Source of the DNA: Prochlorococcus marinus XMU1410
GTDB lineage: Bacteria > Cyanobacteriota > Cyanobacteriia > PCC-6307 > Cyanobiaceae
Reading direction: 5' to 3'
Length of the DNA: 64,000 bases
NCBI RefSeq assembly: GCF_017696085.1
Contig: NZ_JAAORH010000001.1
Location: 806,001-870,000 of the forward strand
The notes under the pieces are model-generated. The model had not been told where the DNA came from. It made no database searches and was given only the letters and a program-made list of their open reading frames with translations. Made by a program: the position numbers and the translations under genes. Below are positions 1-64,000 of the stretch, piece after piece (positions within the stretch are counted from its first letter, which is position 1; every line of letters starts with the position of its first letter).

Positions 1-2458
1 CTTCACTCATATCATTATTAATATTTACTTTGTCTCTAACTTTTCCATTCACTTGTATTACTAGTTCATATGAATCTTCCTTTAGTGCCTCGGCATTAAA
101 TGAAGGCCAGTGTTCTAAATGTACAGATTTTTTAAATCCTATAAGATGCCATATTTCTTCTGCAATATGAGGTGCAAATGGAGCCAACAAAATACAAAAT
201 GTTTTTAAAGCATCAATTTTTAAATTATTGTTTACGTCATTAATGGAATTTGATAATGAATTATAAAACTTCATTAGTTCTGAAATCGCAGTATTAAATT
301 GGTTATTTAATATGTCATTTGAAATTTCTTTTATAGCGACATTCATTGACTTTATTAAAATTTTTTCTTTATCTGGATAGGAATTAGATTTACTATTTAT
401 ATCTTTTGCACAATTTATATAAAGCTTCCAAATCCTGCTTAAAAATCTAAATTGTCCTTCAACATCTGTATCTCCCCATTCCAAATCTTTTTCTGGTGGT
501 GCTTTAAATAATATAAACATTCTTGCTGTATCTGCTCCATATTTTTTAATTACTGATTCAGGGTCTATTCCATTATATTTAGACTTAGACATCTTCTCAA
601 AAAGAACTTCGAGTTTAGAATTGTCAATTGGATCTGTAGGATTTGATAAGTCAGTAATATCGGAAGGAGAAACATATTTACCAGTTTTATTGTTTTTATA
701 GGCTGCTGCCTGAACCATTCCTTGCGTTAATAGTTTTTTGAAAGGTTCATCAATTTCAAATAGTTCATTATCCCTCAAGGCTTTAGTGAAAAATCTTGCA
801 TATAACAAGTGCAATATTGCATGCTCTACCCCTCCAACATATTGATCTACAGGCAACCACTTATTGATTTCAATCTTTTCAAATGGTTTATTAGAACATT
901 TTGAAGATGGATATCTTAAAAAATACCATGATGAACACATGAAAGTGTCCATAGTATCAGTTTCTTTTCTTGCCGCTATTCCACATTTTGGACATGTAGT
1001 ATTTATCCAATTATTATTATCACCTAAAGCATTAATCTTGTTAGCCGAGATTTTTATATCTTTTGGTAAGGAAACAGGTAATTCCGATTGCTTTAATGGA
1101 ACAGATCCACATTTTTTGCAATTAACTATGGGTATCGGACATCCCCAATATCTTTGTCTAGAGATTAACCAATCTCTTAGACGATATTGAATCTTATTTT
1201 CAGCCCATCCATTATTTACTCCCTCCTCTGAAATTTTTATTTTTGCAATAGTATTTTCTATGCCATTGTATTGATTTGAATTAATAAGATATCCTTTTTC
1301 TACATAAGCTTCTTCAAGCTCTTTATTTTGTTCACTTTTATCCTTTATTATTACTTGTTTAATATCAATATTATTTTTCTTAGCAAATTCAAAATCTCTT
1401 AGATCATGCGCAGGCACGCCCATAACAGCACCTGTACCGTATTCATCGAGAACATAACTTGCCACCCAAATAGGAATAGGTTCAGAATTAACTGGATTTA
1501 TTGCTGTTAAGTTAGTTTTTATTCCAATTTTATCAAGTTCATTATTTTTATTATTTTTCAAATATTGTTTAAGATTTTCTATATCTTGTATTGTTTCTTG
1601 ATCAGAAATATTTTTTACTAATGAATGATTAACAGAAATTGCCAAATAAGTAACTCCAAATAAAGTATCTGGCCTTGTTGTAAATACAGTAATTTTCTCT
1701 TCTGGATTGGTATTGATATTGAAATTAATATTTGTACCAATTGACTTTCCAATCCAATTATCTTGCATTATTTTTACTCTTTCTGGCCAGTTATCTAATT
1801 TTTCTAAATCCTTCAATAACTCATCCGCATAATTAGTAATTCTTAAAAACCATTGCTTTAACAATTTTTTTTCAACTACTGCCCCAGATCTCCAAGATTT
1901 ACCATCTGAATCAACTTGTTCATTCGCTAGGACTGTATTATCTATAGGATCCCAATTAACTTCTGATTCCTTTTGATATACAAGACCTGCCTTGTATAAC
2001 TCTAAAAATAGATATTGAGTCCAAATATAATAATTTTCATCACATGTTGCAAATTCCCTATCCCAATCAACTGATAATCCCAAAAGCTTTAATTGTGACT
2101 TCATATGAGAAATATTTTTTTTAGTCCAGACACTTGGACTAATTCCTCTTTCAATCGCTGCATTCTCAGCAGGTAAACCAAAAGCGTCCCAACCCATTGG
2201 ATGTAAAACAGATTTGCCCTTAAATCTTTGGAATCGAGCTATTAAGTCTGTAATAACATAATTCCTTACATGTCCCATATGAAGATTACCTGAAGGGTAG
2301 GGAAACATTGATAAGGCATAAAATTTATCGCTATTCTCAGTTAATTCATTAGTTTTGTATAAATTGTCTTCTGTCCATATTGACTGCCATTTTTTTTCTA
2401 TTTCAGATGGATTATATAAATTGTTATCAGCCTCATATTGTTTATAGGGAGTAATCAC
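1..2458 (-). CDS. leuS: Leucyl-tRNA synthetase, 3' end off the window
   Basis: Class I aminoacyl-tRNA synthetase that charges tRNA-Leu in the cytoplasm. Reading the minus strand from 2458 gives about 819 residues with no stop, so the C-terminus lies beyond position 1; the family is usually about 850-860 residues. The HIGH-type motif reads HMGH near 2270-2285 and the KMSKS loop is intact near 580-595. Between them lie the editing-domain sequence and a zinc-type CxxC pair. The start is a GTG at 2458-2456: a TAA codon sits directly upstream in frame and no ATG precedes the conserved N-terminus. It is divergent from dapF across a 107-bp AT-rich gap that must hold both promoters. The only open frame on the plus strand here (864-1190) is antisense to this gene and not credible. 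Confidence 0.97.
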
Positions 2459-2565
2459 TTAATTTTTATTTGTTAAATTATTATTTTAATATCCATTGTA
2501 TAAAATAGAAATAGATTGTTAAAAGGAATAATTTATAATTAAAATTTAAAATATATTATCTACAA

Positions 2566-3426
2566 ATGAAAAATATAACTTTTGAAAAATATCAAGGTAA
2601 CGGAAATGATTTCGTAATAATAGATTCTAGAGGAAATGAATTATATAAAAATTACAAGACAAATAAAATATTTGATATACAAAAAATTTGCAACAGGCAA
2701 TTTGGTATTGGGGCAGATGGTGTGATTTTTATAGAAGAACCTAATGAAGATAATTATGCAAAAATGATAATTTTTAATTCTGATGGTTCTGAAGCACAAA
2801 TGTGTGGAAACGGAATTAGGTGTTTAGTTGAGTATCTCCACGTAAATGATTCAATGAATAATAAAAATATAGAATATAAAATTGAGACTAAAGCAGGTTT
2901 AAAAATTGCAAAATATATAAATGATGAAATTACAGTAAAAATGGGAGTTCCAATTTTAGAATGTAAAAATATTCCAACAACAATTGAAAAAAAAATAAAT
3001 TCAATTCCTTCACACGAATTTATTGAGAAAGATTTTAATAATATGGGTTATGCCGTAGGAATGGGAAATCCTCATTTAATATTCTTTGTAAAAGACATAG
3101 AGTTAATTGTTCTCTCCAGACTTGGTCCTATATTTGAAAAAAATGAATTATTTCCAGAAAAAACTAATGTGCATTTTTGTCAAATTTTAAATAGAGATAA
3201 TATCAAAGTAAAAGTATGGGAAAGAGGTGCAGGACCAACCTTAGCTTGTGGAACAGGTGCCTGTGCTATCCATGTAGCAGCTTATAAATTAGGCCTTTGT
3301 AATTCAAAAACCATAGTAACCTTACCAGGAGGTAATCTTAAAATTGATTGGTCAAAAGACGATTGTGAAGTAATGATGACCGGTACTGCTAAAAAGGTTT
3401 TCTCAGGATCAATGTTAGTAAATTAA
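2566..3426 (+). CDS. dapF: Diaminopimelate epimerase
   Basis: PLP-independent epimerase converting LL- to meso-diaminopimelate for lysine and peptidoglycan synthesis. It has 286 residues, the normal family length. Both catalytic cysteines are visible: Cys80 in MCGNGIRC and Cys228 in ACGTGAC. The GNGNDF signature near residues 11-16 marks the N-terminal half of the two-fold pseudo-symmetric fold. It is the first gene of a plus-strand run; its TAA stop shares one base with the ATG of the cysteine desulfurase gene, so the two are almost certainly co-transcribed. With dapB at 58.2-59.0 kb, two steps of the DAP pathway are in this window. Confidence 0.97.
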   Translation: MKNITFEKYQGNGNDFVIIDSRGNELYKNYKTNKIFDIQKICNRQFGIGADGVIFIEEPNEDNYAKMIIFNSDGSEAQMCGNGIRCLVEYLHVNDSMNNKNIEYKIETKAGLKIAKYINDEITVKMGVPILECKNIPTTIEKKINSIPSHEFIEKDFNNMGYAVGMGNPHLIFFVKDIELIVLSRLGPIFEKNELFPEKTNVHFCQILNRDNIKVKVWERGAGPTLACGTGACAIHVAAYKLGLCNSKTIVTLPGGNLKIDWSKDDCEVMMTGTAKKVFSGSMLVN

Positions 3427-4598
3427 TGGAAAATAATTTTATTTATTTAGATAATGCATCCACAACTCCATTATCTGAGAATGTTTTAAATATAATTAAT
3501 TCAACTTACAGGAATTATTGGCATAACCCTTCATCTACATATGAGCTAGGGATAAAATGCTCTACATATCTAGAAAAAATTAGATCTAAAATTGCTCATA
3601 TTTTTGAAGCAGATTCAGAGGATATAATTTTTACATCTGGTTCTTCGGAATCGACAAATATTGTATTTAATAATATTTATGAGAACTTTAAAAATGGTAG
3701 GGTTGTTATTTCAAATGTTGAACATCAAGCAACAACTATTTGTGCTAATAAACTAAGAAAACAGAATTGGGATATTTACGAATGGACGGTAAATAATGAT
3801 GGAATTTTAAATATTTCTAATATCGAAAACATTTTAAACAATGATACTAAGCTTGTATCAATTATTTGGGGACAAAGTGAAATTGGGACAATACAACCTG
3901 TCCAATTTATTGGTACCAAATGTGAAGAATTAAATATAATGTTTCATTTAGATGGAACTCAAATATTAAGTAATGGAATATTCAGTTGGAAAGATCTCAA
4001 ATGTGATTTTTTAAGTTTATCTGCTCATAAATTTGGAGGTCCAAAAGGGACCGGTATTCTTTTAACAAAAGAAAAGTCTAGAAAAGTTTTAAAAAATAAT
4101 GACATATCACTTACTCAGGAATTTTCAATTAGACAAGGGACACAAGCTTTGCCATTAATCGCAGGAATGTATGAATCATTAAAGAATATTAAAGGAGAAA
4201 TAAAATTATATGATTACATAACTGAATTTCCTTCTAATAATGTTAATAAACTCAAAAATTATTTTTTTCAAAAAATTAAGGATAATAATCATATAAAGAT
4301 TACGGGTAGTATTAACCATAGACTTCCCAACCATATTTCGTTTCTACTATTAAATAAACTATTTGAGCCTATAAGGGCCTATAAGATTGTTAATTTCATG
4401 TCAGAAAATAAAATAGCCATAAGTAGTGGAAGTGCTTGTTCAAGTTCATCTGGGAAACCTAGTTCAACACTTAAAAATATTGGTTTAAAAGATGATGAAC
4501 TATATTCAAATATTCGTGTTACTTTAGGTTCAATAAACAATAAGTCAGAAATAGATAAATTTTTAGAACTTATTCAAATATGTATTGAAAAATTTTAA
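3426..4598 (+). CDS. Cysteine desulfurase (NifS/IscS-type class V aminotransferase)
   Basis: PLP enzyme expected to remove sulfur from cysteine for Fe-S cluster or thio-cofactor assembly. It has 390 residues. The PLP-binding lysine is Lys202 in SAHKFGGPKGTG, the ring-stacking histidine is His100 in NVEHQA, and the sulfur-accepting cysteine is Cys338 in SGSACSS. These features fit the NifS/IscS group rather than the SufS group, whose active-site loop is shorter. The gene overlaps dapF by one base upstream, and its own TAA shares a base with the next ATG, so translation is likely coupled. The partner scaffold is not in the window, so whether it serves Fe-S assembly or tRNA thiolation cannot be told. 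Confidence 0.92.
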   Translation: MENNFIYLDNASTTPLSENVLNIINSTYRNYWHNPSSTYELGIKCSTYLEKIRSKIAHIFEADSEDIIFTSGSSESTNIVFNNIYENFKNGRVVISNVEHQATTICANKLRKQNWDIYEWTVNNDGILNISNIENILNNDTKLVSIIWGQSEIGTIQPVQFIGTKCEELNIMFHLDGTQILSNGIFSWKDLKCDFLSLSAHKFGGPKGTGILLTKEKSRKVLKNNDISLTQEFSIRQGTQALPLIAGMYESLKNIKGEIKLYDYITEFPSNNVNKLKNYFFQKIKDNNHIKITGSINHRLPNHISFLLLNKLFEPIRAYKIVNFMSENKIAISSGSACSSSSGKPSSTLKNIGLKDDELYSNIRVTLGSINNKSEIDKFLELIQICIEKF

Positions 4599-5224
4599 TG
4601 GAAACCAATTACAGACTACCTAAAGATTTAAATGAATCTCTTAAGAATATGGAGGATGCAATTATTCCAAGTTTATTAGATTCAAATAAAAGATTTACTA
4701 TAGAATTTAATTTTGAAGGATTGAAGTTTAACAGAATTGGAATAACTATTTACAAGATATTGTCTAAAAATAATAATGTATTTATAACATTTGCTGATCA
4801 AGGTGCTGTTGCTTTGGCACAAAGAGACTATCCGGATATCAAAGATAAAATTTTTACTTTTAAATCATTTAATGAATCAAATAATATATCTAATATAGAT
4901 AGTGCAATGATATCGATACTACCTCAGCCATATGATTTCGATTCATTTGAACCAATGTCTGATAATTATCAAGGTACGCATTATTCATTAAATCCAAAAT
5001 TTGAAGATGCCAATATTGGTATAGGAAGTGTTATTAGAGAGCGACGTAAAAACTTTGTCAAAACATGGAAAAATATTTATTTTCTGCAGCCTTTAAATAA
5101 TTCTGCTCTTATGCATATTTATCCAAATAATTGGTTGCTTTTCAAAGAAGAAAATAAAAGATATTTTTTTAAAAAAGAATTTGAAATTAAACCTGACAAT
5201 GAATCTATTTTTGTGAATTTATAG
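4598..5224 (+). CDS. DUF1995 family protein
   Basis: A 208-residue soluble protein of the DUF1995 family, found in cyanobacteria and plastids and without a firmly assigned reaction. Family hallmarks are the N-terminal LPKDLNESLKNMEDAI stretch, an RFTIEFNF strand, and a central region resembling a nucleotide-binding fold with FADQGAVALAQRDYP. I see no signal peptide or membrane segment. The ATG overlaps the desulfurase stop by one base and the stop is two bases before the dacB start codon, so this is the third gene of the dapF operon. The gene order does not reveal a function. Confidence 0.85.
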   Translation: METNYRLPKDLNESLKNMEDAIIPSLLDSNKRFTIEFNFEGLKFNRIGITIYKILSKNNNVFITFADQGAVALAQRDYPDIKDKIFTFKSFNESNNISNIDSAMISILPQPYDFDSFEPMSDNYQGTHYSLNPKFEDANIGIGSVIRERRKNFVKTWKNIYFLQPLNNSALMHIYPNNWLLFKEENKRYFFKKEFEIKPDNESIFVNL

Positions 5225-5225
5225 A

Positions 5226-6449
5226 TTGAATGTGATAAAAAAAATTTATTCATTTTTCTTAATTGTTCTTGTATTAGTAACATCTCCTTTCTTAATAAGA
5301 TATTTACTAGCAAATCAGAAAATAACTATTTTAAATAGTATTTATTTTAATTTCCCGGGAATAATTACTAAAAACAAAATATGTCCTACTTATGATGCTT
5401 TATTGAATCAAACGCTTGATAATTCTTTTAGTGTATCAATTATTAATAATAAAGGGGAAATAATAAGTTCCTACAATGAGGATGTTCCAAGGTTACCGGC
5501 ATCTAATCAAAAATTATTCTCATCAGCTTATATCTTAAGTAAATATAAATTAAATAATAATTTAAAAACTTCCTTATTTAAAAATAAAAACGATTATTAT
5601 TTACAAGGTCAAGGTGATCCAGATCTTAATTATGAACATATAATCGAACTAATTTCAAATGTTAAAGAAAATAAAATTATTAACTTTAATATTGTAGAAA
5701 TTGATTCAAAATTATATTGGCCTAATGGTTGGACAAATACTGATAAACTTTACGAATATGGATCTCCAATTACATCTCTTGCAATAGAAAGTAATCACAA
5801 TAAATATGATGATATTTATTCATTAAAAATTTTTATTAAAAATTATTTAAAAAATAAATTTCAAAATTCAAAAATATATATAGATTTTTTTGATTCAGAA
5901 AAAACTTTTTATTTAAAAAATATTAAAGAAATAAATAAAATATATTCAACTCCAATTATTTCATTGTTAACTCTAACAAATTCTGAAAGCCATAATTTTA
6001 CAGCTGAATCTCTCTTTAAAAATGCCTCAAATACATGGAACGATAATGACTATATAAAATTGAAAAGATGGCTTGAAAATAAGGGCCTCCCAACAACTAA
6101 TGCATACTTTGCAGATGCTAGTGGATTGTCTCGAAAAAATAAAATTACAACAAGCTTAGTTGTATTGTTTTTAGATAAAATGAGATATTTTAATGATTTT
6201 AAAGCTTATCAATCTACACTTTCAATTACTGGAGTAAGAGGGACATTAGCAAAAAGATTTGTAAATAGTGAATTGTCTGGAAAGTTTTTTGGCAAAACTG
6301 GGACTCTTTCAAATGTCTTTGCATTATCTGGCTATTTATATAAAAATGAAAGGCCAATAATTATAAGCATTATCCAAAATTCTAATAAAATTGATAAAGA
6401 AAAAGCTTTTAAATTATTACGTGATCTTTATTACTTGAAATCTTGTTAA
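5226..6449 (+). CDS. dacB: D-alanyl-D-alanine carboxypeptidase, PBP4 / peptidase S13 type
   Basis: Serine DD-peptidase that trims or cleaves peptidoglycan cross-links in the periplasm. All three penicillin-binding motifs are present: SxxK at Ser93-Lys96 (ASNQK), SxN at Ser255-Asn257 (SHN) and KTG at 357-359. A hydrophobic N-terminal stretch at residues 5-29 serves as a signal or anchor segment. At 407 residues it is shorter than typical PBP4 (about 450-480), mostly from a compact domain between SxxK and SxN. The start is TTG at 5226 or, equally possible, GTG at 5232; no in-frame ATG precedes the hydrophobic segment. It is the last gene of the dapF operon and converges on coaD, with only 8 bp between their stops. 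Confidence 0.93.
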   Translation: MNVIKKIYSFFLIVLVLVTSPFLIRYLLANQKITILNSIYFNFPGIITKNKICPTYDALLNQTLDNSFSVSIINNKGEIISSYNEDVPRLPASNQKLFSSAYILSKYKLNNNLKTSLFKNKNDYYLQGQGDPDLNYEHIIELISNVKENKIINFNIVEIDSKLYWPNGWTNTDKLYEYGSPITSLAIESNHNKYDDIYSLKIFIKNYLKNKFQNSKIYIDFFDSEKTFYLKNIKEINKIYSTPIISLLTLTNSESHNFTAESLFKNASNTWNDNDYIKLKRWLENKGLPTTNAYFADASGLSRKNKITTSLVVLFLDKMRYFNDFKAYQSTLSITGVRGTLAKRFVNSELSGKFFGKTGTLSNVFALSGYLYKNERPIIISIIQNSNKIDKEKAFKLLRDLYYLKSC

Positions 6450-6457
6450 TAAAAATA

Positions 6458-6931
6458 TTATTTAAAATACTCTTTTAAATCACTCTCAACAGAGGGGGGT
6501 ACCATGTGATTAATTTCACCACCAAATTTTGCAACTTCTTTTACTAAAGAACTACTTAGAAAACTATAATTTGTATTTGTCGATAAAAATATAGTTTCAA
6601 TATCATTATTAAGAGATTTATTTGTATGAGCAATCTGAAGTTCATACTCAAAATCACTCATTGCTCTTAAGCCTCTAAGAATAAGATTAGCTTTTAGATC
6701 ATTTGCACAATCAACAGTTAGACCAGAATAAGAAATAACTTCAATATTAGGTAAATGAGAAAGAGAATTTTTTATTTGTATTATTCTTCTTTCAAGATTA
6801 AATGTTGGAGTTTTAGAAGTATTTTCTAAAACAGCAACTACAATATTGCCAAATATTTTTTCAGCTCTTTCTATTAAATCAATATGCCCGTTTGTTAAAG
6901 GATCAAATGTACCAGGATAAAGAATTTTCAT
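6458..6931 (-). CDS. coaD: Phosphopantetheine adenylyltransferase
   Basis: Cytoplasmic enzyme that adenylates 4'-phosphopantetheine to dephospho-CoA, the penultimate step of coenzyme A synthesis. It has 157 residues, standard for the family. It shows the nucleotidyltransferase TNGH motif at residues 13-16 after YPGTFDP, the [12 protein letters not shown] substrate-binding stretch, and the C-terminal SSSLVKE signature. ATG start. It is divergent from the flavin reductase gene at 6991, leaving about 60 bp for two promoters. Confidence 0.96.
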
Positions 6932-6990
6932 GAATTTATTATGATCGAATAAGAAATTTAGTTAAGATAAGTTTATTAGATATATCAATT

Positions 6991-7479
6991 ATGACATTAA
7001 ATCTAGAAGCAAAAAAAATCTTATTAAGAAAAATACCTCACGGATTATTCATTTGTGGAGTTAGAGACGAAGATAAAAATGAAGTGAATGGATTTACTGC
7101 TAGTTGGGTGACTCAAGGTTCCTTCACTCCTCCATTAGTCGTTATGGCTGTTAGAGCAGAAGGTTCTAGTCATGAAATAATAAAGTCTACCAATAAGTTC
7201 TCATTAAATGTCCTTAAAAGTGATCAAAAAGATCTAGCAGCTGTTTTCTTTAAACCCCAAAAAGCATTAGGAGGCAGATTTGAATCTGTTGAATTTAATT
7301 TAGGTGAACTTGGATTGCCTATTTTGGTTGATAGTGTTGGTGGAGTTGAATGTAAAGTTGTTGGAAGTGTTATTCATGGAGACCATACAGTTTTTGTAGG
7401 AGAAGTTCTATCTGCTTATTTGAATAATGATGTTGACTCTCTAAATTTATCTTCAACTGGCTGGAATTATGGAGGTTAA
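6991..7479 (+). CDS. Flavin reductase-like FMN-binding domain protein
   Basis: A 162-residue single-domain protein of the flavin reductase-like family. The sequence resembles the C-terminal flavin reductase module of cyanobacterial flavodiiron proteins: LRKIPHGLFICGVR, the FTASWVTQGSFTPP core that binds FMN, and a late GDHTVFVGEV strand. It has no diiron or flavodoxin domain, so it is a stand-alone module, probably a NAD(P)H-flavin oxidoreductase or an FMN-binding partner of an unknown oxidase. It has no signal peptide. It lies 9 bp upstream of uvrC on the same strand, which suggests co-transcription. Confidence 0.85.
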   Translation: MTLNLEAKKILLRKIPHGLFICGVRDEDKNEVNGFTASWVTQGSFTPPLVVMAVRAEGSSHEIIKSTNKFSLNVLKSDQKDLAAVFFKPQKALGGRFESVEFNLGELGLPILVDSVGGVECKVVGSVIHGDHTVFVGEVLSAYLNNDVDSLNLSSTGWNYGG

Positions 7480-7488
7480 TCTTTATAA

Positions 7489-9447
7489 ATGAGTAATTCT
7501 TCTATAGAAACAATAGATAACAAATATAATTTTAAAATTGAATATAAATTAATTAATAATAAAGAGTTACTTAAATCAAGATTATCCGAAATCCCAAAGT
7601 CATCTGGTTGCTATCTTTTTAAAGATATAGATAATAATTTACTTTATATAGGTAAATCTAAAAAACTACGCAGTAGAGTAAGTAGTTATTTTAATAATTT
7701 TTCAGATTTAACTCCAAGATTAAGTTTGATGGTTCGTCAAATTACTGAAATAGAAATTATAGTCACAGATAGCGAATATGAAGCACTAAATTTAGAGTCA
7801 AATTTAATAAAAACAAACAAACCATACTTTAATATTCTTTTAAAGGATGATAAGAAATATCCTTATCTTTGCATAACTTGGAGTGAAAAATATCCTCGAA
7901 TATTTATTACAAGAAGAAGAAGAAATAGAAATAATTTAGATAGATATTATGGACCTTATGTAGATGTCGGATTATTAAGGAGAACATTATTTACGATAAA
8001 AAAAATATTTCCACTTAGACAAAGGCCAAGGCCAGTCTATAAAGATAGAACTTGTTTGAATTACTCAATAGGAAGATGTCCAGGTGTTTGCCAAGAAGTA
8101 ATATCATCAGACGATTATAAAAAAATAATGAAACAAGTATCTATGATATTTCAGGGAAGGAATGATGACTTAGAAATATTTTTACAAAAAAAAATGCTGC
8201 AATTTTCAAATGATTTAGATTATGAGAATGCAGCAAAAATAAGGGACCAAATTTCAGGTTTAAAATTATTAACTGAATCACAAAAAATATCAATACCAGA
8301 TTCTTCAATTAATAGAGATATCTTTGGAATAGTTTCAGAAAAAAATGTAGCTAGTATACAAATTTTCCAAATGAGATCTGGTAAGCTCATTGGAAGAATT
8401 GGCTATAGTCAAAAATTAAATAATCAAGATGAAAATCTTATTTTACAAAAGATATTAGAAGAGCATTATATGAATGTAGAAGCTGTAGAAATACCATCAG
8501 AAATTCTTATTCAATATAACCTTCCAAAACAAGTAACCATAGAGGATTGGTTAACGGAGCTAAGAAAAAAGAAAGTAAAAATCTTAATCCCAAAAAGAAA
8601 TAAAAAACATGAAACTGTAGAAATGGTTTTAAAAAATGCGAAATTGGAATTAGATAGAATATTAAATGGGATACAAGATAATGAATCATCAATTGAGGAT
8701 CTTGCTCAAATACTTGAATTAGGCGAACAACCTAAAAGAATTGAAGGTTATGATATAAGCCATATACAAGGTAGTGACCCTGTAGCATCACAAGTCGTTT
8801 TTATTGATGGGATTCCTTCTAAACAGCATTATAGGAAATATAAAATTAAAGATCCAAACGTTTTTGTAGGACATAGTGATGATTTTGCTTCGATATATGA
8901 AGTAATATATAGAAGGTTTAAAAAATGGTCAAGATTTAAAAAAAGCGGAGGGGATTTATCAATATTTAATGATAAAACGAATAGTAAATTAGACAATGAA
9001 CTTCTATCAGATTGGCCTGATTTAATAATGATTGATGGAGGAAAAGGGCAGTTAAATGCAGCTATTAAAGCATTAAAAGAATTAAATCTTGAGGAAGAAG
9101 TAACTATATGTTCATTAGCAAAAAAAAATGAAGAAATATTTATTCCAGGCTTTACTAAGTCTCTTGATACTGATGAAAATCAAAAAGGTGTTCTTCTATT
9201 AAGAAGGGTAAGAGATGAAGCACATAGATTTGCATTATCTTTTCATAGAGACAAAAGATCTAAGAGAATGAATAGATCTCAATTGTCCCAAATCAGTGGA
9301 TTAGGACCATCAAGAATAAGAGAATTGCTTGAGCATTTTAAATCAATAGACGCGATAAGAATAGCTAGTAAAGAGGATTTATCAAAAGTTAAAGGACTTG
9401 GAAAAAATTCAGTGAATGATATATATGATTATTTTAACGAGTTATAA
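7489..9447 (+). CDS. uvrC: Excinuclease ABC subunit C
   Basis: Dual-incision nuclease of nucleotide excision repair, acting with UvrA and UvrB. It has 652 residues. Domains in order: GIY-YIG nuclease (about 38-115, with SGCYLFKD and LLYIGKSKKLRSR), a UVR motif that contacts UvrB (about 230-262), the RNase H-like endonuclease (about 400-570, with RIEGYDISHIQGSD), and a C-terminal pair of helix-hairpin-helix motifs (about 595-650). Length and order are normal. ATG start. Mfd, the factor that couples this pathway to stalled transcription, is at 50.8-54.3 kb in the same window. Confidence 0.97.
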   Translation: MSNSSIETIDNKYNFKIEYKLINNKELLKSRLSEIPKSSGCYLFKDIDNNLLYIGKSKKLRSRVSSYFNNFSDLTPRLSLMVRQITEIEIIVTDSEYEALNLESNLIKTNKPYFNILLKDDKKYPYLCITWSEKYPRIFITRRRRNRNNLDRYYGPYVDVGLLRRTLFTIKKIFPLRQRPRPVYKDRTCLNYSIGRCPGVCQEVISSDDYKKIMKQVSMIFQGRNDDLEIFLQKKMLQFSNDLDYENAAKIRDQISGLKLLTESQKISIPDSSINRDIFGIVSEKNVASIQIFQMRSGKLIGRIGYSQKLNNQDENLILQKILEEHYMNVEAVEIPSEILIQYNLPKQVTIEDWLTELRKKKVKILIPKRNKKHETVEMVLKNAKLELDRILNGIQDNESSIEDLAQILELGEQPKRIEGYDISHIQGSDPVASQVVFIDGIPSKQHYRKYKIKDPNVFVGHSDDFASIYEVIYRRFKKWSRFKKSGGDLSIFNDKTNSKLDNELLSDWPDLIMIDGGKGQLNAAIKALKELNLEEEVTICSLAKKNEEIFIPGFTKSLDTDENQKGVLLLRRVRDEAHRFALSFHRDKRSKRMNRSQLSQISGLGPSRIRELLEHFKSIDAIRIASKEDLSKVKGLGKNSVNDIYDYFNEL

Positions 9448-9535
9448 ATATTAATTAATTTTTGAAAAATAGATTTCTTGATATTGTTAAATATAACTAT
9501 ATTAAAAATATATATTTTTAAATTAATCTAGTAAT

Positions 9536-10102
9536 TTGTCAGCTGAAGCATATCTCTGGTTTAAATCACTTCACATTATGGGTGTAATCGTTTGGTTTGC
9601 GGGACTTTTTTATTTGGTAAGACTTTTTATATATCATGAAGAATCTAAAAATATGGATAATGAATTAAAAATTGCCTTTAATAAACAATACACCTTGATG
9701 GAAAAAAGACTGGCAAATATAATCACAACACCTGGGATGATATTAGCTTTAAGTATGGCTATATGCATGGTTATTATGCAACCAAGTTGGTTAAGTGAGA
9801 AGTGGTTGCAAATTAAAATTTCTTTTGTTTTAGCATTAGTAATTTATCATTCTTATTGTTATAAAATAATGTATTCATTACAAAATGGTACTTCAACCAT
9901 TTCAGCAAAAAACCTTAGATTATTAAATGAATTGCCTACTTTATTATTATTTATAATTGTACTTTTAGTTATTTTTAAAAATAATTTTCCAACTAGTGTT
10001 GCTACATGGAGCGTAGTTGGACTAATTATTTTCATGTTGGCTTCAATACAATTATATGCAAAGATTAGAAAGAAAAATGAGAATTCATTAAGTAATGAAT
10101 AG
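9536..10102 (+). CDS. hemJ: Protoporphyrinogen IX oxidase, HemJ type
   Basis: Membrane enzyme that oxidises protoporphyrinogen IX to protoporphyrin IX, the last step shared by heme and chlorophyll synthesis. It has 188 residues and about four hydrophobic helices. It carries the HemJ/CopD-family N-terminus FKSLHIMGVIVWFAGLFYLV with a conserved histidine. A short C-terminal tail follows the last helix. The start is TTG at 9536; no ATG or GTG begins the conserved region. The last 8 bases overlap the start of the PHP gene. It feeds the chelatases ChlH (Mg) and, indirectly, AcsF, both encoded later in the window. Confidence 0.9.
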   Translation: MSAEAYLWFKSLHIMGVIVWFAGLFYLVRLFIYHEESKNMDNELKIAFNKQYTLMEKRLANIITTPGMILALSMAICMVIMQPSWLSEKWLQIKISFVLALVIYHSYCYKIMYSLQNGTSTISAKNLRLLNELPTLLLFIIVLLVIFKNNFPTSVATWSVVGLIIFMLASIQLYAKIRKKNENSLSNE

Positions 10103-10742
10103 GGAAGACTTAGTTAAATTAACTTCCAATATTAATAAAAAAAGTTGTCCTAAAGATATTAATTTTCACTGTCATACAAAATTTAGTGATGGAAGTCTAG
10201 AACCATATGAACTTTTAGAACAAGCTTATAAAAATAACTTGAAATTTTTATCAATAACCGATCATCATACAATTAAAGCTCATGAATATATAAAAAAAAA
10301 TAATATACTCAAAAATTATCCTAAAGATTCTTTTACATTAATTTCGGGAATAGAAATTAATTGTTTGATTCTAGGATGTTTAGTACATGTAATTGGATTG
10401 GGAATAGATATAAAAAGTAAATACCTAAATCCCTACATCCTTGGAGAGTCTCCAATAGGTAATGATTTAAATATTAAGTCAGTTATTAAAGCAATAAATT
10501 TAGCTGGTGGTTTATCATTTCTTGCACATCCAGCGAGATACAGGATTCCCTTTTATAAATTAATTCCAGAGGCCAAAAGACAAGGTATTGATGGAATAGA
10601 GGTTTGGTACGATTATGAACTTAATGAAGTATGGAATCCTAGTTTATTTGTATGTTCAGAAATAGATAAATTAGCAGATAAATATTCAATGCTAAAAACA
10701 TGCGGAACAGATAGTCACGGACTTTCGCTATTAGGTAGATAA
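10095..10742 (+). CDS. PHP-domain metal-dependent phosphoesterase
   Basis: A 215-residue PHP (polymerase and histidinol phosphatase) domain protein. Metal-ligand motifs are clear: NFHCHTKFSDGS with HxH at the start, ITDHHT, an internal HPARYR and a final GTDSHG. Family members hydrolyse phosphoesters such as nucleoside 3',5'-bisphosphates or oligonucleotides; the substrate here is not evident. It overlaps the hemJ stop by 8 bases, so it is read in the same transcript. Its stop is only 1 bp from the end of the convergent cobN gene. It has no membrane segment or signal peptide. Confidence 0.88.
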   Translation: MNREDLVKLTSNINKKSCPKDINFHCHTKFSDGSLEPYELLEQAYKNNLKFLSITDHHTIKAHEYIKKNNILKNYPKDSFTLISGIEINCLILGCLVHVIGLGIDIKSKYLNPYILGESPIGNDLNIKSVIKAINLAGGLSFLAHPARYRIPFYKLIPEAKRQGIDGIEVWYDYELNEVWNPSLFVCSEIDKLADKYSMLKTCGTDSHGLSLLGR

Positions 10743-10743
10743 T

Positions 10744-13700
10744 TCAGAATTCGTTTTTTTCAATTATTGAATCAGTATTAATAATTATGTTCTTTAAATT
10801 TTCAATGACGTCTGATGAACAATTATTCCACATTTTTCTATTGACAATTTCAAGAAATCTTTGTGCAATATCTCTTAAAGCCCATGGATTATTCTTTAGA
10901 AAGAAATTCTTAAGATCCTGATCACATAACCATGATTTATAAACTTCCTTATAACACCAATCTGAGACTACTTCAGTAGAAGCATCAAAAGCATATAAGT
11001 AATCTAGTGTAGCTGAAAATTCAAAGGCACCTTTATAACCATTATCCTTCATTCCATTTATCCATTTAGGGTTAATTATTCTTGATATAACAACTTTATT
11101 AATTTCATCTTGTAATTTTGAAATTTTAGATAATCCAAATTTTGATAAATCACCATGATACATTTCAGGTAATTTACCGCTCAATTTTTTTACTGCTGAA
11201 GATAATCCTCCCTGAAACTGATAATAATCATCAGAATCTAAAATATCATGTTCCTTATTATCTTGGTTATGAACAACTAATTGGACATTTTTAAGAGCAT
11301 TTTCTAATGATTTTTTATCCTCTATAGGTTCAAGATTATCACTGTAAATCCACTTACTCCAATTAAGAAAAGATTCTCCAAAATCATCAATATTTTCCCA
11401 ATTAGAATTTGAAATTAATTCTTGCAGACCAGCTCCATATGAACCTGGCGCTGAACCAAATATACGATTAATTGAATCACCCTCCCTTGATGCCACAGCA
11501 AGAGGGTTAAATTTATCATCCTCATTAAGATTAGAAACAAGATTTATTGCTTTAGAAGTTAAATTAACTAACTGTGGAAATGCATCTCTAAACATTCCCG
11601 AAATCCTTAAAGTAACATCAACCCTTGGTCTTTCCAGAACAGATAAAGGAATGATTTCTAGATCAACTACTCTTCTTGAAGCCCCATCCCAAATAGGCTG
11701 CACTCCTAATAAATATAGAATTTGACAAATGTCTTCACCACCATTTCTCATTGTTGATGTTGCCCATACAGATATTGCTATATTTTTTAAATCTTCTCCA
11801 TTATCTTGTTTGTATAAATCAAGTATTTGTGAAGCAGACTGACAACCAACACTCCATGCTGATTCAGTTGGCAGTCCTCTCGAATCAACTGAAAAGAAAT
11901 TTTTACCAGTGGGTAAAGTTTCAGTTTTACCTCTCGTAGGGGCTCCAGATGGACCACTTTTTACATATTGTCCTTTTAATGAATTAATAAATGATAATTT
12001 CTCATTATATGAAGAATTAATGATTGGATATAGAATCTCTTTTTTTAATAATAAAAAATACTTATTATGTTTTTTTTCATTAAAGAAATAGTCTATTATT
12101 TTCTGATTTTTATATTTTTCTAGATTTTTTATGTTGGTATTCTTTTTATAAAAAAACAAATATATTAAATACTTTGCTTGTTGTTCCAAAAAATCAATAG
12201 CCATTCTAAAGTTTAAAATGTTTTTGTTGGAAAAAGTCAATAATATTTTTTTATCCTTTTCACTTAACATTTGATCATATTGATTTGTCCAAGGATTCAA
12301 ATCTAGTTTTAAATGTTTTGCTATATATTGAATAAAACCAATTCGGTTGGCATTTGGTACTCTAGCAATACACAAGAATAAATTTATTTCATTAATGTCA
12401 TTCTGCCGATTGCCAAAAATATGCAAACCTGTCCTAATTTGAGATTCTTTAATTTTGCAAAGAAAGGAATCAATTTCTTCTATTTGGTTATTTTTATTCT
12501 TTAAAGTAATTTCGATAAAATCTTTTTTAATTAATTCAAAAATTGATTTTTCTATTATTTCAATCCGATTAGAATTTAATAATTTTGCTTCAAAATATTC
12601 GTCTAAATAATTTTCTAATATTGAATATTTTCCAAATAATTCTGACCTATCCAAAGGAGGGGTTAAATGATCAATAATTGTTGCAGCAGTTCTTCTTTTA
12701 GCTTGGGATCCTTCTCCAGGATCATTTACGATAAAGGGATATATATTTGGTATTGCCGGACAAATAATATTTGGAAAACATTTATTGCTTAAGCCTATAG
12801 ATTTACCAGGTAACCATTCAACAGTCCCATGTTTACCAATATGGCACATAGCATTTGCATTAAAAACTTTTTCAATCCAAAAATATTGTGCTAAATATCT
12901 ATGGGGAGGTGGAAGATCGGGAGAATGAATATCTCTATCAGTGAAAACGTCATAACCTCTTTGAGGTTGAATCAATAATGTTATTTTTCCAAATCTAATA
13001 CCATTTATTGAGAAGCCTTTATTATCTAGATCGATCGCATCAGATGGTTTACCCCAACGACTAACAATAATATTTTTGGGATCAAGTTCTAAATAATTCC
13101 AATATTTTAAATATTCACTAAGTGGTAAGTAATCTAATGGTTTATTATCTTGAGATTCAATATCATTAGTTCTAGTTTTTATAAGCATTGACATTAATTC
13201 CGAAGAATCTTGAGGATAATTACAAGATCCAAGGTCATAACCTTCTTCTTTTAACCAATTAAGAATATTTATTATTGAAGATGGTGTATTTAGACCTACG
13301 CCATTACCGATTCTTCCGTTCTTTACTGGATAATTACTTATTACTAAACAAATTCTTTTATCAAAATTATTAAGTTTCTGAAGTTTCACATAATTTGTTG
13401 CAAATTTTGAAATCCATTGAATACCTACTTGATCAGCTTTGTAACTAGTTATTTCACTATATAGTGTATTTTTATTAGAAATTATTTCTTTAAATGCTGA
13501 AGGACAGGTAGTAATTCTTCCATCAAATTCGGGAATAATTATTTGCATTAATAAATCAGATGAATTCATTCCAATAGATGAATTTAACCACTTTTTTCTT
13601 GATCTATTAGAAGAAAGAAGTTGTAAAATTGGAATTTTAAGAGAAGTAAAAATATTTGTTGAATTTTCAATTAAATCGTTATTTTTGATTTGAGATGAAG

Positions 13701-14481
13701 AAAATGAAGTTGTGGTAATTATTAGTTTAATATCTTCTTTTTTAAAAATGTCTATTAATTTCTTCTGAATAATACGATCTTTTAGTGTTGAAATAAAAAA
13801 TGTTTTAGGAGATAGTCCGCATTTTCTTAATTGCAAGTTAAGTTTTTCGTTTACTTCAATTTCATTAGCCAAAAAAAGAGATTTATAGGATATTATTCCT
13901 ATCTTTTCTCCTTTTTCATTTTTCCAATCATATAAGTAGGGATCTGCATAAAAAGTAATATTCAAAAAATCATCAGGAATTAATTTTTCATCTACAACTA
14001 AATAATTTAAACAATTAAGAAACTTTCTATAATTATCCAGTCCTCCAGATCTTAGTAATCTAGAAATATTTAATGCAATATTTTTATCTATACTACTTAT
14101 TTCACATAAGGAAATTTCCTGATCAATGGTACCTGATAGTATTACTAACTTCCTTTTTTTATTAACTGCTTGCCAATTTATAAGTTGTTCAATTCCATAG
14201 TTCCATGTACCTTTATCTCCAAATATTCTAAGTACTACAACTTTTGCATAATTTATTGTTTTTAATAAATAATTATCTATTTGAGCTGAGGAATTTAAAT
14301 TAGAAATTTCTAAAGCTCTTATATTATTTTTTAATGAAGCAAATTCCTTTTCTAACAATAAGTTTGATATAAGATTTAAATCAGCCTTGACACTTGTTAT
14401 AAAAATAAAATCTGCAGCTGGTTGCTCAATTAAATCATCCTTATTCTTTTCATTTCCTGCTATATTTAATATCCTGTGCAT
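10744..14481 (-). CDS. cobN: Cobaltochelatase large subunit CobN
   Basis: Large subunit of the aerobic-type cobalt chelatase, which inserts Co2+ into the corrin ring during (pseudo)cobalamin synthesis. It has 1245 residues. The chelatase motif HIGKHGTVEWLPGK near residue 545 matches [14 protein letters not shown] in ChlH of this window, showing the two are paralogs. A second conserved block, VDVTLRISGMFRDAFP, lies in the C-terminal third. Dedicated CobS/CobT partners are not in the window; cyanobacterial CobN is generally thought to work with the Mg-chelatase ChlI/ChlD subunits (established view, not visible here). It is divergent from ilvE across 72 bp, too short for a cobalamin riboswitch. 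Confidence 0.95.
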   Translation of the reverse strand: MHRILNIAGNEKNKDDLIEQPAADFIFITSVKADLNLISNLLLEKEFASLKNNIRALEISNLNSSAQIDNYLLKTINYAKVVVLRIFGDKGTWNYGIEQLINWQAVNKKRKLVILSGTIDQEISLCEISSIDKNIALNISRLLRSGGLDNYRKFLNCLNYLVVDEKLIPDDFLNITFYADPYLYDWKNEKGEKIGIISYKSLFLANEIEVNEKLNLQLRKCGLSPKTFFISTLKDRIIQKKLIDIFKKEDIKLIITTTSFSSSQIKNNDLIENSTNIFTSLKIPILQLLSSNRSRKKWLNSSIGMNSSDLLMQIIIPEFDGRITTCPSAFKEIISNKNTLYSEITSYKADQVGIQWISKFATNYVKLQKLNNFDKRICLVISNYPVKNGRIGNGVGLNTPSSIINILNWLKEEGYDLGSCNYPQDSSELMSMLIKTRTNDIESQDNKPLDYLPLSEYLKYWNYLELDPKNIIVSRWGKPSDAIDLDNKGFSINGIRFGKITLLIQPQRGYDVFTDRDIHSPDLPPPHRYLAQYFWIEKVFNANAMCHIGKHGTVEWLPGKSIGLSNKCFPNIICPAIPNIYPFIVNDPGEGSQAKRRTAATIIDHLTPPLDRSELFGKYSILENYLDEYFEAKLLNSNRIEIIEKSIFELIKKDFIEITLKNKNNQIEEIDSFLCKIKESQIRTGLHIFGNRQNDINEINLFLCIARVPNANRIGFIQYIAKHLKLDLNPWTNQYDQMLSEKDKKILLTFSNKNILNFRMAIDFLEQQAKYLIYLFFYKKNTNIKNLEKYKNQKIIDYFFNEKKHNKYFLLLKKEILYPIINSSYNEKLSFINSLKGQYVKSGPSGAPTRGKTETLPTGKNFFSVDSRGLPTESAWSVGCQSASQILDLYKQDNGEDLKNIAISVWATSTMRNGGEDICQILYLLGVQPIWDGASRRVVDLEIIPLSVLERPRVDVTLRISGMFRDAFPQLVNLTSKAINLVSNLNEDDKFNPLAVASREGDSINRIFGSAPGSYGAGLQELISNSNWENIDDFGESFLNWSKWIYSDNLEPIEDKKSLENALKNVQLVVHNQDNKEHDILDSDDYYQFQGGLSSAVKKLSGKLPEMYHGDLSKFGLSKISKLQDEINKVVISRIINPKWINGMKDNGYKGAFEFSATLDYLYAFDASTEVVSDWCYKEVYKSWLCDQDLKNFFLKNNPWALRDIAQRFLEIVNRKMWNNCSSDVIENLKNIIINTDSIIEKNEF

Positions 14482-14553
14482 TTTTATATATAAATAAGGT
14501 TTAGAATACGTAAGTAGGTTAAAACAAGTTTACCTTAATTAAATAAATTAAAT

Positions 14554-15468
14554 ATGCATGAATTTCTTCCATACGCCTGGTTCGAAGGTAAATGTATTCC
14601 ATTTAAAGAAGCAAAAATATCAATAGCTACTCATGCACTACATTACGGTACTGCTGCATTTGGAGGAATGCGCGCGATACCTAACCCAACAAACAAAGAA
14701 GAATTCCTTTTGTTTAGAACTGATAAACATATAAAAAGATTATCTCAAAGTGCAAAATTACTCTTAACTGAAATTTCTGAAGAATATATTTTTAAAGCCT
14801 TAGAAGAAGTTATAAAAAGAAACAAGCCAGAAAAACCTATTTACATAAGACCATTTGTATATACAAGCGATTTAGGTATAGCGCCAAGGTTACACAATAT
14901 TGAAACAGATTTCTTTATTTATTGTATTGAACTAGGAGATTATCTATCCCCAGATGGTGTTTCTTGTAGAATGAGCAGTTGGACAAGGCAAGAAGATAGA
15001 TCTCTCCCCTTAAGAGGAAAAATAAGTGGAGCATATATTACTAGTTCATTAGCCAAAACAGAAGCTAGTTTATCGGGTTTTGATGAAGCCCTGCTATTAA
15101 ATTCAAGTGGTAAGGTAAGCGAAGCTAGTGGTATGAATTTATTTATTGTAAGGAATGGAGACTTAATCACTCCTGGTGTTGATCAAGATATCCTTGAGGG
15201 GATTACTAGAGCTAGTGTAATTGAATTAGCAAAATCATTTGGAATAAATGTAATTGAGAGGCCTGTTGATAAAACAGAATTATTAATAGCAGATGAAGTT
15301 TTTCTAACTGGTACAGCAGCAAAAATTACACCAGTTAAAAAAATTGAATCAACTGAATTAAATGTTGAAAGACCAATAATGAATAAATTAAAAAGTAAGC
15401 TTATAGAAATAACAGAAGGTCGTTCTCAAGACTATGATAATTGGGTAACAAGAATTTCACTGAAATAA
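14554..15468 (+). CDS. ilvE: Branched-chain amino acid aminotransferase
   Basis: PLP enzyme for the last step of leucine, isoleucine and valine synthesis. It has 304 residues and the class IV fold. The N-terminal HALHYGTAAFGGMR block and the PLP lysine Lys156 in RGKISGAY are present, as are the EALLLNSSGKVSEASGMNLF signature and a C-terminal FLTGTAAKITPV that lines the cofactor phosphate. ATG start. metH begins 18 bp downstream on the same strand, so an ilvE-metH transcript is likely. Confidence 0.95.
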   Translation: MHEFLPYAWFEGKCIPFKEAKISIATHALHYGTAAFGGMRAIPNPTNKEEFLLFRTDKHIKRLSQSAKLLLTEISEEYIFKALEEVIKRNKPEKPIYIRPFVYTSDLGIAPRLHNIETDFFIYCIELGDYLSPDGVSCRMSSWTRQEDRSLPLRGKISGAYITSSLAKTEASLSGFDEALLLNSSGKVSEASGMNLFIVRNGDLITPGVDQDILEGITRASVIELAKSFGINVIERPVDKTELLIADEVFLTGTAAKITPVKKIESTELNVERPIMNKLKSKLIEITEGRSQDYDNWVTRISLK

Positions 15469-15486
15469 ATTAATTTTTACCTAAAA

Positions 15487-18400
15487 ATGGAATCTTTCAG
15501 AACCTATCTAAATAGAGATGAAAAACCATTAATTATTTTTGACGGAGGTACTGGAACATCATTTCAGAACTTAAATCTTACTGCAGATGACTTTGGAGGA
15601 AAAGAATTAGAGGGATGTAATGAAAACCTTGTTTTATCATCGCCAGAGGTAGTTGAGAAGGTTCATAATTCATTTTTAGAAGCAGGTTGTCATGTTATAG
15701 AAACCAATACATTTGGTGCCTCATCAATAGTTCTTGATGAATATGATATTGCGGATAAGGCTTATGAGATAAATAAAAATGCGGCATTTATAGCAAAAAA
15801 AGCTGCTGACAAATACTCATCAGTTGATAAACCAAGGTTTGTAGCAGGTTCAATTGGCCCAACAACTAAATTACCCACCTTAGGACATATAGATTTTGAT
15901 GAATTAAAGCAATCATATAAAGAACAAATTTATGGTCTTATAGATGGAGGAGTTGATCTTCTTTTGATTGAAACTTGTCAGGATGTTTTACAAATTAAAT
16001 CTGCCTTATTAGCATCAAAAGAAATTCTTGAAAGTAAAAATATTGATATACCTTTAATGGTATCTATAACAATGGAAACAACAGGTACTATGCTTGTTGG
16101 ATCTGATATTGCTTCTGCATTAACAATATTAGAGCCATTTAATATAGATATCCTTGGACTTAATTGTGCAACTGGCCCTGAGCAAATGAAGGAACATATT
16201 AAATATTTATCTGAAAATTCTCCCTTCGCTATAAGCTGTATTCCCAATGCAGGTCTTCCTGAAAATATTGGTGGTGTAGCTCACTATAGATTAAAGCCAA
16301 TAGAATTAAAGATGCAGTTAATGAATTTTATATATGACTTTAATGTTCAATTAATAGGTGGATGTTGTGGGACAACACCTGAACATATAAAATACCTTTC
16401 TTCAATAATCGATGAAATTATTGATAATGAAAGGACTAACAATAATGGAAAAAAAAATTCAAGCGGTTTTATTCCATCTGCCTCATCAATATATAACTCT
16501 GTGCCATATAAACAAGACAATTCAATTTTGATAGTAGGAGAAAGATTAAATGCAAGTGGATCGAAAAAGGTAAGGGAGTTATTAAATAACGATGACTGGG
16601 ATGGCTTAGTTGCAATTGCCAAGCAACAACAAAAAGAAAACGCTCATGTTCTTGATGTAAATGTCGATTATGTAGGCAGAGACGGAGTGAAAGATATGAA
16701 AGAAATAACTTCAAGATTAGTTACCAATATAAATTTACCATTAATGATTGACTCTACAGATGCTGACAAAATGGAAAGTGGATTAAAGTCTGCTGGTGGA
16801 AAATGTATTATAAATTCAACCAACTACGAAGATGGCAATGAAAGGTTTGATCAAGTTCTAAATTTAGCCTTAGGGTACGGTTCAGGTCTTGTTGTCGGAA
16901 CAATTGATGAAGATGGAATGGCAAGGAATTCAGAAAAAAAATATAAGATTGTCAAACGAGCGATTAATAGAACAAGAGAATGTGGTTTGTCAGATTATGA
17001 ACTATTTTTTGATCCATTAGCTCTGCCAATATCTACAGGGATAGAAGAAGATAGATTAAACGCTAAAGAAACTATTAGTGCTATATTAAAAATTCGTGAA
17101 AATTTCCCAGATATTCATATCATACTTGGGATATCAAACATTAGTTTTGGTCTTTCACCATTATCAAGAATTAATCTAAATTCAATATTTTTAGATGAAT
17201 GCATTAAAGCAGGATTAGATTCTGCTATCATCGCACCAAATAAAATTTTGCCATTATCAAAAATTTCTGAAGAAACTAAAAAGCTTTGCTTAGATTTGAT
17301 TTATGATAAAAGAAAATTTGAAGATGATATTTGTATTTATGATCCATTAGTAGAATTAACAAAGGCTTTTCAAGATTTATCTATTCAAGATTTCAAAAAA
17401 GCATCTTCAGAAAATAAAAACCTAACTCTTGAAGAAAGTCTGAAAAATCATATTATTGATGGAGAAAAAATAGGATTAGAGGATCAATTAAATAAAGCGT
17501 TAAAAAAATATAAACCTCTTGAAATAATTAATACCTTTTTACTAGATGGGATGAAAGTTGTAGGAGATTTATTTGGCTCAGGTCAAATGCAATTACCATT
17601 TGTACTCCAATCCGCTGAAACAATGAAATTTGCGGTTTCAATTTTAGAACCATATATGGAAACTGTAGATGAAAATATATCAAATGGAAAACTCTTAATT
17701 GCGACTGTCAAAGGCGATGTACATGATATTGGAAAAAATTTGGTAGATATAATACTTACAAATAATGGTTATGACGTTATAAATCTTGGAATAAAACAAG
17801 ATGTTTCAGCAATTATAGATGCACAAAAGAAGCACAATGCAGATTGCATAGCCATGAGCGGATTACTTGTTAAATCAACTGCATTTATGAAAGATAATTT
17901 AGAGGCTTTTAACAATGAAGATATTAGTGTACCAGTAATATTAGGAGGCGCAGCCTTAACCCCAAAATTTGTAAATGAGGACTGCAGCAAAATATATAAA
18001 GGGAAAATATTGTACGGAAAAGATGCGTTCACTGATCTTAAATTCATGAATGAATATATGGATAATAAAAAAAAGGGTAATTGGTCAAATACAGAGGGTT
18101 TCATAAACAATGAGGGTATAAATATTAATTTAGCCTCACCAAAATCCAACTCTCAAGCTGTTAAAGAATCAATATCAATAAATACCGAGACTTCCAAATT
18201 AAATTTAAAAGAAAATTTTATAAGATCTAAATTTATAAATGAAGAAGAACCAATTAAAGCTCCTTTCTTGGGAACGAAAGTCTTGAACGACGTTGATATA
18301 GATTTAAATAAATTAATTTTTTATTTAGATACAAAAGCTCTATTTAGCGGACAATGGCAAATAAAAAAAGGAAAAAACCAAAGCGTAGATGAATACAATA

Positions 18401-19053
18401 ACTATTTGGATTCATATGCTAAACCATTATTAGATAAATGGTTAGAGACAATTATAGAAAAAAAACTTATTTCACCCAAAGCAGTTTATGGATATTTCAA
18501 TTGCGGAAGAAAAGATAATAGTATTTTCTTATTTGATAAGAAATCATTAAATAAAATTTCCCAATTTAATTTTCCAAGACAAAAATCTGGGAATAATCTA
18601 TGCATAGCTGATTTTTATTGTGATTTGAAAAATGATAAACCGATAGATATATTTCCTATGCAGGCAGTAACCATGGGCGATATTGCTAGTGAATATTCTC
18701 AAAAATTATTTAAAGAAGATAAATATAGCGATTATTTGTTATTCCATGGACTTACAGTGCAATTAGCAGAAGCTCTAGCTGAGTATGTACATGCATTAAT
18801 TCGTATTGAATGTGGTTTTAGATCTGAAGAACCAGACAAAAATAGAGAAATACTAGCTCAAAAATATAGAGGAGCTAGATATTCTTTTGGTTATCCTGCA
18901 TGTCCAAAAGTATCTGATTCAAACATACAATTATCATTGTTGGATGCAAAAAGAATAAACTTGACCATGGATGAATCTGAACAACTCCATCCAGAACAAA
19001 GTACTACAGCTATCATTTCACTACACTCAAAAGCTAAATATTTCAGCGCTTAA
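15487..19053 (+). CDS. metH: Cobalamin-dependent methionine synthase
   Basis: Transfers a methyl group from methyltetrahydrofolate to homocysteine through enzyme-bound cobalamin. It has 1188 residues (E. coli about 1227) with all four modules. The homocysteine/zinc module (about 1-320) carries the paired cysteines in GGCCGTTPEH and an upstream cysteine in NCATG. The folate module spans about 345-640. The B12 module (about 690-880) has the cobalt-ligand motif KGDVHDIGKNLV. The C-terminal S-adenosylmethionine reactivation module (about 930-1188) has YRGARYSFGYPACP. It lies 18 bp after ilvE and next to cobN, so a B12 user sits beside a B12 maker. There is no room upstream for a B12 riboswitch. 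Confidence 0.97.
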   Translation: MESFRTYLNRDEKPLIIFDGGTGTSFQNLNLTADDFGGKELEGCNENLVLSSPEVVEKVHNSFLEAGCHVIETNTFGASSIVLDEYDIADKAYEINKNAAFIAKKAADKYSSVDKPRFVAGSIGPTTKLPTLGHIDFDELKQSYKEQIYGLIDGGVDLLLIETCQDVLQIKSALLASKEILESKNIDIPLMVSITMETTGTMLVGSDIASALTILEPFNIDILGLNCATGPEQMKEHIKYLSENSPFAISCIPNAGLPENIGGVAHYRLKPIELKMQLMNFIYDFNVQLIGGCCGTTPEHIKYLSSIIDEIIDNERTNNNGKKNSSGFIPSASSIYNSVPYKQDNSILIVGERLNASGSKKVRELLNNDDWDGLVAIAKQQQKENAHVLDVNVDYVGRDGVKDMKEITSRLVTNINLPLMIDSTDADKMESGLKSAGGKCIINSTNYEDGNERFDQVLNLALGYGSGLVVGTIDEDGMARNSEKKYKIVKRAINRTRECGLSDYELFFDPLALPISTGIEEDRLNAKETISAILKIRENFPDIHIILGISNISFGLSPLSRINLNSIFLDECIKAGLDSAIIAPNKILPLSKISEETKKLCLDLIYDKRKFEDDICIYDPLVELTKAFQDLSIQDFKKASSENKNLTLEESLKNHIIDGEKIGLEDQLNKALKKYKPLEIINTFLLDGMKVVGDLFGSGQMQLPFVLQSAETMKFAVSILEPYMETVDENISNGKLLIATVKGDVHDIGKNLVDIILTNNGYDVINLGIKQDVSAIIDAQKKHNADCIAMSGLLVKSTAFMKDNLEAFNNEDISVPVILGGAALTPKFVNEDCSKIYKGKILYGKDAFTDLKFMNEYMDNKKKGNWSNTEGFINNEGININLASPKSNSQAVKESISINTETSKLNLKENFIRSKFINEEEPIKAPFLGTKVLNDVDIDLNKLIFYLDTKALFSGQWQIKKGKNQSVDEYNNYLDSYAKPLLDKWLETIIEKKLISPKAVYGYFNCGRKDNSIFLFDKKSLNKISQFNFPRQKSGNNLCIADFYCDLKNDKPIDIFPMQAVTMGDIASEYSQKLFKEDKYSDYLLFHGLTVQLAEALAEYVHALIRIECGFRSEEPDKNREILAQKYRGARYSFGYPACPKVSDSNIQLSLLDAKRINLTMDESEQLHPEQSTTAIISLHSKAKYFSA

Positions 19054-19062
19054 GCTGAATTT

Positions 19063-19281
19063 TTAGTTGTTTTCTAAATATTCAATAATTTCTTCCTGCA
19101 GTTCATCCTTCGTTTCATTATCACCCAGATCAAGTCCCTCACCCGCGGCATCCTGTGTTAACTCAAGATAATATGAAGCACCATCACTAGATAAAAATTC
19201 TAATGCGGAAGTTTCATCACTATCTTTAAAAGCTTCATAAAGAGCTTTAAATGCTATGTTTTCAGTAAAGTCCCAATCCAT
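19063..19281 (-). CDS. Small acidic protein of unknown function
   Basis: A 72-residue, strongly acidic soluble protein (MDWDFTENIAFKALYEAF at the N-terminus, ending in a Glu-rich EEIIEYLENN). It converges on metH with 9 bp between stops. The start codon is ATG and a purine-rich stretch precedes it. Acidity, length and probable helical content suggest a conserved small picocyanobacterial protein, but I do not recognise the family and no function is implied by its neighbours. Confidence 0.75.
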   Translation of the reverse strand: MDWDFTENIAFKALYEAFKDSDETSALEFLSSDGASYYLELTQDAAGEGLDLGDNETKDELQEEIIEYLENN

Positions 19282-19379
19282 AATGAAAAAAACCTTATTA
19301 GAATTATTACCTCCTTACCCCCCATACTCGTCAACCTTTTTTAAAGAAATGTTGGTGTTTTATTATTATTCAAAAAACT

Positions 19380-19763
19380 ATGACCATAAATAATCAAAAT
19401 CAGTTAAATGTCCTTGGAGAAGAAATTGAGATTTGTAGTTGCGCACCTATGACAGGGTGGTTCAGAGATGGATTTTGCAACTATGACAAAAATGATGGAG
19501 GAAATCATTCCATATGTTGTGTAATGGATGATAATTTCCTGAAATATAGTAAATCACAAGGTAATGATTTAATAACTCCCATGCCTATTTATTCCTTCCC
19601 AGGACTAAAGGATGGTGATCATTGGTGTATTTGTCTTGATAGGTGGAAGCAAGCATTATTAGACGGTCTTGCACCAAAAGTCATATTAGAATCAACGAAT
19701 ATTGTAGTCTTAGAATCAGTACCTCTGGAAAAATTGAAAGAATATCAATTTAATAAAAAGTAA
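19380..19763 (+). CDS. DUF2237 family protein
   Basis: A 127-residue cytoplasmic protein of the DUF2237 family, widespread in bacteria and without an established reaction. The diagnostic string is visible in pieces: NVLGEEIEICS, MTGWFRDGFC, GNDLITPMPIYSFPGL, then GDHWCICLDRW and LAPKVILEST. Cysteines fall at conserved family positions (in CSCAP, GFC, SICC and WCIC). Its ATG is about 100 bp after the divergent small acidic gene. Its neighbours (metH, Ap4A phosphorylase) do not form an obvious pathway with it. Confidence 0.87.
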   Translation: MTINNQNQLNVLGEEIEICSCAPMTGWFRDGFCNYDKNDGGNHSICCVMDDNFLKYSKSQGNDLITPMPIYSFPGLKDGDHWCICLDRWKQALLDGLAPKVILESTNIVVLESVPLEKLKEYQFNKK

Positions 19764-19811
19764 TTACAAGTTTATTTTTTTTTTTAAAATGATAATGATA
19801 AATTATTTTAT

Positions 19812-20642
19812 ATGAGTTTAGAAATATATTGGAAAAAAGCACTAGAACAAACTCGATTATCAATTGATGATGAATCATTATATCCTCTCAAAACTGATAT
19901 TATTACAAGAGATTTATATGAAAAAGACGACTTCATAATTAGGAAACTCGATACTTCAAAATTTAATAAAAAAAAAATTTATGGTCCTAAGCAAAATCCA
20001 TTTTGTCCTTGGGAAAAGATACTAGAAATTGATAAAATTGGTGATAATCATCAACTAATATTAAATAAGTACCCTGTACAAAAAGGTCATATTTTACTTA
20101 TTACAAATGAATGGAAACCTCAAAATGGATGGTTAGATATTAAAGATTGGAGAGCGATACAACAAGTTAATAAAGATACTAGTGGATTATGGTTTTTCAA
20201 TAGTTCTCCAATTGCGGGAGCAAGTCAACCTCACAGGCATTTTCAACTTCTGCGTAGATCTAAAGGTGAGATATCATGCCCTAGAGAAAAGTGGTTTTTA
20301 GAGATGAACTCATATCAAGATCTAGATAGTAAGCTTAAAAAAAATATTATTGTATCCAAATTTAATTTTTTAGAAAATCCATCATATCTTTTTGAATTTT
20401 ACTTAGAATTATGCAACAAATTAGGACTTGGGGACCCTATGAGTGATAAGAAACCGATATATCCTTACAACATTTTAATAACTAATAAATGGATCGCTAT
20501 TATAAAAAGAAAAAATGATCATATTCATGGTTTCAGTATTAACGGTTTAGGATTTGCAGGATATCTATTAGTAACTGAAAATTCAAATATTAATTATTTA
20601 AAGAAATTTGGTCCTGAAAAACTTTTAGAAAGTTTTGTTTGA
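19812..20642 (+). CDS. Ap4A phosphorylase / ATP adenylyltransferase
   Basis: HIT-superfamily enzyme of the Apa1/2 type that phosphorolyses diadenosine tetraphosphate to ADP and ATP, removing an alarmone-like dinucleotide. It has 276 residues. The catalytic histidine region reads QPHRHFQLL (His141 and His143), and the upstream QLILNKYPVQKGHILLIT strand and the C-terminal PYNILITNKWIAI are typical. ATG start with little spacing from the DUF2237 gene (48 bp), so they may share a transcript. Confidence 0.9.
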   Translation: MSLEIYWKKALEQTRLSIDDESLYPLKTDIITRDLYEKDDFIIRKLDTSKFNKKKIYGPKQNPFCPWEKILEIDKIGDNHQLILNKYPVQKGHILLITNEWKPQNGWLDIKDWRAIQQVNKDTSGLWFFNSSPIAGASQPHRHFQLLRRSKGEISCPREKWFLEMNSYQDLDSKLKKNIIVSKFNFLENPSYLFEFYLELCNKLGLGDPMSDKKPIYPYNILITNKWIAIIKRKNDHIHGFSINGLGFAGYLLVTENSNINYLKKFGPEKLLESFV

Positions 20643-20645
20643 ATA

Positions 20646-20825
20646 CTAGTTAGTTACTTCAACTTCCTTATCCCTGCTTATTTGGCTTTCTAGAACTTCT
20701 ATAGATGCTGTCACGGAGGCAATTTTACGTTCAAGTGAATCCTTGATATAATTGAGCATTTCTAGTTTCTTATGTTGATAAAAACTCTTTTTTTCTTTAG
20801 ATGACTTGAAATAACAATTAAACAT
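20646..20825 (-). CDS. Small coiled-coil protein of unknown function
   Basis: A 59-residue reading frame with ATG at 20825-20823 and TAG at 20648-20646. The sequence is mostly one long amphipathic helix (MLNYIKDSLERKIASV, then SIEVLESQISRDKEV) with heptad-like spacing, so it probably forms a short coiled coil. A second ATG at codon 23 could be the true start. It converges on the Ap4A phosphorylase, ending four bases after that gene's stop. The pattern fits the small conserved proteins common in Prochlorococcus, but I cannot name the family. Confidence 0.6.
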   Translation of the reverse strand: MFNCYFKSSKEKKSFYQHKKLEMLNYIKDSLERKIASVTASIEVLESQISRDKEVEVTN

Positions 20826-20967
20826 TTTTATTTTATTATAAAAAGATACTTAATTGACTTGTGACATAAAAATAAATTGGTTTTAATTTAAAAACAATAT
20901 TCCGTATAGACTTTAATATTTTTTTGAATAAAATTAAAACAATTCCATACTATTTAAGAAAATATTA

Positions 20968-21978
20968 TTGAATATTCCTGAAAATTCAAATACGAAAAGA
21001 ATTTCAATTGATTTACCTGAGGAACTAATTTCCAGGTTTGATCAATTACGAAAAGAGTGGGGATTTAGAGCAAGAGGACCTGTAATAGAAAAGATACTTA
21101 AAGAACTTCTTCAAGAAGATGATTTACTACCTAAGAACCAACAGCAAGAAATAGACTTTAACGAGAATAAAAATAATGAAAATTTAAATATTGATGAAGA
21201 TACTGCACTGGTATTAATTAAATCAGAAGTAAAAAAAGATGTTAATGAGATATCTTTGAATAAAAGATTTACAAATAACAATCAATATAAAGAAAAAGCC
21301 AACTCAAACATAAGCCTTCCGAATTTTGTTGAAAAAAAAGTAAAGAATCTAAGAAGAAGTATTAATTGTGAAAAATTAAAGGAGAATATTAATGATATTC
21401 AAATTAATACAATTAAAGAAACTGAATTAATAAAATGTCGAATTGAGTTAATTAGTCATTGGAAAACCTTATATGGATCAGTTCCTAATGATCATGTAGT
21501 AGAAGCTTCGATTGATTGGTTTGAAAGGGATATATGGCCAAATCTTGATGGGACTGAAAATCTACCCTTTACGTGGAGTGCTGCCAATAAATTAATGTCA
21601 GAATTATGCCCATTTTGGATAAAGAAAAATCCATCCCTTGAAATTGTTTTATTAATGATTGGTGTTTTAGAAGACCCTTTTGCTACATCAGATCTGATAA
21701 ATAGAATACCAACACTTATGAGAAGATTTGTAAGTAGATTTAAGCGAAATAATAGATCTAATTCATTTGAAACTTTGGACTCAACAATGACTGTACATGG
21801 AGCACTTAAATTATTGAATTTATCAACATCCGCAGGATCTGCTCATACGTTCCGTAAAATTAGGGAGGCCTATAAATCAATAGCCTTAGAGACGCATCCA
21901 GATGCAGGAGGATCAACAGATCAAATGAGAAAATTAAATGAAGCGTATCAATTGCTAAAAAATCTATATAGAAATTAG
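20968..21978 (+). CDS. Ribbon-helix-helix plus J-domain protein
   Basis: A 336-residue protein with an unusual architecture. Residues 9-50 (KRISIDLPEELISRFDQLRK onward) look like a CopG-type ribbon-helix-helix DNA-binding module. Residues 55-150 are a low-complexity, Asn/Glu/Lys-rich linker. Residues 155-260 form a conserved-looking helical region rich in Trp (HWKTLYG, IDWFERDIWP). The C-terminus (about 295-336) is a J-domain with the HPD tripeptide at 310-312 (THPDAGGS) after FRKIREAYKSIA. The HPD suggests it recruits an Hsp70 (DnaK). The start is TTG at 20968, as no ATG or GTG precedes the RHH strand. Two 47-bp palindromic repeats begin 10 bp after its stop. Function unknown; DNA binding is inference. 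Confidence 0.85.
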   Translation: MNIPENSNTKRISIDLPEELISRFDQLRKEWGFRARGPVIEKILKELLQEDDLLPKNQQQEIDFNENKNNENLNIDEDTALVLIKSEVKKDVNEISLNKRFTNNNQYKEKANSNISLPNFVEKKVKNLRRSINCEKLKENINDIQINTIKETELIKCRIELISHWKTLYGSVPNDHVVEASIDWFERDIWPNLDGTENLPFTWSAANKLMSELCPFWIKKNPSLEIVLLMIGVLEDPFATSDLINRIPTLMRRFVSRFKRNNRSNSFETLDSTMTVHGALKLLNLSTSAGSAHTFRKIREAYKSIALETHPDAGGSTDQMRKLNEAYQLLKNLYRN

Positions 21979-21987
21979 TATACTAAT

Positions 21988-22034
21988 TCTCATATAAGAC
22001 TATTTATAAGTCTACTTAATAGTCTCATATAAGA
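21988..22034. repeat. 47-bp palindromic repeat, copy 1
   Basis: First of three ungapped 47-bp copies (others at 22156 and 22685). It begins TCTCATATAAGAC and ends AATAGTCTCATATAAGA. Internal dyads include AGACT...AGTCT around position 22005. It is identical to copy 2 at about 38 of 47 positions by eye. Too GC-poor to be a strong rho-independent terminator; a protein-binding site is more likely. Confidence 0.75.
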
Positions 22035-22389
22035 TAGATGTTAAATTAATATTTCTTATTTTCATATATTATTTTTATTCAATCTTAAAAAACATTAATG
22101 ATGCATAAATGAAATTAAAATAAAATTTAATTTTTAAAATTCATTGTATAGCAAATCTTATATAAGACTTATTATAAGTCTATAAAATAGTCTCAAAGTA
22201 GATTAATAAGATAAAATAATTTATCAATTTAAATGAATCATACACAAGCTATCAATTGGCTAGGAAAAATTAAAAATTGAACAATAAATCAATAAAATAT
22301 GTCCTTTCAATGTCCAAGAAATAAAGAAGGGCTAGAAAGTCCTGCTATTAAAAGGTTTGGTGTCCTACTGTACTGCCTTAAAGACAGTA
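22035..22389. other. Intergenic region after the RHH/J-domain gene
   Basis: About 355 bp without a convincing gene. It holds repeat copy 2 (22156-22202). A possible 38-codon frame (22299-22415, plus) overlaps the end of the following minus-strand gene and has no other support. A 6-bp hairpin, GTACTG (22370-22375) with CAGTAC (22385-22390), abuts the stop of the minus-strand gene; it lacks a T-run, so it is only a weak terminator candidate. Confidence 0.5.
22156..22202. repeat. 47-bp palindromic repeat, copy 2
   Basis: Second copy, 168 bp after the first. It begins with the perfect 12-bp palindrome TCTTATATAAGA, followed by GACTTATTATAAGTC, a near-perfect dyad, and then ATAGTCTCA. The right end is the most diverged of the three copies. 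Confidence 0.75.
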
Positions 22390-22650
22390 CTACTTTGATT
22401 GTAGCTTTTCAATAGCAGTTTGTTTATCAATACTAGGAACATCACTTAATCCGTTTGCATCAAACCAAGGAGCACTAGCCCAATCAAATCCTTCCCCAAA
22501 GGTATTATCTGGTGCAGCTATATACCAATGACATGATGCATCTGGTATGTCAACAGCACATTTTGACCAATCATCTGACCACTGAGGAACTTGTACCCAC
22601 AACACTGAAGATAGAAGTAGAGATAGAATATTAATCATAACTATAATCAT
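22390..22650 (-). CDS. Small exported or membrane-anchored protein of unknown function
   Basis: Up to 86 residues; a downstream ATG at 22638 would give 82. The N-terminus is hydrophobic (MINILSLLLSSVLWVQVP), a signal peptide or anchor, and is followed by a small Trp- and Asp-rich domain (QWSDDWSKCAVDIP, DASCHWYIAAPD, FGEGFDWASAPWFD) with two cysteines that could form a disulfide in the periplasm. I do not recognise the family. It lies between repeat copies 2 and 3, with copy 3 about 35 bp upstream of its start, so the repeats may control it. Confidence 0.7.
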   Translation of the reverse strand: MIIVMINILSLLLSSVLWVQVPQWSDDWSKCAVDIPDASCHWYIAAPDNTFGEGFDWASAPWFDANGLSDVPSIDKQTAIEKLQSK

Positions 22651-22684
22651 ACAACAATAATTAGTATTATAGGATTATTACTTA

Positions 22685-22731
22685 TCTTATATAAGAATTA
22701 TGAATAGACTAACTAATAGTCTCATATAAGA
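22685..22731. repeat. 47-bp palindromic repeat, copy 3
   Basis: Third copy, beginning TCTTATATAAGA (perfect palindrome) and ending AATAGTCTCATATAAGA, the same right end as copy 1. It occupies the gap between the start of the small exported protein gene (22650) and the 3' end of pheT (22744), where the exported protein's promoter would be expected. Confidence 0.75.
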
Positions 22732-22743
22732 ATAGCAATACCA

Positions 22744-25188
22744 TTAATTCCTCAATTTAGTGTTAAAACATTTTTCAATATTAGAAATGATATTTGAATG
22801 TATTGATGTAATTTCCGAGTCCAGTAATGTTTTATCCTTATCTCTATAAGATAATCTAAATGTATAACTTATGTGATCATCTCCAAATTTAGTATCTTCA
22901 AAAACATCAAGTAAATTTACATCCTCTAAAAGATTTTTTCCTGTTTTTCTTATCAGTGATGTTATTTCGCTAATTAAAAATTTCTTATTAAAAACAAAAT
23001 TTATGTCCCTTTCCATTTTTGGAACAATTGGGTATTGCTTATAAATTGGAATCCATTTATTTTTTCTTGTACTAGCTGCCAAGAGGTTAGAAACACTTAT
23101 TTTAAATAAATATACTTTTTTTAATGACTTCTTTTCTAATATTAGTTTGGGATGTATTTCACCAAAATAACCTGAATCTTTCCCTTCAATAAATAATCTC
23201 GCTGTTCTTCCTGGATGAAGAAAGTCAATTGAATCAGTAGGTTTATCCTCTATTTTTAAGTTCAATGATGATAAGGCCTCTTTTAACTTTCCTCTGGCCT
23301 GGTAATAATTAAGATCGTTATCTTTGCCCGAATTTATCCATTTTCCAAATTTTTTATTTCCATAAATCACACCATTCAGAACTTCTTCTTGAATGAACTC
23401 AGTTTTCTTATAAAAAACATTTCCAATTTCAAATATATAACAACTTGCTTGTCCAGCTTTTATATTACGGTTCACTATCTCCAAATGTTCCTTCCAGATA
23501 TTATCTCTAAGACAGCTTGTTTCTAATAACAAAGGATTAGAAATCTTTATAAGTTTATCATTATCTTCAGGAACTAGAGAGTAGCTTAGTACCTCGTTAA
23601 AACCGTTTTCTATAAAACCATTTTTTACTTTTCTCAATGCCAATTGTTCTGATGTCAATTTACCAGGCTTAATTGGATTAGGAAGTTTTAAGTCGAATCT
23701 GTCATACCCTATTAATCTCGCTATTTCTTCAATTAAATCTATTTCTCTTATTAAATCATGTGATCTATTAGGAATTACTGCTACATCCCAGCCATATTCC
23801 TTATTCTTTAAAGTACAACCTATGAGTTTTAATTTATCAACTATTTCATTATCAGATAAATTTCTTTTTTCTAATTGATCATTAATTCTTAATGGACCAA
23901 GAATTTTATGTATTCGATTTCTCCGTAGTTTAATAAATATATCCTCATTACCTATTAAATTGGAAGTATTAATAATTGGTGAATTAATAGAAAAATATTC
24001 TTCTAAAAGATTAATTGCCCTTGTTACTGCACTTATTGTATTTTTTGATGAAATCCCTTTTTCATACCTGCTGCTAGATTCTGTTCTTATGCCAACCGCC
24101 TTTGAAGATTTTCTTATAGTAACTGGATTAAAAACAGCGCCTTCAAGGTAAATAGATGAGGTAGTATTAGTTACAGAAGTCTCTAAACCGCCTATCACAC
24201 CTGCAATAGCTACTGGTTTATCACAACATGTAATAACTGTGATATTTTCATTTAAGTCATATGCTTTACCATCTAAGCAAACAAGGCTTTCGTTATCCTT
24301 GCCTTTTCGTACAGAGAAATCTTCTGCAGAAACTTCTTTACCAATTAAATTTGACAGCTTATCTTTATCAAACGCATGCAAAGGTTGACCTTGTTCTAAA
24401 AGAATATAATTTGTCAAATCAACTAGAAGATTAATAGATTTTATACCTGATTTTTCTATACGGTCTTTAAGCCAATTTGGCGATAATTCCTCTCCATTTA
24501 CTCCATCAATACAACTTATTGTGTAGATGCAATTAAATCCTATAGCTTCTGGACAAAGTTTAATTCCCCTGAGTAAATGAATATTGTATTTATGGTTTAA
24601 TTCTGGAAAATTTAAGGTGGATTCTAATAGGGCAGAAATTTCACGGGCTATACCTATAACAGACATTCCGTCGGGTCTATTAGCTGTAATGGCTAAATCA
24701 TATATAAAATCATTTAATTCAAGCAAGTCAGACCCTGGAGTGCCCAATTCATGTTTTAAGGCTAAATCTTCATCAATGATCTCTATCCCTTCGCTAGAAT
24801 CCTCTAAACCAAGTTCCTGCAGTGAACATATCATTCCTTCACTCATTACACCTCTAATTTCACTTCTTTTAATAATTAAATCAACAGCATTTAATTTCGC
24901 GCCTACAGTAGCAACATAAACATAAATATTTGGTTTAATATTGCGCGCACCACAGATAATTTGTAAATTTTTTGAATTACCAATATCGACTTGGCAAATT
25001 GAAAGTTTGTCGGATCCTTCGTGTTTTAAAACAGATAATACCTTACCTAAAACAACACCATTTACATTTTCTGAACAATCTTCTAATGATTCAACTTCAA
25101 ATCCACCAATAGACAATTTCTCAGAGAGATCTTCAGGAGTAGAAGTTATTTCTACTAAATTATTCAACCAATTTTGAGAAACTTTCAT
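22744..25188 (-). CDS. pheT: Phenylalanyl-tRNA synthetase beta subunit
   Basis: Large subunit of the (alpha-beta)2 PheRS. It has 814 residues. Domains in order: an EMAP-type tRNA-binding domain (about 40-150, with GVVLGKVLSV and HEGSDKLSICQVDIG), the B3/B4 editing domain (about 205-375, with GQPLHAFD), the B5 domain (about 410-495), the catalytic-like core, and a C-terminal ferredoxin-fold anticodon-binding domain (about 720-814, with PKMERDINFVF). ATG start. pheS is not adjacent, as is common in cyanobacteria. It is divergent from rpmG, with about 100 bp between them. Confidence 0.97.
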   Translation of the reverse strand: MKVSQNWLNNLVEITSTPEDLSEKLSIGGFEVESLEDCSENVNGVVLGKVLSVLKHEGSDKLSICQVDIGNSKNLQIICGARNIKPNIYVYVATVGAKLNAVDLIIKRSEIRGVMSEGMICSLQELGLEDSSEGIEIIDEDLALKHELGTPGSDLLELNDFIYDLAITANRPDGMSVIGIAREISALLESTLNFPELNHKYNIHLLRGIKLCPEAIGFNCIYTISCIDGVNGEELSPNWLKDRIEKSGIKSINLLVDLTNYILLEQGQPLHAFDKDKLSNLIGKEVSAEDFSVRKGKDNESLVCLDGKAYDLNENITVITCCDKPVAIAGVIGGLETSVTNTTSSIYLEGAVFNPVTIRKSSKAVGIRTESSSRYEKGISSKNTISAVTRAINLLEEYFSINSPIINTSNLIGNEDIFIKLRRNRIHKILGPLRINDQLEKRNLSDNEIVDKLKLIGCTLKNKEYGWDVAVIPNRSHDLIREIDLIEEIARLIGYDRFDLKLPNPIKPGKLTSEQLALRKVKNGFIENGFNEVLSYSLVPEDNDKLIKISNPLLLETSCLRDNIWKEHLEIVNRNIKAGQASCYIFEIGNVFYKKTEFIQEEVLNGVIYGNKKFGKWINSGKDNDLNYYQARGKLKEALSSLNLKIEDKPTDSIDFLHPGRTARLFIEGKDSGYFGEIHPKLILEKKSLKKVYLFKISVSNLLAASTRKNKWIPIYKQYPIVPKMERDINFVFNKKFLISEITSLIRKTGKNLLEDVNLLDVFEDTKFGDDHISYTFRLSYRDKDKTLLDSEITSIHSNIISNIEKCFNTKLRN

Positions 25189-25289
25189 ATATATTTTTTA
25201 ATCAATGATGATAAAAGAAAAGAGTATATCTTCAAAAAAGTTTGTTGAAGATGTACAATAGAAAATTATACAATAAAGTATTAATTAAA

Positions 25290-25484
25290 ATGGCCAAAAA
25301 AGGGACAAGAGTAGTAGTGACCCTGGAATGTACTGAAGCTAGGACAAGCACAGATCCTAAGAGATCGAATGGTGTATCAAGATATACTACTGAAAAGAAT
25401 CGTAGAAATACAACAGAAAGATTAGAACTAAAAAAGTTTAATCCTCATTTAAACAGAATGACAATTCACAAAGAAATTAAGTAA
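25290..25484 (+). CDS. rpmG: 50S ribosomal protein L33
   Basis: A 64-residue ribosomal protein starting [17 protein letters not shown] and ending in the usual [14 protein letters not shown]-like tail. The frame is open 16 codons further upstream (to 25242), but those residues are unlike any L33, and the internal ATG at 25290 gives the normal family start. It carries no zinc-type CxxC pairs, so it is the zinc-free form. It is followed at 38 bp by rpsR. Confidence 0.95.
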
Positions 25485-25490
25485 TCTAAT

Positions 25491-25520
25491 CAAATCAAAT
25501 CAAATCAAATTAAATTAAAT
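25491..25520 (+). repeat. Pentamer tandem repeat before rpsR
   Basis: Four CAAAT units followed directly by two TAAAT units fill the rpmG-rpsR gap up to two bases before the rpsR ATG. It displaces any purine-rich Shine-Dalgarno sequence, leaving an unstructured A/T-rich leader. Confidence 0.8.
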
Positions 25521-25521
25521 C

Positions 25522-25743
25522 ATGCCTAATTCAATTTTTAAAAAACAATTATCGCCTATCAAACCTGGAGATCCTATTGACTATAAGGATGTAGAACTTC
25601 TAAAAAAATTCATAACTGAGAGAGGCAAAATCCTACCAAGAAGGATGACAGGTTTAACCTCTAAGCAACAAAGAGATCTTACATTAGCTGTTAAGAGAGC
25701 CAGAATTGTAGCTCTTTTACCCTTCGTAAATCCAGAAGGATAA
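25522..25743 (+). CDS. rpsR: 30S ribosomal protein S18
   Basis: A 73-residue ribosomal protein of the small-subunit platform. The diagnostic segments [19 protein letters not shown], the RRMTGL turn and the [12 protein letters not shown]-terminus are all present. ATG start, preceded by the CAAAT/TAAAT pentamer repeat instead of a Shine-Dalgarno sequence. It pairs with rpmG in the standard cyanobacterial order. An RNase II-type gene follows at 45 bp. Confidence 0.97.
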
Positions 25744-25788
25744 TTTCATATTGAATGTAGTTGGCACTATAAACAATATCTCAAATAT

Positions 25789-26973
25789 TTGAAAGATTTA
25801 ACTAATTTAAAAACATATATTATTGACTCTGATGACCCACATGAGGTTGATGATGCTTTTTCATTAGAAATAAAAGGAGGAAATAAAAAAAATTTATGGA
25901 TACATATTAGTAATCCATGCAAACTCTTTTTGCATGACTCTAATGTTGATCTAAATGCAAGAAAGAGAAATAGCAGTTTATATTTAATTGATCAATATGT
26001 CCCGATGCTACCTAAAGATATTCTTGAAAAGGCAAATCTCGCTCAAAATAAAGTTTCAGAAACTATTAGTGCTGCAATAGAATTCAATGACGATGGATCA
26101 ATAAATAAATATGAAATAACTGAAGCAATAATAAAACCAAAATATCAATTAACATATGAGGATGCAAATGAAATATTAGAATTAGAACCTAAAGAAGAAA
26201 TAGAATTAATTGAGATTAAAAATTTATTAGAAAAAAGTATTAAGTTCAGAAAGAAAAAAGGAGCAATTATTTTTGACAGTCCTAATAGTAAAATTAAATT
26301 ATATGAGGATAAGATTATACTAACTAAATTAGAGAAAAATATATCACAAGTTATAGTTCAAGAATCAATGATATTAATGGGTTATGTAACAAGTTTATTT
26401 CTAGATAAATATAATTTAGCGGCTGCATTTAGGAGTCAAAAAATAAACTGCAACCCATCTGAAATACTTAATAAATACAATGATAGTGTTATTAAATATA
26501 TAATATTAAAACAATATATGGGAAGGAGTTACATAACTACTAAGCCAGGAATCCATGAATCATTAGGCCTTAAAATGTATGTACAATGTACATCACCATT
26601 AAGAAGATATCTTGATTTAATTATACAAAGGCAAGTCTATAATAAATTAAATAAATTCGATGTTTTAACTAAAGATTCAGTCTCTAATATTATTGAATAT
26701 TCAAAGAATAGACAATCAGAGAATAACAATATATTTAAAAATGATAAATTTAACTATTTAACCAAATTTTTTGAGAATGAAAAAAAAGCTTATTATAAAA
26801 TAATATTCGTTAAGTGGATTAATCATAAAAAAAATATTGCTTTGGTTTATTTCCCAGATTATTCACTAGAAATACTTATTACTCTTTTTGTCTCGATAGA
26901 AATATATAGTAATAAAATATATAAAGTTAAATATATTACAAATAATAGTAATCTTTTAGAATTTATTTATTAA
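25789..26973 (+). CDS. RNase II-type 3'-5' exoribonuclease, minimal form
   Basis: RNB-domain exoribonuclease that degrades RNA from the 3' end. It has 394 residues, whereas bacterial RNase II/R proteins are about 640-800, because the N-terminal cold-shock domains are missing. The catalytic aspartate cluster DSDDPHEVDDAFSLE is intact at residues 13-27, and the downstream signature CTSPLRRYLDLIIQRQ is present. The last 90 residues are diverged and only weakly resemble an S1 fold. The start is TTG at 25789, just before the catalytic motif. It lies after rpmG-rpsR, as in related cyanobacteria. Compare the longer RNB protein at 41.6 kb, which lacks these aspartates. Confidence 0.88.
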   Translation: MKDLTNLKTYIIDSDDPHEVDDAFSLEIKGGNKKNLWIHISNPCKLFLHDSNVDLNARKRNSSLYLIDQYVPMLPKDILEKANLAQNKVSETISAAIEFNDDGSINKYEITEAIIKPKYQLTYEDANEILELEPKEEIELIEIKNLLEKSIKFRKKKGAIIFDSPNSKIKLYEDKIILTKLEKNISQVIVQESMILMGYVTSLFLDKYNLAAAFRSQKINCNPSEILNKYNDSVIKYIILKQYMGRSYITTKPGIHESLGLKMYVQCTSPLRRYLDLIIQRQVYNKLNKFDVLTKDSVSNIIEYSKNRQSENNNIFKNDKFNYLTKFFENEKKAYYKIIFVKWINHKKNIALVYFPDYSLEILITLFVSIEIYSNKIYKVKYITNNSNLLEFIY

Positions 26974-27039
26974 TAAGATAATAAATACAATAGGTTGTTA
27001 TTTGTTTAAAAATATCTGTTAGTATTAATAAAAAACTTT

Positions 27040-28581
27040 ATGACTTTTGTCATTACTACACCTTTATACTATGTTAATGATAAACCTCATTTAGGAAGTG
27101 TATATACAACAATAATTTGTGACTCAATAGCTAGGTATAAAAGGCTTGCAGGTGAAGATGTTATTTTCATCACTGGTGTTGATGAGCATGGTTTAAAAAT
27201 ACAAAGAACAGCTAATGAAAAGGGTATTGAACCAAAATTACATTGTGATGAAATCTCAGAAGTCTTTAATAATAATTGGAAAAATTGGAATATAACCTTT
27301 GATAAATTTATAAGAACAAGCTCAAAAAATCATGAATTTGTTGTTAATGAATTTTATGAAAGAGTAAAAGCATCAGATGATATCTATATGGGAGTTCAAA
27401 AAGGTTGGTATTGTGTAGGTTGTGAAGAATTTAAAGATAATCCAGAAAACTCATCAACATACAAGTGCCCCATACATCAAAAAAATCTAGAATGGAAAAA
27501 TGAAGAGAATCTCTTTTTTAGGCTTTCGAAATATCAAAAAGAAATTGAGAAAATAATAAACCAACCTTCCTTTATAGAGCCAATAGAAAGGAAGAATGAA
27601 ATTATAAATTTTGTTTCTAAGGGATTAAAAGATTTTTCAATTTCAAGAACAAATGTCTCATGGGGAATTCCTGTTCCTGGTTACGATAACCATACCTTTT
27701 ATGTATGGTTTGATGCTTTACTTGGATATGTTAGTGCCATTAGTTCTGATGATAAAGATCATTCATTGAAAAAATCAATTACTGGAGGATGGCCAGCTGA
27801 TGTTCATTTAATTGGTAAAGATATACTGAGGTTCCATGCTGTATATTGGCCTGCAATGCTCATTTCTGCCAACATGAAAGTTCCTAAAAAAGTATTTGGG
27901 CATGGCTTTCTTACGAGAGAGGGGCAAAAAATGGGTAAAAGCTTGGGAAATGTACTCGACCCTAACTTATTGCTTTCAAAATATGGAAATAATCCTGTTA
28001 GATGGTATCTCATTAAAGACATATCACTGGGAAATGATGGAGATTTTCAAGATAAAAGATTTGTAGACATTATCAATAATGATTTAGCTAATACAATTGG
28101 TAATTTATTAAATAGAACATCATCTATGTCTAGAAAATGGTTTGATAATAAAGTGCCAAATAATGAAAAAGTTTTAAGTGAAAATAAATTAGAGAATTAT
28201 GCCAAAATTGCTGTTGAAAACTATATTCAAAACTTTGATAACTACAAATTAAATCTAGCAGCTAATGATGTGCTTAGCCTTGCAATTAATACAAATTTGT
28301 ATTTGAATGACAATCAGCCATGGATGTTAATAAAAGAGGAAGATAAACTAACTCTAGTTAAAGAAATAATATATAACGTATTAGAAAGTACCCGAATAAT
28401 AGGACTATTATTACTACCTTTATTGCCCGAATTATCTACAAAAATTAATGAACAACTTGGTTCTATATATAGAGAAGAAATTGCATGGAAACAACAATTA
28501 AGTTGGGGATTATTAGTTAGTAACTCAAGTCTTCCTAAACCCACTCCAATTATAAATAAACTGGAGTATGAGCAAGATTAA
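27040..28581 (+). CDS. metG: Methionyl-tRNA synthetase
   Basis: Class I synthetase that charges initiator and elongator tRNA-Met. It has 513 residues. The HIGH-type motif is PHLGS near residues 17-21 and the KMSKS loop is KMGKS at about residue 297. One CxxC zinc knuckle is visible (YCVGCEEF, then KCPIHQ), and there is no C-terminal EMAP tRNA-binding domain. ATG start. Its last 14 bases overlap lptC. fmt, which formylates its initiator product, and a tRNA-Met gene are also in the window. Confidence 0.97.
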   Translation: MTFVITTPLYYVNDKPHLGSVYTTIICDSIARYKRLAGEDVIFITGVDEHGLKIQRTANEKGIEPKLHCDEISEVFNNNWKNWNITFDKFIRTSSKNHEFVVNEFYERVKASDDIYMGVQKGWYCVGCEEFKDNPENSSTYKCPIHQKNLEWKNEENLFFRLSKYQKEIEKIINQPSFIEPIERKNEIINFVSKGLKDFSISRTNVSWGIPVPGYDNHTFYVWFDALLGYVSAISSDDKDHSLKKSITGGWPADVHLIGKDILRFHAVYWPAMLISANMKVPKKVFGHGFLTREGQKMGKSLGNVLDPNLLLSKYGNNPVRWYLIKDISLGNDGDFQDKRFVDIINNDLANTIGNLLNRTSSMSRKWFDNKVPNNEKVLSENKLENYAKIAVENYIQNFDNYKLNLAANDVLSLAINTNLYLNDNQPWMLIKEEDKLTLVKEIIYNVLESTRIIGLLLLPLLPELSTKINEQLGSIYREEIAWKQQLSWGLLVSNSSLPKPTPIINKLEYEQD

Positions 28582-29191
28582 TAGATTAATAATTTTCCTT
28601 CCATTTTTTATCCTTGGTTGTGCCTCAAATGTAATTGATGAAAATAAAGTAATACAAAAAATAGATAGTTTAGATATGAATATTTTCTCTCAGAGAGGCG
28701 AAAAAATATATTCAATTAGCAGTCCAAATTCAAGTTATGACAATATTCAATTAAAATTTGAAATAAAAAAACCTATCATAAATATTTTCAATGGGGAAAA
28801 AACTAAATATATTATTAGTTCAAAAGAATCTACATTATCTGACAACAATAAACTCCTGAAATTGAAAGGGAATGTTAAATTAATAACTCTTAAAAAAGAT
28901 GAGGATATTTTGTATGCTGATAATTTTATTTGGAATATAGAAAAGACTAACTATCTTTTAGAGGGTAATATAAGATTTGAAAATCAAAATATCATCTTAA
29001 ATTCAGGGAAAGCCATATTGGGTTCAGATAACATAATTGAATTTTTCAATCCAGTAAAATATATAATAAAAGATGAGAATAATGAAAATAAATATGAAAC
29101 AAATTCAGAAAACGCTTACTACAATTTAGATACTGAATCAGTAAGTTTTAAAGCAAAAGATAAAAGAGTTAAATCAATAATTTATTTTTAA
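28568..29191 (+). CDS. lptC: LPS export protein LptC
   Basis: A 207-residue protein of the LptC/OstA-like beta-jellyroll type that links the LPS ABC transporter to the periplasmic bridge. The N-terminus is a lipoprotein signal (IIFLPFFILGCAS) with a lipobox cysteine at residue 18, unlike E. coli LptC, which is held by a transmembrane helix. The body contains repeated short beta-strands such as LKGNVKLITL and LLEGNIRFE, typical of this fold. It overlaps metG by 14 bases and converges on the CCB gene, the two stops overlapping by 4 bases. Confidence 0.82.
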   Translation: MSKINRLIIFLPFFILGCASNVIDENKVIQKIDSLDMNIFSQRGEKIYSISSPNSSYDNIQLKFEIKKPIINIFNGEKTKYIISSKESTLSDNNKLLKLKGNVKLITLKKDEDILYADNFIWNIEKTNYLLEGNIRFENQNIILNSGKAILGSDNIIEFFNPVKYIIKDENNENKYETNSENAYYNLDTESVSFKAKDKRVKSIIYF

Positions 29192-29814
29192 ATTTTATTT
29201 TTTGAAAAAATATTATTAATTTTTTTGGACCAGTTATTAATCCATTTTTCATCAGACTTCGTAAAACACTTAGCACTCCAGCCTCCTATCAATATAAAAG
29301 CCTTATTATTTATAGGCACAACTAAGATAGATGGAATATCGGCGCAAAAATTAAAAAATTCATCTCTCCCAGGATAAAATTTAGTGTTTGCCAATGATAT
29401 TAATTTCATATCTTTTATAGATCTCAGACAAGTTTCCCCAGGTTCAAACTTATTACTTGAAGTAATTCCTCTTCTCAATATATTTGCGCCATCATTATGG
29501 ATTAATATTGCCGCTGCTGCTGTAGAAGTTAATATCGCTTCTGAACCCCATGCGAGTTCATCAATCACTTCATCCGGCATATTTCTATCGAAGAAAAAGT
29601 TATTTTCTCCTTTTAAATCAACTTTCTCACCAGCTACTGGTTCGAATTGTTTAAATAAGAAACCTATCAAAATAATAATTAATGAAGCAATTGCAGCTAA
29701 TACTTGTGCTCTTTCAAGCTCAGGAGTAATTGTTTCTATTGAAATGAAATTTGCTATCTGAAAAATAAAGATTATTGTACCGACTAATATTAATGATTTC
29801 GCATTGAATCCCAT
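29188..29814 (-). CDS. Cytochrome b6 heme ci assembly factor (CCB family, cofactor assembly of complex C subunit B)
   Basis: A 208-residue membrane protein of the CCB2/CCB4 (DUF2930) family, needed in plants and cyanobacteria to attach heme ci covalently to cytochrome b6. Two N-terminal hydrophobic helices (about 8-25 and 38-54) precede a soluble domain with the family block ILTSTAAAAILIHNDGANILRRG (about residues 92-114). The C-terminus has FILIGGWSAKCFTKSDEKW. ATG start at 29814. Its stop overlaps the lptC stop on the other strand, so the mRNAs are complementary at their 3' ends. Confidence 0.85.
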   Translation of the reverse strand: MGFNAKSLILVGTIIFIFQIANFISIETITPELERAQVLAAIASLIIILIGFLFKQFEPVAGEKVDLKGENNFFFDRNMPDEVIDELAWGSEAILTSTAAAAILIHNDGANILRRGITSSNKFEPGETCLRSIKDMKLISLANTKFYPGRDEFFNFCADIPSILVVPINNKAFILIGGWSAKCFTKSDEKWINNWSKKINNIFSKNKI

Positions 29815-29901
29815 ATTTAAAATATGTTATTTCTAATTAAATTATGCAAATATTATATTGTTTAGTACATTTAAAATTACTCAAACATATGGTTTTTAAT
29901 A

Positions 29902-29907
29902 TATAAT
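29902..29907 (+). promoter_or_regulatory. -10 element for the 29926 gene
   Basis: TATAAT lies 18 bp before the ATG of the downstream small membrane protein. The short distance implies a very short 5' leader. No clear -35 box is visible. Confidence 0.45.
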
Positions 29908-29925
29908 TAACCAAAACCTTTTAAA

Positions 29926-30237
29926 ATGAATTTAAACATCAATAAATATATACTTTCTCTTATCTTTACTGGCTTGATTTTTATTCTCATTCCCTCGACT
30001 ACATACGCAAATGAAATAGGTAGTATAACTCAATATTTTGGTATTACTCAACAGAAGACTGTTATAAATTACGAAAAAAGTCAGCCTTCATCTATTGATA
30101 ATCCTGTAGTGGATCCAAATTTTAACACTATGAGATCAAAAGATACTGAGAGTTCAACTGCTACTTATATAGTTATAGGTTTGTTAATTGCTGCCACAAT
30201 TATTCCTCTAGCAACATGGTGGTATTTCTCTAAATAA
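29926..30237 (+). CDS. Bitopic small protein with signal peptide
   Basis: A 103-residue protein with two hydrophobic segments. Residues 9-28 form a cleavable signal peptide ending SSTTYANE-like (predicted cleavage after TYA), and residues 79-98 form a transmembrane helix near the C-terminus (YIVIGLLIAATIIPLATWWY). The part between is polar and Ser/Asn/Pro-rich and would lie in the periplasm or thylakoid lumen. I do not recognise the family. It sits 10 bp upstream of cobU, so the two may share a transcript. Confidence 0.7.
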   Translation: MNLNINKYILSLIFTGLIFILIPSTTYANEIGSITQYFGITQQKTVINYEKSQPSSIDNPVVDPNFNTMRSKDTESSTATYIVIGLLIAATIIPLATWWYFSK

Positions 30238-30247
30238 TAGAGAATTT

Positions 30248-30808
30248 ATGAATGCCAAGGATTTAAATATTAGTAAATATTCAACTCATATAGTTTTTAT
30301 TACAGGGGGGACAAAGAGTGGGAAAAGTGAATTCGCTGAGCATCTTGCTAAGGAGATAAAAAAATTATCATATGTTGCCTTATCTGAAAACAATTTGGAT
30401 GATAAAGAATGGCAAGATAAAATTAATTTACATCGAAAAAGAAGGCCAAAAGATTGGAAATTAATAGAAACGACAGATCTATTAGATACATTAAGGAATG
30501 AAGAAGGTCCATTATTGATAGATTCTATTGGGGGATTCGTTATGAAAATTATTGGCAAGGAACAAAATGAATGGTCAACAAAAATGAATTCACTTATAAG
30601 TCTCTTAATGAAAAGAAAAAGCATAACAATTATTGTTGGAGAACAAGTAGGTTGGAGTTTGGTCTCTGAATATAAAATTGGTAATAAATATATTGAGAGA
30701 ATCGGCGAACTTCAAAAGAGAATAACCAAAATATCAAAAGATAATTGGCTGGCCATAAACGGCAGAGCAATCAAAATAGATGAAATAAGTATTGAAATAC
30801 CTACTTAA
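30248..30808 (+). CDS. cobU: Adenosylcobinamide kinase / cobinamide-phosphate guanylyltransferase
   Basis: Bifunctional enzyme that phosphorylates adenosylcobinamide and attaches GMP when the cobalamin lower ligand is assembled. It has 186 residues. The P-loop GGTKSGKS lies near residues 20-27; RKRRPKDW, LIDSIGGFV and the GEQVGWSLVSEYKIG stretch are typical of the family. ATG start. It ends 2 bp before the trmL start. Together with cobN it shows that this organism makes a corrinoid, which metH here needs. Confidence 0.92.
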   Translation: MNAKDLNISKYSTHIVFITGGTKSGKSEFAEHLAKEIKKLSYVALSENNLDDKEWQDKINLHRKRRPKDWKLIETTDLLDTLRNEEGPLLIDSIGGFVMKIIGKEQNEWSTKMNSLISLLMKRKSITIIVGEQVGWSLVSEYKIGNKYIERIGELQKRITKISKDNWLAINGRAIKIDEISIEIPT

Positions 30809-30810
30809 AA

Positions 30811-31293
30811 TTGGAAGTCGCTCTTTTTGAACCTAGAATCCCACAAAATACTGGTAATATTGCCAGATCATGTGCTGCATTTAATATACCTTTAAATCTT
30901 ATAGAGCCCTTGGGTTTTAAACTAGAAGATAAATATTTAAAAAGAGCAGGTTTAGACTATTGGCCTTTAGTTACTGTTAATCAGTATGAGAATTTTGAAA
31001 AATTTTTAGCGTCAAAATCAACAAAAAGAATAATCTCTTTTAGTAAAAAAAATGGATTATATTTGAAGGATTTTAAATTTAAGCAAGATGATATTTTGTT
31101 ATTTGGGAGAGAAGATTTAGGATTACCCGATTCCATTATTGATAAGAGCGACTTTTTAATATCAATATTTATGCCGAATATACAGACTGGAAACAATGAT
31201 CAAAAAGGTGTTAGAAGTCTAAACCTTTCTGTAGCATGCGGAATTGCTATATATGAGGCCCACAAACAAATAAATTTTCAAAATGGTAATTAA
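30811..31293 (+). CDS. trmL: tRNA (cytidine/uridine-34-2'-O)-methyltransferase, SPOUT family
   Basis: A 160-residue SpoU/TrmL-type methyltransferase that 2'-O-methylates the wobble nucleotide of certain tRNA-Leu. SPOUT motifs are visible: motif 1 EPRIPQNTGNIARSCAA near the N-terminus, motif 2 LLFGREDLGLPD, and motif 3 GVRSLNLSVACGIAIYE, which forms the S-adenosylmethionine knot. The start is TTG at 30811 directly before the conserved EVALFEPRIP. It lies 2 bp after cobU and 29 bp before tRNA-Met. Confidence 0.93.
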   Translation: MEVALFEPRIPQNTGNIARSCAAFNIPLNLIEPLGFKLEDKYLKRAGLDYWPLVTVNQYENFEKFLASKSTKRIISFSKKNGLYLKDFKFKQDDILLFGREDLGLPDSIIDKSDFLISIFMPNIQTGNNDQKGVRSLNLSVACGIAIYEAHKQINFQNGN

Positions 31294-31322
31294 GTACAAC
31301 CAATGCCTTACAATATTCCCAT

Positions 31323-31396
<74 letters not shown>

Positions 31397-31463
31397 TTTT
31401 CAATACTTTTCAATTGAAGAACATAGGTGAAATTTTAATTTAATTAAACAATTAAAGACAATA

Positions 31464-31751
31464 ATGGTTAATTCACTCGGCACAGTCTTAGATCCAAAAA
31501 AATCTAAAGCAAAATATCCAGAAGCAAGAGTTATAGTTCTTGATGACAATTTTAATACTTTTCAGCATGTCGCAAATTGCCTTCTAACAATAATCCCAAG
31601 CATAAGTGAACAAAGGGCATGGGATCTAACCATTAAAGTTGACAAGACAGGATCTGCAGAGGTTTGGAGAGGTAATCTTGAACAAGCAGAGTTATATCAT
31701 GAGCAACTATTTAGCAAAGGATTAACAATGGCTCCAATTGAGAAAACATAA
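31464..31751 (+). CDS. clpS: ATP-dependent Clp protease adaptor ClpS
   Basis: N-recognin-type adaptor that delivers substrates with destabilising N-terminal residues to the Clp chaperone ClpC/ClpA. It has 95 residues. The core reads ARVIVLDDNFNTFQHVANCLL, then an amphipathic helix SEQRAWDLTIKVDKTGSAEVW. The N-terminal extension is short. Relative to classic ClpS, the VHxxG segment reads VDKTG, so the histidine is replaced. The substrate pocket may therefore differ, but I have not compared it with close homologs. A DUF1651 gene follows at 11 bp. Confidence 0.9.
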   Translation: MVNSLGTVLDPKKSKAKYPEARVIVLDDNFNTFQHVANCLLTIIPSISEQRAWDLTIKVDKTGSAEVWRGNLEQAELYHEQLFSKGLTMAPIEKT

Positions 31752-31762
31752 AATAAGTAAGA

Positions 31763-32014
31763 TTGAAAGAAAATTATTGGCTTATAAATTCGAATCGTTC
31801 AAGGGTTAAAAGGTTTTCAAAGAATAATCAAAATAAAGATAAATTTTTTGAATATATGTTTATTTACTCTGGAAGAATTCTTGGTGTTCTAGGAAAAGAA
31901 CCACCTCTTATGACAACCAGAGAAGAACTTATAGTTGATAAAGCTAGAGATGAATGGAGAAAGTTAATCTCTCATGGTTGGAGGAGAACCAAACCAGTTT
32001 GGGAAGACTATTAG
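31763..32014 (+). CDS. DUF1651 family small protein
   Basis: An 83-residue protein that fits the picocyanobacterial DUF1651 family: an N-terminal WLINSNRSRVKRFSK, a central PPLMTTREELIVDKARDEW and a terminal LISHGWRRTKPVWEDY. Function unknown. Start is TTG at 31763, 11 bp after clpS, so it is probably co-transcribed with it. DUF1651 genes are often small and multi-copy in Prochlorococcus and Synechococcus (family knowledge). Confidence 0.8.
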   Translation: MKENYWLINSNRSRVKRFSKNNQNKDKFFEYMFIYSGRILGVLGKEPPLMTTREELIVDKARDEWRKLISHGWRRTKPVWEDY

Positions 32015-32368
32015 TATCCAATATTGTTACTAGGATTAGTTATATAAATTATGAGATTTAGGACGTAATTAGCGGGTAAATTTAATGGCTTCAAAAGTAA
32101 CAAAGCCATTCCTTGAGTCACATTAAATTCTTTATTTTTCATAAAAAAATAAAAGTCTCATTTCAATTATAAAAAGACTGTCAAATACAAACTAAAAATA
32201 ATGAAAAAAAGATACATAAGCATTTATTGATTAAGAATTTTCTAGATAAATAATATCTAAAACTTATTTTAAAAAAATTATAGATTTAGAGTTACTTGTT
32301 TTTTTTTAACAAAAAAATAAACGTTATAATTTAAAAATCCCTACTATTTATTACTTAATAAATATCCA
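32015..32368. other. Intergenic region after the DUF1651 gene
   Basis: About 354 bp with no gene longer than 20 codons. An 8-bp hairpin, AATGGCTT (32084-32091) with AAGCCATT (32103-32110) and an 11-nt loop, is present, but no T-run follows. A TATAAT box at 32325-32330 suits the 49-codon gene at 32369. Confidence 0.5.
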
Positions 32369-32518
32369 ATGAAATATTTCATCACAAGCAAAAGATCAAG
32401 AGCATTATTTGGTATTGGAATAGTTGCTATAAGTATTGGATTAATATCAAAAAAAATAGTTAACTATCCAACTGGAGGATGTATGAAAGGTACTCAAGAA
32501 ATAACCTTTAATATCTAG
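32369..32518 (+). CDS. 49-residue single-helix membrane protein
   Basis: ATG at 32369 and TAG at 32516-32518. A short basic N-terminus (MKYFITSKRSR) is followed by one hydrophobic helix (ALFGIGIVAISIGLIS) and a polar tail with a single cysteine (YPTGGCMKG). The basic flank predicts an N-in orientation. A TATAAT at 32325-32330 could drive it. Function unknown; small size and lack of neighbours in frame keep confidence moderate. Confidence 0.5.
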   Translation: MKYFITSKRSRALFGIGIVAISIGLISKKIVNYPTGGCMKGTQEITFNI

Positions 32519-32541
32519 CAATTAATCATCTTACATTTTTC

Positions 32542-32931
32542 TTAATTCTTAAATCCAGTCAACTTTGATAACTCTTTTAGTGAAAGTAAACCTAAAATTA
32601 GTTTTCCATTTATTTCCCATGTGGGAAACCCTTTAATTTTTTTATCAATACATAACTGAGTTTGACTGTTTATGCCATCTCTTGCACATTCAACCACATT
32701 AAGTTCTCTATAAGCTTGCTTACCAAATAATTCACTTTGATTAAGGCAATTAGGACACCAATATGCTGAATATTTAACTACACCATTATCTTTGAGGTAT
32801 TTTGCCAACTCGATTGATTCCCTAGTGCTTTCTGAGGTGACTATAAGTTCTCTCTGATTATTTAAGTGGGAGCTATTTACAACATTTGAGAAAGGAAGCA
32901 AAACTAATAGTGGGATTAATAGGTGTTTCAT
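32542..32931 (-). CDS. Exported thioredoxin-like protein, VKOR-partner type
   Basis: A 129-residue protein with a signal peptide (about 1-20, LLIPLLVLLPFSNVVNSS) and a thioredoxin-like fold with the redox pair Cys59-Pro-Asn-Cys62 in SAYWCPNCLNQSELFG. A second pair (Cys82, Cys94) and the cis-proline region GFPTWEINGKL match the thioredoxin domain fused to the C-terminus of cyanobacterial VKOR homologs. Here the domain is separate and exported, so it probably forms or shuffles disulfides in the periplasm or lumen together with a VKOR encoded elsewhere. Its ATG overlaps the stop of the upstream 50-codon gene (ATGA). Confidence 0.82.
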   Translation of the reverse strand: MKHLLIPLLVLLPFSNVVNSSHLNNQRELIVTSESTRESIELAKYLKDNGVVKYSAYWCPNCLNQSELFGKQAYRELNVVECARDGINSQTQLCIDKKIKGFPTWEINGKLILGLLSLKELSKLTGFKN

Positions 32932-33080
32932 TTATTTACTACTTTTCCTCCATATTTTCTTACTACCTTATCAAGCAAAATTCGTATATCTTTATTTTTA
33001 AGTTTCTCTATTTGCTGAAGATTTTCAAGAATATCACATATTTGATCCTGTGTATCTTCATTTAATTCACTTACTGCCAT
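32928..33080 (-). CDS. 50-residue protein coupled to the thioredoxin-like gene
   Basis: ATG at 33080-33078 and TGA at 32930-32928. The sequence is helical and charged (MAVSELNEDTQDQICDILEN, then QQIEKLKNKDIRILLDKVV) with a basic end. Its stop overlaps the start of the thioredoxin-like gene as ATGA, the arrangement of translationally coupled genes, which supports both reading frames. A TATAAA-type -10 lies about 20 bp upstream on this strand. Function unknown. Confidence 0.62.
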   Translation of the reverse strand: MAVSELNEDTQDQICDILENLQQIEKLKNKDIRILLDKVVRKYGGKVVNK

Positions 33081-33169
33081 TTATATTTAGAGTTTTTATA
33101 ATCCAATTTTAAATCAAAAGTAAATTTACAGACTTATTGTATTTATATTTTTTTATTGCTATTTTTTTT

Positions 33170-33212
33170 AAGCGGGCTAAGGTTCATATCTCCACGAGGA
33201 TTTAGTCCGCTT
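33170..33212 (+). ncRNA. Candidate structured RNA or terminator hairpin
   Basis: An 11-bp stem pairs AAGCGGGCTAA (33170-33180) with TTAGTCCGCTT (33202-33212), with one G-U pair. The 21-nt loop holds a small inner TCC/GGA stem. It is the most GC-rich stretch for hundreds of bases. AATTTTTA follows on the plus strand, and a TATAAT sits at 33097-33102, so a plus-strand small RNA of about 100 nt ending here is possible. No plus-strand gene needs a terminator at this spot. I cannot match it to a known family. Confidence 0.45.
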
Positions 33213-33330
33213 AATTTTTAAAGATTCAATTTATATTGGGTCCTTCTTTAAGAAATCAATTAGAAATATTAAAAATATTTACTTTGTTTAATTTCTAAAT
33301 TCCATTGAAAAGCATTCTTATATAAACATT

Positions 33331-33347
33331 AATAGTGTGACACTATT
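33331..33347. promoter_or_regulatory. Perfect 17-bp palindrome, downstream copy of the RHH-gene operator
   Basis: AATAGTGT-G-ACACTATT, with 8-bp arms around one base. It overlaps the last base of the ribbon-helix-helix gene's stop codon. Its core AGTGTGACACT recurs upstream of the same gene. No T-run follows on either strand, which argues against a terminator. Confidence 0.65.
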
Positions 33348-33712
33348 TATTCAATAATGTTGTTATTTCGCTTCATAACTTTCTTAAAATATTTAAACTC
33401 AATAAATTCATGCATCATTTTGATATCATCAGATAATACTTTTTTATTAACTGCATATTCGTCCACATTAAGAGAAGAACTATTATTTTCAGAAAATGTT
33501 TCGTCATAAAAAGAAAAGTTTATAGAATCCTTATTATTATTGTTAATTTGACCATAAGATTCATTTAACACTCCTCGAGACCTTAACGCTTCCTCAACCA
33601 ATAAACCTGTGACTTTTGACTGACTAAACTCATTTGCTGTGCACAATTTTTCAATAATTTCATGCACTTCTTCACTTGGCAAAAAACCAATTCTTTTCCT
33701 CGGAGAGGGCAT
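33347..33712 (-). CDS. Ribbon-helix-helix regulator
   Basis: A 121-residue protein whose first 50 residues look like a CopG/Arc-type ribbon-helix-helix module: a basic start (MPSPRKRIGFLPSEE), then helix A (VHEIIEKLCTANEF) and helix B (SKVTGLLVEEALRSRGVL). The rest is low-complexity and Asn/Ser-rich, with a final basic helix. ATG start. Matching AGTGT-ACACT palindromes lie 14-46 bp upstream of the start and at the stop codon, so autoregulation is likely (inference). It is monocistronic and has no toxin-like partner beside it. Confidence 0.8.
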   Translation of the reverse strand: MPSPRKRIGFLPSEEVHEIIEKLCTANEFSQSKVTGLLVEEALRSRGVLNESYGQINNNNKDSINFSFYDETFSENNSSSLNVDEYAVNKKVLSDDIKMMHEFIEFKYFKKVMKRNNNIIE

Positions 33713-33725
33713 AATAAAAAAAATT

Positions 33726-33736
33726 AGTGTGACACT
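33726..33736. promoter_or_regulatory. Operator palindrome, proximal upstream copy
   Basis: AGTGT-G-ACACT, identical to the core of the downstream palindrome. It sits 14 bp upstream of the RHH gene start on the minus strand, in the promoter or leader region. Confidence 0.65.
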
Positions 33737-33747
33737 TGCACATTATA

Positions 33748-33758
33748 AGTGTTGCACT
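33748..33758. promoter_or_regulatory. Operator palindrome, distal upstream copy
   Basis: AGTG-TTG-CACT, a diverged form of the same dyad. Its centre is 22 bp from that of the proximal copy, about two helical turns, so proteins bound at the two sites would be on the same face of the DNA. The plus-strand gene at 33788 starts 30 bp away and may be controlled by the same sites. Confidence 0.55.
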
Positions 33759-33787
33759 ATATTTGATTTAAGTCAACTAATTTTGCT

Positions 33788-33940
33788 ATGCATATTTTAT
33801 TATTTCCTGTCGGATTTATTCTTTGGTATCTAGCTTATGAAGCAAAACCTATCATTAATGATGAAGTAACACTTAATTGGGAAGAAAAAAATACAATTAA
33901 AAGAAATAAACTTTTAAATATAATAAACGAAAGCTTTTAA
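33788..33940 (+). CDS. 50-residue small membrane protein
   Basis: ATG at 33788, TAA at 33938-33940. One short hydrophobic N-terminal helix (MHILLFPVGFILWYLAYEA) is followed by a charged tail. It is divergent from the RHH regulator and shares its operator-containing gap (33713-33787). Its last four bases overlap the end of the convergent gene. Function unknown; the arrangement next to a regulator is suggestive only. Confidence 0.55.
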   Translation: MHILLFPVGFILWYLAYEAKPIINDEVTLNWEEKNTIKRNKLLNIINESF

Positions 33941-34116
33941 AATTTACTGTTAATCGATTTTGACCATTCCTTGTGCTTATTATCTAGATCTGAGATTAAC
34001 TGTTTTTGATAAGTAAATTTGAGTTGATTTTCGTTAAGTGATTTTTTTGTGATAATCATCTCTTTAGAGTAAAAATATGGAGTGTTAGAACTCCTAATTT
34101 TTTTTTTGACTTCCAT
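33937..34116 (-). CDS. 59-residue basic protein of unknown function
   Basis: ATG at 34116-34114 and TAA at 33939-33937. The sequence is rich in Lys and Ser (MEVKKKIRSSNTPYFYSKEM, later FTYQKQLISDLDNKHKEW), soluble and probably helical in its second half. It converges with the small membrane protein gene with a 4-bp overlap. No family recognised. Confidence 0.5.
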   Translation of the reverse strand: MEVKKKIRSSNTPYFYSKEMIITKKSLNENQLKFTYQKQLISDLDNKHKEWSKSINSKF

Positions 34117-34278
34117 ATAATCAATTTATCTATTTTTTTTATATGACTTAAAAGGTTATAGTCTCAATATTTTTATATTCTTTTTATATTTCCTTCATAT
34201 GTGTTTTTAGCACGTTTGTAAAAAATATTAGTTTATTAAATAATAAAGGCTATATTTAAACAAAATATATGTTTTATC

Positions 34279-34452
34279 ATGAATCTAAAGGAGAGAGGGA
34301 TTACTGTTGGAGATTTACTAATATTACTAATAATAATAATCACTTCTACAATACTAATTAAATCATTTAACAAGGATAAGAAAACAACACTTAATTATAG
34401 TAATCAAGAGCAAGTTTCTTACAAGGAAAATTACTATCAAAAATTTATTTGA
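34279..34452 (+). CDS. 57-residue single-helix membrane protein
   Basis: ATG at 34279 and TGA at 34450-34452. The start is preceded by a TTATC stretch without a strong Shine-Dalgarno sequence. A Gly/Asp-containing beginning (MNLKERGITVGDL) leads into a strongly hydrophobic helix (LILLIIIITSTILI) and a basic, Tyr-rich tail ending YYQKFI. The shape (soluble start, one helix, basic tail) recalls small picocyanobacterial membrane proteins. No family name recognised. Confidence 0.58.
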   Translation: MNLKERGITVGDLLILLIIIITSTILIKSFNKDKKTTLNYSNQEQVSYKENYYQKFI

Positions 34453-34562
34453 ATAGCTTATATAAATTATTTATAAAACTCTTAATTAATTGAATTAACT
34501 AGTAAGTATCTCTTATGTAAATTTCAGGAATTAATGATTATCAAAAAATGAGTTTATGTATT

Positions 34563-34739
34563 TTAAATATTTTGATTAAATGATTTAGAACTTTCCCATT
34601 TCAAGTTATCCTTTAAATCATTGATATCATTTGATATTGAAACTAAATTAACCATTTGAAGAATTTGACTTTTATTTAGCCTATTAATAACAATAAGTTT
34701 ATTAAGCATTTCTAAAACAGATTTATCATTAATATTCAT
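34563..34739 (-). CDS. 58-residue helical protein of unknown function
   Basis: ATG at 34739-34737 and TAA at 34565-34563. Soluble and mostly helical (MNINDKSVLEMLNKLIVINR, then QILQMVNLVSISNDINDL) with regularly spaced leucine, isoleucine and valine. A short coiled coil or helical hairpin is likely. It stands alone between two plus-strand small genes. Function unknown. Confidence 0.5.
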   Translation of the reverse strand: MNINDKSVLEMLNKLIVINRLNKSQILQMVNLVSISNDINDLKDNLKWESSKSFNQNI

Positions 34740-34926
34740 TATTTGTATAAAAAGCTATGATCCTTCAATTCAAATACTTTATATAATAACTTTAAAAATT
34801 TCATCATATTTTTTATGCTAAATATAAAAAATATTTATAAAATCGTCAAAAATAAAACTTTTACTTATATGAAAATATCTTAAGCTCAGTTTCTTATAAA
34901 TTCGTTTATTGTAAAAAGAAAAAAAA

Positions 34927-35097
34927 ATGAAAAAAAACTCCAAGAAAGATTACCTTAATAGAGATGAAATTAATGAAATGATTGAATCAGCTTTAAGGAG
35001 ACATAATAGAAGATCTACAATAATATCAAGCGTACTTGGCTGGATCTTAATTGGAGGTTATTCGTTTGGACTTTTTCAAGCAGTTCAAAATGTCTAA
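34927..35097 (+). CDS. 56-residue small membrane protein
   Basis: ATG at 34927 and TAA at 35095-35097, preceded by an A-rich GAAAAA leader. The N-terminal half is charged and helical (DYLNRDEINEMIESALRRHN with arginines) and the second half is one hydrophobic helix with small residues (ILIGGYSFGLFQAV). It is probably membrane-anchored with its N-terminus in the cytoplasm. Function unknown. Confidence 0.58.
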   Translation: MKKNSKKDYLNRDEINEMIESALRRHNRRSTIISSVLGWILIGGYSFGLFQAVQNV

Positions 35098-35160
35098 TTA
35101 ATCTTTTCTTTAAATAAGAACTTCCTAAGTGATAAATTAATATAAGATTAATTATTTTTT

Positions 35161-35382
35161 ATGAGGGAATATATTAAGGCAAATCTTACAGTGATAAGAA
35201 AATATTTAAAAAAACGAAAAAAGTATACATCAAAATTAAATAATGCTTCGATAATGGAAGAATTCAAAGAATGGAGTAATGATCCATTACCTGAGACAGA
35301 ATCAATATGGACTTTACCTGACTTAACGAGGAATGAAAGACTAAAAAATTTTTGTCGCTCAATTAAGAAGGAAATAAGATGA
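35161..35382 (+). CDS. 73-residue basic protein of unknown function
   Basis: A soluble, basic N-terminal half (MREYIKANLTVIRKYLKKRK) followed by a short conserved-looking motif, EEFKEWSNDPLPETESIWTLP, and a basic helix. ATG start at 35161. The Trp/Pro-rich centre and the two basic helices suggest a nucleic-acid or membrane-surface contact, but no family is recognised. It converges on the small gene ending at 35387, 4 bp away. Confidence 0.6.
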   Translation: MREYIKANLTVIRKYLKKRKKYTSKLNNASIMEEFKEWSNDPLPETESIWTLPDLTRNERLKNFCRSIKKEIR

Positions 35383-35386
35383 GTTT

Positions 35387-35545
35387 TTAACTACCTAGTT
35401 GTATATGATTTACCTTTAAGTAAAAATAACCGGCAAATCCAACTATATTCAAAATTACAACAAAAATCCAAGCTCCAATTGGCTGATTAGAATCAAATTT
35501 TTTTATTTTAACTTTTTCCTTTAGTCTTTCAATATATTTAGCCAT
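35387..35545 (-). CDS. 52-residue single-helix membrane protein
   Basis: ATG at 35545-35543, TAA at 35389-35387. A basic, helical N-terminus (MAKYIERLKEKVKIKKF) precedes one hydrophobic helix (IGAWIFVVILNIVGFAGYFY) and a short tail. Clear positive-inside topology. No family recognised. The 302-bp stretch from here to 35847 holds no further gene; it contains the peroxiredoxin promoter. Confidence 0.58.
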   Translation of the reverse strand: MAKYIERLKEKVKIKKFDSNQPIGAWIFVVILNIVGFAGYFYLKVNHIQLGS

Positions 35546-35765
35546 AATTAAAAATATTAAAAAGAATATTTCTAATTATAGAGAGTTAAATTTTAAGGAA
35601 TCTTAAATAAAATAAAATTTCTTTTAATTCAAATTTTTATTGTCTAGCCTATTAATGGGATATTTAATTAACTCCTTTTTGAGATTTTTTAAAAGTTTAT
35701 TGTGATTCAAAATTGTAAATTTCCTAGTAAAGGAATAATGCCATTTCATTGAATTAAAAAAAAAC

Positions 35766-35817
35766 TTGCTAATTCATTATTAATAAAATTATAATACTAA
35801 TTACGGTCAAACAGACC
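35766..35817 (+). promoter_or_regulatory. Peroxiredoxin promoter with downstream dyad
   Basis: A -35-like TTGCTA (35766-35771), an 18-bp spacer and a perfect -10 TATAAT (35790-35795). About 10 bp further, the dyad GGTC-AAACA-GACC (35805-35817) lies at the expected transcription start or early leader, where it could act as an operator or a leader hairpin. Confidence 0.6.
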
Positions 35818-35847
35818 ATACATAATTTAAATAAGGACAAATTTTTC

Positions 35848-36432
35848 ATGAGCTTAAAAGTAGGCCAAGAAGCACCAGACTTTAGTGCTACAGCAGTATA
35901 TGATCAAGAGTTTAAGGAGATTACACTTTCAGGTCTAAGAGGTAAATGGGTTGTTCTATTCTTTTATCCACTAGATTTTACATTTGTATGTCCAACTGAA
36001 ATCACAGCATTTAGTGATAGATACCAAGATTTCTCGGCACTTAATACGGAAATACTTGGTGTATCAGTTGATAGCAAACACTGTCATTTGGCTTGGATAC
36101 AAACCCCAAGAAATGAAGGTGGTATAGGTGATATTAACTATCCGTTAGTTTCCGACTTAAAAAGAGAAATTTGCCAGGCTTACAATGTTCTAAATGATGA
36201 TGGGGAGGCTGATAGAGGTTTATTTCTTATCAATCCCGAAGGAGTAGTTATGCATACGACTGTTAACAAGGCTCCTGTAGGTAGAAATGTTGATGAAACG
36301 CTAAGGATTCTTCAAGGCTATCAATACGTTGCGGCAAACCCCGATGAAGTATGTCCAGCAAACTGGACACCCGGGGAGAAAACAATGTTAGAAGACCCAA
36401 AAGGTAGTAAGGAATATTTTTCTGCGCTATAG
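35848..36432 (+). CDS. 2-Cys peroxiredoxin
   Basis: Thioredoxin-dependent peroxidase that reduces hydrogen peroxide and organic peroxides. It has 194 residues. The peroxidatic cysteine is Cys48 in FTFVCPTE and the resolving cysteine is Cys169 in EVCPANW, so it is a typical 2-Cys enzyme that acts as a dimer. The GGIGD motif that marks overoxidation-sensitive forms is present at 91-95, though the C-terminal YF motif is reduced (KEYFSAL). ATG start. It is preceded by its own strong promoter and followed by a bidirectional hairpin at 36503. Confidence 0.96.
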
Positions 36433-36447
36433 GAGAATTAGAAACAT

Positions 36448-37200
36448 TTAAGTAAGTAATGAGTAGTAAATAATTATAAAAAAATAAAAAATAAATATAT
36501 TCAAAAAGGGGATAACATCCCCTTTTTGTGGTTTGGGCACGATCCAATCGCTCAAATTAGTTTTATATGATAAAAAGGACCATGTATAAAAAGAAATTTC
36601 TATTGCGACTAGGATAAAAAGATTAATTAAATTTAGGTCATTTAAGCCAAAATATCTATAAATATGAAACTGATCATCAACACTAATATTAATAATTTGA
36701 AGATGCCAAAGATAGAGAGAAATCAAAATAAAATTTACCAATATTATTTTTTTTAAAAGAAACCTAGATTTCTTAAAAATTAATAGGATAGAAATTAAAA
36801 ATATGAAAAAACATAACTGTGGAATATCCGTTTTTGGGACATTAATTCCTTCAAGAAATAAATTAATTATAAGATCAATATTTATATATATATAATCAGC
36901 TATTAAGAAAGAGAGAAATATTAAATTTATTGCTACTAAGAATAATAATCTTTTTCCTTTAATTATTTTTTTACTATGGATTTTATCCTTAGTAAAACTA
37001 TAATCTGTATAGTTTTTTAAAGAGTTTATATACACCAAAGATGGACATATTGCTCCGCTCAAATAGTAAAGGATTAAATAAAAGGAAATATCATTAATAT
37101 TGAGTGAATACAAATTAAACCATTGTTTTTGTACAAATGGAAGAATAAGTAAACATGAAAATGTAACTAATAACTTAGTTGTATTGTTTTTAATTATCAA
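36448..37200 (-). CDS. Multi-pass membrane protein of unknown function
   Basis: A 250-residue integral membrane protein with about seven hydrophobic segments, short polar loops and a conserved-looking C-terminal loop NLSDWIVPKPQKGDVIPF before the last helix. ATG start. It follows ftsH on the same strand after a 32-bp gap, so it is probably co-transcribed with it. Its last 80 bases carry the bidirectional terminator hairpin of the convergent peroxiredoxin gene, an overlap of coding and termination signals. I do not recognise the family; it is not a known transporter by the motifs visible. Confidence 0.75.
   Translation of the reverse strand: MIIKNNTTKLLVTFSCLLILPFVQKQWFNLYSLNINDISFYLILYYLSGAICPSLVYINSLKNYTDYSFTKDKIHSKKIIKGKRLLFLVAINLIFLSFLIADYIYINIDLIINLFLEGINVPKTDIPQLCFFIFLISILLIFKKSRFLLKKIILVNFILISLYLWHLQIINISVDDQFHIYRYFGLNDLNLINLFILVAIEISFYTWSFLSYKTNLSDWIVPKPQKGDVIPFLNIFIFYFFIIIYYSLLT
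36503..36527. terminator. Bidirectional rho-independent terminator
   Basis: A perfect 11-bp stem pairs AAAAAGGGGAT with ATCCCCTTTTT around the 3-nt loop AAC. On the plus strand it lies 71 bp after the peroxiredoxin stop and the T-run is the end of the stem. It lies inside the 3' coding part of the convergent membrane protein gene, where it encodes QKGDVIPF. Confidence 0.82.
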
Positions 37201-37232
37201 GAAAATATTTTTTTTAATTTAAAGCAATTAAA

Positions 37233-39050
37233 TCAAACTTTCAACAATTTAGAAGTTGTTAATTTAAAAACTTTTTTATCTATAGTTTCTTGATTTAAAA
37301 GTATATCAACTAATTTATCTAGTAAGACTCTATTTTTTTTCAATATTTTTATTGAATTATTTAATGAAATTTTAGAAATATTTATGATTTCATTATCTAT
37401 TCTAGAACTGGTATTTTCTGCTATGAGAGGCTTTCTTCTAAATAATCCATCTCCTAAATACATTTCATTATTATCAGAATCCATTGAAATTGGACCAATA
37501 ATTGAAAATCCATATTTTGTTACCATTTCCCTTACGATTTTTGTCGCATAAGAGATATCATTTATGGAGCATTGTGTAATTTCACCTTCACCAAAAACAA
37601 TCGTTTCTGCTGCTCTTCCAGCTAGAGCAATTTCAATTTTTGAAAATAACAATTTTTTTGAAATCAATCCACTAGAAATTACATCTTCGTCAGGGCATAT
37701 TTTTGTATATCCTCCTATAGATCCAGATCTAGGTAAAATCGTAATTTTATCAACTGATTCAATTCCATTTCTCACAGCAGATACAATTGCTCTACCTACT
37801 TCGTTATAAGCAATAATTTTTTTCATATTAGGAGAAGTTATTAATGAGCTTCTCAGGCCAATGGTAATTTTATCAAGAGCATTTTCTATATGAAGATCAT
37901 TGATTAATTTAGATTCATCTCTAGCACAGTGAATAGCACTCTCGTTCATCAAGTTTGCAAGATCTGCTCCCGAAAATCCGACTGTTCTAGAAGCCCAATA
38001 TCCTAAGTCAACCTCACTTGAAAGTGGTTTGGAAAGTGAGTGAACTGAAAGAATTTTTTTTCTTCCATCTAAATCTGGAAGCATTACTTCAATTTTCCTA
38101 TCAAATCTACCTGGTCTTAATAATGCTGCATCCAAAATATCTGGTCTATTTGTTGCTGCTAAAACAATAATCCCAGAATTATCAGCAAAACCATCTAATT
38201 CAGTTAAAAGCTGATTAAGGGTTTGTTCTCTTTCATCATTTCCACCTCCGATCCCAGACCCTCTTTGCCTACCAATGGAATCAATTTCATCAATAAAAAT
38301 TATACAAGGAGATTTTTCCTTAGCCTTAGAGAACAGATCACGAACCCGGCTTGCTCCAACACCAACAAAAAGTTCTACAAACTCTGAAGCCGATATTGAG
38401 AGAAAAGGTACTCCTGATTCACCAGCAATTGCTTTAGCTAATAATGTTTTTCCTGTCCCTGGGGGGCCTATTAGAAGAACTCCCTTAGGAACTTTCGCTC
38501 CAAGATTTTCAAATTTCTTTGGTTCTTTCAAAAATGTTATTACCTCTTTTAATTCCTCTGCGGCTTCAGGGACGCCAGCTACATCATCGAATCTCGTTTC
38601 TACATCATCAATAGTTACAAATTTAGATTGATTTTTGGTAAAACCAAAAGCTCTGGAGGCCAATTTTGATGTACTCCTCAAGATTAAGACTATAGCTAAT
38701 ATGAAAATTAGGAAAAGACTTATTGAAGAGAATGAATTAGCAGCTGAGGCTTCTTTTCTACTATTGTTAATAGTTAGGTCTACCTTATTTTCAGTAGCCT
38801 TTTCTAGGATTAATTGATCGTTGTAAAGGATAGGTATTTTAAATTTATCTCCATTTTTATACAGAACATCAATTTCTCTCTGCCTTGGATAGAAAAATAT
38901 TGATTCTATTTTCCCCGTCTCTATATCTTCTAGAAGATCCGAATAACTTGATTTAGAATCTGAATATGAGAATTTTGATCTAAACACTAATCTATATAAG
39001 TGATTAATAAAGCATATATGCTTATTTAAAAAATTGACGTATATAAACAA
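37233..39050 (-). CDS. FtsH-like AAA+ protein lacking the protease zinc motif
   Basis: A 605-residue FtsH homolog. The N-terminal region has a weak first hydrophobic segment and a second, clear helix (about 108-125). The AAA+ core is intact: Walker A GPPGTGKT at 195-202, Walker B IIFIDEID at 250-257, and the second region of homology [18 protein letters not shown] at 301-318. In the peptidase domain the HExxH zinc site is replaced by Asn416-Glu417-Val-Gly-Arg420 (NEVGR), so both zinc histidines are lost; a downstream Asp in SINDI remains. It is therefore probably an unfoldase or regulatory subunit, like plant FtsHi proteins, perhaps in hetero-complexes with active FtsH. ATG start; divergent from rpmF. 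Confidence 0.9.
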
Positions 39051-39118
39051 AATATACTCAAAAGTTTTGGAGATAACCAGTTAAAGGTTATATTATTATA
39101 TGGAAATAAAGAAACAGA

Positions 39119-39292
39119 ATGGCTGTACCAAAGAAGAAAAAATCAAAGAGCAAAAGGAACCAAAGGCACGCTGTTTGGAAAGGAAAAGCAGCAATAGCAG
39201 CTCAAAAAGCTATATCTTTAGGTAAATCAGTTTTAACTGGGAAAGCTCAAGGATTTGTTTATCCTATTGAGGAAGAAGAAGAAGAAGAGTAG
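39119..39292 (+). CDS. rpmF: 50S ribosomal protein L32
   Basis: A 57-residue protein starting [20 protein letters not shown], the typical L32 N-terminus, and ending in a run of seven glutamates. Cyanobacterial L32 lacks the zinc cysteines seen in some bacteria, as here. ATG at 39119, TAG at 39290-39292. It is divergent from the FtsH homolog over 68 bp and converges on the Ycf20 gene, 3 bp away. Confidence 0.93.
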
Positions 39293-39295
39293 CTT

Positions 39296-39622
39296 TTAAG
39301 ATCCTAATTTAAATGCTTCAAGTATAACGGCATAAATTGCACCAATTCTTAATTTATCAACTACGGTCCATAGATAATAAAACTTTGAACTTGCGGCAGG
39401 TTTAATTCTTATAATGATTTCAATAAAAATAATGATTATTGGGACCATTATTAACTCATTTTTACCTTCAGATATAAATTTTGTAATAAAATTTGCGAAC
39501 AAAAAATAACCTGTCAAAACAGAAATTAGACCAATAGATTTTGTTCTCCAAGTATCACTTAGAAAACCAAAAAATAAATTATTTAACTGGTAGGTAATTC
39601 TTGAAAAATTAGTTTTTTGCAT
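39296..39622 (-). CDS. Ycf20 / DUF565 family membrane protein
   Basis: A 108-residue protein of the DUF565 (Ycf20) family, found in cyanobacteria and plastids. The start, TYQLNNLFFGFLSDTWRTKS, is followed by two hydrophobic helices and the diagnostic end LRIGAIYAVILEAFKLGS. Its plant and algal relatives affect thermal dissipation of excess light, but the molecular role is not settled. ATG start. It overlaps the HAD-hydrolase gene by 14 bp. Confidence 0.83.
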   Translation of the reverse strand: MQKTNFSRITYQLNNLFFGFLSDTWRTKSIGLISVLTGYFLFANFITKFISEGKNELIMVPIIIIFIEIIIRIKPAASSKFYYLWTVVDKLRIGAIYAVILEAFKLGS

Positions 39623-40373
39623 TATTAAAAGACACTAAATAATCACTTAGAAAGTTATAGTCAATGTATGATTTTTTTAGTTTAGGGCCTTTAATTACAT
39701 TTGCCACATTATTTTGATCACCAAGACTGTCTAAAATACAATCTAATTTAATATTTTCCTCAAGAACAATTGGGATATTTGAAGGGACAAAAATTGTAGG
39801 CAAGTTAGCTGCCAAGGAAGATTTCAATCCTGGATTGGAGTCTTCAAAAACAATTGAGTTGTTTTTGTTTATACCACTTAATTGAATTGCCTTTAAATAT
39901 GGTGATGGATTTGGTTTCTTTAATTCAACGTCTTCACTTGAAATAATGAACTCAAAAGGGTTGAAGCCATTAAAAAGATATTCAACAAGTAGATTGACTT
40001 GAATTCTTGAACTTGAAGTAACAATAAATTGTCTTACTTTTTTTTTATGTAATTCATTTATTAATCTAAAAACACCAGTTTTTAAACTAACGCATTTTTT
40101 TTTTATAATTTCTAAATAATGAAACTGCTTTGTATCATGAATTTTGAGAATTAAATCTTCTGAGAAATCATAATTATTAGATTTAGCGTAATAAGCAATC
40201 CTATTTTTGCCTCCATTAATCTTCAGAAGTTTTATGTATGTATTAGTATCCCAATTCCAATCAATCCCAAGGTCATTAAAAGCATGATTAAAAGCAGGTA
40301 AATGAGCCTCTAATTCAGTATTTGCAATGGTACCATCTAAATCCCAATAAACACCTTCCAGATAAGTCACCAA
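39609..40373 (-). CDS. HAD-superfamily hydrolase (CbbY-like)
   Basis: A 254-residue haloacid dehalogenase-type hydrolase. Motif I is DLDGT (YWDLDGTIANTE), motif II is VTSSSR, the lysine motif is in LKKPNPSPY and motif IV is VFEDSNPGLKS, all typical of the CbbY/Gph group. The insertion domain between motifs I and II is the helical cap of subclass I. It probably acts on a sugar phosphate or phosphoglycolate, but the substrate cannot be deduced. ATG start; it overlaps the downstream ycf20 gene by 14 bp. Confidence 0.88.
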   Translation of the reverse strand: MVTYLEGVYWDLDGTIANTELEAHLPAFNHAFNDLGIDWNWDTNTYIKLLKINGGKNRIAYYAKSNNYDFSEDLILKIHDTKQFHYLEIIKKKCVSLKTGVFRLINELHKKKVRQFIVTSSSRIQVNLLVEYLFNGFNPFEFIISSEDVELKKPNPSPYLKAIQLSGINKNNSIVFEDSNPGLKSSLAANLPTIFVPSNIPIVLEENIKLDCILDSLGDQNNVANVIKGPKLKKSYIDYNFLSDYLVSFNNAKN

Positions 40374-40385
40374 AAAGAATTTCTT

Positions 40386-40463
40386 TTATTTACGGTAAAA
40401 TACAAGAGCAATTATTGCTGGTCCTGCTAACGCAACTACAGCCAAAGGAATAAGTGTTGCCAT
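40386..40463 (-). CDS. 25-residue hydrophobic peptide, candidate photosynthetic subunit
   Basis: ATG at 40463-40461 and TAA at 40388-40386. The peptide begins MATLIPLAVVALAGPAII and ends in a basic FYRK. It has one helix with a Gly-Pro kink and a positively charged C-terminal end, like tiny photosystem subunits such as Psb30/Ycf12. I cannot assign it to one of the named Psb, Psa or Pet subunits. It lies 13 bp upstream of the HAD-hydrolase gene on the same strand. Confidence rests on its composition and on the ATG with no competing frame. Confidence 0.55.
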   Translation of the reverse strand: MATLIPLAVVALAGPAIIALVFYRK

Positions 40464-40545
40464 GATTAATGAATATATTTTGTGATACTATTTTTACAAA
40501 TAAATGACGAAACTGTACCGATACGTTACAAGATTGAATTAAATT

Positions 40546-40893
40546 ATGAAATCATGGACATGTATAGAAAATTGTGGAGCTTGTTGTAAATTCGACTTGA
40601 ACGAAAGAAGCGATTTGGCTAACAAACTTAACAAAGAAGATATAGCTTTGATAAATTCGATGACAGATAAAGACGGTTGGTGTAAAAACCTGGACAGAGA
40701 AAATAAAAAATGCTTAATTTATGAAACCAGACCACATTTTTGCAGGGTAAGTGAATTTTCAACTTCATTTAAAGGATATTTGAAATCTGGTGATAAATTT
40801 TTAATAGATTGCTGCAAACAACATATTTCATCAAATTATGGATGCCAAAGTAAAGAGATGAAAACTTTTAGAATTGCTGTTTCAGGAAAATGA
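40546..40893 (+). CDS. YkgJ-type cysteine-cluster protein
   Basis: A 115-residue protein of the YkgJ/CxxCxxCC family, thought to bind zinc or an Fe-S cluster. The N-terminus has CIENCGACC and the middle reads KKCLIYETRPHFCR with conserved Arg-Pro; four more cysteines follow, including DCCKQ. No signal peptide. Its stop overlaps the start of the first GDT1 half (ATGA), so the three genes 40546-41528 are one operon. The link with Mn/Ca transporters is suggestive of metal handling but is inference. Confidence 0.87.
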   Translation: MKSWTCIENCGACCKFDLNERSDLANKLNKEDIALINSMTDKDGWCKNLDRENKKCLIYETRPHFCRVSEFSTSFKGYLKSGDKFLIDCCKQHISSNYGCQSKEMKTFRIAVSGK

Positions 40894-41216
40894 ATAATAA
40901 ATTAGAAAAAAAAGAAAACAATCTAGAAAAAAGTTTTTTTTCAATATTTATAACGACTTTTACAACAATTTTTATTGCTGAACTTGGCGATAAAACTCAG
41001 ATAGCCACATTAATGCTTTCTGCTGAATCAGGCAGGCCAATAATTGTTTTTCTTGGAAGTTCTCTAGCATTAATAAGCTCTAGCATAGTAGGAGTTCTAA
41101 TTGGTAAATGGGTATCAAAAAAAATATCTCCTAGCAAATTTGCTTTATCTACTGGTACTTTAATGATATTGGTAAGTATATTTTTAGCTTATGAAACATT
41201 CAAAAATTATTTATAA
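40890..41216 (+). CDS. GDT1/UPF0016 cation exporter, half 1
   Basis: A 108-residue integral membrane protein with three predicted helices and the signature ELGDKTQIATLML (ExGDKT). The usual GDT1/Mnx/TMEM165 transporter has two such repeats in one chain and moves Mn2+ or Ca2+. Here only one is present. The next gene begins 1 bp after the stop and encodes the second half, so the functional unit is probably a heterodimer. ATG start, coupled to the YkgJ gene by an ATGA overlap. Confidence 0.88.
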   Translation: MNNKLEKKENNLEKSFFSIFITTFTTIFIAELGDKTQIATLMLSAESGRPIIVFLGSSLALISSSIVGVLIGKWVSKKISPSKFALSTGTLMILVSIFLAYETFKNYL

Positions 41217-41528
41217 ATGGTTTTAAGTTTATTACTATCAACATTTCTAACCGTTTTCATAGCTGAATTAGGTGACAAAACTCAACTAGCTACTTTAACT
41301 ATAAGTGGCACTTCAAATAAACCATTAGCAGTTTTTCTAGGATCTTCTTCAGCACTTGTTTTTGCAAGTTTTCTAGGAGCTTTAACAGGTGGTTCTATTT
41401 CAAGTTTTTTACCCGAAGTAGTTCTTAAGTCAATAGCCTCCATAACATTTTTCATCATTGGTATAAGGCTTTTTATCAACTCTTTTACCATCGAACAAGA
41501 AGAAAAAGAAGAGAAAGAAAATAATTAG
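41217..41528 (+). CDS. GDT1/UPF0016 cation exporter, half 2
   Basis: A 103-residue partner of the preceding gene. Its signature is ELGDKTQLATLTIS, with three predicted helices. The two halves have the same topology and clearly share origin, but their loops have diverged, as expected for separate roles in one pore. ATG directly after the TAA of half 1. Split pairs of this kind are known in cyanobacteria as hemi-manganese exchangers (established for other species, not tested here). Confidence 0.88.
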   Translation: MVLSLLLSTFLTVFIAELGDKTQLATLTISGTSNKPLAVFLGSSSALVFASFLGALTGGSISSFLPEVVLKSIASITFFIIGIRLFINSFTIEQEEKEEKENN

Positions 41529-41600
41529 TTTTAAGCTTGGATAATAAAGTGTAATAATGAAGTGTATACCTAATAATTAATTTATAATTTCATTTAGATT

Positions 41601-43823
41601 ATGTTCACATCATCTTCAATAATTGATAATCTTAATCAGTCAGAAGGGTTAGAATATAAAAAATTATGCAGATTACTAAAAATAACAAAGAAATCTGATA
41701 AAGATAAATTAGATATTGCTTTAACAGCTCTAGAAAAACTTGAAATTATTTATAAAAACGAAGATGATGAATATACCTGCACAAAAGATGCTGATCATCT
41801 TGTCGCCAAAATAAGATGTAGTAGCAAAGGCTATTGCTTTGCTGTAAGGGGAAAAGAGCAAGAAGATATCTACATTAGAGAAAATCTACTTAATTATGCA
41901 TGGAATGGAGATAAAGTTTTAGTAAGGATAATAAAAGAGGGTTATAGAAGAAGATCACCAGAGGGAATAGTCGATTGTATTCTTGAAAGATCAAATCAAA
42001 TACTTCTCTCTAAAGTTGAAATTATAAAGAATGATGTATATGCAATCCCAATAGATGACAGGATCCTCTCTAAAATTAAACTTCCAAAAGAGGATAAAAA
42101 ATACATTTTCAAATCAGAAAATAAAAATATAGTAAGAGTTGAGATTGATAGATTTCCTATAGGGCAAGAAGAAGGACAAGGCCATGTGATACAAGAACTA
42201 AAACTAGACAATAATGAGGAATATGATACAGAATTTGTTTTGTCCAAAAGCAATATTGTTAAATCATACAATTTAGATGATATTGAATCTAAAAAAACAG
42301 AAAAAAGGGAGAGAATTGACCTTACAGATAAAAACTCTTATTTATTCAAAAGTTGGCATTCTAATAATTCTCCAATACTTCCAATGATTCAGATAGAGCA
42401 GGGGAAAAATAAAAGTACTAAATTATGGATACATACAAATAATCTTGCAGAAAGAGTAGATTTAAATAGTAAAAAATCTCTAGAAATATTATTTCAAGGA
42501 TTTGAATCATTACCCTTATTAAATGATTGGCAAAACTACCTTAGTGAAGCAATAAGAAATAATTCTGAATTTAAATTTGGTGAAAAGAATGAAGCAATAA
42601 GCCTCTGTGTTCAATTAAATAGTGATAATGAAATAATTGATTGGTCATTTCATCTTACTTTAGTAAAATGCTCTCTTATTGTTGGAAGTGATCATACTGA
42701 GGCGCTTCTATCTAGAAAAAGCAAATCAAGAATAACCTCTCGGGTATTAAAACCTATAAAGGAATATGTCGACGATTTAGATAAAATACTTGCAATTTCA
42801 TGTTCATTCAGAGAAAAACATCTTTTGGAGGGTAAGGTGGAAATTCCAGCACCACTCAATAAAATTGAAACACTAGAAGAATTTTTTATTCACAATCCAG
42901 CTGAATATTCAAAAGGATATTTTGAATCATTAAATAAAAAAGATTGCCAAACTTATCTTTCACCAATACTTCATGAAGCTAATTTAATTTGGTTCAAACA
43001 TTCAAATCAATATGGCTTAAAAAGTGCAGGATACATCTCAAATGAAATAGATTACGTCAATGCTAATGAAATTATCAAATATTCTGAATTTATTGATAAT
43101 GATGTAGAGCTTAATGAAGATGGCAATTTGACATTTAGTCAAGTAGTTAAATTATGTGGCGACGATAATAAAAAAAGAATCTTACATAAACTTCTAATTA
43201 ATGAATTTAAGGACAATGACATAAGGTTGATATCTAAAGATCCTGATATTGAGGAATCGGAAAAATTATTTATTTCTCCATGGACAATGCCTGGATTTGA
43301 CTTCACTAATCTTATAAACCAGCACTGTATTTTTAATATGATAATAAATGGTAAGAAATCAAAGAAAAATAATATTAATGCAATCAATATATCGGAAAGT
43401 AATTCATTAGACCTAGTAAATTGGGATATATTTAATTCATCGATTTCAAAGAATCTAGAAATATTATTTAACAAGTTTGTAATAGATAAACTTAATGAAT
43501 ACAAGTACAAAGTTAACCAATATAAATCTAATATGATAAATATAAAAAAAGTAAGAAAAGCAGAAAAATTACTAGGTAATATTTATAGTGGGTTTATATT
43601 ATCAGTGCAAACATATGGTTTCTTTGTTGAGATATCAGAACTAAATGTAGAGGGGTTGGTACATGTCAGCACTCTTAATAATGATTGGTATGAATATAGA
43701 TCAAGGCAAAATCTATTAATTGGAAGAAAATCAAAAAAATCATACAAAGTTGGAGATGCAATAAAAGTAAAAATCATAAAAGTCGATATTCTTAAATATC
43801 AAATTGATTTAGAATTAACATAA
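41601..43823 (+). CDS. RNase R-like RNB-S1 protein without catalytic aspartates
   Basis: A 740-residue protein with the layout of RNase R: a helix-turn-helix-like N-terminus (about 1-55), a cold-shock-like region (about 65-125), an RNB-like middle (about 240-600) and a C-terminal S1 domain (about 665-740, GNIYSGFILSVQTYGFFVEI). The position just before LWIHTNNLAERVDLNS, where active enzymes carry a DxxxDDA motif, reads SPILPMIQIEQG (residues 257-268) and has no aspartate. The downstream TSPLRRY-type motif of active enzymes is not visible either. The protein may bind RNA without degrading it. The active RNB gene of this window is at 25789. ATG start. Confidence 0.8.
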   Translation: MFTSSSIIDNLNQSEGLEYKKLCRLLKITKKSDKDKLDIALTALEKLEIIYKNEDDEYTCTKDADHLVAKIRCSSKGYCFAVRGKEQEDIYIRENLLNYAWNGDKVLVRIIKEGYRRRSPEGIVDCILERSNQILLSKVEIIKNDVYAIPIDDRILSKIKLPKEDKKYIFKSENKNIVRVEIDRFPIGQEEGQGHVIQELKLDNNEEYDTEFVLSKSNIVKSYNLDDIESKKTEKRERIDLTDKNSYLFKSWHSNNSPILPMIQIEQGKNKSTKLWIHTNNLAERVDLNSKKSLEILFQGFESLPLLNDWQNYLSEAIRNNSEFKFGEKNEAISLCVQLNSDNEIIDWSFHLTLVKCSLIVGSDHTEALLSRKSKSRITSRVLKPIKEYVDDLDKILAISCSFREKHLLEGKVEIPAPLNKIETLEEFFIHNPAEYSKGYFESLNKKDCQTYLSPILHEANLIWFKHSNQYGLKSAGYISNEIDYVNANEIIKYSEFIDNDVELNEDGNLTFSQVVKLCGDDNKKRILHKLLINEFKDNDIRLISKDPDIEESEKLFISPWTMPGFDFTNLINQHCIFNMIINGKKSKKNNINAINISESNSLDLVNWDIFNSSISKNLEILFNKFVIDKLNEYKYKVNQYKSNMINIKKVRKAEKLLGNIYSGFILSVQTYGFFVEISELNVEGLVHVSTLNNDWYEYRSRQNLLIGRKSKKSYKVGDAIKVKIIKVDILKYQIDLELT

Positions 43824-43891
43824 AAAAATTTTCACAAATCTATATTATGGAAATACTAATCAAAAAAATTTAAGATAACTCGTTTAGAATT

Positions 43892-44335
43892 ATGTTTAAG
43901 AAAAAATATTTATTATTAACACTTTTTTTAATAATAATTTTTCAAATTTTATTATATACAAATAATAGTCAGAAGACTTCATTTAGATATTTTAAATGGA
44001 CGCTCCAAGAAGTAAGTATAGGAAAATTAATCAGTATTTCGTTTTTTTCTGGTTTATTTGTAAGCGCTTTATTGAATACAACAATTACTAGTACTAGTTT
44101 CAGAAAAAAAACTAGTGAAAATGTAGAAGATGAGTTCGTATCAACTAATAATGAGGAAGATAAGGAACCAAACATTGTGATGCCGCCACAAAGGGATATA
44201 AGAGAAACTCAACCAACAATTTCTGTTAATTACAGAGTAGTCAAAAATATGAACGATAATAATATTAAAAAAGATCTAAATTATTCAAATGCAGATAATG
44301 AAGATGACTGGGATAATGCAGATAATGATTGGTAG
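43892..44335 (+). CDS. Two-helix membrane protein with acidic tail
   Basis: A 147-residue protein with two hydrophobic helices (about 5-22 and 46-63) and a long cytosolic C-terminus. The tail carries MPPQRDIRETQPTISVNYRV and ends with an acidic, Trp-containing stretch (residues 133-147) in which NAD is repeated and DW occurs twice. The helix pair recalls LapA-type proteins, but the tail is unusual. ATG start. It lies 68 bp after the RNB-S1 gene on the same strand. Function unknown. Confidence 0.7.
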   Translation: MFKKKYLLLTLFLIIIFQILLYTNNSQKTSFRYFKWTLQEVSIGKLISISFFSGLFVSALLNTTITSTSFRKKTSENVEDEFVSTNNEEDKEPNIVMPPQRDIRETQPTISVNYRVVKNMNDNNIKKDLNYSNADNEDDWDNADNDW

Positions 44336-44394
44336 AAAAATAAATTAATTAAAAAATGTTTTTTTAATTTATAATAAAATAAAATTGTTTTTTT

Positions 44395-44961
44395 ATGGAA
44401 GAAAATTTAGACAAAAATAATGGGGTTAATAAAGAAATATCTGACAACACTACTAAATCTGACTCTGAGGAATTAAAAGAACCTAAATCAGAAAAAGTTA
44501 TCAATATGAATATAAATAATGGTGATTCTGCTACTAAAGTTGTTATAAAAAATGAAATTAATACTCCCGAAAAACCTATAACAAAACCAAAAAAAGAACT
44601 CCCAGTAGAGAAAAAGCCTTTCCAAGAATTTATTAACATGCACCTAATTCCTTCACTTACTGAGGAAATTAATCAAAGAGGATTAGAAATAAAAAAGATT
44701 AACCTCACTAACACAAATAGACCTATTGCTGGAGATAAATGTTGGGTAATAAATTGTGAAATTAAAGATACATGTAACTTTTGGTTATCCTTTGAGAAGG
44801 ATGACATTAGTTCATTAAAAAGTATTTCTTTATCAAAACCTAATCAAAAACCCAGTATTATTGAATCCTTTCTTATTGACGAAAAAAGAATTACCCTAAA
44901 ATTAATAATTTCAAGAGTTCTTCAAAGATTGAATGGGCAAAAGTTAATAGGAGTTAATTAG
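44395..44961 (+). CDS. DUF2996 family protein
   Basis: A 188-residue soluble protein. Residues 1-78 form an acidic, low-complexity extension. The conserved part begins at EFINMHLIPSLTEEI and includes CWVINCEI, FWLSFEKDDISSLKSISLS and IIESFLIDEKRITLKL, ending RVLQRLNGQKLIGVN, which matches the cyanobacterial DUF2996 family. It has no signal peptide. It sits 80 bp before acsF, an arrangement that could reflect co-regulation with chlorophyll synthesis. Function unknown. Confidence 0.82.
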   Translation: MEENLDKNNGVNKEISDNTTKSDSEELKEPKSEKVINMNINNGDSATKVVIKNEINTPEKPITKPKKELPVEKKPFQEFINMHLIPSLTEEINQRGLEIKKINLTNTNRPIAGDKCWVINCEIKDTCNFWLSFEKDDISSLKSISLSKPNQKPSIIESFLIDEKRITLKLIISRVLQRLNGQKLIGVN

Positions 44962-45041
44962 AAAAACAATAACACCAAGTTAACTTTTCCCTCGAAAATA
45001 CAAATCATAGTAAATAATAGTATTAATAAACCCTATAAAAA

Positions 45042-46214
45042 ATGGCTCAATCAACTGTTGAATCAAAAAATAAAAAAGATATTAATAATGGAAAGATACC
45101 AGCCAAAGAAACAATTTTGTCTCCAAGATTCTATACAACAGACTTTGAGGCTATGGAAAATATGGATTTATCAATAAACGAGGAGGAATTGGAAGCTATT
45201 TGTGAGGAATTTAGGAAAGATTATAATAGACATCATTTTGTAAGAAATAGTGAATTTGAAGGCGCTGCAGAAAAATTAGATCCTGAGACAAGAGAGCTTT
45301 TTGTTGATTTTCTCGAGGGAAGTTGTACATCAGAATTTTCAGGTTTTTTACTTTATAAGGAACTTAGTAAGAGAATTAAAGTCAAAAACCCTCTACTAGC
45401 TGAATGTTTTGCTCATATGGCCAGAGATGAAGCAAGACATGCAGGTTTTTTAAATAAATCAATGAGCGACTTTGGACTTCAGTTAGATTTAGGTTTTTTA
45501 ACAGCCAATAAAGATTACACTTATTTCCCTCCAAGAAGTATTTTTTACGCTACTTATTTATCCGAAAAAATAGGTTATTGGAGATACATAGCAATTTATA
45601 GACATCTCGAAAAGAACCCTGATAGCAAAATTTTTCCACTATTTAATTACTTTGAAAATTGGTGTCAAGATGAAAATAGACATGGGGATTTCTTTGACGC
45701 ATTAATGAAAGCACAGCCACGTACTGTTAAATCTTTAAGCCAAAAAATTACCATTGGCGGCTCTACTTTTACACACCCATTATTTGATTACTTCCATAGG
45801 TTTAGATATTTTTTAAATAATCTTCCATTAACATCCAAGTTATGGTCTAGGTTCTTTCTATTAGCTGTATTTGCAACTATGTATGCAAGGGATTTGGGAA
45901 TTAAAAAAGATTTTTACAGTTCTTTAGGTTTAGATGCCAGAGATTACGACCAGTTTGTTATTAATAAAACAAATGAAACTGCAGCTAGAGTTTTCCCTGT
46001 AGTAATGGACGTTTATGATGAATCTTTTTATGGAAGATTAGATAAAATAGTAGAGAATAATGAGGTTCTTTCCGATATTGCAAACAGTGATGGAAATAAA
46101 GTATCTAAAACTTTTAAAAAATTACCTAAATATTTATCAAACGGTTACCAGTTATTAAGACTATACTTATTAAAACCTCTTGATAGCAAAGATTTCCAAC
46201 CTTCGATTAGATAA
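45042..46214 (+). CDS. acsF: Mg-protoporphyrin IX monomethyl ester oxidative cyclase
   Basis: Di-iron enzyme that closes the isocyclic ring E of chlorophyll using oxygen. It has 390 residues. Iron-ligand helices are visible as [28 protein letters not shown] (Glu130 and His133) and [12 protein letters not shown] (ExxH). Length and motifs are normal. ATG start at 45042, 80 bp after the DUF2996 gene and 31 bp before tldD. It needs a YCF54 partner, which is not in this window. Confidence 0.97.
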
Positions 46215-46245
46215 TCTTTAATACAGAGAAGATTTATAGACTCAT

Positions 46246-47667
46246 ATGCTTTCGTCACAAATCAAATCAAATAAAATCGTTTTTGGTAGTTGCAATAAAA
46301 ATTTATTAGAAGAAATTATTTTCTACGGCATTCGACTTGGTGCTGATTTTGTAGAAATATTTATAGAGAATACTGACAACTCAAGCGTTTTAGCAGAAGA
46401 AGATTTTATTACAAGTGTAAGTCCATCATTTGGAAGGGGTGCTGGCATCAGAATCTTCAAGGGAAAAAAGGATGGATTTGTAAGTACAAATGATTTAACA
46501 AAGCATGGCTTGATGAGATCGGTATCTCAGGCTATTGAGATGTTAGACATAACAGACAACAAAAGAGAAGTATTTAACGGTTTAAATAAACATAGGGACT
46601 ACAGTTTATCCAAGAAAAAATGGATTAATGAAGTCCCATCTATTCATGAGATAAGTGAAAAACTACTGGATAGCACAAAGTCTTTAAAAAAGAATAATAA
46701 AATAATAACTAGAAAAGGAAGTTATTCAAGAAATCTTCAAGAAATAATTATAGCCTCCAGTGACGGAACCTATGTCTCAGATATTAGATTGCATCAAACA
46801 GTTGGTCTCAACGTAATTGCAAGTGATGCCCAATATAGATCTAGTGGAAGTAGAAGATTTGGATCGTCAGGAATGCCTAATGAATTCAGATTATGGGATC
46901 ACGAAAAAGCAGCTAATGATGTGTTTGAAAGTTCAATGAACATGTTGTATGCAGATTATGTTGATGCAGGACAAATGCCTGTGGTATTAGCTAATAAATT
47001 TGGTGGCGTTATATTCCATGAAGCCTGTGGCCATTTACTTGAAACCACTCAAATAGAGAGAGGAACTACACCATTTGAGAATAAATTGAATGAAAAAATT
47101 GCACATGAATCTGTAACAGCAATAGATGAAGGCATATCAGAAGGATCCTTCGGTTCATTATCAGTAGATGATGAAGGTATGGAACCCGAAAAATCAGTTC
47201 TTATAAAAGATGGAATTTTAAAAAAATTCATATCGGACAGGGCAGGTGAATTAAGAACTGGCCATAAAAGAACAGGAAGTGGGAGAAGACAAAATTATTC
47301 TTTTGCTGCAGCTTCAAGAATGAGAAATACTTATATAGCTAAAGGTGAGCACTCGAAAGAGGATTTAATCAATAGTATTAGTGAAGGTCTTTACTGCAAA
47401 TCAATGGGTGGTGGCAGTGTAGGTGCTACAGGACAATTTAATTTTGCGGTAGAAGAAGGATATCTTATTAAAAATGGAAAATTAACTAGTCCCGTAAAGG
47501 GAGCAACATTGATCGGTGAAGCTAAAGAAGTTATGCCAAAAATATCGATGTGCGGAAATGATCTCGAATTGGCTCCTGGATTCTGTGGATCCATTAGTGG
47601 AAGCGTCAACGTAACTGTTGGCCAACCTCATATTAAGGTTGATTCAATCACTGTTGGCGGAAGATAG
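46246..47667 (+). CDS. tldD: Metalloprotease TldD
   Basis: Subunit of the heterodimeric TldD/TldE metalloprotease, which digests unstructured peptides and, in some bacteria, matures microcins and leader peptides. It has 473 residues. The zinc motif HEACGH (HExxxH) is at residues 258-263. The next gene, tldE, is 3 bp downstream, so the subunits are co-expressed as expected. ATG start. No peptide antibiotic precursor is recognised nearby. Confidence 0.95.
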   Translation: MLSSQIKSNKIVFGSCNKNLLEEIIFYGIRLGADFVEIFIENTDNSSVLAEEDFITSVSPSFGRGAGIRIFKGKKDGFVSTNDLTKHGLMRSVSQAIEMLDITDNKREVFNGLNKHRDYSLSKKKWINEVPSIHEISEKLLDSTKSLKKNNKIITRKGSYSRNLQEIIIASSDGTYVSDIRLHQTVGLNVIASDAQYRSSGSRRFGSSGMPNEFRLWDHEKAANDVFESSMNMLYADYVDAGQMPVVLANKFGGVIFHEACGHLLETTQIERGTTPFENKLNEKIAHESVTAIDEGISEGSFGSLSVDDEGMEPEKSVLIKDGILKKFISDRAGELRTGHKRTGSGRRQNYSFAAASRMRNTYIAKGEHSKEDLINSISEGLYCKSMGGGSVGATGQFNFAVEEGYLIKNGKLTSPVKGATLIGEAKEVMPKISMCGNDLELAPGFCGSISGSVNVTVGQPHIKVDSITVGGR

Positions 47668-47670
47668 GAT

Positions 47671-49023
47671 ATGAATTCAAGAGAAATCACAACTCAGATC
47701 TCCAAAGCTGCAGATTTCCTAAATCTTAGAAAATGGGATTATGGAGCAAGCTTTTCAAATGATTATTCTGTGCAAGTAGATAAAGGAGAGGCTAAACAAC
47801 TTAAGGCATCACAAAAGCAAATTTTAACTATAAGAGTTTGGAATCAATCTAATCTAGTAGGTATTACTACAACAAGTGATATTAGTGAATCTGGTATTAA
47901 AAAGGCTCTTAAGCAAGCAAATATAGCTTCTGATTTCGGCAATAAGAATGAATCTACAGAATTTTCACCACTAGCGAAGGATCCTATTGAATTTAAGGAT
48001 ATTAAAAAAAGAAATCCTGTTGGAATAAAAAAATTACTTACACTTTTAAGAGAGGCAGAAGTAAAACTAATAGAAAGTCATGAATCCATAAAATCTGTTC
48101 CATATAATGGTTTATCTGAGAGTTTCTTTGAGAGAGTTTATGCAAATAGTGAGGGTGCCTTTCGAAGTTATTCCAAAAGTCAAGCAGCACTATATTTATA
48201 TGCAAGAGCAGAAGAGAAAAATAATAAGCCTCGTAGTTCAGGTTCCGTAAAACTTGGATATGGTGCAGATGATATAGATATAGAGTCGTGTATTAAAGAG
48301 GCTTCAAATAAAACAATTTCTCATTTAAATTATTCATCTATTAAAACTGATAAATATTTAATATGTTTTTCCCCAGAGTCTTTTTTAACTATGATTAACG
48401 CCTTTAGCTCAATGTTTAATGCTAGAAGCATTATAGATGGAGTGAGCTTATCTAACAAAAATTCAATCGGAGAGAAACTATCTACAGAAGCGCTTAATAT
48501 TTATGATGATGGCCTTCACGAAAAGAATATTTCTTCAACACCATTTGATGGAGAGGGAACCCCAACCAAACGACTATGTCTAATTAACAGAGGGAGAATT
48601 GAAAATTTTATACATTCCGAATCAACTGCAAGAATATTTAATACAACACCAACTGGCCACGCTGGACTTGGATCAAAAGTCTCAGTATCTCCTGATTGGA
48701 TTGTAGTTGAAAAATCAGAAGAAAACATTGATCTAAAAACATCACTAGATCACTCTACTTATGAGGGAGAATTTGTTTATATAGAAGAGTTAAATGCAAT
48801 CCATGCAGGTGTCAGAGCAAGTCAAGGTTCATTTTCTCTTCCATTTGATGGATGGCTCTACAAAAACGGTAAAAAAATCTCAATAGAATCTGCCACCGTA
48901 GCAGGAGATATCAAATATCTTTTGAAAAATATAGTAAATATTGAATCAAGCCAGGAGGTAACAACAAGTGGGATTTCTCCACATATATGGGTAGATGAAT
49001 TATCAATAACTGGTGACGCGTGA
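47671..49023 (+). CDS. pmbA: TldE/PmbA partner protein
   Basis: A 450-residue non-catalytic subunit of the TldD/TldE protease. It resembles TldD in overall fold but has no HExxxH motif, as in the family. Typical blocks include FFERVYANSEGAFRSYSKS, CLINRGRIENF and the C-terminal SGISPHIWVDELSITGD. ATG start 3 bp after tldD; its TGA overlaps the GTG start of fmt (GTGA). Confidence 0.94.
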   Translation: MNSREITTQISKAADFLNLRKWDYGASFSNDYSVQVDKGEAKQLKASQKQILTIRVWNQSNLVGITTTSDISESGIKKALKQANIASDFGNKNESTEFSPLAKDPIEFKDIKKRNPVGIKKLLTLLREAEVKLIESHESIKSVPYNGLSESFFERVYANSEGAFRSYSKSQAALYLYARAEEKNNKPRSSGSVKLGYGADDIDIESCIKEASNKTISHLNYSSIKTDKYLICFSPESFLTMINAFSSMFNARSIIDGVSLSNKNSIGEKLSTEALNIYDDGLHEKNISSTPFDGEGTPTKRLCLINRGRIENFIHSESTARIFNTTPTGHAGLGSKVSVSPDWIVVEKSEENIDLKTSLDHSTYEGEFVYIEELNAIHAGVRASQGSFSLPFDGWLYKNGKKISIESATVAGDIKYLLKNIVNIESSQEVTTSGISPHIWVDELSITGDA

Positions 49024-50006
49024 GAATTATATTCTGGGGAACACCTGAATATTCAATTCCTAGTCTTGATATTTTTATTAAATCTAAGCACGAGGTAATT
49101 GCAGTAGTTAGTCAACCGGATAAGAAGAGATCTAGGGGAAATAAATTAATAGCCTCACCTGTAAAAAGCATTGCTGAGAAAGAATCTATAAAAATTTATA
49201 CTCCAGAAAAAATCAGGGGCAATATAGATTTTATAAATGAACTTAAATCACTTTCTTGTGATTTATTTATTGTTATAGCTTACGGGAAAATTTTACCCAA
49301 AGAGATATTGGAAATCCCAAAATATGGTTGTTGGAACGCACATGCTTCATTACTTCCAAGATGGCGTGGTGCCGCCCCAATTCAATGGTCCCTAATAAAA
49401 GGCGATGAATTTACTGGTGTAGGAATTATGAAAATGAATGATGGACTAGATACTGGCGACATATTGTTGGAAAAAAAAATTAAAATCGATAATGACGATA
49501 ATTTAAATACACTATCGGAAAAGCTTAGTATTTTATCGGCAAAATTATTTTTAAGTGCCACATCATTAATCGAAGAATATATTTATAAAAATACTAATCC
49601 TCAATTAACAAAACAAAATAGCCTTGGAGGAGAAATCACCTACGCAAGAATGATTGAAAAATCAGACTTTAAAGTTGATTGGGGTAATGAGGCAATTAAA
49701 ATTTCTCAAAAAATAAAAGCGTTATACCCACGAGCAAATACAACTTTTAGAGGTAAGAACCTAAAAATACTTAAAATCAAAATTTTGAGTAGCCATGAAA
49801 TTAAAAATGAAAAATACCTTTTCATGAGCAATTATTCAAGACCTGGAATTATTCTTGCTGTAATAGAAAATAAAGGAATAATAATTTCAACTAAAACTGA
49901 TCCGATTATTTTGTTGGAAGCAAAACTTGAAGGCAAAAACATTTCTAGCCAAAAGCAATTGATACAACAGTTAAAGCCATCAGTAGGTGAATATCTCTCA
50001 GATTAA
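49020..50006 (+). CDS. fmt: Methionyl-tRNA formyltransferase
   Basis: Formylates initiator Met-tRNA using 10-formyl-tetrahydrofolate. It has 328 residues with the N-terminal Rossmann-type formyltransferase domain, whose catalytic signature is HASLLPRWRGAAPIQW near residue 110-125, and a C-terminal beta-barrel tRNA-binding domain. The start is GTG at 49020, overlapping the tldE stop, so expression is coupled. Its stop overlaps the terC stop of the opposite strand by 4 bases. Confidence 0.95.
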   Translation: MRIIFWGTPEYSIPSLDIFIKSKHEVIAVVSQPDKKRSRGNKLIASPVKSIAEKESIKIYTPEKIRGNIDFINELKSLSCDLFIVIAYGKILPKEILEIPKYGCWNAHASLLPRWRGAAPIQWSLIKGDEFTGVGIMKMNDGLDTGDILLEKKIKIDNDDNLNTLSEKLSILSAKLFLSATSLIEEYIYKNTNPQLTKQNSLGGEITYARMIEKSDFKVDWGNEAIKISQKIKALYPRANTTFRGKNLKILKIKILSSHEIKNEKYLFMSNYSRPGIILAVIENKGIIISTKTDPIILLEAKLEGKNISSQKQLIQQLKPSVGEYLSD

Positions 50007-50713
50007 GTTTTAGAATCTTTTTTAGAGAATCCCCAAATGAAAGCAAAAAGAATCAAAAAATAAAAATAATAGTCTGGAAGAATAGACTCTTTAATTAACG
50101 TATTTAGTAAAAGTTTAATTCCAACAATTAAAATTGCTACGTAACCGGCTGTTTCTAATCTAGAAAATATATCCAGAAGTTTTAGAAAAATCCCCGATGT
50201 AAATCTTAAGGCTAATACACCAATAACTGCTCCAAATATAATTAATATGTATTGATCACTGATGGCTACTGCAGTAGTAATACTGTCAATGGAAAAAGCA
50301 AAATCAGTAATTGAAAGAAGGGCTACAACCCTTAAGAACCTAAAATTATTTTTATTATTATCTGTACCGTTTTCAACGTTTTCTATATCTAAATTTAAAA
50401 AAACATTAGAGAAGAATAAGTATATTAAATAAAAACCAGCAAAAACTCTAATAAGAATAAACTTTAGAAGAACATTAGATAATATGATCAGAATAATTCT
50501 AAATAATAAAGATATTGTTATACCAATATTTAAGGCTCTAGACCTTAATTCTGAACTGTCGAGAGATTTAGTAAGAGAAGCTAGTGCAACAGCATTATCT
50601 GCCGATAATAATAATTCTAGAGCAATTAATATTGGTAAAAGTGTAAAGATTTCATACCAACTGTCTACCTGATCTAGTGTGGGTATAAAAGAATTTATTG
50701 CGGCTGAATCCAT
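50003..50713 (-). CDS. TerC-family integral membrane protein
   Basis: A 236-residue multi-pass membrane protein of the TerC/Alx type, related to Mn2+ efflux and thylakoid membrane biogenesis in plants. Conserved acidic membrane motifs are LLSADNAVALASL and ITDFAFSIDSITTAVA, each in a helix. Six or seven helices are predicted. ATG start, divergent from mfd by about 75 bp, and the stop overlaps the fmt stop. Metal specificity cannot be decided from sequence alone. Confidence 0.88.
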   Translation of the reverse strand: MDSAAINSFIPTLDQVDSWYEIFTLLPILIALELLLSADNAVALASLTKSLDSSELRSRALNIGITISLLFRIILIILSNVLLKFILIRVFAGFYLIYLFFSNVFLNLDIENVENGTDNNKNNFRFLRVVALLSITDFAFSIDSITTAVAISDQYILIIFGAVIGVLALRFTSGIFLKLLDIFSRLETAGYVAILIVGIKLLLNTLIKESILPDYYFYFLILFAFIWGFSKKDSKT

Positions 50714-50787
50714 TAAATATTGTTCACAATCACTATAAAATCTAATATAATATATCGGTTATTTGTAATCAAGATTGATAGTTATAA

Positions 50788-53700
50788 ATGAGTTTAAATA
50801 CTTTAGTTGATTATATTTCTAACTCACAAATTACTTCTGAATTAATAAAAAGAATTTCAAAAAATAATGAATTGAATATTGTTGGGTCAAGTAGATATGC
50901 AAAATCAATAATCATAAATAGCATCGCAAAAAAAGAGGAAAAAAATATATTATTAATTTGTCCTAATGTAGAAATTGCCTACAAATGGATTGGTTATTTT
51001 GAAAGTATAAATGATAAAGCAGTTTTATATTATCCTCCAACAGAACATCTACCATACTCATCAATTAATAAATCCAAAGAGATTGAATTTAGTCAGCTTA
51101 CTGTTTTATCAAAATTAATAAAAAAAGAGAAAAATGAACTTAAAATTGTTATATCAACTGAGAGATCATTACAACCTCATCTAATAAATAAAAACCTAAT
51201 AATTGAAAACAAGTTAGATTTGCAAAAAGGTGTTCAAATCGAGATTCAAGAATTAGCAAATAAACTTACTTTGCTGGGTTATAAAAAGGATAATGTAACT
51301 TCAACAGAAGGATTCTGGAGTAGGAGAGGGGAAATAATAGATATTTATCCTGTCAATAATGAGTTGCCCATAAGATTAGAATTTTTTGATAATGTAATTG
51401 AGAAAATAAGAGAATATGATCCCCATTCACAGAAAACATTAGAAAGTATAGAAAATATTGAAATAATACAGGCTGGATTTGATTTGCTAATAAAAAATAT
51501 GTTAAATAATTTAGCTAAGAAAAATCTTTTTAATTCAGAAGATATAAATAAAAATAATCTTGATCGCTATTTAGGAATAATTGAAGAAGAACCCTCAAAC
51601 ATAATAGATTTTATAAATAGTGAAACAATTCTAGTAATTGATGAATTGGAAGATTGTAAAAAATTTGCAAATAATTGGTATATAGATTCAGAAAATAATT
51701 TTGATAATTGTACGTATGAATTAAATGAGAACCTTAAAAATAATGACATTAATTTAGAGGCCAAACCTAATTTGCATTTAAAGTTTGACGAAATATTAAA
51801 TTCACTAGGAAATTTTAATTTAATAAAATTTTATGAGTTTGAATCTAAAATCAATATTGATAATAGATTTTTGTTAAACGATAAAAGATTGAATTCATAC
51901 TCTAAAAATGTAGGGAAATTATCCAATGATATAAATAAAAATATTAAAAATAATGAAAAAGTATGGATATTATCAGCACAACCATTGAGAACAAGGACTT
52001 TACTTTTTGAACACGAATGTAATGCAAACTTCTTAAACAATCCTAATAATATTGATGAAGCATATAAGTCAATTAATAATTCAACTCCTCTAATTTTAAA
52101 AAATAAGAACAATTACGAAATCGAGGGGTTTTATCTTCCGATATGGAAAGTTGTCCTAATAACAGATAAAGAATTATTTTCACAACAATCTCTTTTTAAT
52201 AATGTATTCATAAGAAGAAAAAAAAGAAGTGTCAATTCAAATATAAATGTAAATAAGATTAGTCCCGGTGATTTTATAGTTCATAAAAATCATGGAATAG
52301 GAAAATTTTTAAAAATAGAAAAAATAAATATAACTGGAGATTCAAGAGATTATTTAGTCATTCAGTATCAAGATGGGAAGATAAGTGTTGCCGCTGATCA
52401 ACTTGGTAGCGTTAACAGATATAGATCAAGCGGAAAAATAAAACCGAAAATAAATAAATTAGGAGGGACAGAATGGGTAAAAATAAAAGAAAAAAATAAG
52501 AAACAAATCAAAAAAGTTGCTGTCGATATTTTAAAACTTTATGCAAAGAGAGAAAAATTAGAGGGTTACATTTACCCAGAAGATGGTCCTTGGCAAGATG
52601 AATTAGAGGAATCATTCCCTTATCAACCAACACCTGACCAAATTACTGCTGTAGAAGAAATAAAATCTGATATGGAAAGCGATAAGCCAATGGACAGGCT
52701 AGTTTGTGGAGATGTAGGATTTGGCAAAACAGAAGTAGCTGTTCGGGCTATTTTTAAGGCTATTACATCAGGCAAACAAGTAATATTACTAGCACCTACA
52801 ACAATCCTAGCTCAGCAACATTGGAGAACAATAAGTAATAGATTTTCACCTTACCCAATAAAAGTAGCATTACTCAATAGATTCAAAACCGTTAATGAAA
52901 GAAAGGAAATCTATGAAGGTTTGAAAAATAACAAAATTGATTTAGTTGTAGCAACGCACCAAATTTTAGGAAAAGGAATAGAAATTAAAAACTTAGGACT
53001 ACTAGTTATTGATGAAGAACAAAGATTTGGAGTAAGGCAAAAGGAGAAAATAAAAAAAATCAAAACAAACGTAGATGTTTTAACTCTCTCGGCAACTCCA
53101 ATTCCAAGAACTCTTTATATGAGCTTATCTGGTCTAAGACAAATGAGCTTACTAAATACTCCTCCACCATCAAGAAGATCAATAAAAACATATTTCTCTG
53201 AAATAGATATGGATGTTATAAGAACAGCAATAAATCAAGAACTTGATAGGGGAGGTCAAATTTTTTATGTTCTTCCAAGAATTTCTGATATAGATCAAGC
53301 TGTAAACAAATTAAAAAATATGTTTCCCAGCTTAAAATTTATTGTTGCTCATGGGCAAATGAACGAAACAGAGCTTGAAAATGCAATGATTGCTTTTAAT
53401 AATGGAGAAGTAGATCTAATGATATGCACAACGATAATTGAAAGTGGATTAGACATCCCTAAAGTAAATACAATAATTATTGAAGATTCTCACAAATTTG
53501 GCCTGTCACAACTTTATCAACTTAGAGGGAGAGTTGGTAGAAGCGGTGTACAAGCACATGCTTGGTTATTTGTTCCAAATATAAATAAAATTAATGACGT
53601 TGCAAAACAAAGATTGAAAGCGATAAAAGATTTTTCAGAACTAGGTAGTGGATACCAACTTGCAATGAAAGATATGGAAATAAGAGGTGTTGGAAGTTTA

Positions 53701-54297
53701 CTAGGAGAAGAACAAAGTGGAAAGGTTAATGCTATTGGATATGATTTATATATAGAAATGCTCCATGAGGCTATTTCAGAAATCAGTGGGCAAGAAATAC
53801 CTGAAGTTAACGACACTCAAATTGATCTACCAATAAATGCATTTATACCTGCAACATGGATATTAAACAGAGAAGAGAAGCTTGAAGCTTACAAATCTGC
53901 TACTGAATGTTCAAATAATGATGAATTAACTGAATTAGCTACAGACTGGGTTAATAGATATGGAAGCTTACCCAAACCTGTTGAGTCCCTAATTATGATA
54001 ATGAGACTAAAATTACTAGCTAAAAAATGTGGCTTTAATAAGATTAAGCTCAAAAAGCCAAACATCTTGATAGAGACAAAATTAAAAAATTCTACTTTTA
54101 AAATTCTTAAAAATTCTTTGGCAAGTAGTGTTCAAAATAAATTTAATTTTAATGAAGGCGAACAATTTTCAATCATCACTATAAGAGGCTTAGGTGCAAC
54201 CGAAATTCAAAATCAAATTGATCAACTAATGTTGTGGTTCGGATCATTTGAAAGAGAAATAAAGAATTTCGATAAAGAACTTGTTAAAAGAGAATAA
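50788..54297 (+). CDS. mfd: Transcription-repair coupling factor
   Basis: ATP-dependent translocase that removes RNA polymerase stalled at lesions and recruits UvrA. It has 1169 residues. The UvrB-like N-terminus (about 1-330) contains SRRGEIIDIYP. The RNA-polymerase-interaction (CarD-like) domain lies about 490-560 (ISPGDFIVHKNHGIGKF). The RecG-type helicase core has Walker A GDVGFGKTE near residue 640 and the DEEQ box in VIDEEQRFGVRQKE. The TRCF domain closes the C-terminus. Length is normal. ATG start. Confidence 0.97.
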   Translation: MSLNTLVDYISNSQITSELIKRISKNNELNIVGSSRYAKSIIINSIAKKEEKNILLICPNVEIAYKWIGYFESINDKAVLYYPPTEHLPYSSINKSKEIEFSQLTVLSKLIKKEKNELKIVISTERSLQPHLINKNLIIENKLDLQKGVQIEIQELANKLTLLGYKKDNVTSTEGFWSRRGEIIDIYPVNNELPIRLEFFDNVIEKIREYDPHSQKTLESIENIEIIQAGFDLLIKNMLNNLAKKNLFNSEDINKNNLDRYLGIIEEEPSNIIDFINSETILVIDELEDCKKFANNWYIDSENNFDNCTYELNENLKNNDINLEAKPNLHLKFDEILNSLGNFNLIKFYEFESKINIDNRFLLNDKRLNSYSKNVGKLSNDINKNIKNNEKVWILSAQPLRTRTLLFEHECNANFLNNPNNIDEAYKSINNSTPLILKNKNNYEIEGFYLPIWKVVLITDKELFSQQSLFNNVFIRRKKRSVNSNINVNKISPGDFIVHKNHGIGKFLKIEKINITGDSRDYLVIQYQDGKISVAADQLGSVNRYRSSGKIKPKINKLGGTEWVKIKEKNKKQIKKVAVDILKLYAKREKLEGYIYPEDGPWQDELEESFPYQPTPDQITAVEEIKSDMESDKPMDRLVCGDVGFGKTEVAVRAIFKAITSGKQVILLAPTTILAQQHWRTISNRFSPYPIKVALLNRFKTVNERKEIYEGLKNNKIDLVVATHQILGKGIEIKNLGLLVIDEEQRFGVRQKEKIKKIKTNVDVLTLSATPIPRTLYMSLSGLRQMSLLNTPPPSRRSIKTYFSEIDMDVIRTAINQELDRGGQIFYVLPRISDIDQAVNKLKNMFPSLKFIVAHGQMNETELENAMIAFNNGEVDLMICTTIIESGLDIPKVNTIIIEDSHKFGLSQLYQLRGRVGRSGVQAHAWLFVPNINKINDVAKQRLKAIKDFSELGSGYQLAMKDMEIRGVGSLLGEEQSGKVNAIGYDLYIEMLHEAISEISGQEIPEVNDTQIDLPINAFIPATWILNREEKLEAYKSATECSNNDELTELATDWVNRYGSLPKPVESLIMIMRLKLLAKKCGFNKIKLKKPNILIETKLKNSTFKILKNSLASSVQNKFNFNEGEQFSIITIRGLGATEIQNQIDQLMLWFGSFEREIKNFDKELVKRE

Positions 54298-54369
54298 ATT
54301 ATTAAATAATTATTTAAAATTCGCGAATAAGATTGAATTCGGTTAGGTTTATAAAAATTTATTTATTTT

Positions 54370-54531
54370 ATGGGTGAATATATAGACGTCGGAATCCAAA
54401 CTTCGATTTTACCCTTATCAATTATTCTTTCATCAATTGTATTAGGAATATTTGCATTATTTGGAGAAGAAACAGAAAATGATGATGATGATTCTGATTC
54501 TGGAAGTGGTGGTTTAATGCAACCTATTTGA
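54370..54531 (+). CDS. 53-residue membrane protein with acidic tail
   Basis: ATG at 54370 and TGA at 54529-54531. A single hydrophobic helix (LPLSIILSSIVLGIFALF) is followed by an acidic, Asp/Ser/Gly-rich tail (EETENDDDDSDSGSGGL). The peptide is too short to recognise. It lies 72 bp after mfd and converges on the next gene (2 bp between stops). Its composition looks like a real small photosynthetic-membrane protein rather than noise. Confidence 0.55.
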   Translation: MGEYIDVGIQTSILPLSIILSSIVLGIFALFGEETENDDDDSDSGSGGLMQPI

Positions 54532-54533
54532 AA

Positions 54534-54902
54534 TTATTTATATAAAATTTGTTTTGACTTTCTCTTATAGACTTTAAATAACCTATTAAATGAACCTATC
54601 ATTAAAATAAGAGCAGTAAGAGAAGATACAAAAATAAAAATCACCAAAAATATCTCATAGAGATATGAAAAGAGATCAATCAATAATAAAAAAGATTTAT
54701 TAAATGTAAGAGGTAGGTTTTGTAACAGCAAATTTTTATTAGGAATTAAATAATTTATATAAACTAATAAAACACTCAAAATAAACAAAAAGAGAGATTC
54801 ATTAATTAGTCTTCTTTTAGATTTTCTTCTTAAATTTAATTTTTTTTTAAAAATATATTTATCAGGTTTAATATTCAAATTTGGGATGTTTAAATCTGCC
54901 AT
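54534..54902 (-). CDS. Two-helix membrane protein of unknown function
   Basis: A 122-residue protein with a basic N-terminus (KKKLNLRRKSKRRL) and two hydrophobic helices (about 37-52 and 80-105, IFLVIFIFVSSLTALILMIG), ending in a basic tail. Positive-inside rule predicts both termini in the cytoplasm. ATG start. No family recognised. It precedes the DUF4335/DUF3038/DUF2949 cluster on the same strand, 86 bp downstream of the DUF4335 stop. Confidence 0.65.
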   Translation of the reverse strand: MADLNIPNLNIKPDKYIFKKKLNLRRKSKRRLINESLFLFILSVLLVYINYLIPNKNLLLQNLPLTFNKSFLLLIDLFSYLYEIFLVIFIFVSSLTALILMIGSFNRLFKVYKRKSKQILYK

Positions 54903-54988
54903 AAATCAAAGCTCAAAGAAAATGTGAACAACTCTGAAAAGAAATTTACCTATAGTATCGTGTTTGTATTTAAGATGCTAATTGTTCC

Positions 54989-55579
54989 TTATTCGGGATT
55001 TGTTAGTTCTATTTTTTCTATATTCTCAAAAGGACTATAAAAATAAATAAAAGAAGAAGAGAATAGAATTAAAGAGCAAAATGCAAAAAACGGTGGAATA
55101 AAGAAATTGAAAAATTTAACTTTTTTATTAAACCCAAATTTTAATTTTTTTGGAATTTTAGTAGGTATATCAGTTTTTTTTATTCTTACTTTTGGCGATT
55201 CATTTAACTGATCAAAACAATTTATGGTATCTGAAAGCAATGAATTACCAATCTTTAAAACTAAAGGCTTTACATTTGCTTTAGAGCTCTTGAGAACAAT
55301 ATTATGCATGTGGAGATTATCGGCTTTTATATCGATTAATTTAGACTCATATATTGGAATTTCGTTTTTGATTAAAAGATTTGAATAAATATAAAAAGCA
55401 TCCATAATAGGACCTAAATGTTCAATTTTGCCTTCAATAAGTGGTTTATCAACTATGGTTAATTTCCATTGAGAAATTATTGATATTTGGTCTTTATTTT
55501 CATTATTGGAATAATCTGGCAATCCTATTATTTCGAGACTTACTGAAGATTGATCAAATGACAATTTATTTTGCATCAT
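54989..55579 (-). CDS. DUF4335 family membrane protein
   Basis: A 196-residue protein of the cyanobacterial DUF4335 family. The N-terminal domain has SVSLEIIGLPDYS and WKLTIVDKPLIEGKIEHL, followed by MDAFYIYSNLL and VLKIGNSLLSDTINCFDQL. The C-terminal third has a hydrophobic helix (about 160-180) anchoring it to a membrane. Its gene follows the DUF3038 gene with only 1 bp between them, a pairing known across cyanobacteria. The start is ATG at 55579; a second ATG follows immediately. Function unknown. Confidence 0.82.
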   Translation of the reverse strand: MMQNKLSFDQSSVSLEIIGLPDYSNNENKDQISIISQWKLTIVDKPLIEGKIEHLGPIMDAFYIYSNLLIKNEIPIYESKLIDIKADNLHMHNIVLKSSKANVKPLVLKIGNSLLSDTINCFDQLNESPKVRIKKTDIPTKIPKKLKFGFNKKVKFFNFFIPPFFAFCSLILFSSSFIYFYSPFENIEKIELTNPE

Positions 55580-55580
55580 A

Positions 55581-56105
55581 TTAAAAATCGTATAAAAAAT
55601 TCTTCAACTTTTGATAACCCTGATTTGAAATACAAAAAGATAAAATAAGCAAAGATTTTATTATAGTCTCACCATTTTCAGCTTGATTTAAAAGCTTTTT
55701 CACTCTCATACTATCTAAATTAAATCTCTCTTTAATCAACTCAATAAATCTCTTATTAAAATCATTCCAAATAATTGAATTCATTTTAATATCTTCTTTA
55801 GATTTTAGTATCTCTCTGATATAAGGGTATAAATATTTAGACATTTCAACGGTGATTTTAATTAAGGCCTCGAATTCGTTTGTTTTAATATTGTTGTTAA
55901 CATAAGATTTTCTCAATGGATTATTATTCCTTAATTTCCAAATAGTAATTTTATTTGGCAGAACATCATTTAAACCAAGTCTATTTGATAAAGCGTAAAG
56001 AGATTGAATACCATTTAAATCAATAGTTTCTAGGATTAATAATAATAAATCAAGCTTCTCTATAGATCGTCTTGATACCTGATTTCCCTTAGTTAAATCT
56101 GTAAT
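55581..56105 (-). CDS. DUF3038 family protein, ATT start codon
   Basis: A 174-residue protein of the cyanobacterial DUF3038 family when started at ATT (56105-56103). The stretch before the TTG at 55916 is clearly family sequence in the same frame: SIEKLDLLLLILETID, then SLYALSNRLGLND and ITIWKLRNNNPLRKSY. A stop (TAA, 56117-56115) lies only four codons upstream of the ATT, and the frame holds no ATG, GTG or TTG until residue 64. GAGA lies close upstream and a -10 TATAAT lies at 56130-56135. ATT is a rare start, known from infC, so it may be regulatory; a sequencing error is the alternative. Function unknown; paired with DUF4335. Confidence 0.78.
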   Translation of the reverse strand: MTDLTKGNQVSRRSIEKLDLLLLILETIDLNGIQSLYALSNRLGLNDVLPNKITIWKLRNNNPLRKSYVNNNIKTNEFEALIKITVEMSKYLYPYIREILKSKEDIKMNSIIWNDFNKRFIELIKERFNLDSMRVKKLLNQAENGETIIKSLLILSFCISNQGYQKLKNFLYDF

Positions 56106-56129
56106 TGTTCTCGATTAAGATATAAGGGA

Positions 56130-56135
56130 ATTATA
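56130..56135 (-). promoter_or_regulatory. -10 element for the DUF3038/DUF4335 operon
   Basis: TATAAT on the minus strand, 24 bp upstream of the proposed ATT start. The predicted 5' leader is about 15-20 nt, which fits initiation at ATT rather than further downstream. Confidence 0.5.
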
Positions 56136-56144
56136 ACAGAATTA

Positions 56145-56342
56145 TTAATCCGTTTTTTGAAATAAAAATGAATATAACTTATCTAGTTCTTCAATAGTTA
56201 GCATTCCATAACTCCATAATAATATTGGTAATGGAGTGTTATTTTTTATAGATAATTTTATACCAAGTTCAATAGTAGATTCATCTAAACCTAATACATT
56301 AAATAAATAAATTATCATTTCTCTAGATAAATAATTATTCAT
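56145..56342 (-). CDS. DUF2949 family protein
   Basis: A 65-residue soluble helical protein of the cyanobacterial DUF2949 family. The pattern MIIYLFNVLGLDESTIELGI and PLPILLWSYGMLTIEELDKL fits the family's repeating helices. ATG start. It follows the UbiH-like oxygenase with 5 bp between them, on the same strand, and is 40 bp upstream of the DUF3038 gene, whose own promoter is in that gap. Function unknown. Confidence 0.78.
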   Translation of the reverse strand: MNNYLSREMIIYLFNVLGLDESTIELGIKLSIKNNTPLPILLWSYGMLTIEELDKLYSFLFQKTD

Positions 56343-56347
56343 GAATT

Positions 56348-57502
56348 CTATTTAATGCTTGAGTAAATAAGAGATTTAGTCATTTGATTAAGGACTAATT
56401 TTCTTGTAAAAAGAAATTTATTTAAAAGTAAAAATGAAAATTTCCTTATTGGAAATAAAAAAATGTTTCGATTAGCAAAAATTGATATCAACGAATCAGT
56501 TATAAAAATGGTGACAATAATATCTAAAATTCTGCTTGAAAAATACTTAAATTTAAATAATATCAATTGCAATTTAGTAATAGCAGTTTTTTTATTAAAA
56601 AGATCATAAATAGTATTAACATCTCTCCAGCAAGTATTTAGACCCTGCCCACCAACAGGATGAAATGTATGAAATGCATCTCCTACAAAAACTAATTTTT
56701 TAAAATTTAAAACTGGTAAATTTAAGGATAATGAAACAGGAAAAATAGTAAATTCGCCAATTATTTGGTCCAACTTAAATTCATTAGGCAAGATTGTTGA
56801 TAAATTATCCATTAAAAAATTCTTGTCAGAATTCAACCTTTCAATTGCCTTTAATGTACTGGAAGTCCAAATTACTTGATATAAGTTTTTTTCTAAAGGT
56901 AATAATGCAAGTGGGCCTTCTTTTCTAAAAATTTCATAAGCTCGTTTTTCACAATGACCTCTAAGAGAAACTTTAAAAGTTAAACAAGACTGACTATAAG
57001 ATTTTTTTATATCAACAAAATCTATGAATTTTTTATCAAGTGAGTTTGCTCCTGTTGAAAAGAATTGATAATCAAATAATATTTTTTTACGTAACAATCT
57101 CTGTGGTGTTGTAAAAAAAATATTTTCATAATTGTCAATCTCTTCAAAAAATACGTTCATGAGATCCGAATGTTTAACTACCCAGCCAATATTTTCGGCA
57201 GAACTTATATCATCATCTAAGTCAGAAGTTGATAAATTGGTGAAAGCAGAAGTTACGCTATCTGAAATTGAAAGGGTATCAAAGCCAAATAAAAATGGTT
57301 CTAATTTTTCCCAAAGTCTGAATTTAGATAAGATTTTTCTTGTTGAGTGAGTAATTGCATAAGTTTTATCTTTATCAATTAATCTATCTTTTGTTAATAA
57401 ATCAGTTAAAAAAATATTACAATCAAATTTTGAAAGTGCAATTGAAAGTAATAAACCTGTGGGACCTGATCCAACAATTTTAAAATTGAATTTATTTTTC
57501 AT
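56348..57502 (-). CDS. FAD-dependent hydroxylase, UbiH/Coq6-like
   Basis: A 384-residue flavoprotein hydroxylase. The N-terminal dinucleotide-binding motif is IVGSGPTGLLLSIAL and the second FAD motif is VFVGDAFHTFHPVGGQGLN. A middle GD-type motif (about 90-120) is weaker. Family members hydroxylate quinone precursors or aromatic substrates; in cyanobacteria plastoquinone or carotenoid-related roles have been suggested. The exact substrate is unclear. The C-terminal region has a hydrophobic patch (residues 335-347). ATG start; dapB and the hypothetical gene upstream are on the same strand. Confidence 0.85.
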   Translation of the reverse strand: MKNKFNFKIVGSGPTGLLLSIALSKFDCNIFLTDLLTKDRLIDKDKTYAITHSTRKILSKFRLWEKLEPFLFGFDTLSISDSVTSAFTNLSTSDLDDDISSAENIGWVVKHSDLMNVFFEEIDNYENIFFTTPQRLLRKKILFDYQFFSTGANSLDKKFIDFVDIKKSYSQSCLTFKVSLRGHCEKRAYEIFRKEGPLALLPLEKNLYQVIWTSSTLKAIERLNSDKNFLMDNLSTILPNEFKLDQIIGEFTIFPVSLSLNLPVLNFKKLVFVGDAFHTFHPVGGQGLNTCWRDVNTIYDLFNKKTAITKLQLILFKFKYFSSRILDIIVTIFITDSLISIFANRNIFLFPIRKFSFLLLNKFLFTRKLVLNQMTKSLIYSSIK

Positions 57503-57524
57503 AAAATTATATAAGCATCAACTA

Positions 57525-58163
57525 TCAATTCAGATAAATATAGCAAATTTCCTCAAATGCCGGTCTCAATAAATAGGGGTACTCACCAACCCATAAATTA
57601 ATTTCAGGTAGCCAAGCATCCGTCAAATAAAAATCTCTGTCAAAATTACGGTTATCAGATGTTATTAGACATCTAATACTCGAACCAACCCTAATTTGAC
57701 TGTGCTTATTTTCCATAGGAAAACTTAATTTTTCCAAATAACCATCTTCATCTTCTAATTCAAGTACTAACCAAGTCCTTTTGTTTTCAATAACTTCTAA
57801 TCGACCTTGCCTATTAGATTGTTCTCTTGAACTTTCAATCTTTTCTGTTTTATAGATATCTGATACATAGCCATCAAATATAGAAAAAAATTTATATTTT
57901 CTTAATTGCAAGTTTTTTCTACTTGATTCAAGAATCGGGCCCCAGATGATATACAAAAAGAAACCTACACATAGGAATAACCAGAAATTATTAGTTTGAT
58001 CTCCAGTCGAACTAATAATTAATGAGATAAATCCACCAATTGAAGAAACTATTACTCTTTGAAGAATTTTTCTAGGATTCCCCAACGCGTACTTAAATTG
58101 ACTTCCTGTACCAACTGCAGGAATAAGTTTTGAAATTTGACTTGAATTAATTGGAATTAACAT
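57525..58163 (-). CDS. Conserved cyanobacterial membrane protein
   Basis: A 212-residue protein with two N-terminal hydrophobic helices (about 37-52 and 59-77) and a soluble C-terminal domain. The C-terminus carries NRQGRLEVIENKRTWLVLEL and LPEINLWVGEYPYL, the pattern of a cyanobacterial protein often labelled phosphate ABC transporter permease in databases; I see no transporter motifs to support that label. ATG start, 1 bp after the dapB stop, so the two are co-transcribed. Function unknown. Confidence 0.75.
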   Translation of the reverse strand: MLIPINSSQISKLIPAVGTGSQFKYALGNPRKILQRVIVSSIGGFISLIISSTGDQTNNFWLFLCVGFFLYIIWGPILESSRKNLQLRKYKFFSIFDGYVSDIYKTEKIESSREQSNRQGRLEVIENKRTWLVLELEDEDGYLEKLSFPMENKHSQIRVGSSIRCLITSDNRNFDRDFYLTDAWLPEINLWVGEYPYLLRPAFEEICYIYLN

Positions 58164-58164
58164 T

Positions 58165-59013
58165 TTAAAAGATCAATTTTTCAAGTCCGTAAACTAAAGT
58201 TTCATAATTACCAATTTTTTTAATAGCCTGTAAAACTCCTGGCATATATGCTTTTCTATCAATAGTGTCATGCTTAATTGTGTAAGTTTCACCTGGAGAT
58301 CCCATAATTACTAGCTGATGAGCGAGTAATCCTGGTAGTCGTACAGAATGTATATTAATTCCTGAATCTCTGAGCCCACCACGTACCCCTTTCAAGGACT
58401 CAGACTCTTTTACTAAATTCTGATTAAATTTCTTTGGATATTCTTCAATCATTTCTGCAGTTTTTATACACGTCCCACTTGGGGAATCAGCTTTTTGATT
58501 ATGATGCATTTCTATTAATTCAATATTGTCATAAAACCTTGCAGCAACCGATGCTGCCTGCTGAAGAAGAACCATACCTACTGAAAAATTAGGAATTATT
58601 GCACAACCAACCGATGCTTTCTGAGCAAAAACAGACAAATCTTGTATTTGCGAAGGACTTAGACCTGTAGTTCCTACTACTGGTGATACACCATATGCAA
58701 TAGCTGATCTGGTATTTTCGTATACAGAATCAGGATGAGTAAAATCAACAAGCACGGGTTTGATTTTTTCATTTCTATAATTTTGACTAACAGAACATAA
58801 AGTTCCCTCAAAATCATTTGAAACGAAAACATCACAATTTTTTACCTTCAATAATTCAGAAATACTTGAGCCATTGTTCTTTTCGTTTATGTCGATTGCT
58901 GCAACAAGTTCACAATTCGTAGAATTTAATACAGTATTAACAACTTCGCTACCCATTCTGCCTAAAGCTCCGGAAACTAGTACTGGTATGGGTTTTTTAG
59001 AATTTTCAATCAT
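58165..59013 (-). CDS. dapB: 4-Hydroxy-tetrahydrodipicolinate reductase
   Basis: NAD(P)H-dependent reductase of the diaminopimelate/lysine pathway. It has 282 residues. The cofactor motif is [11 protein letters not shown] at the N-terminus; the catalytic and substrate region reads [17 protein letters not shown] start. It is divergent from chlH over 102 bp. With dapF at 2.6 kb the window holds two enzymes of the same pathway, though in separate operons. Confidence 0.97.
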
Positions 59014-59115
59014 TTTTTTAAAAATTTTTTTTTAAAAGGTTGTTACACGCTATTTATATTGCACACAATAACGTCTTTTCATTCGTAGGCTGGTAGAAAT
59101 ACTTAAAGAAAATCA

Positions 59116-62100
59116 ATGTTTACGCAGGTCCGCTCAGCAAACCGCAGAGTATCTCCTGTTGAGGATAACAAACACAAAGTTGTAATAAAAGCAGTTTATG
59201 TTGTCCTTGAGCCACAATACCAAAATTCCTTAACGGAAGCTGCAAAGTCAATAAATCAGATGAATGGGCCAATAGGTATAGACCTTAGTGGCTACCTTAT
59301 CGAAGAACTTAGGAATGATAGTAATTTTGAAGACTTTAAAGAAGATATAGCTAATGCAGATATATTCGTTGCCTCTCTAATTTTCATTGAAGACCTTGCT
59401 CAAAAAGTTGTTGATGCAGTATCTCCATTTAAAGACAAACTCAAAGCATCAATTGTTTTCCCCTCCATGCCAGAGGTAATGAGATTAAATAAGCTGGGTT
59501 CATTTAGTATGGCCCAACTTGGTCAATCTAAAAGTATTATTGGAGATTTAATAAAAAAGAAAAAAGAATCTGATGGAGCAAGTTTCCAAGATTCTATGTT
59601 GAAGTTATTAAATACACTACCTTCAATACTTAAATATCTACCAGTAGAAAAAGCTCAAGATGCTAGAACATTTATTCTGAGTTTTCAGTACTGGTTAGGT
59701 GGTACCACTGAGAACTTAAAAAACTTTTTGTTAATGATTTCTGAAAAATATGCAGTTTCAGAGAAAATAAAAGATCAAATAGAAGAATTCAAAATTCAAG
59801 ACCCTGAAACATTCCCAGATTTAGGAATTTGGCATCCTCTTGCTCCATGCATGTTTGAAAGTCTTAAAGAATATCAAAATTGGGAAAATAATAGGAAAGA
59901 TTTAAATCCTAAAGATGAAAAAACTCCAACAATAGGTTTAGTGCTTCAAAGGAGTCATATCGTTACGGGTGATGATGCTCATTACGTTGCCGTTATTCAA
60001 GAATTGGAATACAGAGGTGCGCGCGTACTACCAATCTTCTGTGGAGGTCTAGATTTTTCTAAACCAGTTAATGAATTTTATTATGATTCCATAAATAAGG
60101 ATCAACCTATAGTAGATGGAGTTGTATCTCTAACAGGATTTGCATTAGTTGGTGGGCCAGCAAGACAAGATCATCCTAAAGCTATTGAAGCCTTAAAAAG
60201 GTTAAACAGACCATATATGGTTGCACTTCCATTAGTCTTCCAAACCACACAAGAATGGGAAGATAGCGATTTAGGTTTACACCCTGTTCAGGTGGCACTT
60301 CAGATTGCAATTCCGGAGCTTGATGGTGCTATTGAACCTATTATTCTCTCAGGTCGTGATGATGCTACAGGTAAGGCGCATACTCTCCAAGATCGAGTTG
60401 ATGTAATAGCTGAAAGAGCAATAAAATGGTCAACTTTAAGAGTTAAACAAAGAAAGGATAAAAAATTAGCAATCACAGTATTTAGTTTTCCACCAGACAA
60501 AGGAAATGTTGGTACGGCAGCATACTTGAATGTTTTTGGTTCAATTTATAGAGTACTCCTTGAAATGAAATCGAAAGGTTATCAAATAGATGAACTTCCT
60601 AGTAATTCAAAAGAATTAATGGAAAAAGTAATTAATAATCCTGAAGCGATGGACGGCTCTCCCGAGTTAAATATTGCTCATAAGATGTCAGTAAAAGAAT
60701 ACGAAGAGTTCACACCATATTCACAAAGACTTGAAGAGAATTGGGGTAAACCTCCTGGGAACCTAAATAGTGACGGACAAAATCTTCTTATTTATGGTAA
60801 ACATTTTGGAAATGTTTTTATAGGTGTTCAACCTACATTCGGTTATGAAGGTGATCCAATGAGGTTACTTTATTCTAGAAGTGCTAGTCCTCATCACGGT
60901 TTTGCTGCTTATTACACCTATGTAGAAAAAATCTGGGGAGCTGATGCTGTTCTTCATTTTGGAACCCACGGATCACTTGAATTTATGCCTGGTAAACAGA
61001 TGGGCATGAGTGAAACTTGCTATCCTGATTCTCTTATTGGATCATTACCTAATTTGTATTACTATGCTGCTAATAATCCATCTGAAGCAACAATCGCTAA
61101 AAGAAGAGGTTACGCATCAACAATTAGCTATTTAACTCCTCCAGCAGAAAATGCAGGACTCTATAAAGGACTTAAAGAACTAAGCGAACTTGTTGGTTCT
61201 TATCAGCAACTAAGAGAAAATAGTAGGGGTATTCAAATAGTTAATGCAATAGTCGAGACTTCTAAACAATGTAATCTTGACAAGGATGTGGAGCTCCCTT
61301 CAAAAGATGTAGAAGAACTCTCAATAGATGAAAGAGATTTATTTGTTGGTAATATCTATAAACAGTTGATGGAAATTGAAAGTAGATTATTACCATGCGG
61401 TCTTCATACTATTGGAGAAGCTCCAACAGCAGAAGAAGCTGTTGCAACTCTTGTAAATATTGCATCTTTAGAAAGAGAACAAGAGGGATTAAGATCTCTT
61501 CCAGGACTGCTTGCCGAATCCATGGGTCTTACTATTGAACAAATTTATGATGGTAATAATAAAGGTGAACTCAAATTTGTAGAGTTAAATGAAAAAATCA
61601 TAAAGACAGCAAGAGAGTCTATTTTTGCGATGGTCAACTCTTTGAATATTGTTGATGGCAGAGTTTATTTAGAAAAATCACTTCTTTCCAAATTGTTTGA
61701 CTTTCTTAAAGTATTTGGTCTAAATTTACCCACCCCTTGGCTAAGAGTCTGTAACTTAAATGGATTTAATGAAGTTAACCAGAAGGAATTAAATAAATTA
61801 TTTGATTACTTACTTTTCTGTCTGGAACAGGTCTGCGCAGACAAGGAGATGGATAGTCTCATTAAAGCACTAGATGGAAATTATGTTTTACCGGGACCAG
61901 GTGGAGATCCCATAAGAAATCCAGGTGTTTTGCCAAGTGGTAAAAATATCCATGCACTTGATCCTCAATCAATCCCAACTACAGCAGCAGTAGCTGCAGC
62001 AAAGTCTGTTGTAGACAAATTAATTGAAAGACAAAAGGAAGAGCAAGGAACTTGGCCTGAAACAATAGCTTGTGTTTTATGGGGTACTGATAACATCAAA

Positions 62101-63126
62101 ACCTACGGAGAATCACTAGCACAAATCTTATGGTTTGTTGGGGTAAAACCAAAACCAGATTCTGTTGGAAGAATTAACAAACTAGAATTAATCCCTTTAG
62201 AAGAATTAGGTAGGCCAAGAATAGATGTGGTAGTTAACTGTTCAGGAGTATTTAGAGATCTATTTATAAATCAAATGGCATTAATAGATCAAGCAGTTAA
62301 ATTAGCAGCTGAAGCTGATGAACCATTGGAATCTAATTTTGTAAGGAAACATTCACTAGAACAAGCAGAAAAAGAAGGCACTTCTATCAGAGAAGCTTCA
62401 GCGAGAGTATTCTCTAATGCAAGTGGAAGTTACAGTTCAAATGTTAATTTAGCCGTAGAAAATTCAACATGGGAGGAAGAAAATGAATTACAAGAAATGT
62501 ATTTATCACGAAAAACATATGCTTTTAATGCCGATAATCCAGGCGAGATGAATCAAAAAAGAGAGGTATTTGAGTCAGTAATGAAAACGGCAGATGTTAC
62601 ATTCCAAAACCTTGATTCTTCTGAGATTTCATTAACAGATGTAAGTCATTATTTTGATTCTGATCCAACAAAATTAATCAAGACATTAAGAGATGACGGG
62701 AAAGAACCAAGTAGCTACATAGCGGATACAACTACTTCTAATGCTCAAGTTAGAACACTAGGAGAAACTATCCGATTAGACTCAAGAACAAAACTTTTAA
62801 ATCCTAAGTGGTATGAAGGCATGCTCAAATCTGGCTACGAAGGAGTTAGAGAACTTTCTAACAGACTCAATTACACTCTTGGTTGGAGTGCGACAAGTGG
62901 TCAAGTAGATAATTTTGTATATGAAGAAACTAATGAAACATTTATAAATGACGAAGAGATGAGGAAAAGATTAATGGATCTTAATCCTAATAGTTTCAGA
63001 AGAATAGTTGGAACATTGCTAGAAGTCAATGGTAGGGGATATTGGGAAACTTCAGATGAGAATATAGAACAGTTGAAAGAACTATACCAAGAGGTAGAGG
63101 ATAAAATCGAAGGAGTTAAAGAATAA
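59116..63126 (+). CDS. chlH: Magnesium chelatase subunit H
   Basis: Porphyrin-binding subunit that receives Mg2+ and protoporphyrin IX, the first committed step of chlorophyll synthesis, with the ChlI/ChlD motor. It has 1336 residues, the normal size. The active-site motif [14 protein letters not shown] lies near residue 615, matching CobN of this window. Other blocks include [30 protein letters not shown] (about 575-604) and [14 protein letters not shown] in the C-terminal part. ATG start, divergent from dapB. hemJ, which produces its substrate, is in the window at 9.5 kb. Confidence 0.97.
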
Positions 63127-63137
63127 AAAAAAATCTA

Positions 63138-63992
63138 TTATTTTCTGTAAATCCTATCAGCCACTTTCAGGATTTGATAATTTAGTTTGACGTTGTGAAC
63201 TCTCACAATATCAATATTAAATTGAGAACAAAGACAACTTATTGCAAGTGTTCCTATATCCCTTTCTTTTGGATTTTTCTCATTCAAAATTTCTCCTATA
63301 AATCTTTTCCTAGATGCACCTATCAAAATTGGAAAATTCCATTTTTTAAATAAATCTAAGTTTCTCAAGATTTCCAAATTATGAATGATATCCTTCGAGA
63401 AGCCAATTCCAGGATCCAATATTATATTTCTTTTAGATATATTTTTTTCTAAAGCATTATTTATTAAATTATCAAGCGAGCACTTAACTTCACTCAATAC
63501 ATTTTCGTAATTAGAGAGTTGATTCATATTTTGACTATTACCGCGACTATGAGTTATGACGAATGGACAGTCGAATTTTGATACAACATCCAAAATATTT
63601 ATATCTCTTCTTCCTCCCGTGACATCATTTATCCAATTAGCTCCATTTAAGAGAGCTTCATAAGCCACATCAGAATTAAAAGTATCAATAGAAATTAAAA
63701 CATCTGGATATTCAGATTTTATTAATTTCAGATATGGGATCAACCTTTTTATTTCTACACTAGAGCCAACTTCTTCAGCCCCAGGTCTAGTACTTTGAGC
63801 ACCAAGATCAATAACATCAACTCCATTACTCAAGAAATGATTTACTTGATCTAAAACTTTTTTTGAAGAGTTTAATTCCCCACCATCACTAAATGAATCA
63901 GGAGTTAAATTTATAACTCCCATAATTGAAGTTTTTTGCCCCCAGCCTTTTGGCCATGGATTTTTCTTATTGATAATTTGCAATTCTTGCAA
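63138..63992 (-). CDS. folP: Dihydropteroate synthase, 5' end uncertain
   Basis: Condenses p-aminobenzoate with hydroxymethyl-dihydropterin diphosphate in folate synthesis. About 284 residues are visible. Motifs: IMGVINLTPDSFSDGG (loop 1), VIDLGAQSTRPGA (loop 2), IILDPGIGFSKD and GASRKRFIG. The gene converges on chlH with 11 bp between stops. The TTG at 63992 gives a normal start for the family, but the frame stays open to the window edge, so the true start could be further upstream. Confidence 0.94.
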   Translation of the reverse strand: MQELQIINKKNPWPKGWGQKTSIMGVINLTPDSFSDGGELNSSKKVLDQVNHFLSNGVDVIDLGAQSTRPGAEEVGSSVEIKRLIPYLKLIKSEYPDVLISIDTFNSDVAYEALLNGANWINDVTGGRRDINILDVVSKFDCPFVITHSRGNSQNMNQLSNYENVLSEVKCSLDNLINNALEKNISKRNIILDPGIGFSKDIIHNLEILRNLDLFKKWNFPILIGASRKRFIGEILNEKNPKERDIGTLAISCLCSQFNIDIVRVHNVKLNYQILKVADRIYRK

Positions 63993-64000
63993 AACTGTTC

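Follow-up and report, generated by a model that had tools for sequence, protein, structure and literature searches.

An FtsH1-type protein of Prochlorococcus that has lost its protease zinc site, apparently once, and may persist as a non-cutting motor subunit

In Prochlorococcus, an abundant photosynthetic bacterium of the ocean, one of the four FtsH genes has kept the ATPase motor and lost the zinc-binding residues of the protease. The gene lies in the 64,000-nucleotide stretch of P. marinus XMU1410 DNA analysed here (the window), and its sequence relationships mark it as the FtsH1 of Prochlorococcus, assigned to the slr1390 type by elimination. We consider it somewhat probable (roughly 0.55) that the zinc site of this FtsH1 copy was lost once and that the protein has been kept as a non-cutting motor beside an active FtsH3.

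Results

The open reading frame at 37233-39050 on the minus strand, translated into 605 amino acids from a TTG codon, carries NEVGR at residues 416-420 in place of HExxH. On re-reading of the sequence, the codons from 37805 to 37791 are AAC GAA GTA GGT AGA; the preliminary description had correctly reported AAC and AGA for the two histidines, as well as the retained downstream Asp (in NDIS) and a complete AAA+ half, in which Walker A, Walker B, LLRPGRFDR and the pore FVG are all found (Table 1). The TTG start that it had assumed is probably wrong, the GTG at 38987 being the more likely true start: in 73 of the 78 same-genus ortholog rows listed, a stop falls within the stretch that aligns with the TTG-started protein (none in the other 5), and the GTG-started segment (573-584 aa) is free of stops in all 73 same-genus loci, so that the ortholog stops lie upstream of it. 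In the inspected ortholog rows, a stop directly precedes this GTG, which is the sole start codon between that stop and the SYSDLL stretch. With the GTG start, the motif is numbered N395-E-V-G-R399.

In a form shortened to 574 residues, the protein matches the Pfam profiles AAA (158.5 bits), Peptidase_M41 (151.9 bits) and FtsH_ext (26.3 bits, covering profile positions 30-99 of 103 only). The predicted structure of 574 residues, for which the alignment used 35 of the 80 loci from a generic FtsH pattern scan (few of the 80 being orthologs) that enter none of the counts below, has a mean pLDDT of 80.5, with low values at 99-113, 232-236 and 493-509, and preserves the M41 helices; among its PDB fold matches, ranks 1-3 are FtsH, and FtsHi motor chains stand at ranks 4 (a Ycf2-FtsHi chain) and 12, as is expected for any FtsH. 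With the AAA module and the M41 fold present and the HExxH zinc site absent, the window protein is, as far as its sequence tells, an FtsH homologue and no FtsH protease. The NCBIfam equivalog model, scoring 647 bits at a cut-off of 600, names it an ATP-dependent zinc metalloprotease, an annotation that does not fit a site-less protein and is corrected here. Four M41 genes are contained in the host genome (1.63 Mb), and the three others all have HE.GH.

Table 1 Features of the ftsH1-type locus in the window (aa, amino acids)
Feature	Position	Strand	Remarks
ftsH1-type pseudoprotease CDS, most likely extent	37233..38987	-	GTG start, 584 aa + stop; start placed from orthologs
TTG extension, probably untranslated	38988..39050	-	stops in 73/78 ortholog rows listed
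FtsH_ext-like N-terminal domain, without preceding hydrophobic segment	38772..38948	-	PF06480, model
Single transmembrane segment, then basic residues	38670..38732	-	hydropathy peak
AAA ATPase core	38085..38480	-	motifs + Pfam
Walker A	38445-38468	-	GPPGTGKT, residue 195 of TTG-started ORF
Pore FVG	38361-38369	-	residue 228 of TTG-started ORF
Walker B	38280-38297	-	FIDEID, residue 252 of TTG-started ORF
LLRPGRFDR	38097-38123	-	residue 310 of TTG-started ORF
M41 domain, zinc site lost	37266..37838	-	Pfam; fold kept in model
NEVGR at HExxH position	37791..37805	-	73/73 same-genus orthologs NE[V/A/G]GR
Asp at what we take to be the third zinc-ligand position	37557..37559	-	present here; N/E/H in 7/73 same-genus rows
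Presumably rpmF (L32), from its sequence; divergent neighbour marking the locus	39119..39292	+	beside ftsH in 32/32 family loci tested
250-aa hydrophobic ORF, downstream	36448..37200	-	no Pfam match; same genus only

Among the 73 counted orthologs of the same genus, the motif is NEVGR in 71, NEAGR in 1 and NEGGR in 1, and N395, E396, G398 and R399 are invariant, as are 73 of the 207 M41 sites overall; a further ortholog outside this count, in genome G399, has NEIGR. The preliminary description had asked whether NEVGR is conserved in one orthologous group, which it is, and intact HExxH in close relatives, which it had named as refuting its reading, is absent from all 73. In a search of the DNA, the pattern NE.GR was found in 192 of the 266 same-genus genomes, and in 80 of the 87 that are at least 90% complete, with 0 matches for a backwards-pattern control, by which the idea that NEVGR is a sequencing error or a mutation private to a single strain is already refuted, its probability being practically nil. 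Of the remaining seven of the 87, one is G399, whose NEIGR escaped a pattern that did not admit Ile codons, and the other six gave no full-length match. Gene loss in these six and in two other genomes without a full-length ftsH1 match (G117 and G110) was considered and set aside as not shown: the neighbour rpmF is likewise unmatched in all eight, so that the locus is probably unassembled. The rpmF search was positive in G399 and G108, and the neighbouring HAD gene has no match in G117 and a weak match elsewhere in G110. In G510 (C12:38547-40023), an FtsH4-type gene is seemingly split across two overlapping matches.

The family-wide count covers 128 of 341 genomes and 32 of 37 genera; genera g31, g34 and g37 were left out, a full-length match is absent in g11 and g17, g35 is represented by 7 of its 22 genomes, and the count omits loci that lack the TQ signature, by which the group is told from its paralogues, as well as loci added later, including that of G399. 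The site is absent in 87 genomes of five genera and kept as HE[VI]GH in 41 genomes of 27 genera, and no genus is mixed. The site-less forms are NE[VAG]GR (g1, 73), QIIGK (g35, 7) and RNASK (g4), with NEAGK, HEIGK, NEIGR and YEIGR in g9 and HEAGR and NEVGK in g25. We take the site-less genomes to include those of MED4, MIT9515, MIT9312 and MIT9215 (g1), NATL2A (g35), SS120 (g9) and MIT9211 (g25), and a g18 genome with intact HEIGH to be that of MIT9313. The second His is replaced by Lys or Arg in all 87 site-less rows and the first survives in two, which suggests that the second was lost before the first; the rows of g35 and g4 have lost the Glu, which 11 of the 14 site-less rows in the tree described below retain, and Asp is kept in 66 of the 73 same-genus rows.

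In an FtsH tree of 76 rows from which the zinc columns had been removed, the 14 site-less rows form one clade (SH-aLRT 98), nested in the family clade (SH-aLRT 100) and with intact rows as its nearest sisters, this being a 'quick' tree with SH-aLRT as its sole support measure and a warning of long branches meeting. The same 14 genomes are united, with one change, in an independent ChlH tree of 28 genomes (SH-aLRT 94, a value below the starred level, in a tree likewise 'quick' and with SH-aLRT only), for which G178 and G113 gave no match at the cut-off and in which G117 and G110 were included and scored as neither lost nor intact. As both trees group the 14 site-less rows, one loss of the zinc site in their common ancestor apparently fits. 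A long-branch artefact behind the site-less clade was considered and set aside, the ChlH tree recovering the same clade. The most degenerate ortholog read, L112 of genome G103, has RNASK, the Walker A flank GSPGTGKTH and the arginine finger AGRFDK, and G103 has a branch length of 2.71 in the FtsH tree; elsewhere in the alignment, the AAA motifs are intact.

The FtsH tree places the window protein within the FtsH1-type rows of other cyanobacteria (SH-aLRT 99), apart from FtsH2, FtsH3 and FtsH4. These FtsH1 rows are best matches, and the slr1390 identity comes by elimination together with PMC6300248, the tree holding no Synechocystis sequence. In that paper, Bonisteel et al. 2018 describe the homology of picocyanobacterial FtsH 4 to Synechocystis FtsH 1 as less obvious than that of the others (PMC6300248); the MIT9313 FtsH 4 forward primer given there matches ortholog L283 exactly, which ties the name FtsH 4 to this ortholog group.

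A hydrophobic, signal-like stretch before SYS-LL, scored at a value of at least 1.5, is present in 15 of 17 FtsH1 rows outside the family, in 12/12 FtsH2 rows and in 12/12 FtsH3 rows, and in 2 of 52 family rows, one of them the extension of the window gene itself, which is probably not translated. As the 1.5 cut-off was picked after a stricter test had given little contrast, the difference from outside FtsH1 is less firm than the absence within the family, in which several Prochlorococcus frames open just a few codons before the domain. In this test, 7 family rows had an open frame of <15 aa, and L095 was dropped. With the stricter, 19-residue test, multiple peaks were seen in 7 of 17 rows from outside the family and in 14 of 53 rows from within it; in many of these 14, the peaks are neighbours belonging to one segment. 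The family orthologs thus seem to be without the N-terminal hydrophobic segment of FtsH1 and, since this holds for intact as well as site-less copies, the segment was probably lost before the zinc site.

Across 11 matched genomes, dN/dS has a median of 0.044 for AAA and 0.13 for M41, compared with 0.008 and 0.038, respectively, for FtsH2 of the same genomes (loci L002, L303-L306, L309, L311 and L319-L322), an imperfect comparison in that the median dS is 0.81 for FtsH2 versus 0.21 for the window gene. Relative to ChlH, the median rate of AAA is 2.21 in 13 site-less genomes versus 1.44 in 11 intact ones, and that of M41 is 6.49 versus 2.56. The low dN/dS and the relative rates indicate a motor still guarded and an M41 half that is relaxed but not free; with both domains faster than in intact lineages and dN/dS above that of FtsH2, relaxed constraint accounts for part of the pattern. 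The synonymous divergence of FtsH2 is itself about four times that of the window gene (37233-38987) in these 11 genomes, a pattern that exchange of FtsH2 alleles between lineages could produce.

Outside the family, rpmF stands beside FtsH1 in one of seven loci, L263, from a genome that we take to be S. elongatus. The downstream hydrophobic ORF adjoins ftsH in all seven same-genus loci and in none of the 25 other family loci tested; what the preliminary description called a large membrane protein of the operon is this ORF of 250 aa. This ORF is weakly conserved in more distant same-genus loci (38-46% in three). A peroxiredoxin gene is found at 35848-36432, near the pseudoprotease locus of the window. 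Within the fetched flanks (about 1.5-2 kb), peroxiredoxin occurs at 15 of 16 site-less loci, the exception (L127) being cut short, and at none of 16 intact loci; this pattern, which may stem from a rearrangement that the loci share or from a link in function, is a third sign of common descent. At 40890-41216 and 41217-41528 lie two adjacent half-size genes for a GDT1 cation/proton antiporter.

Discussion

According to the reading that we prefer, the second zinc His would have been replaced by Lys or Arg in an ancestor shared by the HL, LLI and LLII/III-type strains, as we take these clades to be named, and the first His, in places also Glu and Asp, would have eroded later, an order that we infer from the pattern seen in the sequences and trees. 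The protein would have been retained as an ATPase-competent, non-cutting type-B subunit, alternating with intact FtsH3 in a hetero-hexamer in which both unfold and pull the substrate and FtsH3 alone cuts; the role of FtsH1/3, the control of transcription factors (e.g., Fur in Synechocystis), would then be kept with half the catalytic sites. That the genome also encodes an FtsH3-type protein with HEAGH counts for such a hetero-hexamer. In Synechocystis, FtsH1 and FtsH2 are type-B subunits with FtsH3 as their type-A partner, in heterocomplexes mostly of 1:1 composition, and PSII repair works when the type-B protease is inactivated and fails when the type-B ATPase is inactivated (PMC9020784); Fur is degraded by FtsH1/3 (PMC11287208). 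Several points count against the proposal, besides the partly relaxed constraint and the limits of the two trees given above: the dispensability result for type B concerns PSII repair (FtsH2/3) and not FtsH1/3, the absent N-terminal segment could alter insertion or pairing, an ocean-detection legend names FtsH1-3 only, without FtsH4, the window gene (PMC11262661), and the main MED4 transcripts named in PMC6300248 are isoforms 1-3. More tentatively, Lys or Arg at the second His position might stabilise the empty site in most streamlined Prochlorococcus, making FtsH1 a metal-free motor and FtsH1/3 a complex that cuts via FtsH3 alone. If true, this would be the natural counterpart of engineered type-B protease-dead complexes, and the indispensability of FtsH1 in cyanobacteria would rest on its ATPase, not on its protease.

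The main rival, on the whole unlikely, is a homo-hexamer serving as a membrane unfoldase or chaperone without proteolysis. The intact AAA motifs, the fold retained in the model and the purifying selection in AAA would suit it, and the loss of the N-terminal segment separates the family from FtsH1 elsewhere, but Synechocystis FtsH1 is a subunit of heterocomplexes (PMC9020784, PMC11287208), and the active FtsH3-type gene is still present. That the gene is decaying, the loss of the zinc site being a first step and the leftover constraint residual, appears quite improbable: although the rate of M41 relative to ChlH is about 2.5 times that in intact lineages, and in G103 RNASK comes with changes in both the Walker A flank and the second arginine finger, the frame is open through both domains in 73/73 same-genus copies, dN/dS is far below 1 in 11 of these, and genomes without a full-length match also have no rpmF match, pointing to unassembled loci. 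Persisting cleavage via another metal or other residues might be read from the Glu and Asp that most rows retain, and is very improbable, given that none of the 87 rows retains the second His and only two the first, and that g35 and g4 are without even the Glu.

In a natural clade without the FtsH1 cutting site, and with an intact relative in the genome assigned to MIT9313, the motor is separated from the protease, and the reason why FtsH1/3 is indispensable becomes testable. MIT9313 is a chlorophyll b strain with, provided that this genome is correctly assigned, an intact ortholog, in which case FtsHi and chlorophyll b are not linked. For Synechocystis, the indispensability of FtsH1/3 is the main unanswered question named in a 2024 review (PMC11287208), and the window gene is listed as Prochlorococcus FtsH4 beside Synechocystis FtsH1 with the function 'cell viability' (PMC11262661). 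In the portions of the literature covered by our search, we did not find the extent of the loss across the clade, its single origin, the assignment of the inactive protein to FtsH1 or the missing N-terminal segment; Shao et al. 2018, on FtsH phylogeny, could contain some of them.

The protein is worth comparing with other systems in which a protease subunit has no catalytic site. Plant FtsHi1, 2, 4 and 5, acting with FtsH12 and Ycf2, have like the window protein kept AAA and lost HExxH, a likeness of working kind that includes the fold matches to Ycf2-FtsHi chains; the origin is probably separate. For the M41 half, the score is 120 bits with bacterial FtsH versus 39 (FTSHI2) and 31 (FTSHI1) with solved plant structures, which suggests a loss independent of plant FtsHi, the FtsH tree itself holding no plant sequences. 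The preliminary description of an FtsHi-type pseudoprotease in a free-living cyanobacterium stands as regards conservation (73/73). Kinship with plant FtsHi is not supported, the scores and the grouping with cyanobacterial FtsH1 speaking against it, and an import role as in plant FtsHi finds no support here. With cyanobacterial FtsH1 (slr1390 type, the partner of FtsH3), the window protein shares its tree grouping and, with L263 but not with six other outside loci, the rpmF synteny; it differs in that the zinc site is lost in five genera of the family and that the N-terminal hydrophobic segment of FtsH1 elsewhere is missing in nearly all family rows tested.

The genome that we take to be that of SS120 has NEAGK at the motif position. 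Its gene is probably the FtsHi that Mishra et al. 2019 reported for this one strain, with none in the chlorophyll a cyanobacteria examined, and commented on in connection with chlorophyll b (PMC6460958), a case restated in a 2021 review (PMC8197885); here, the loss extends across the clade. The engineered type-B FtsH with a dead protease (Zhang 2010 and Yu 2013, per PMC9020784) has, as is proposed here for Prochlorococcus, a non-cutting type-B subunit beside an active type-A one. That arrangement is made in the laboratory and belongs to the PSII-repair complex. In the ClpP complex of cyanobacteria and plastids, ClpR is similarly kept as a non-catalytic subunit beside active paralogues, differing in that it belongs to a serine protease ring of unrelated fold.
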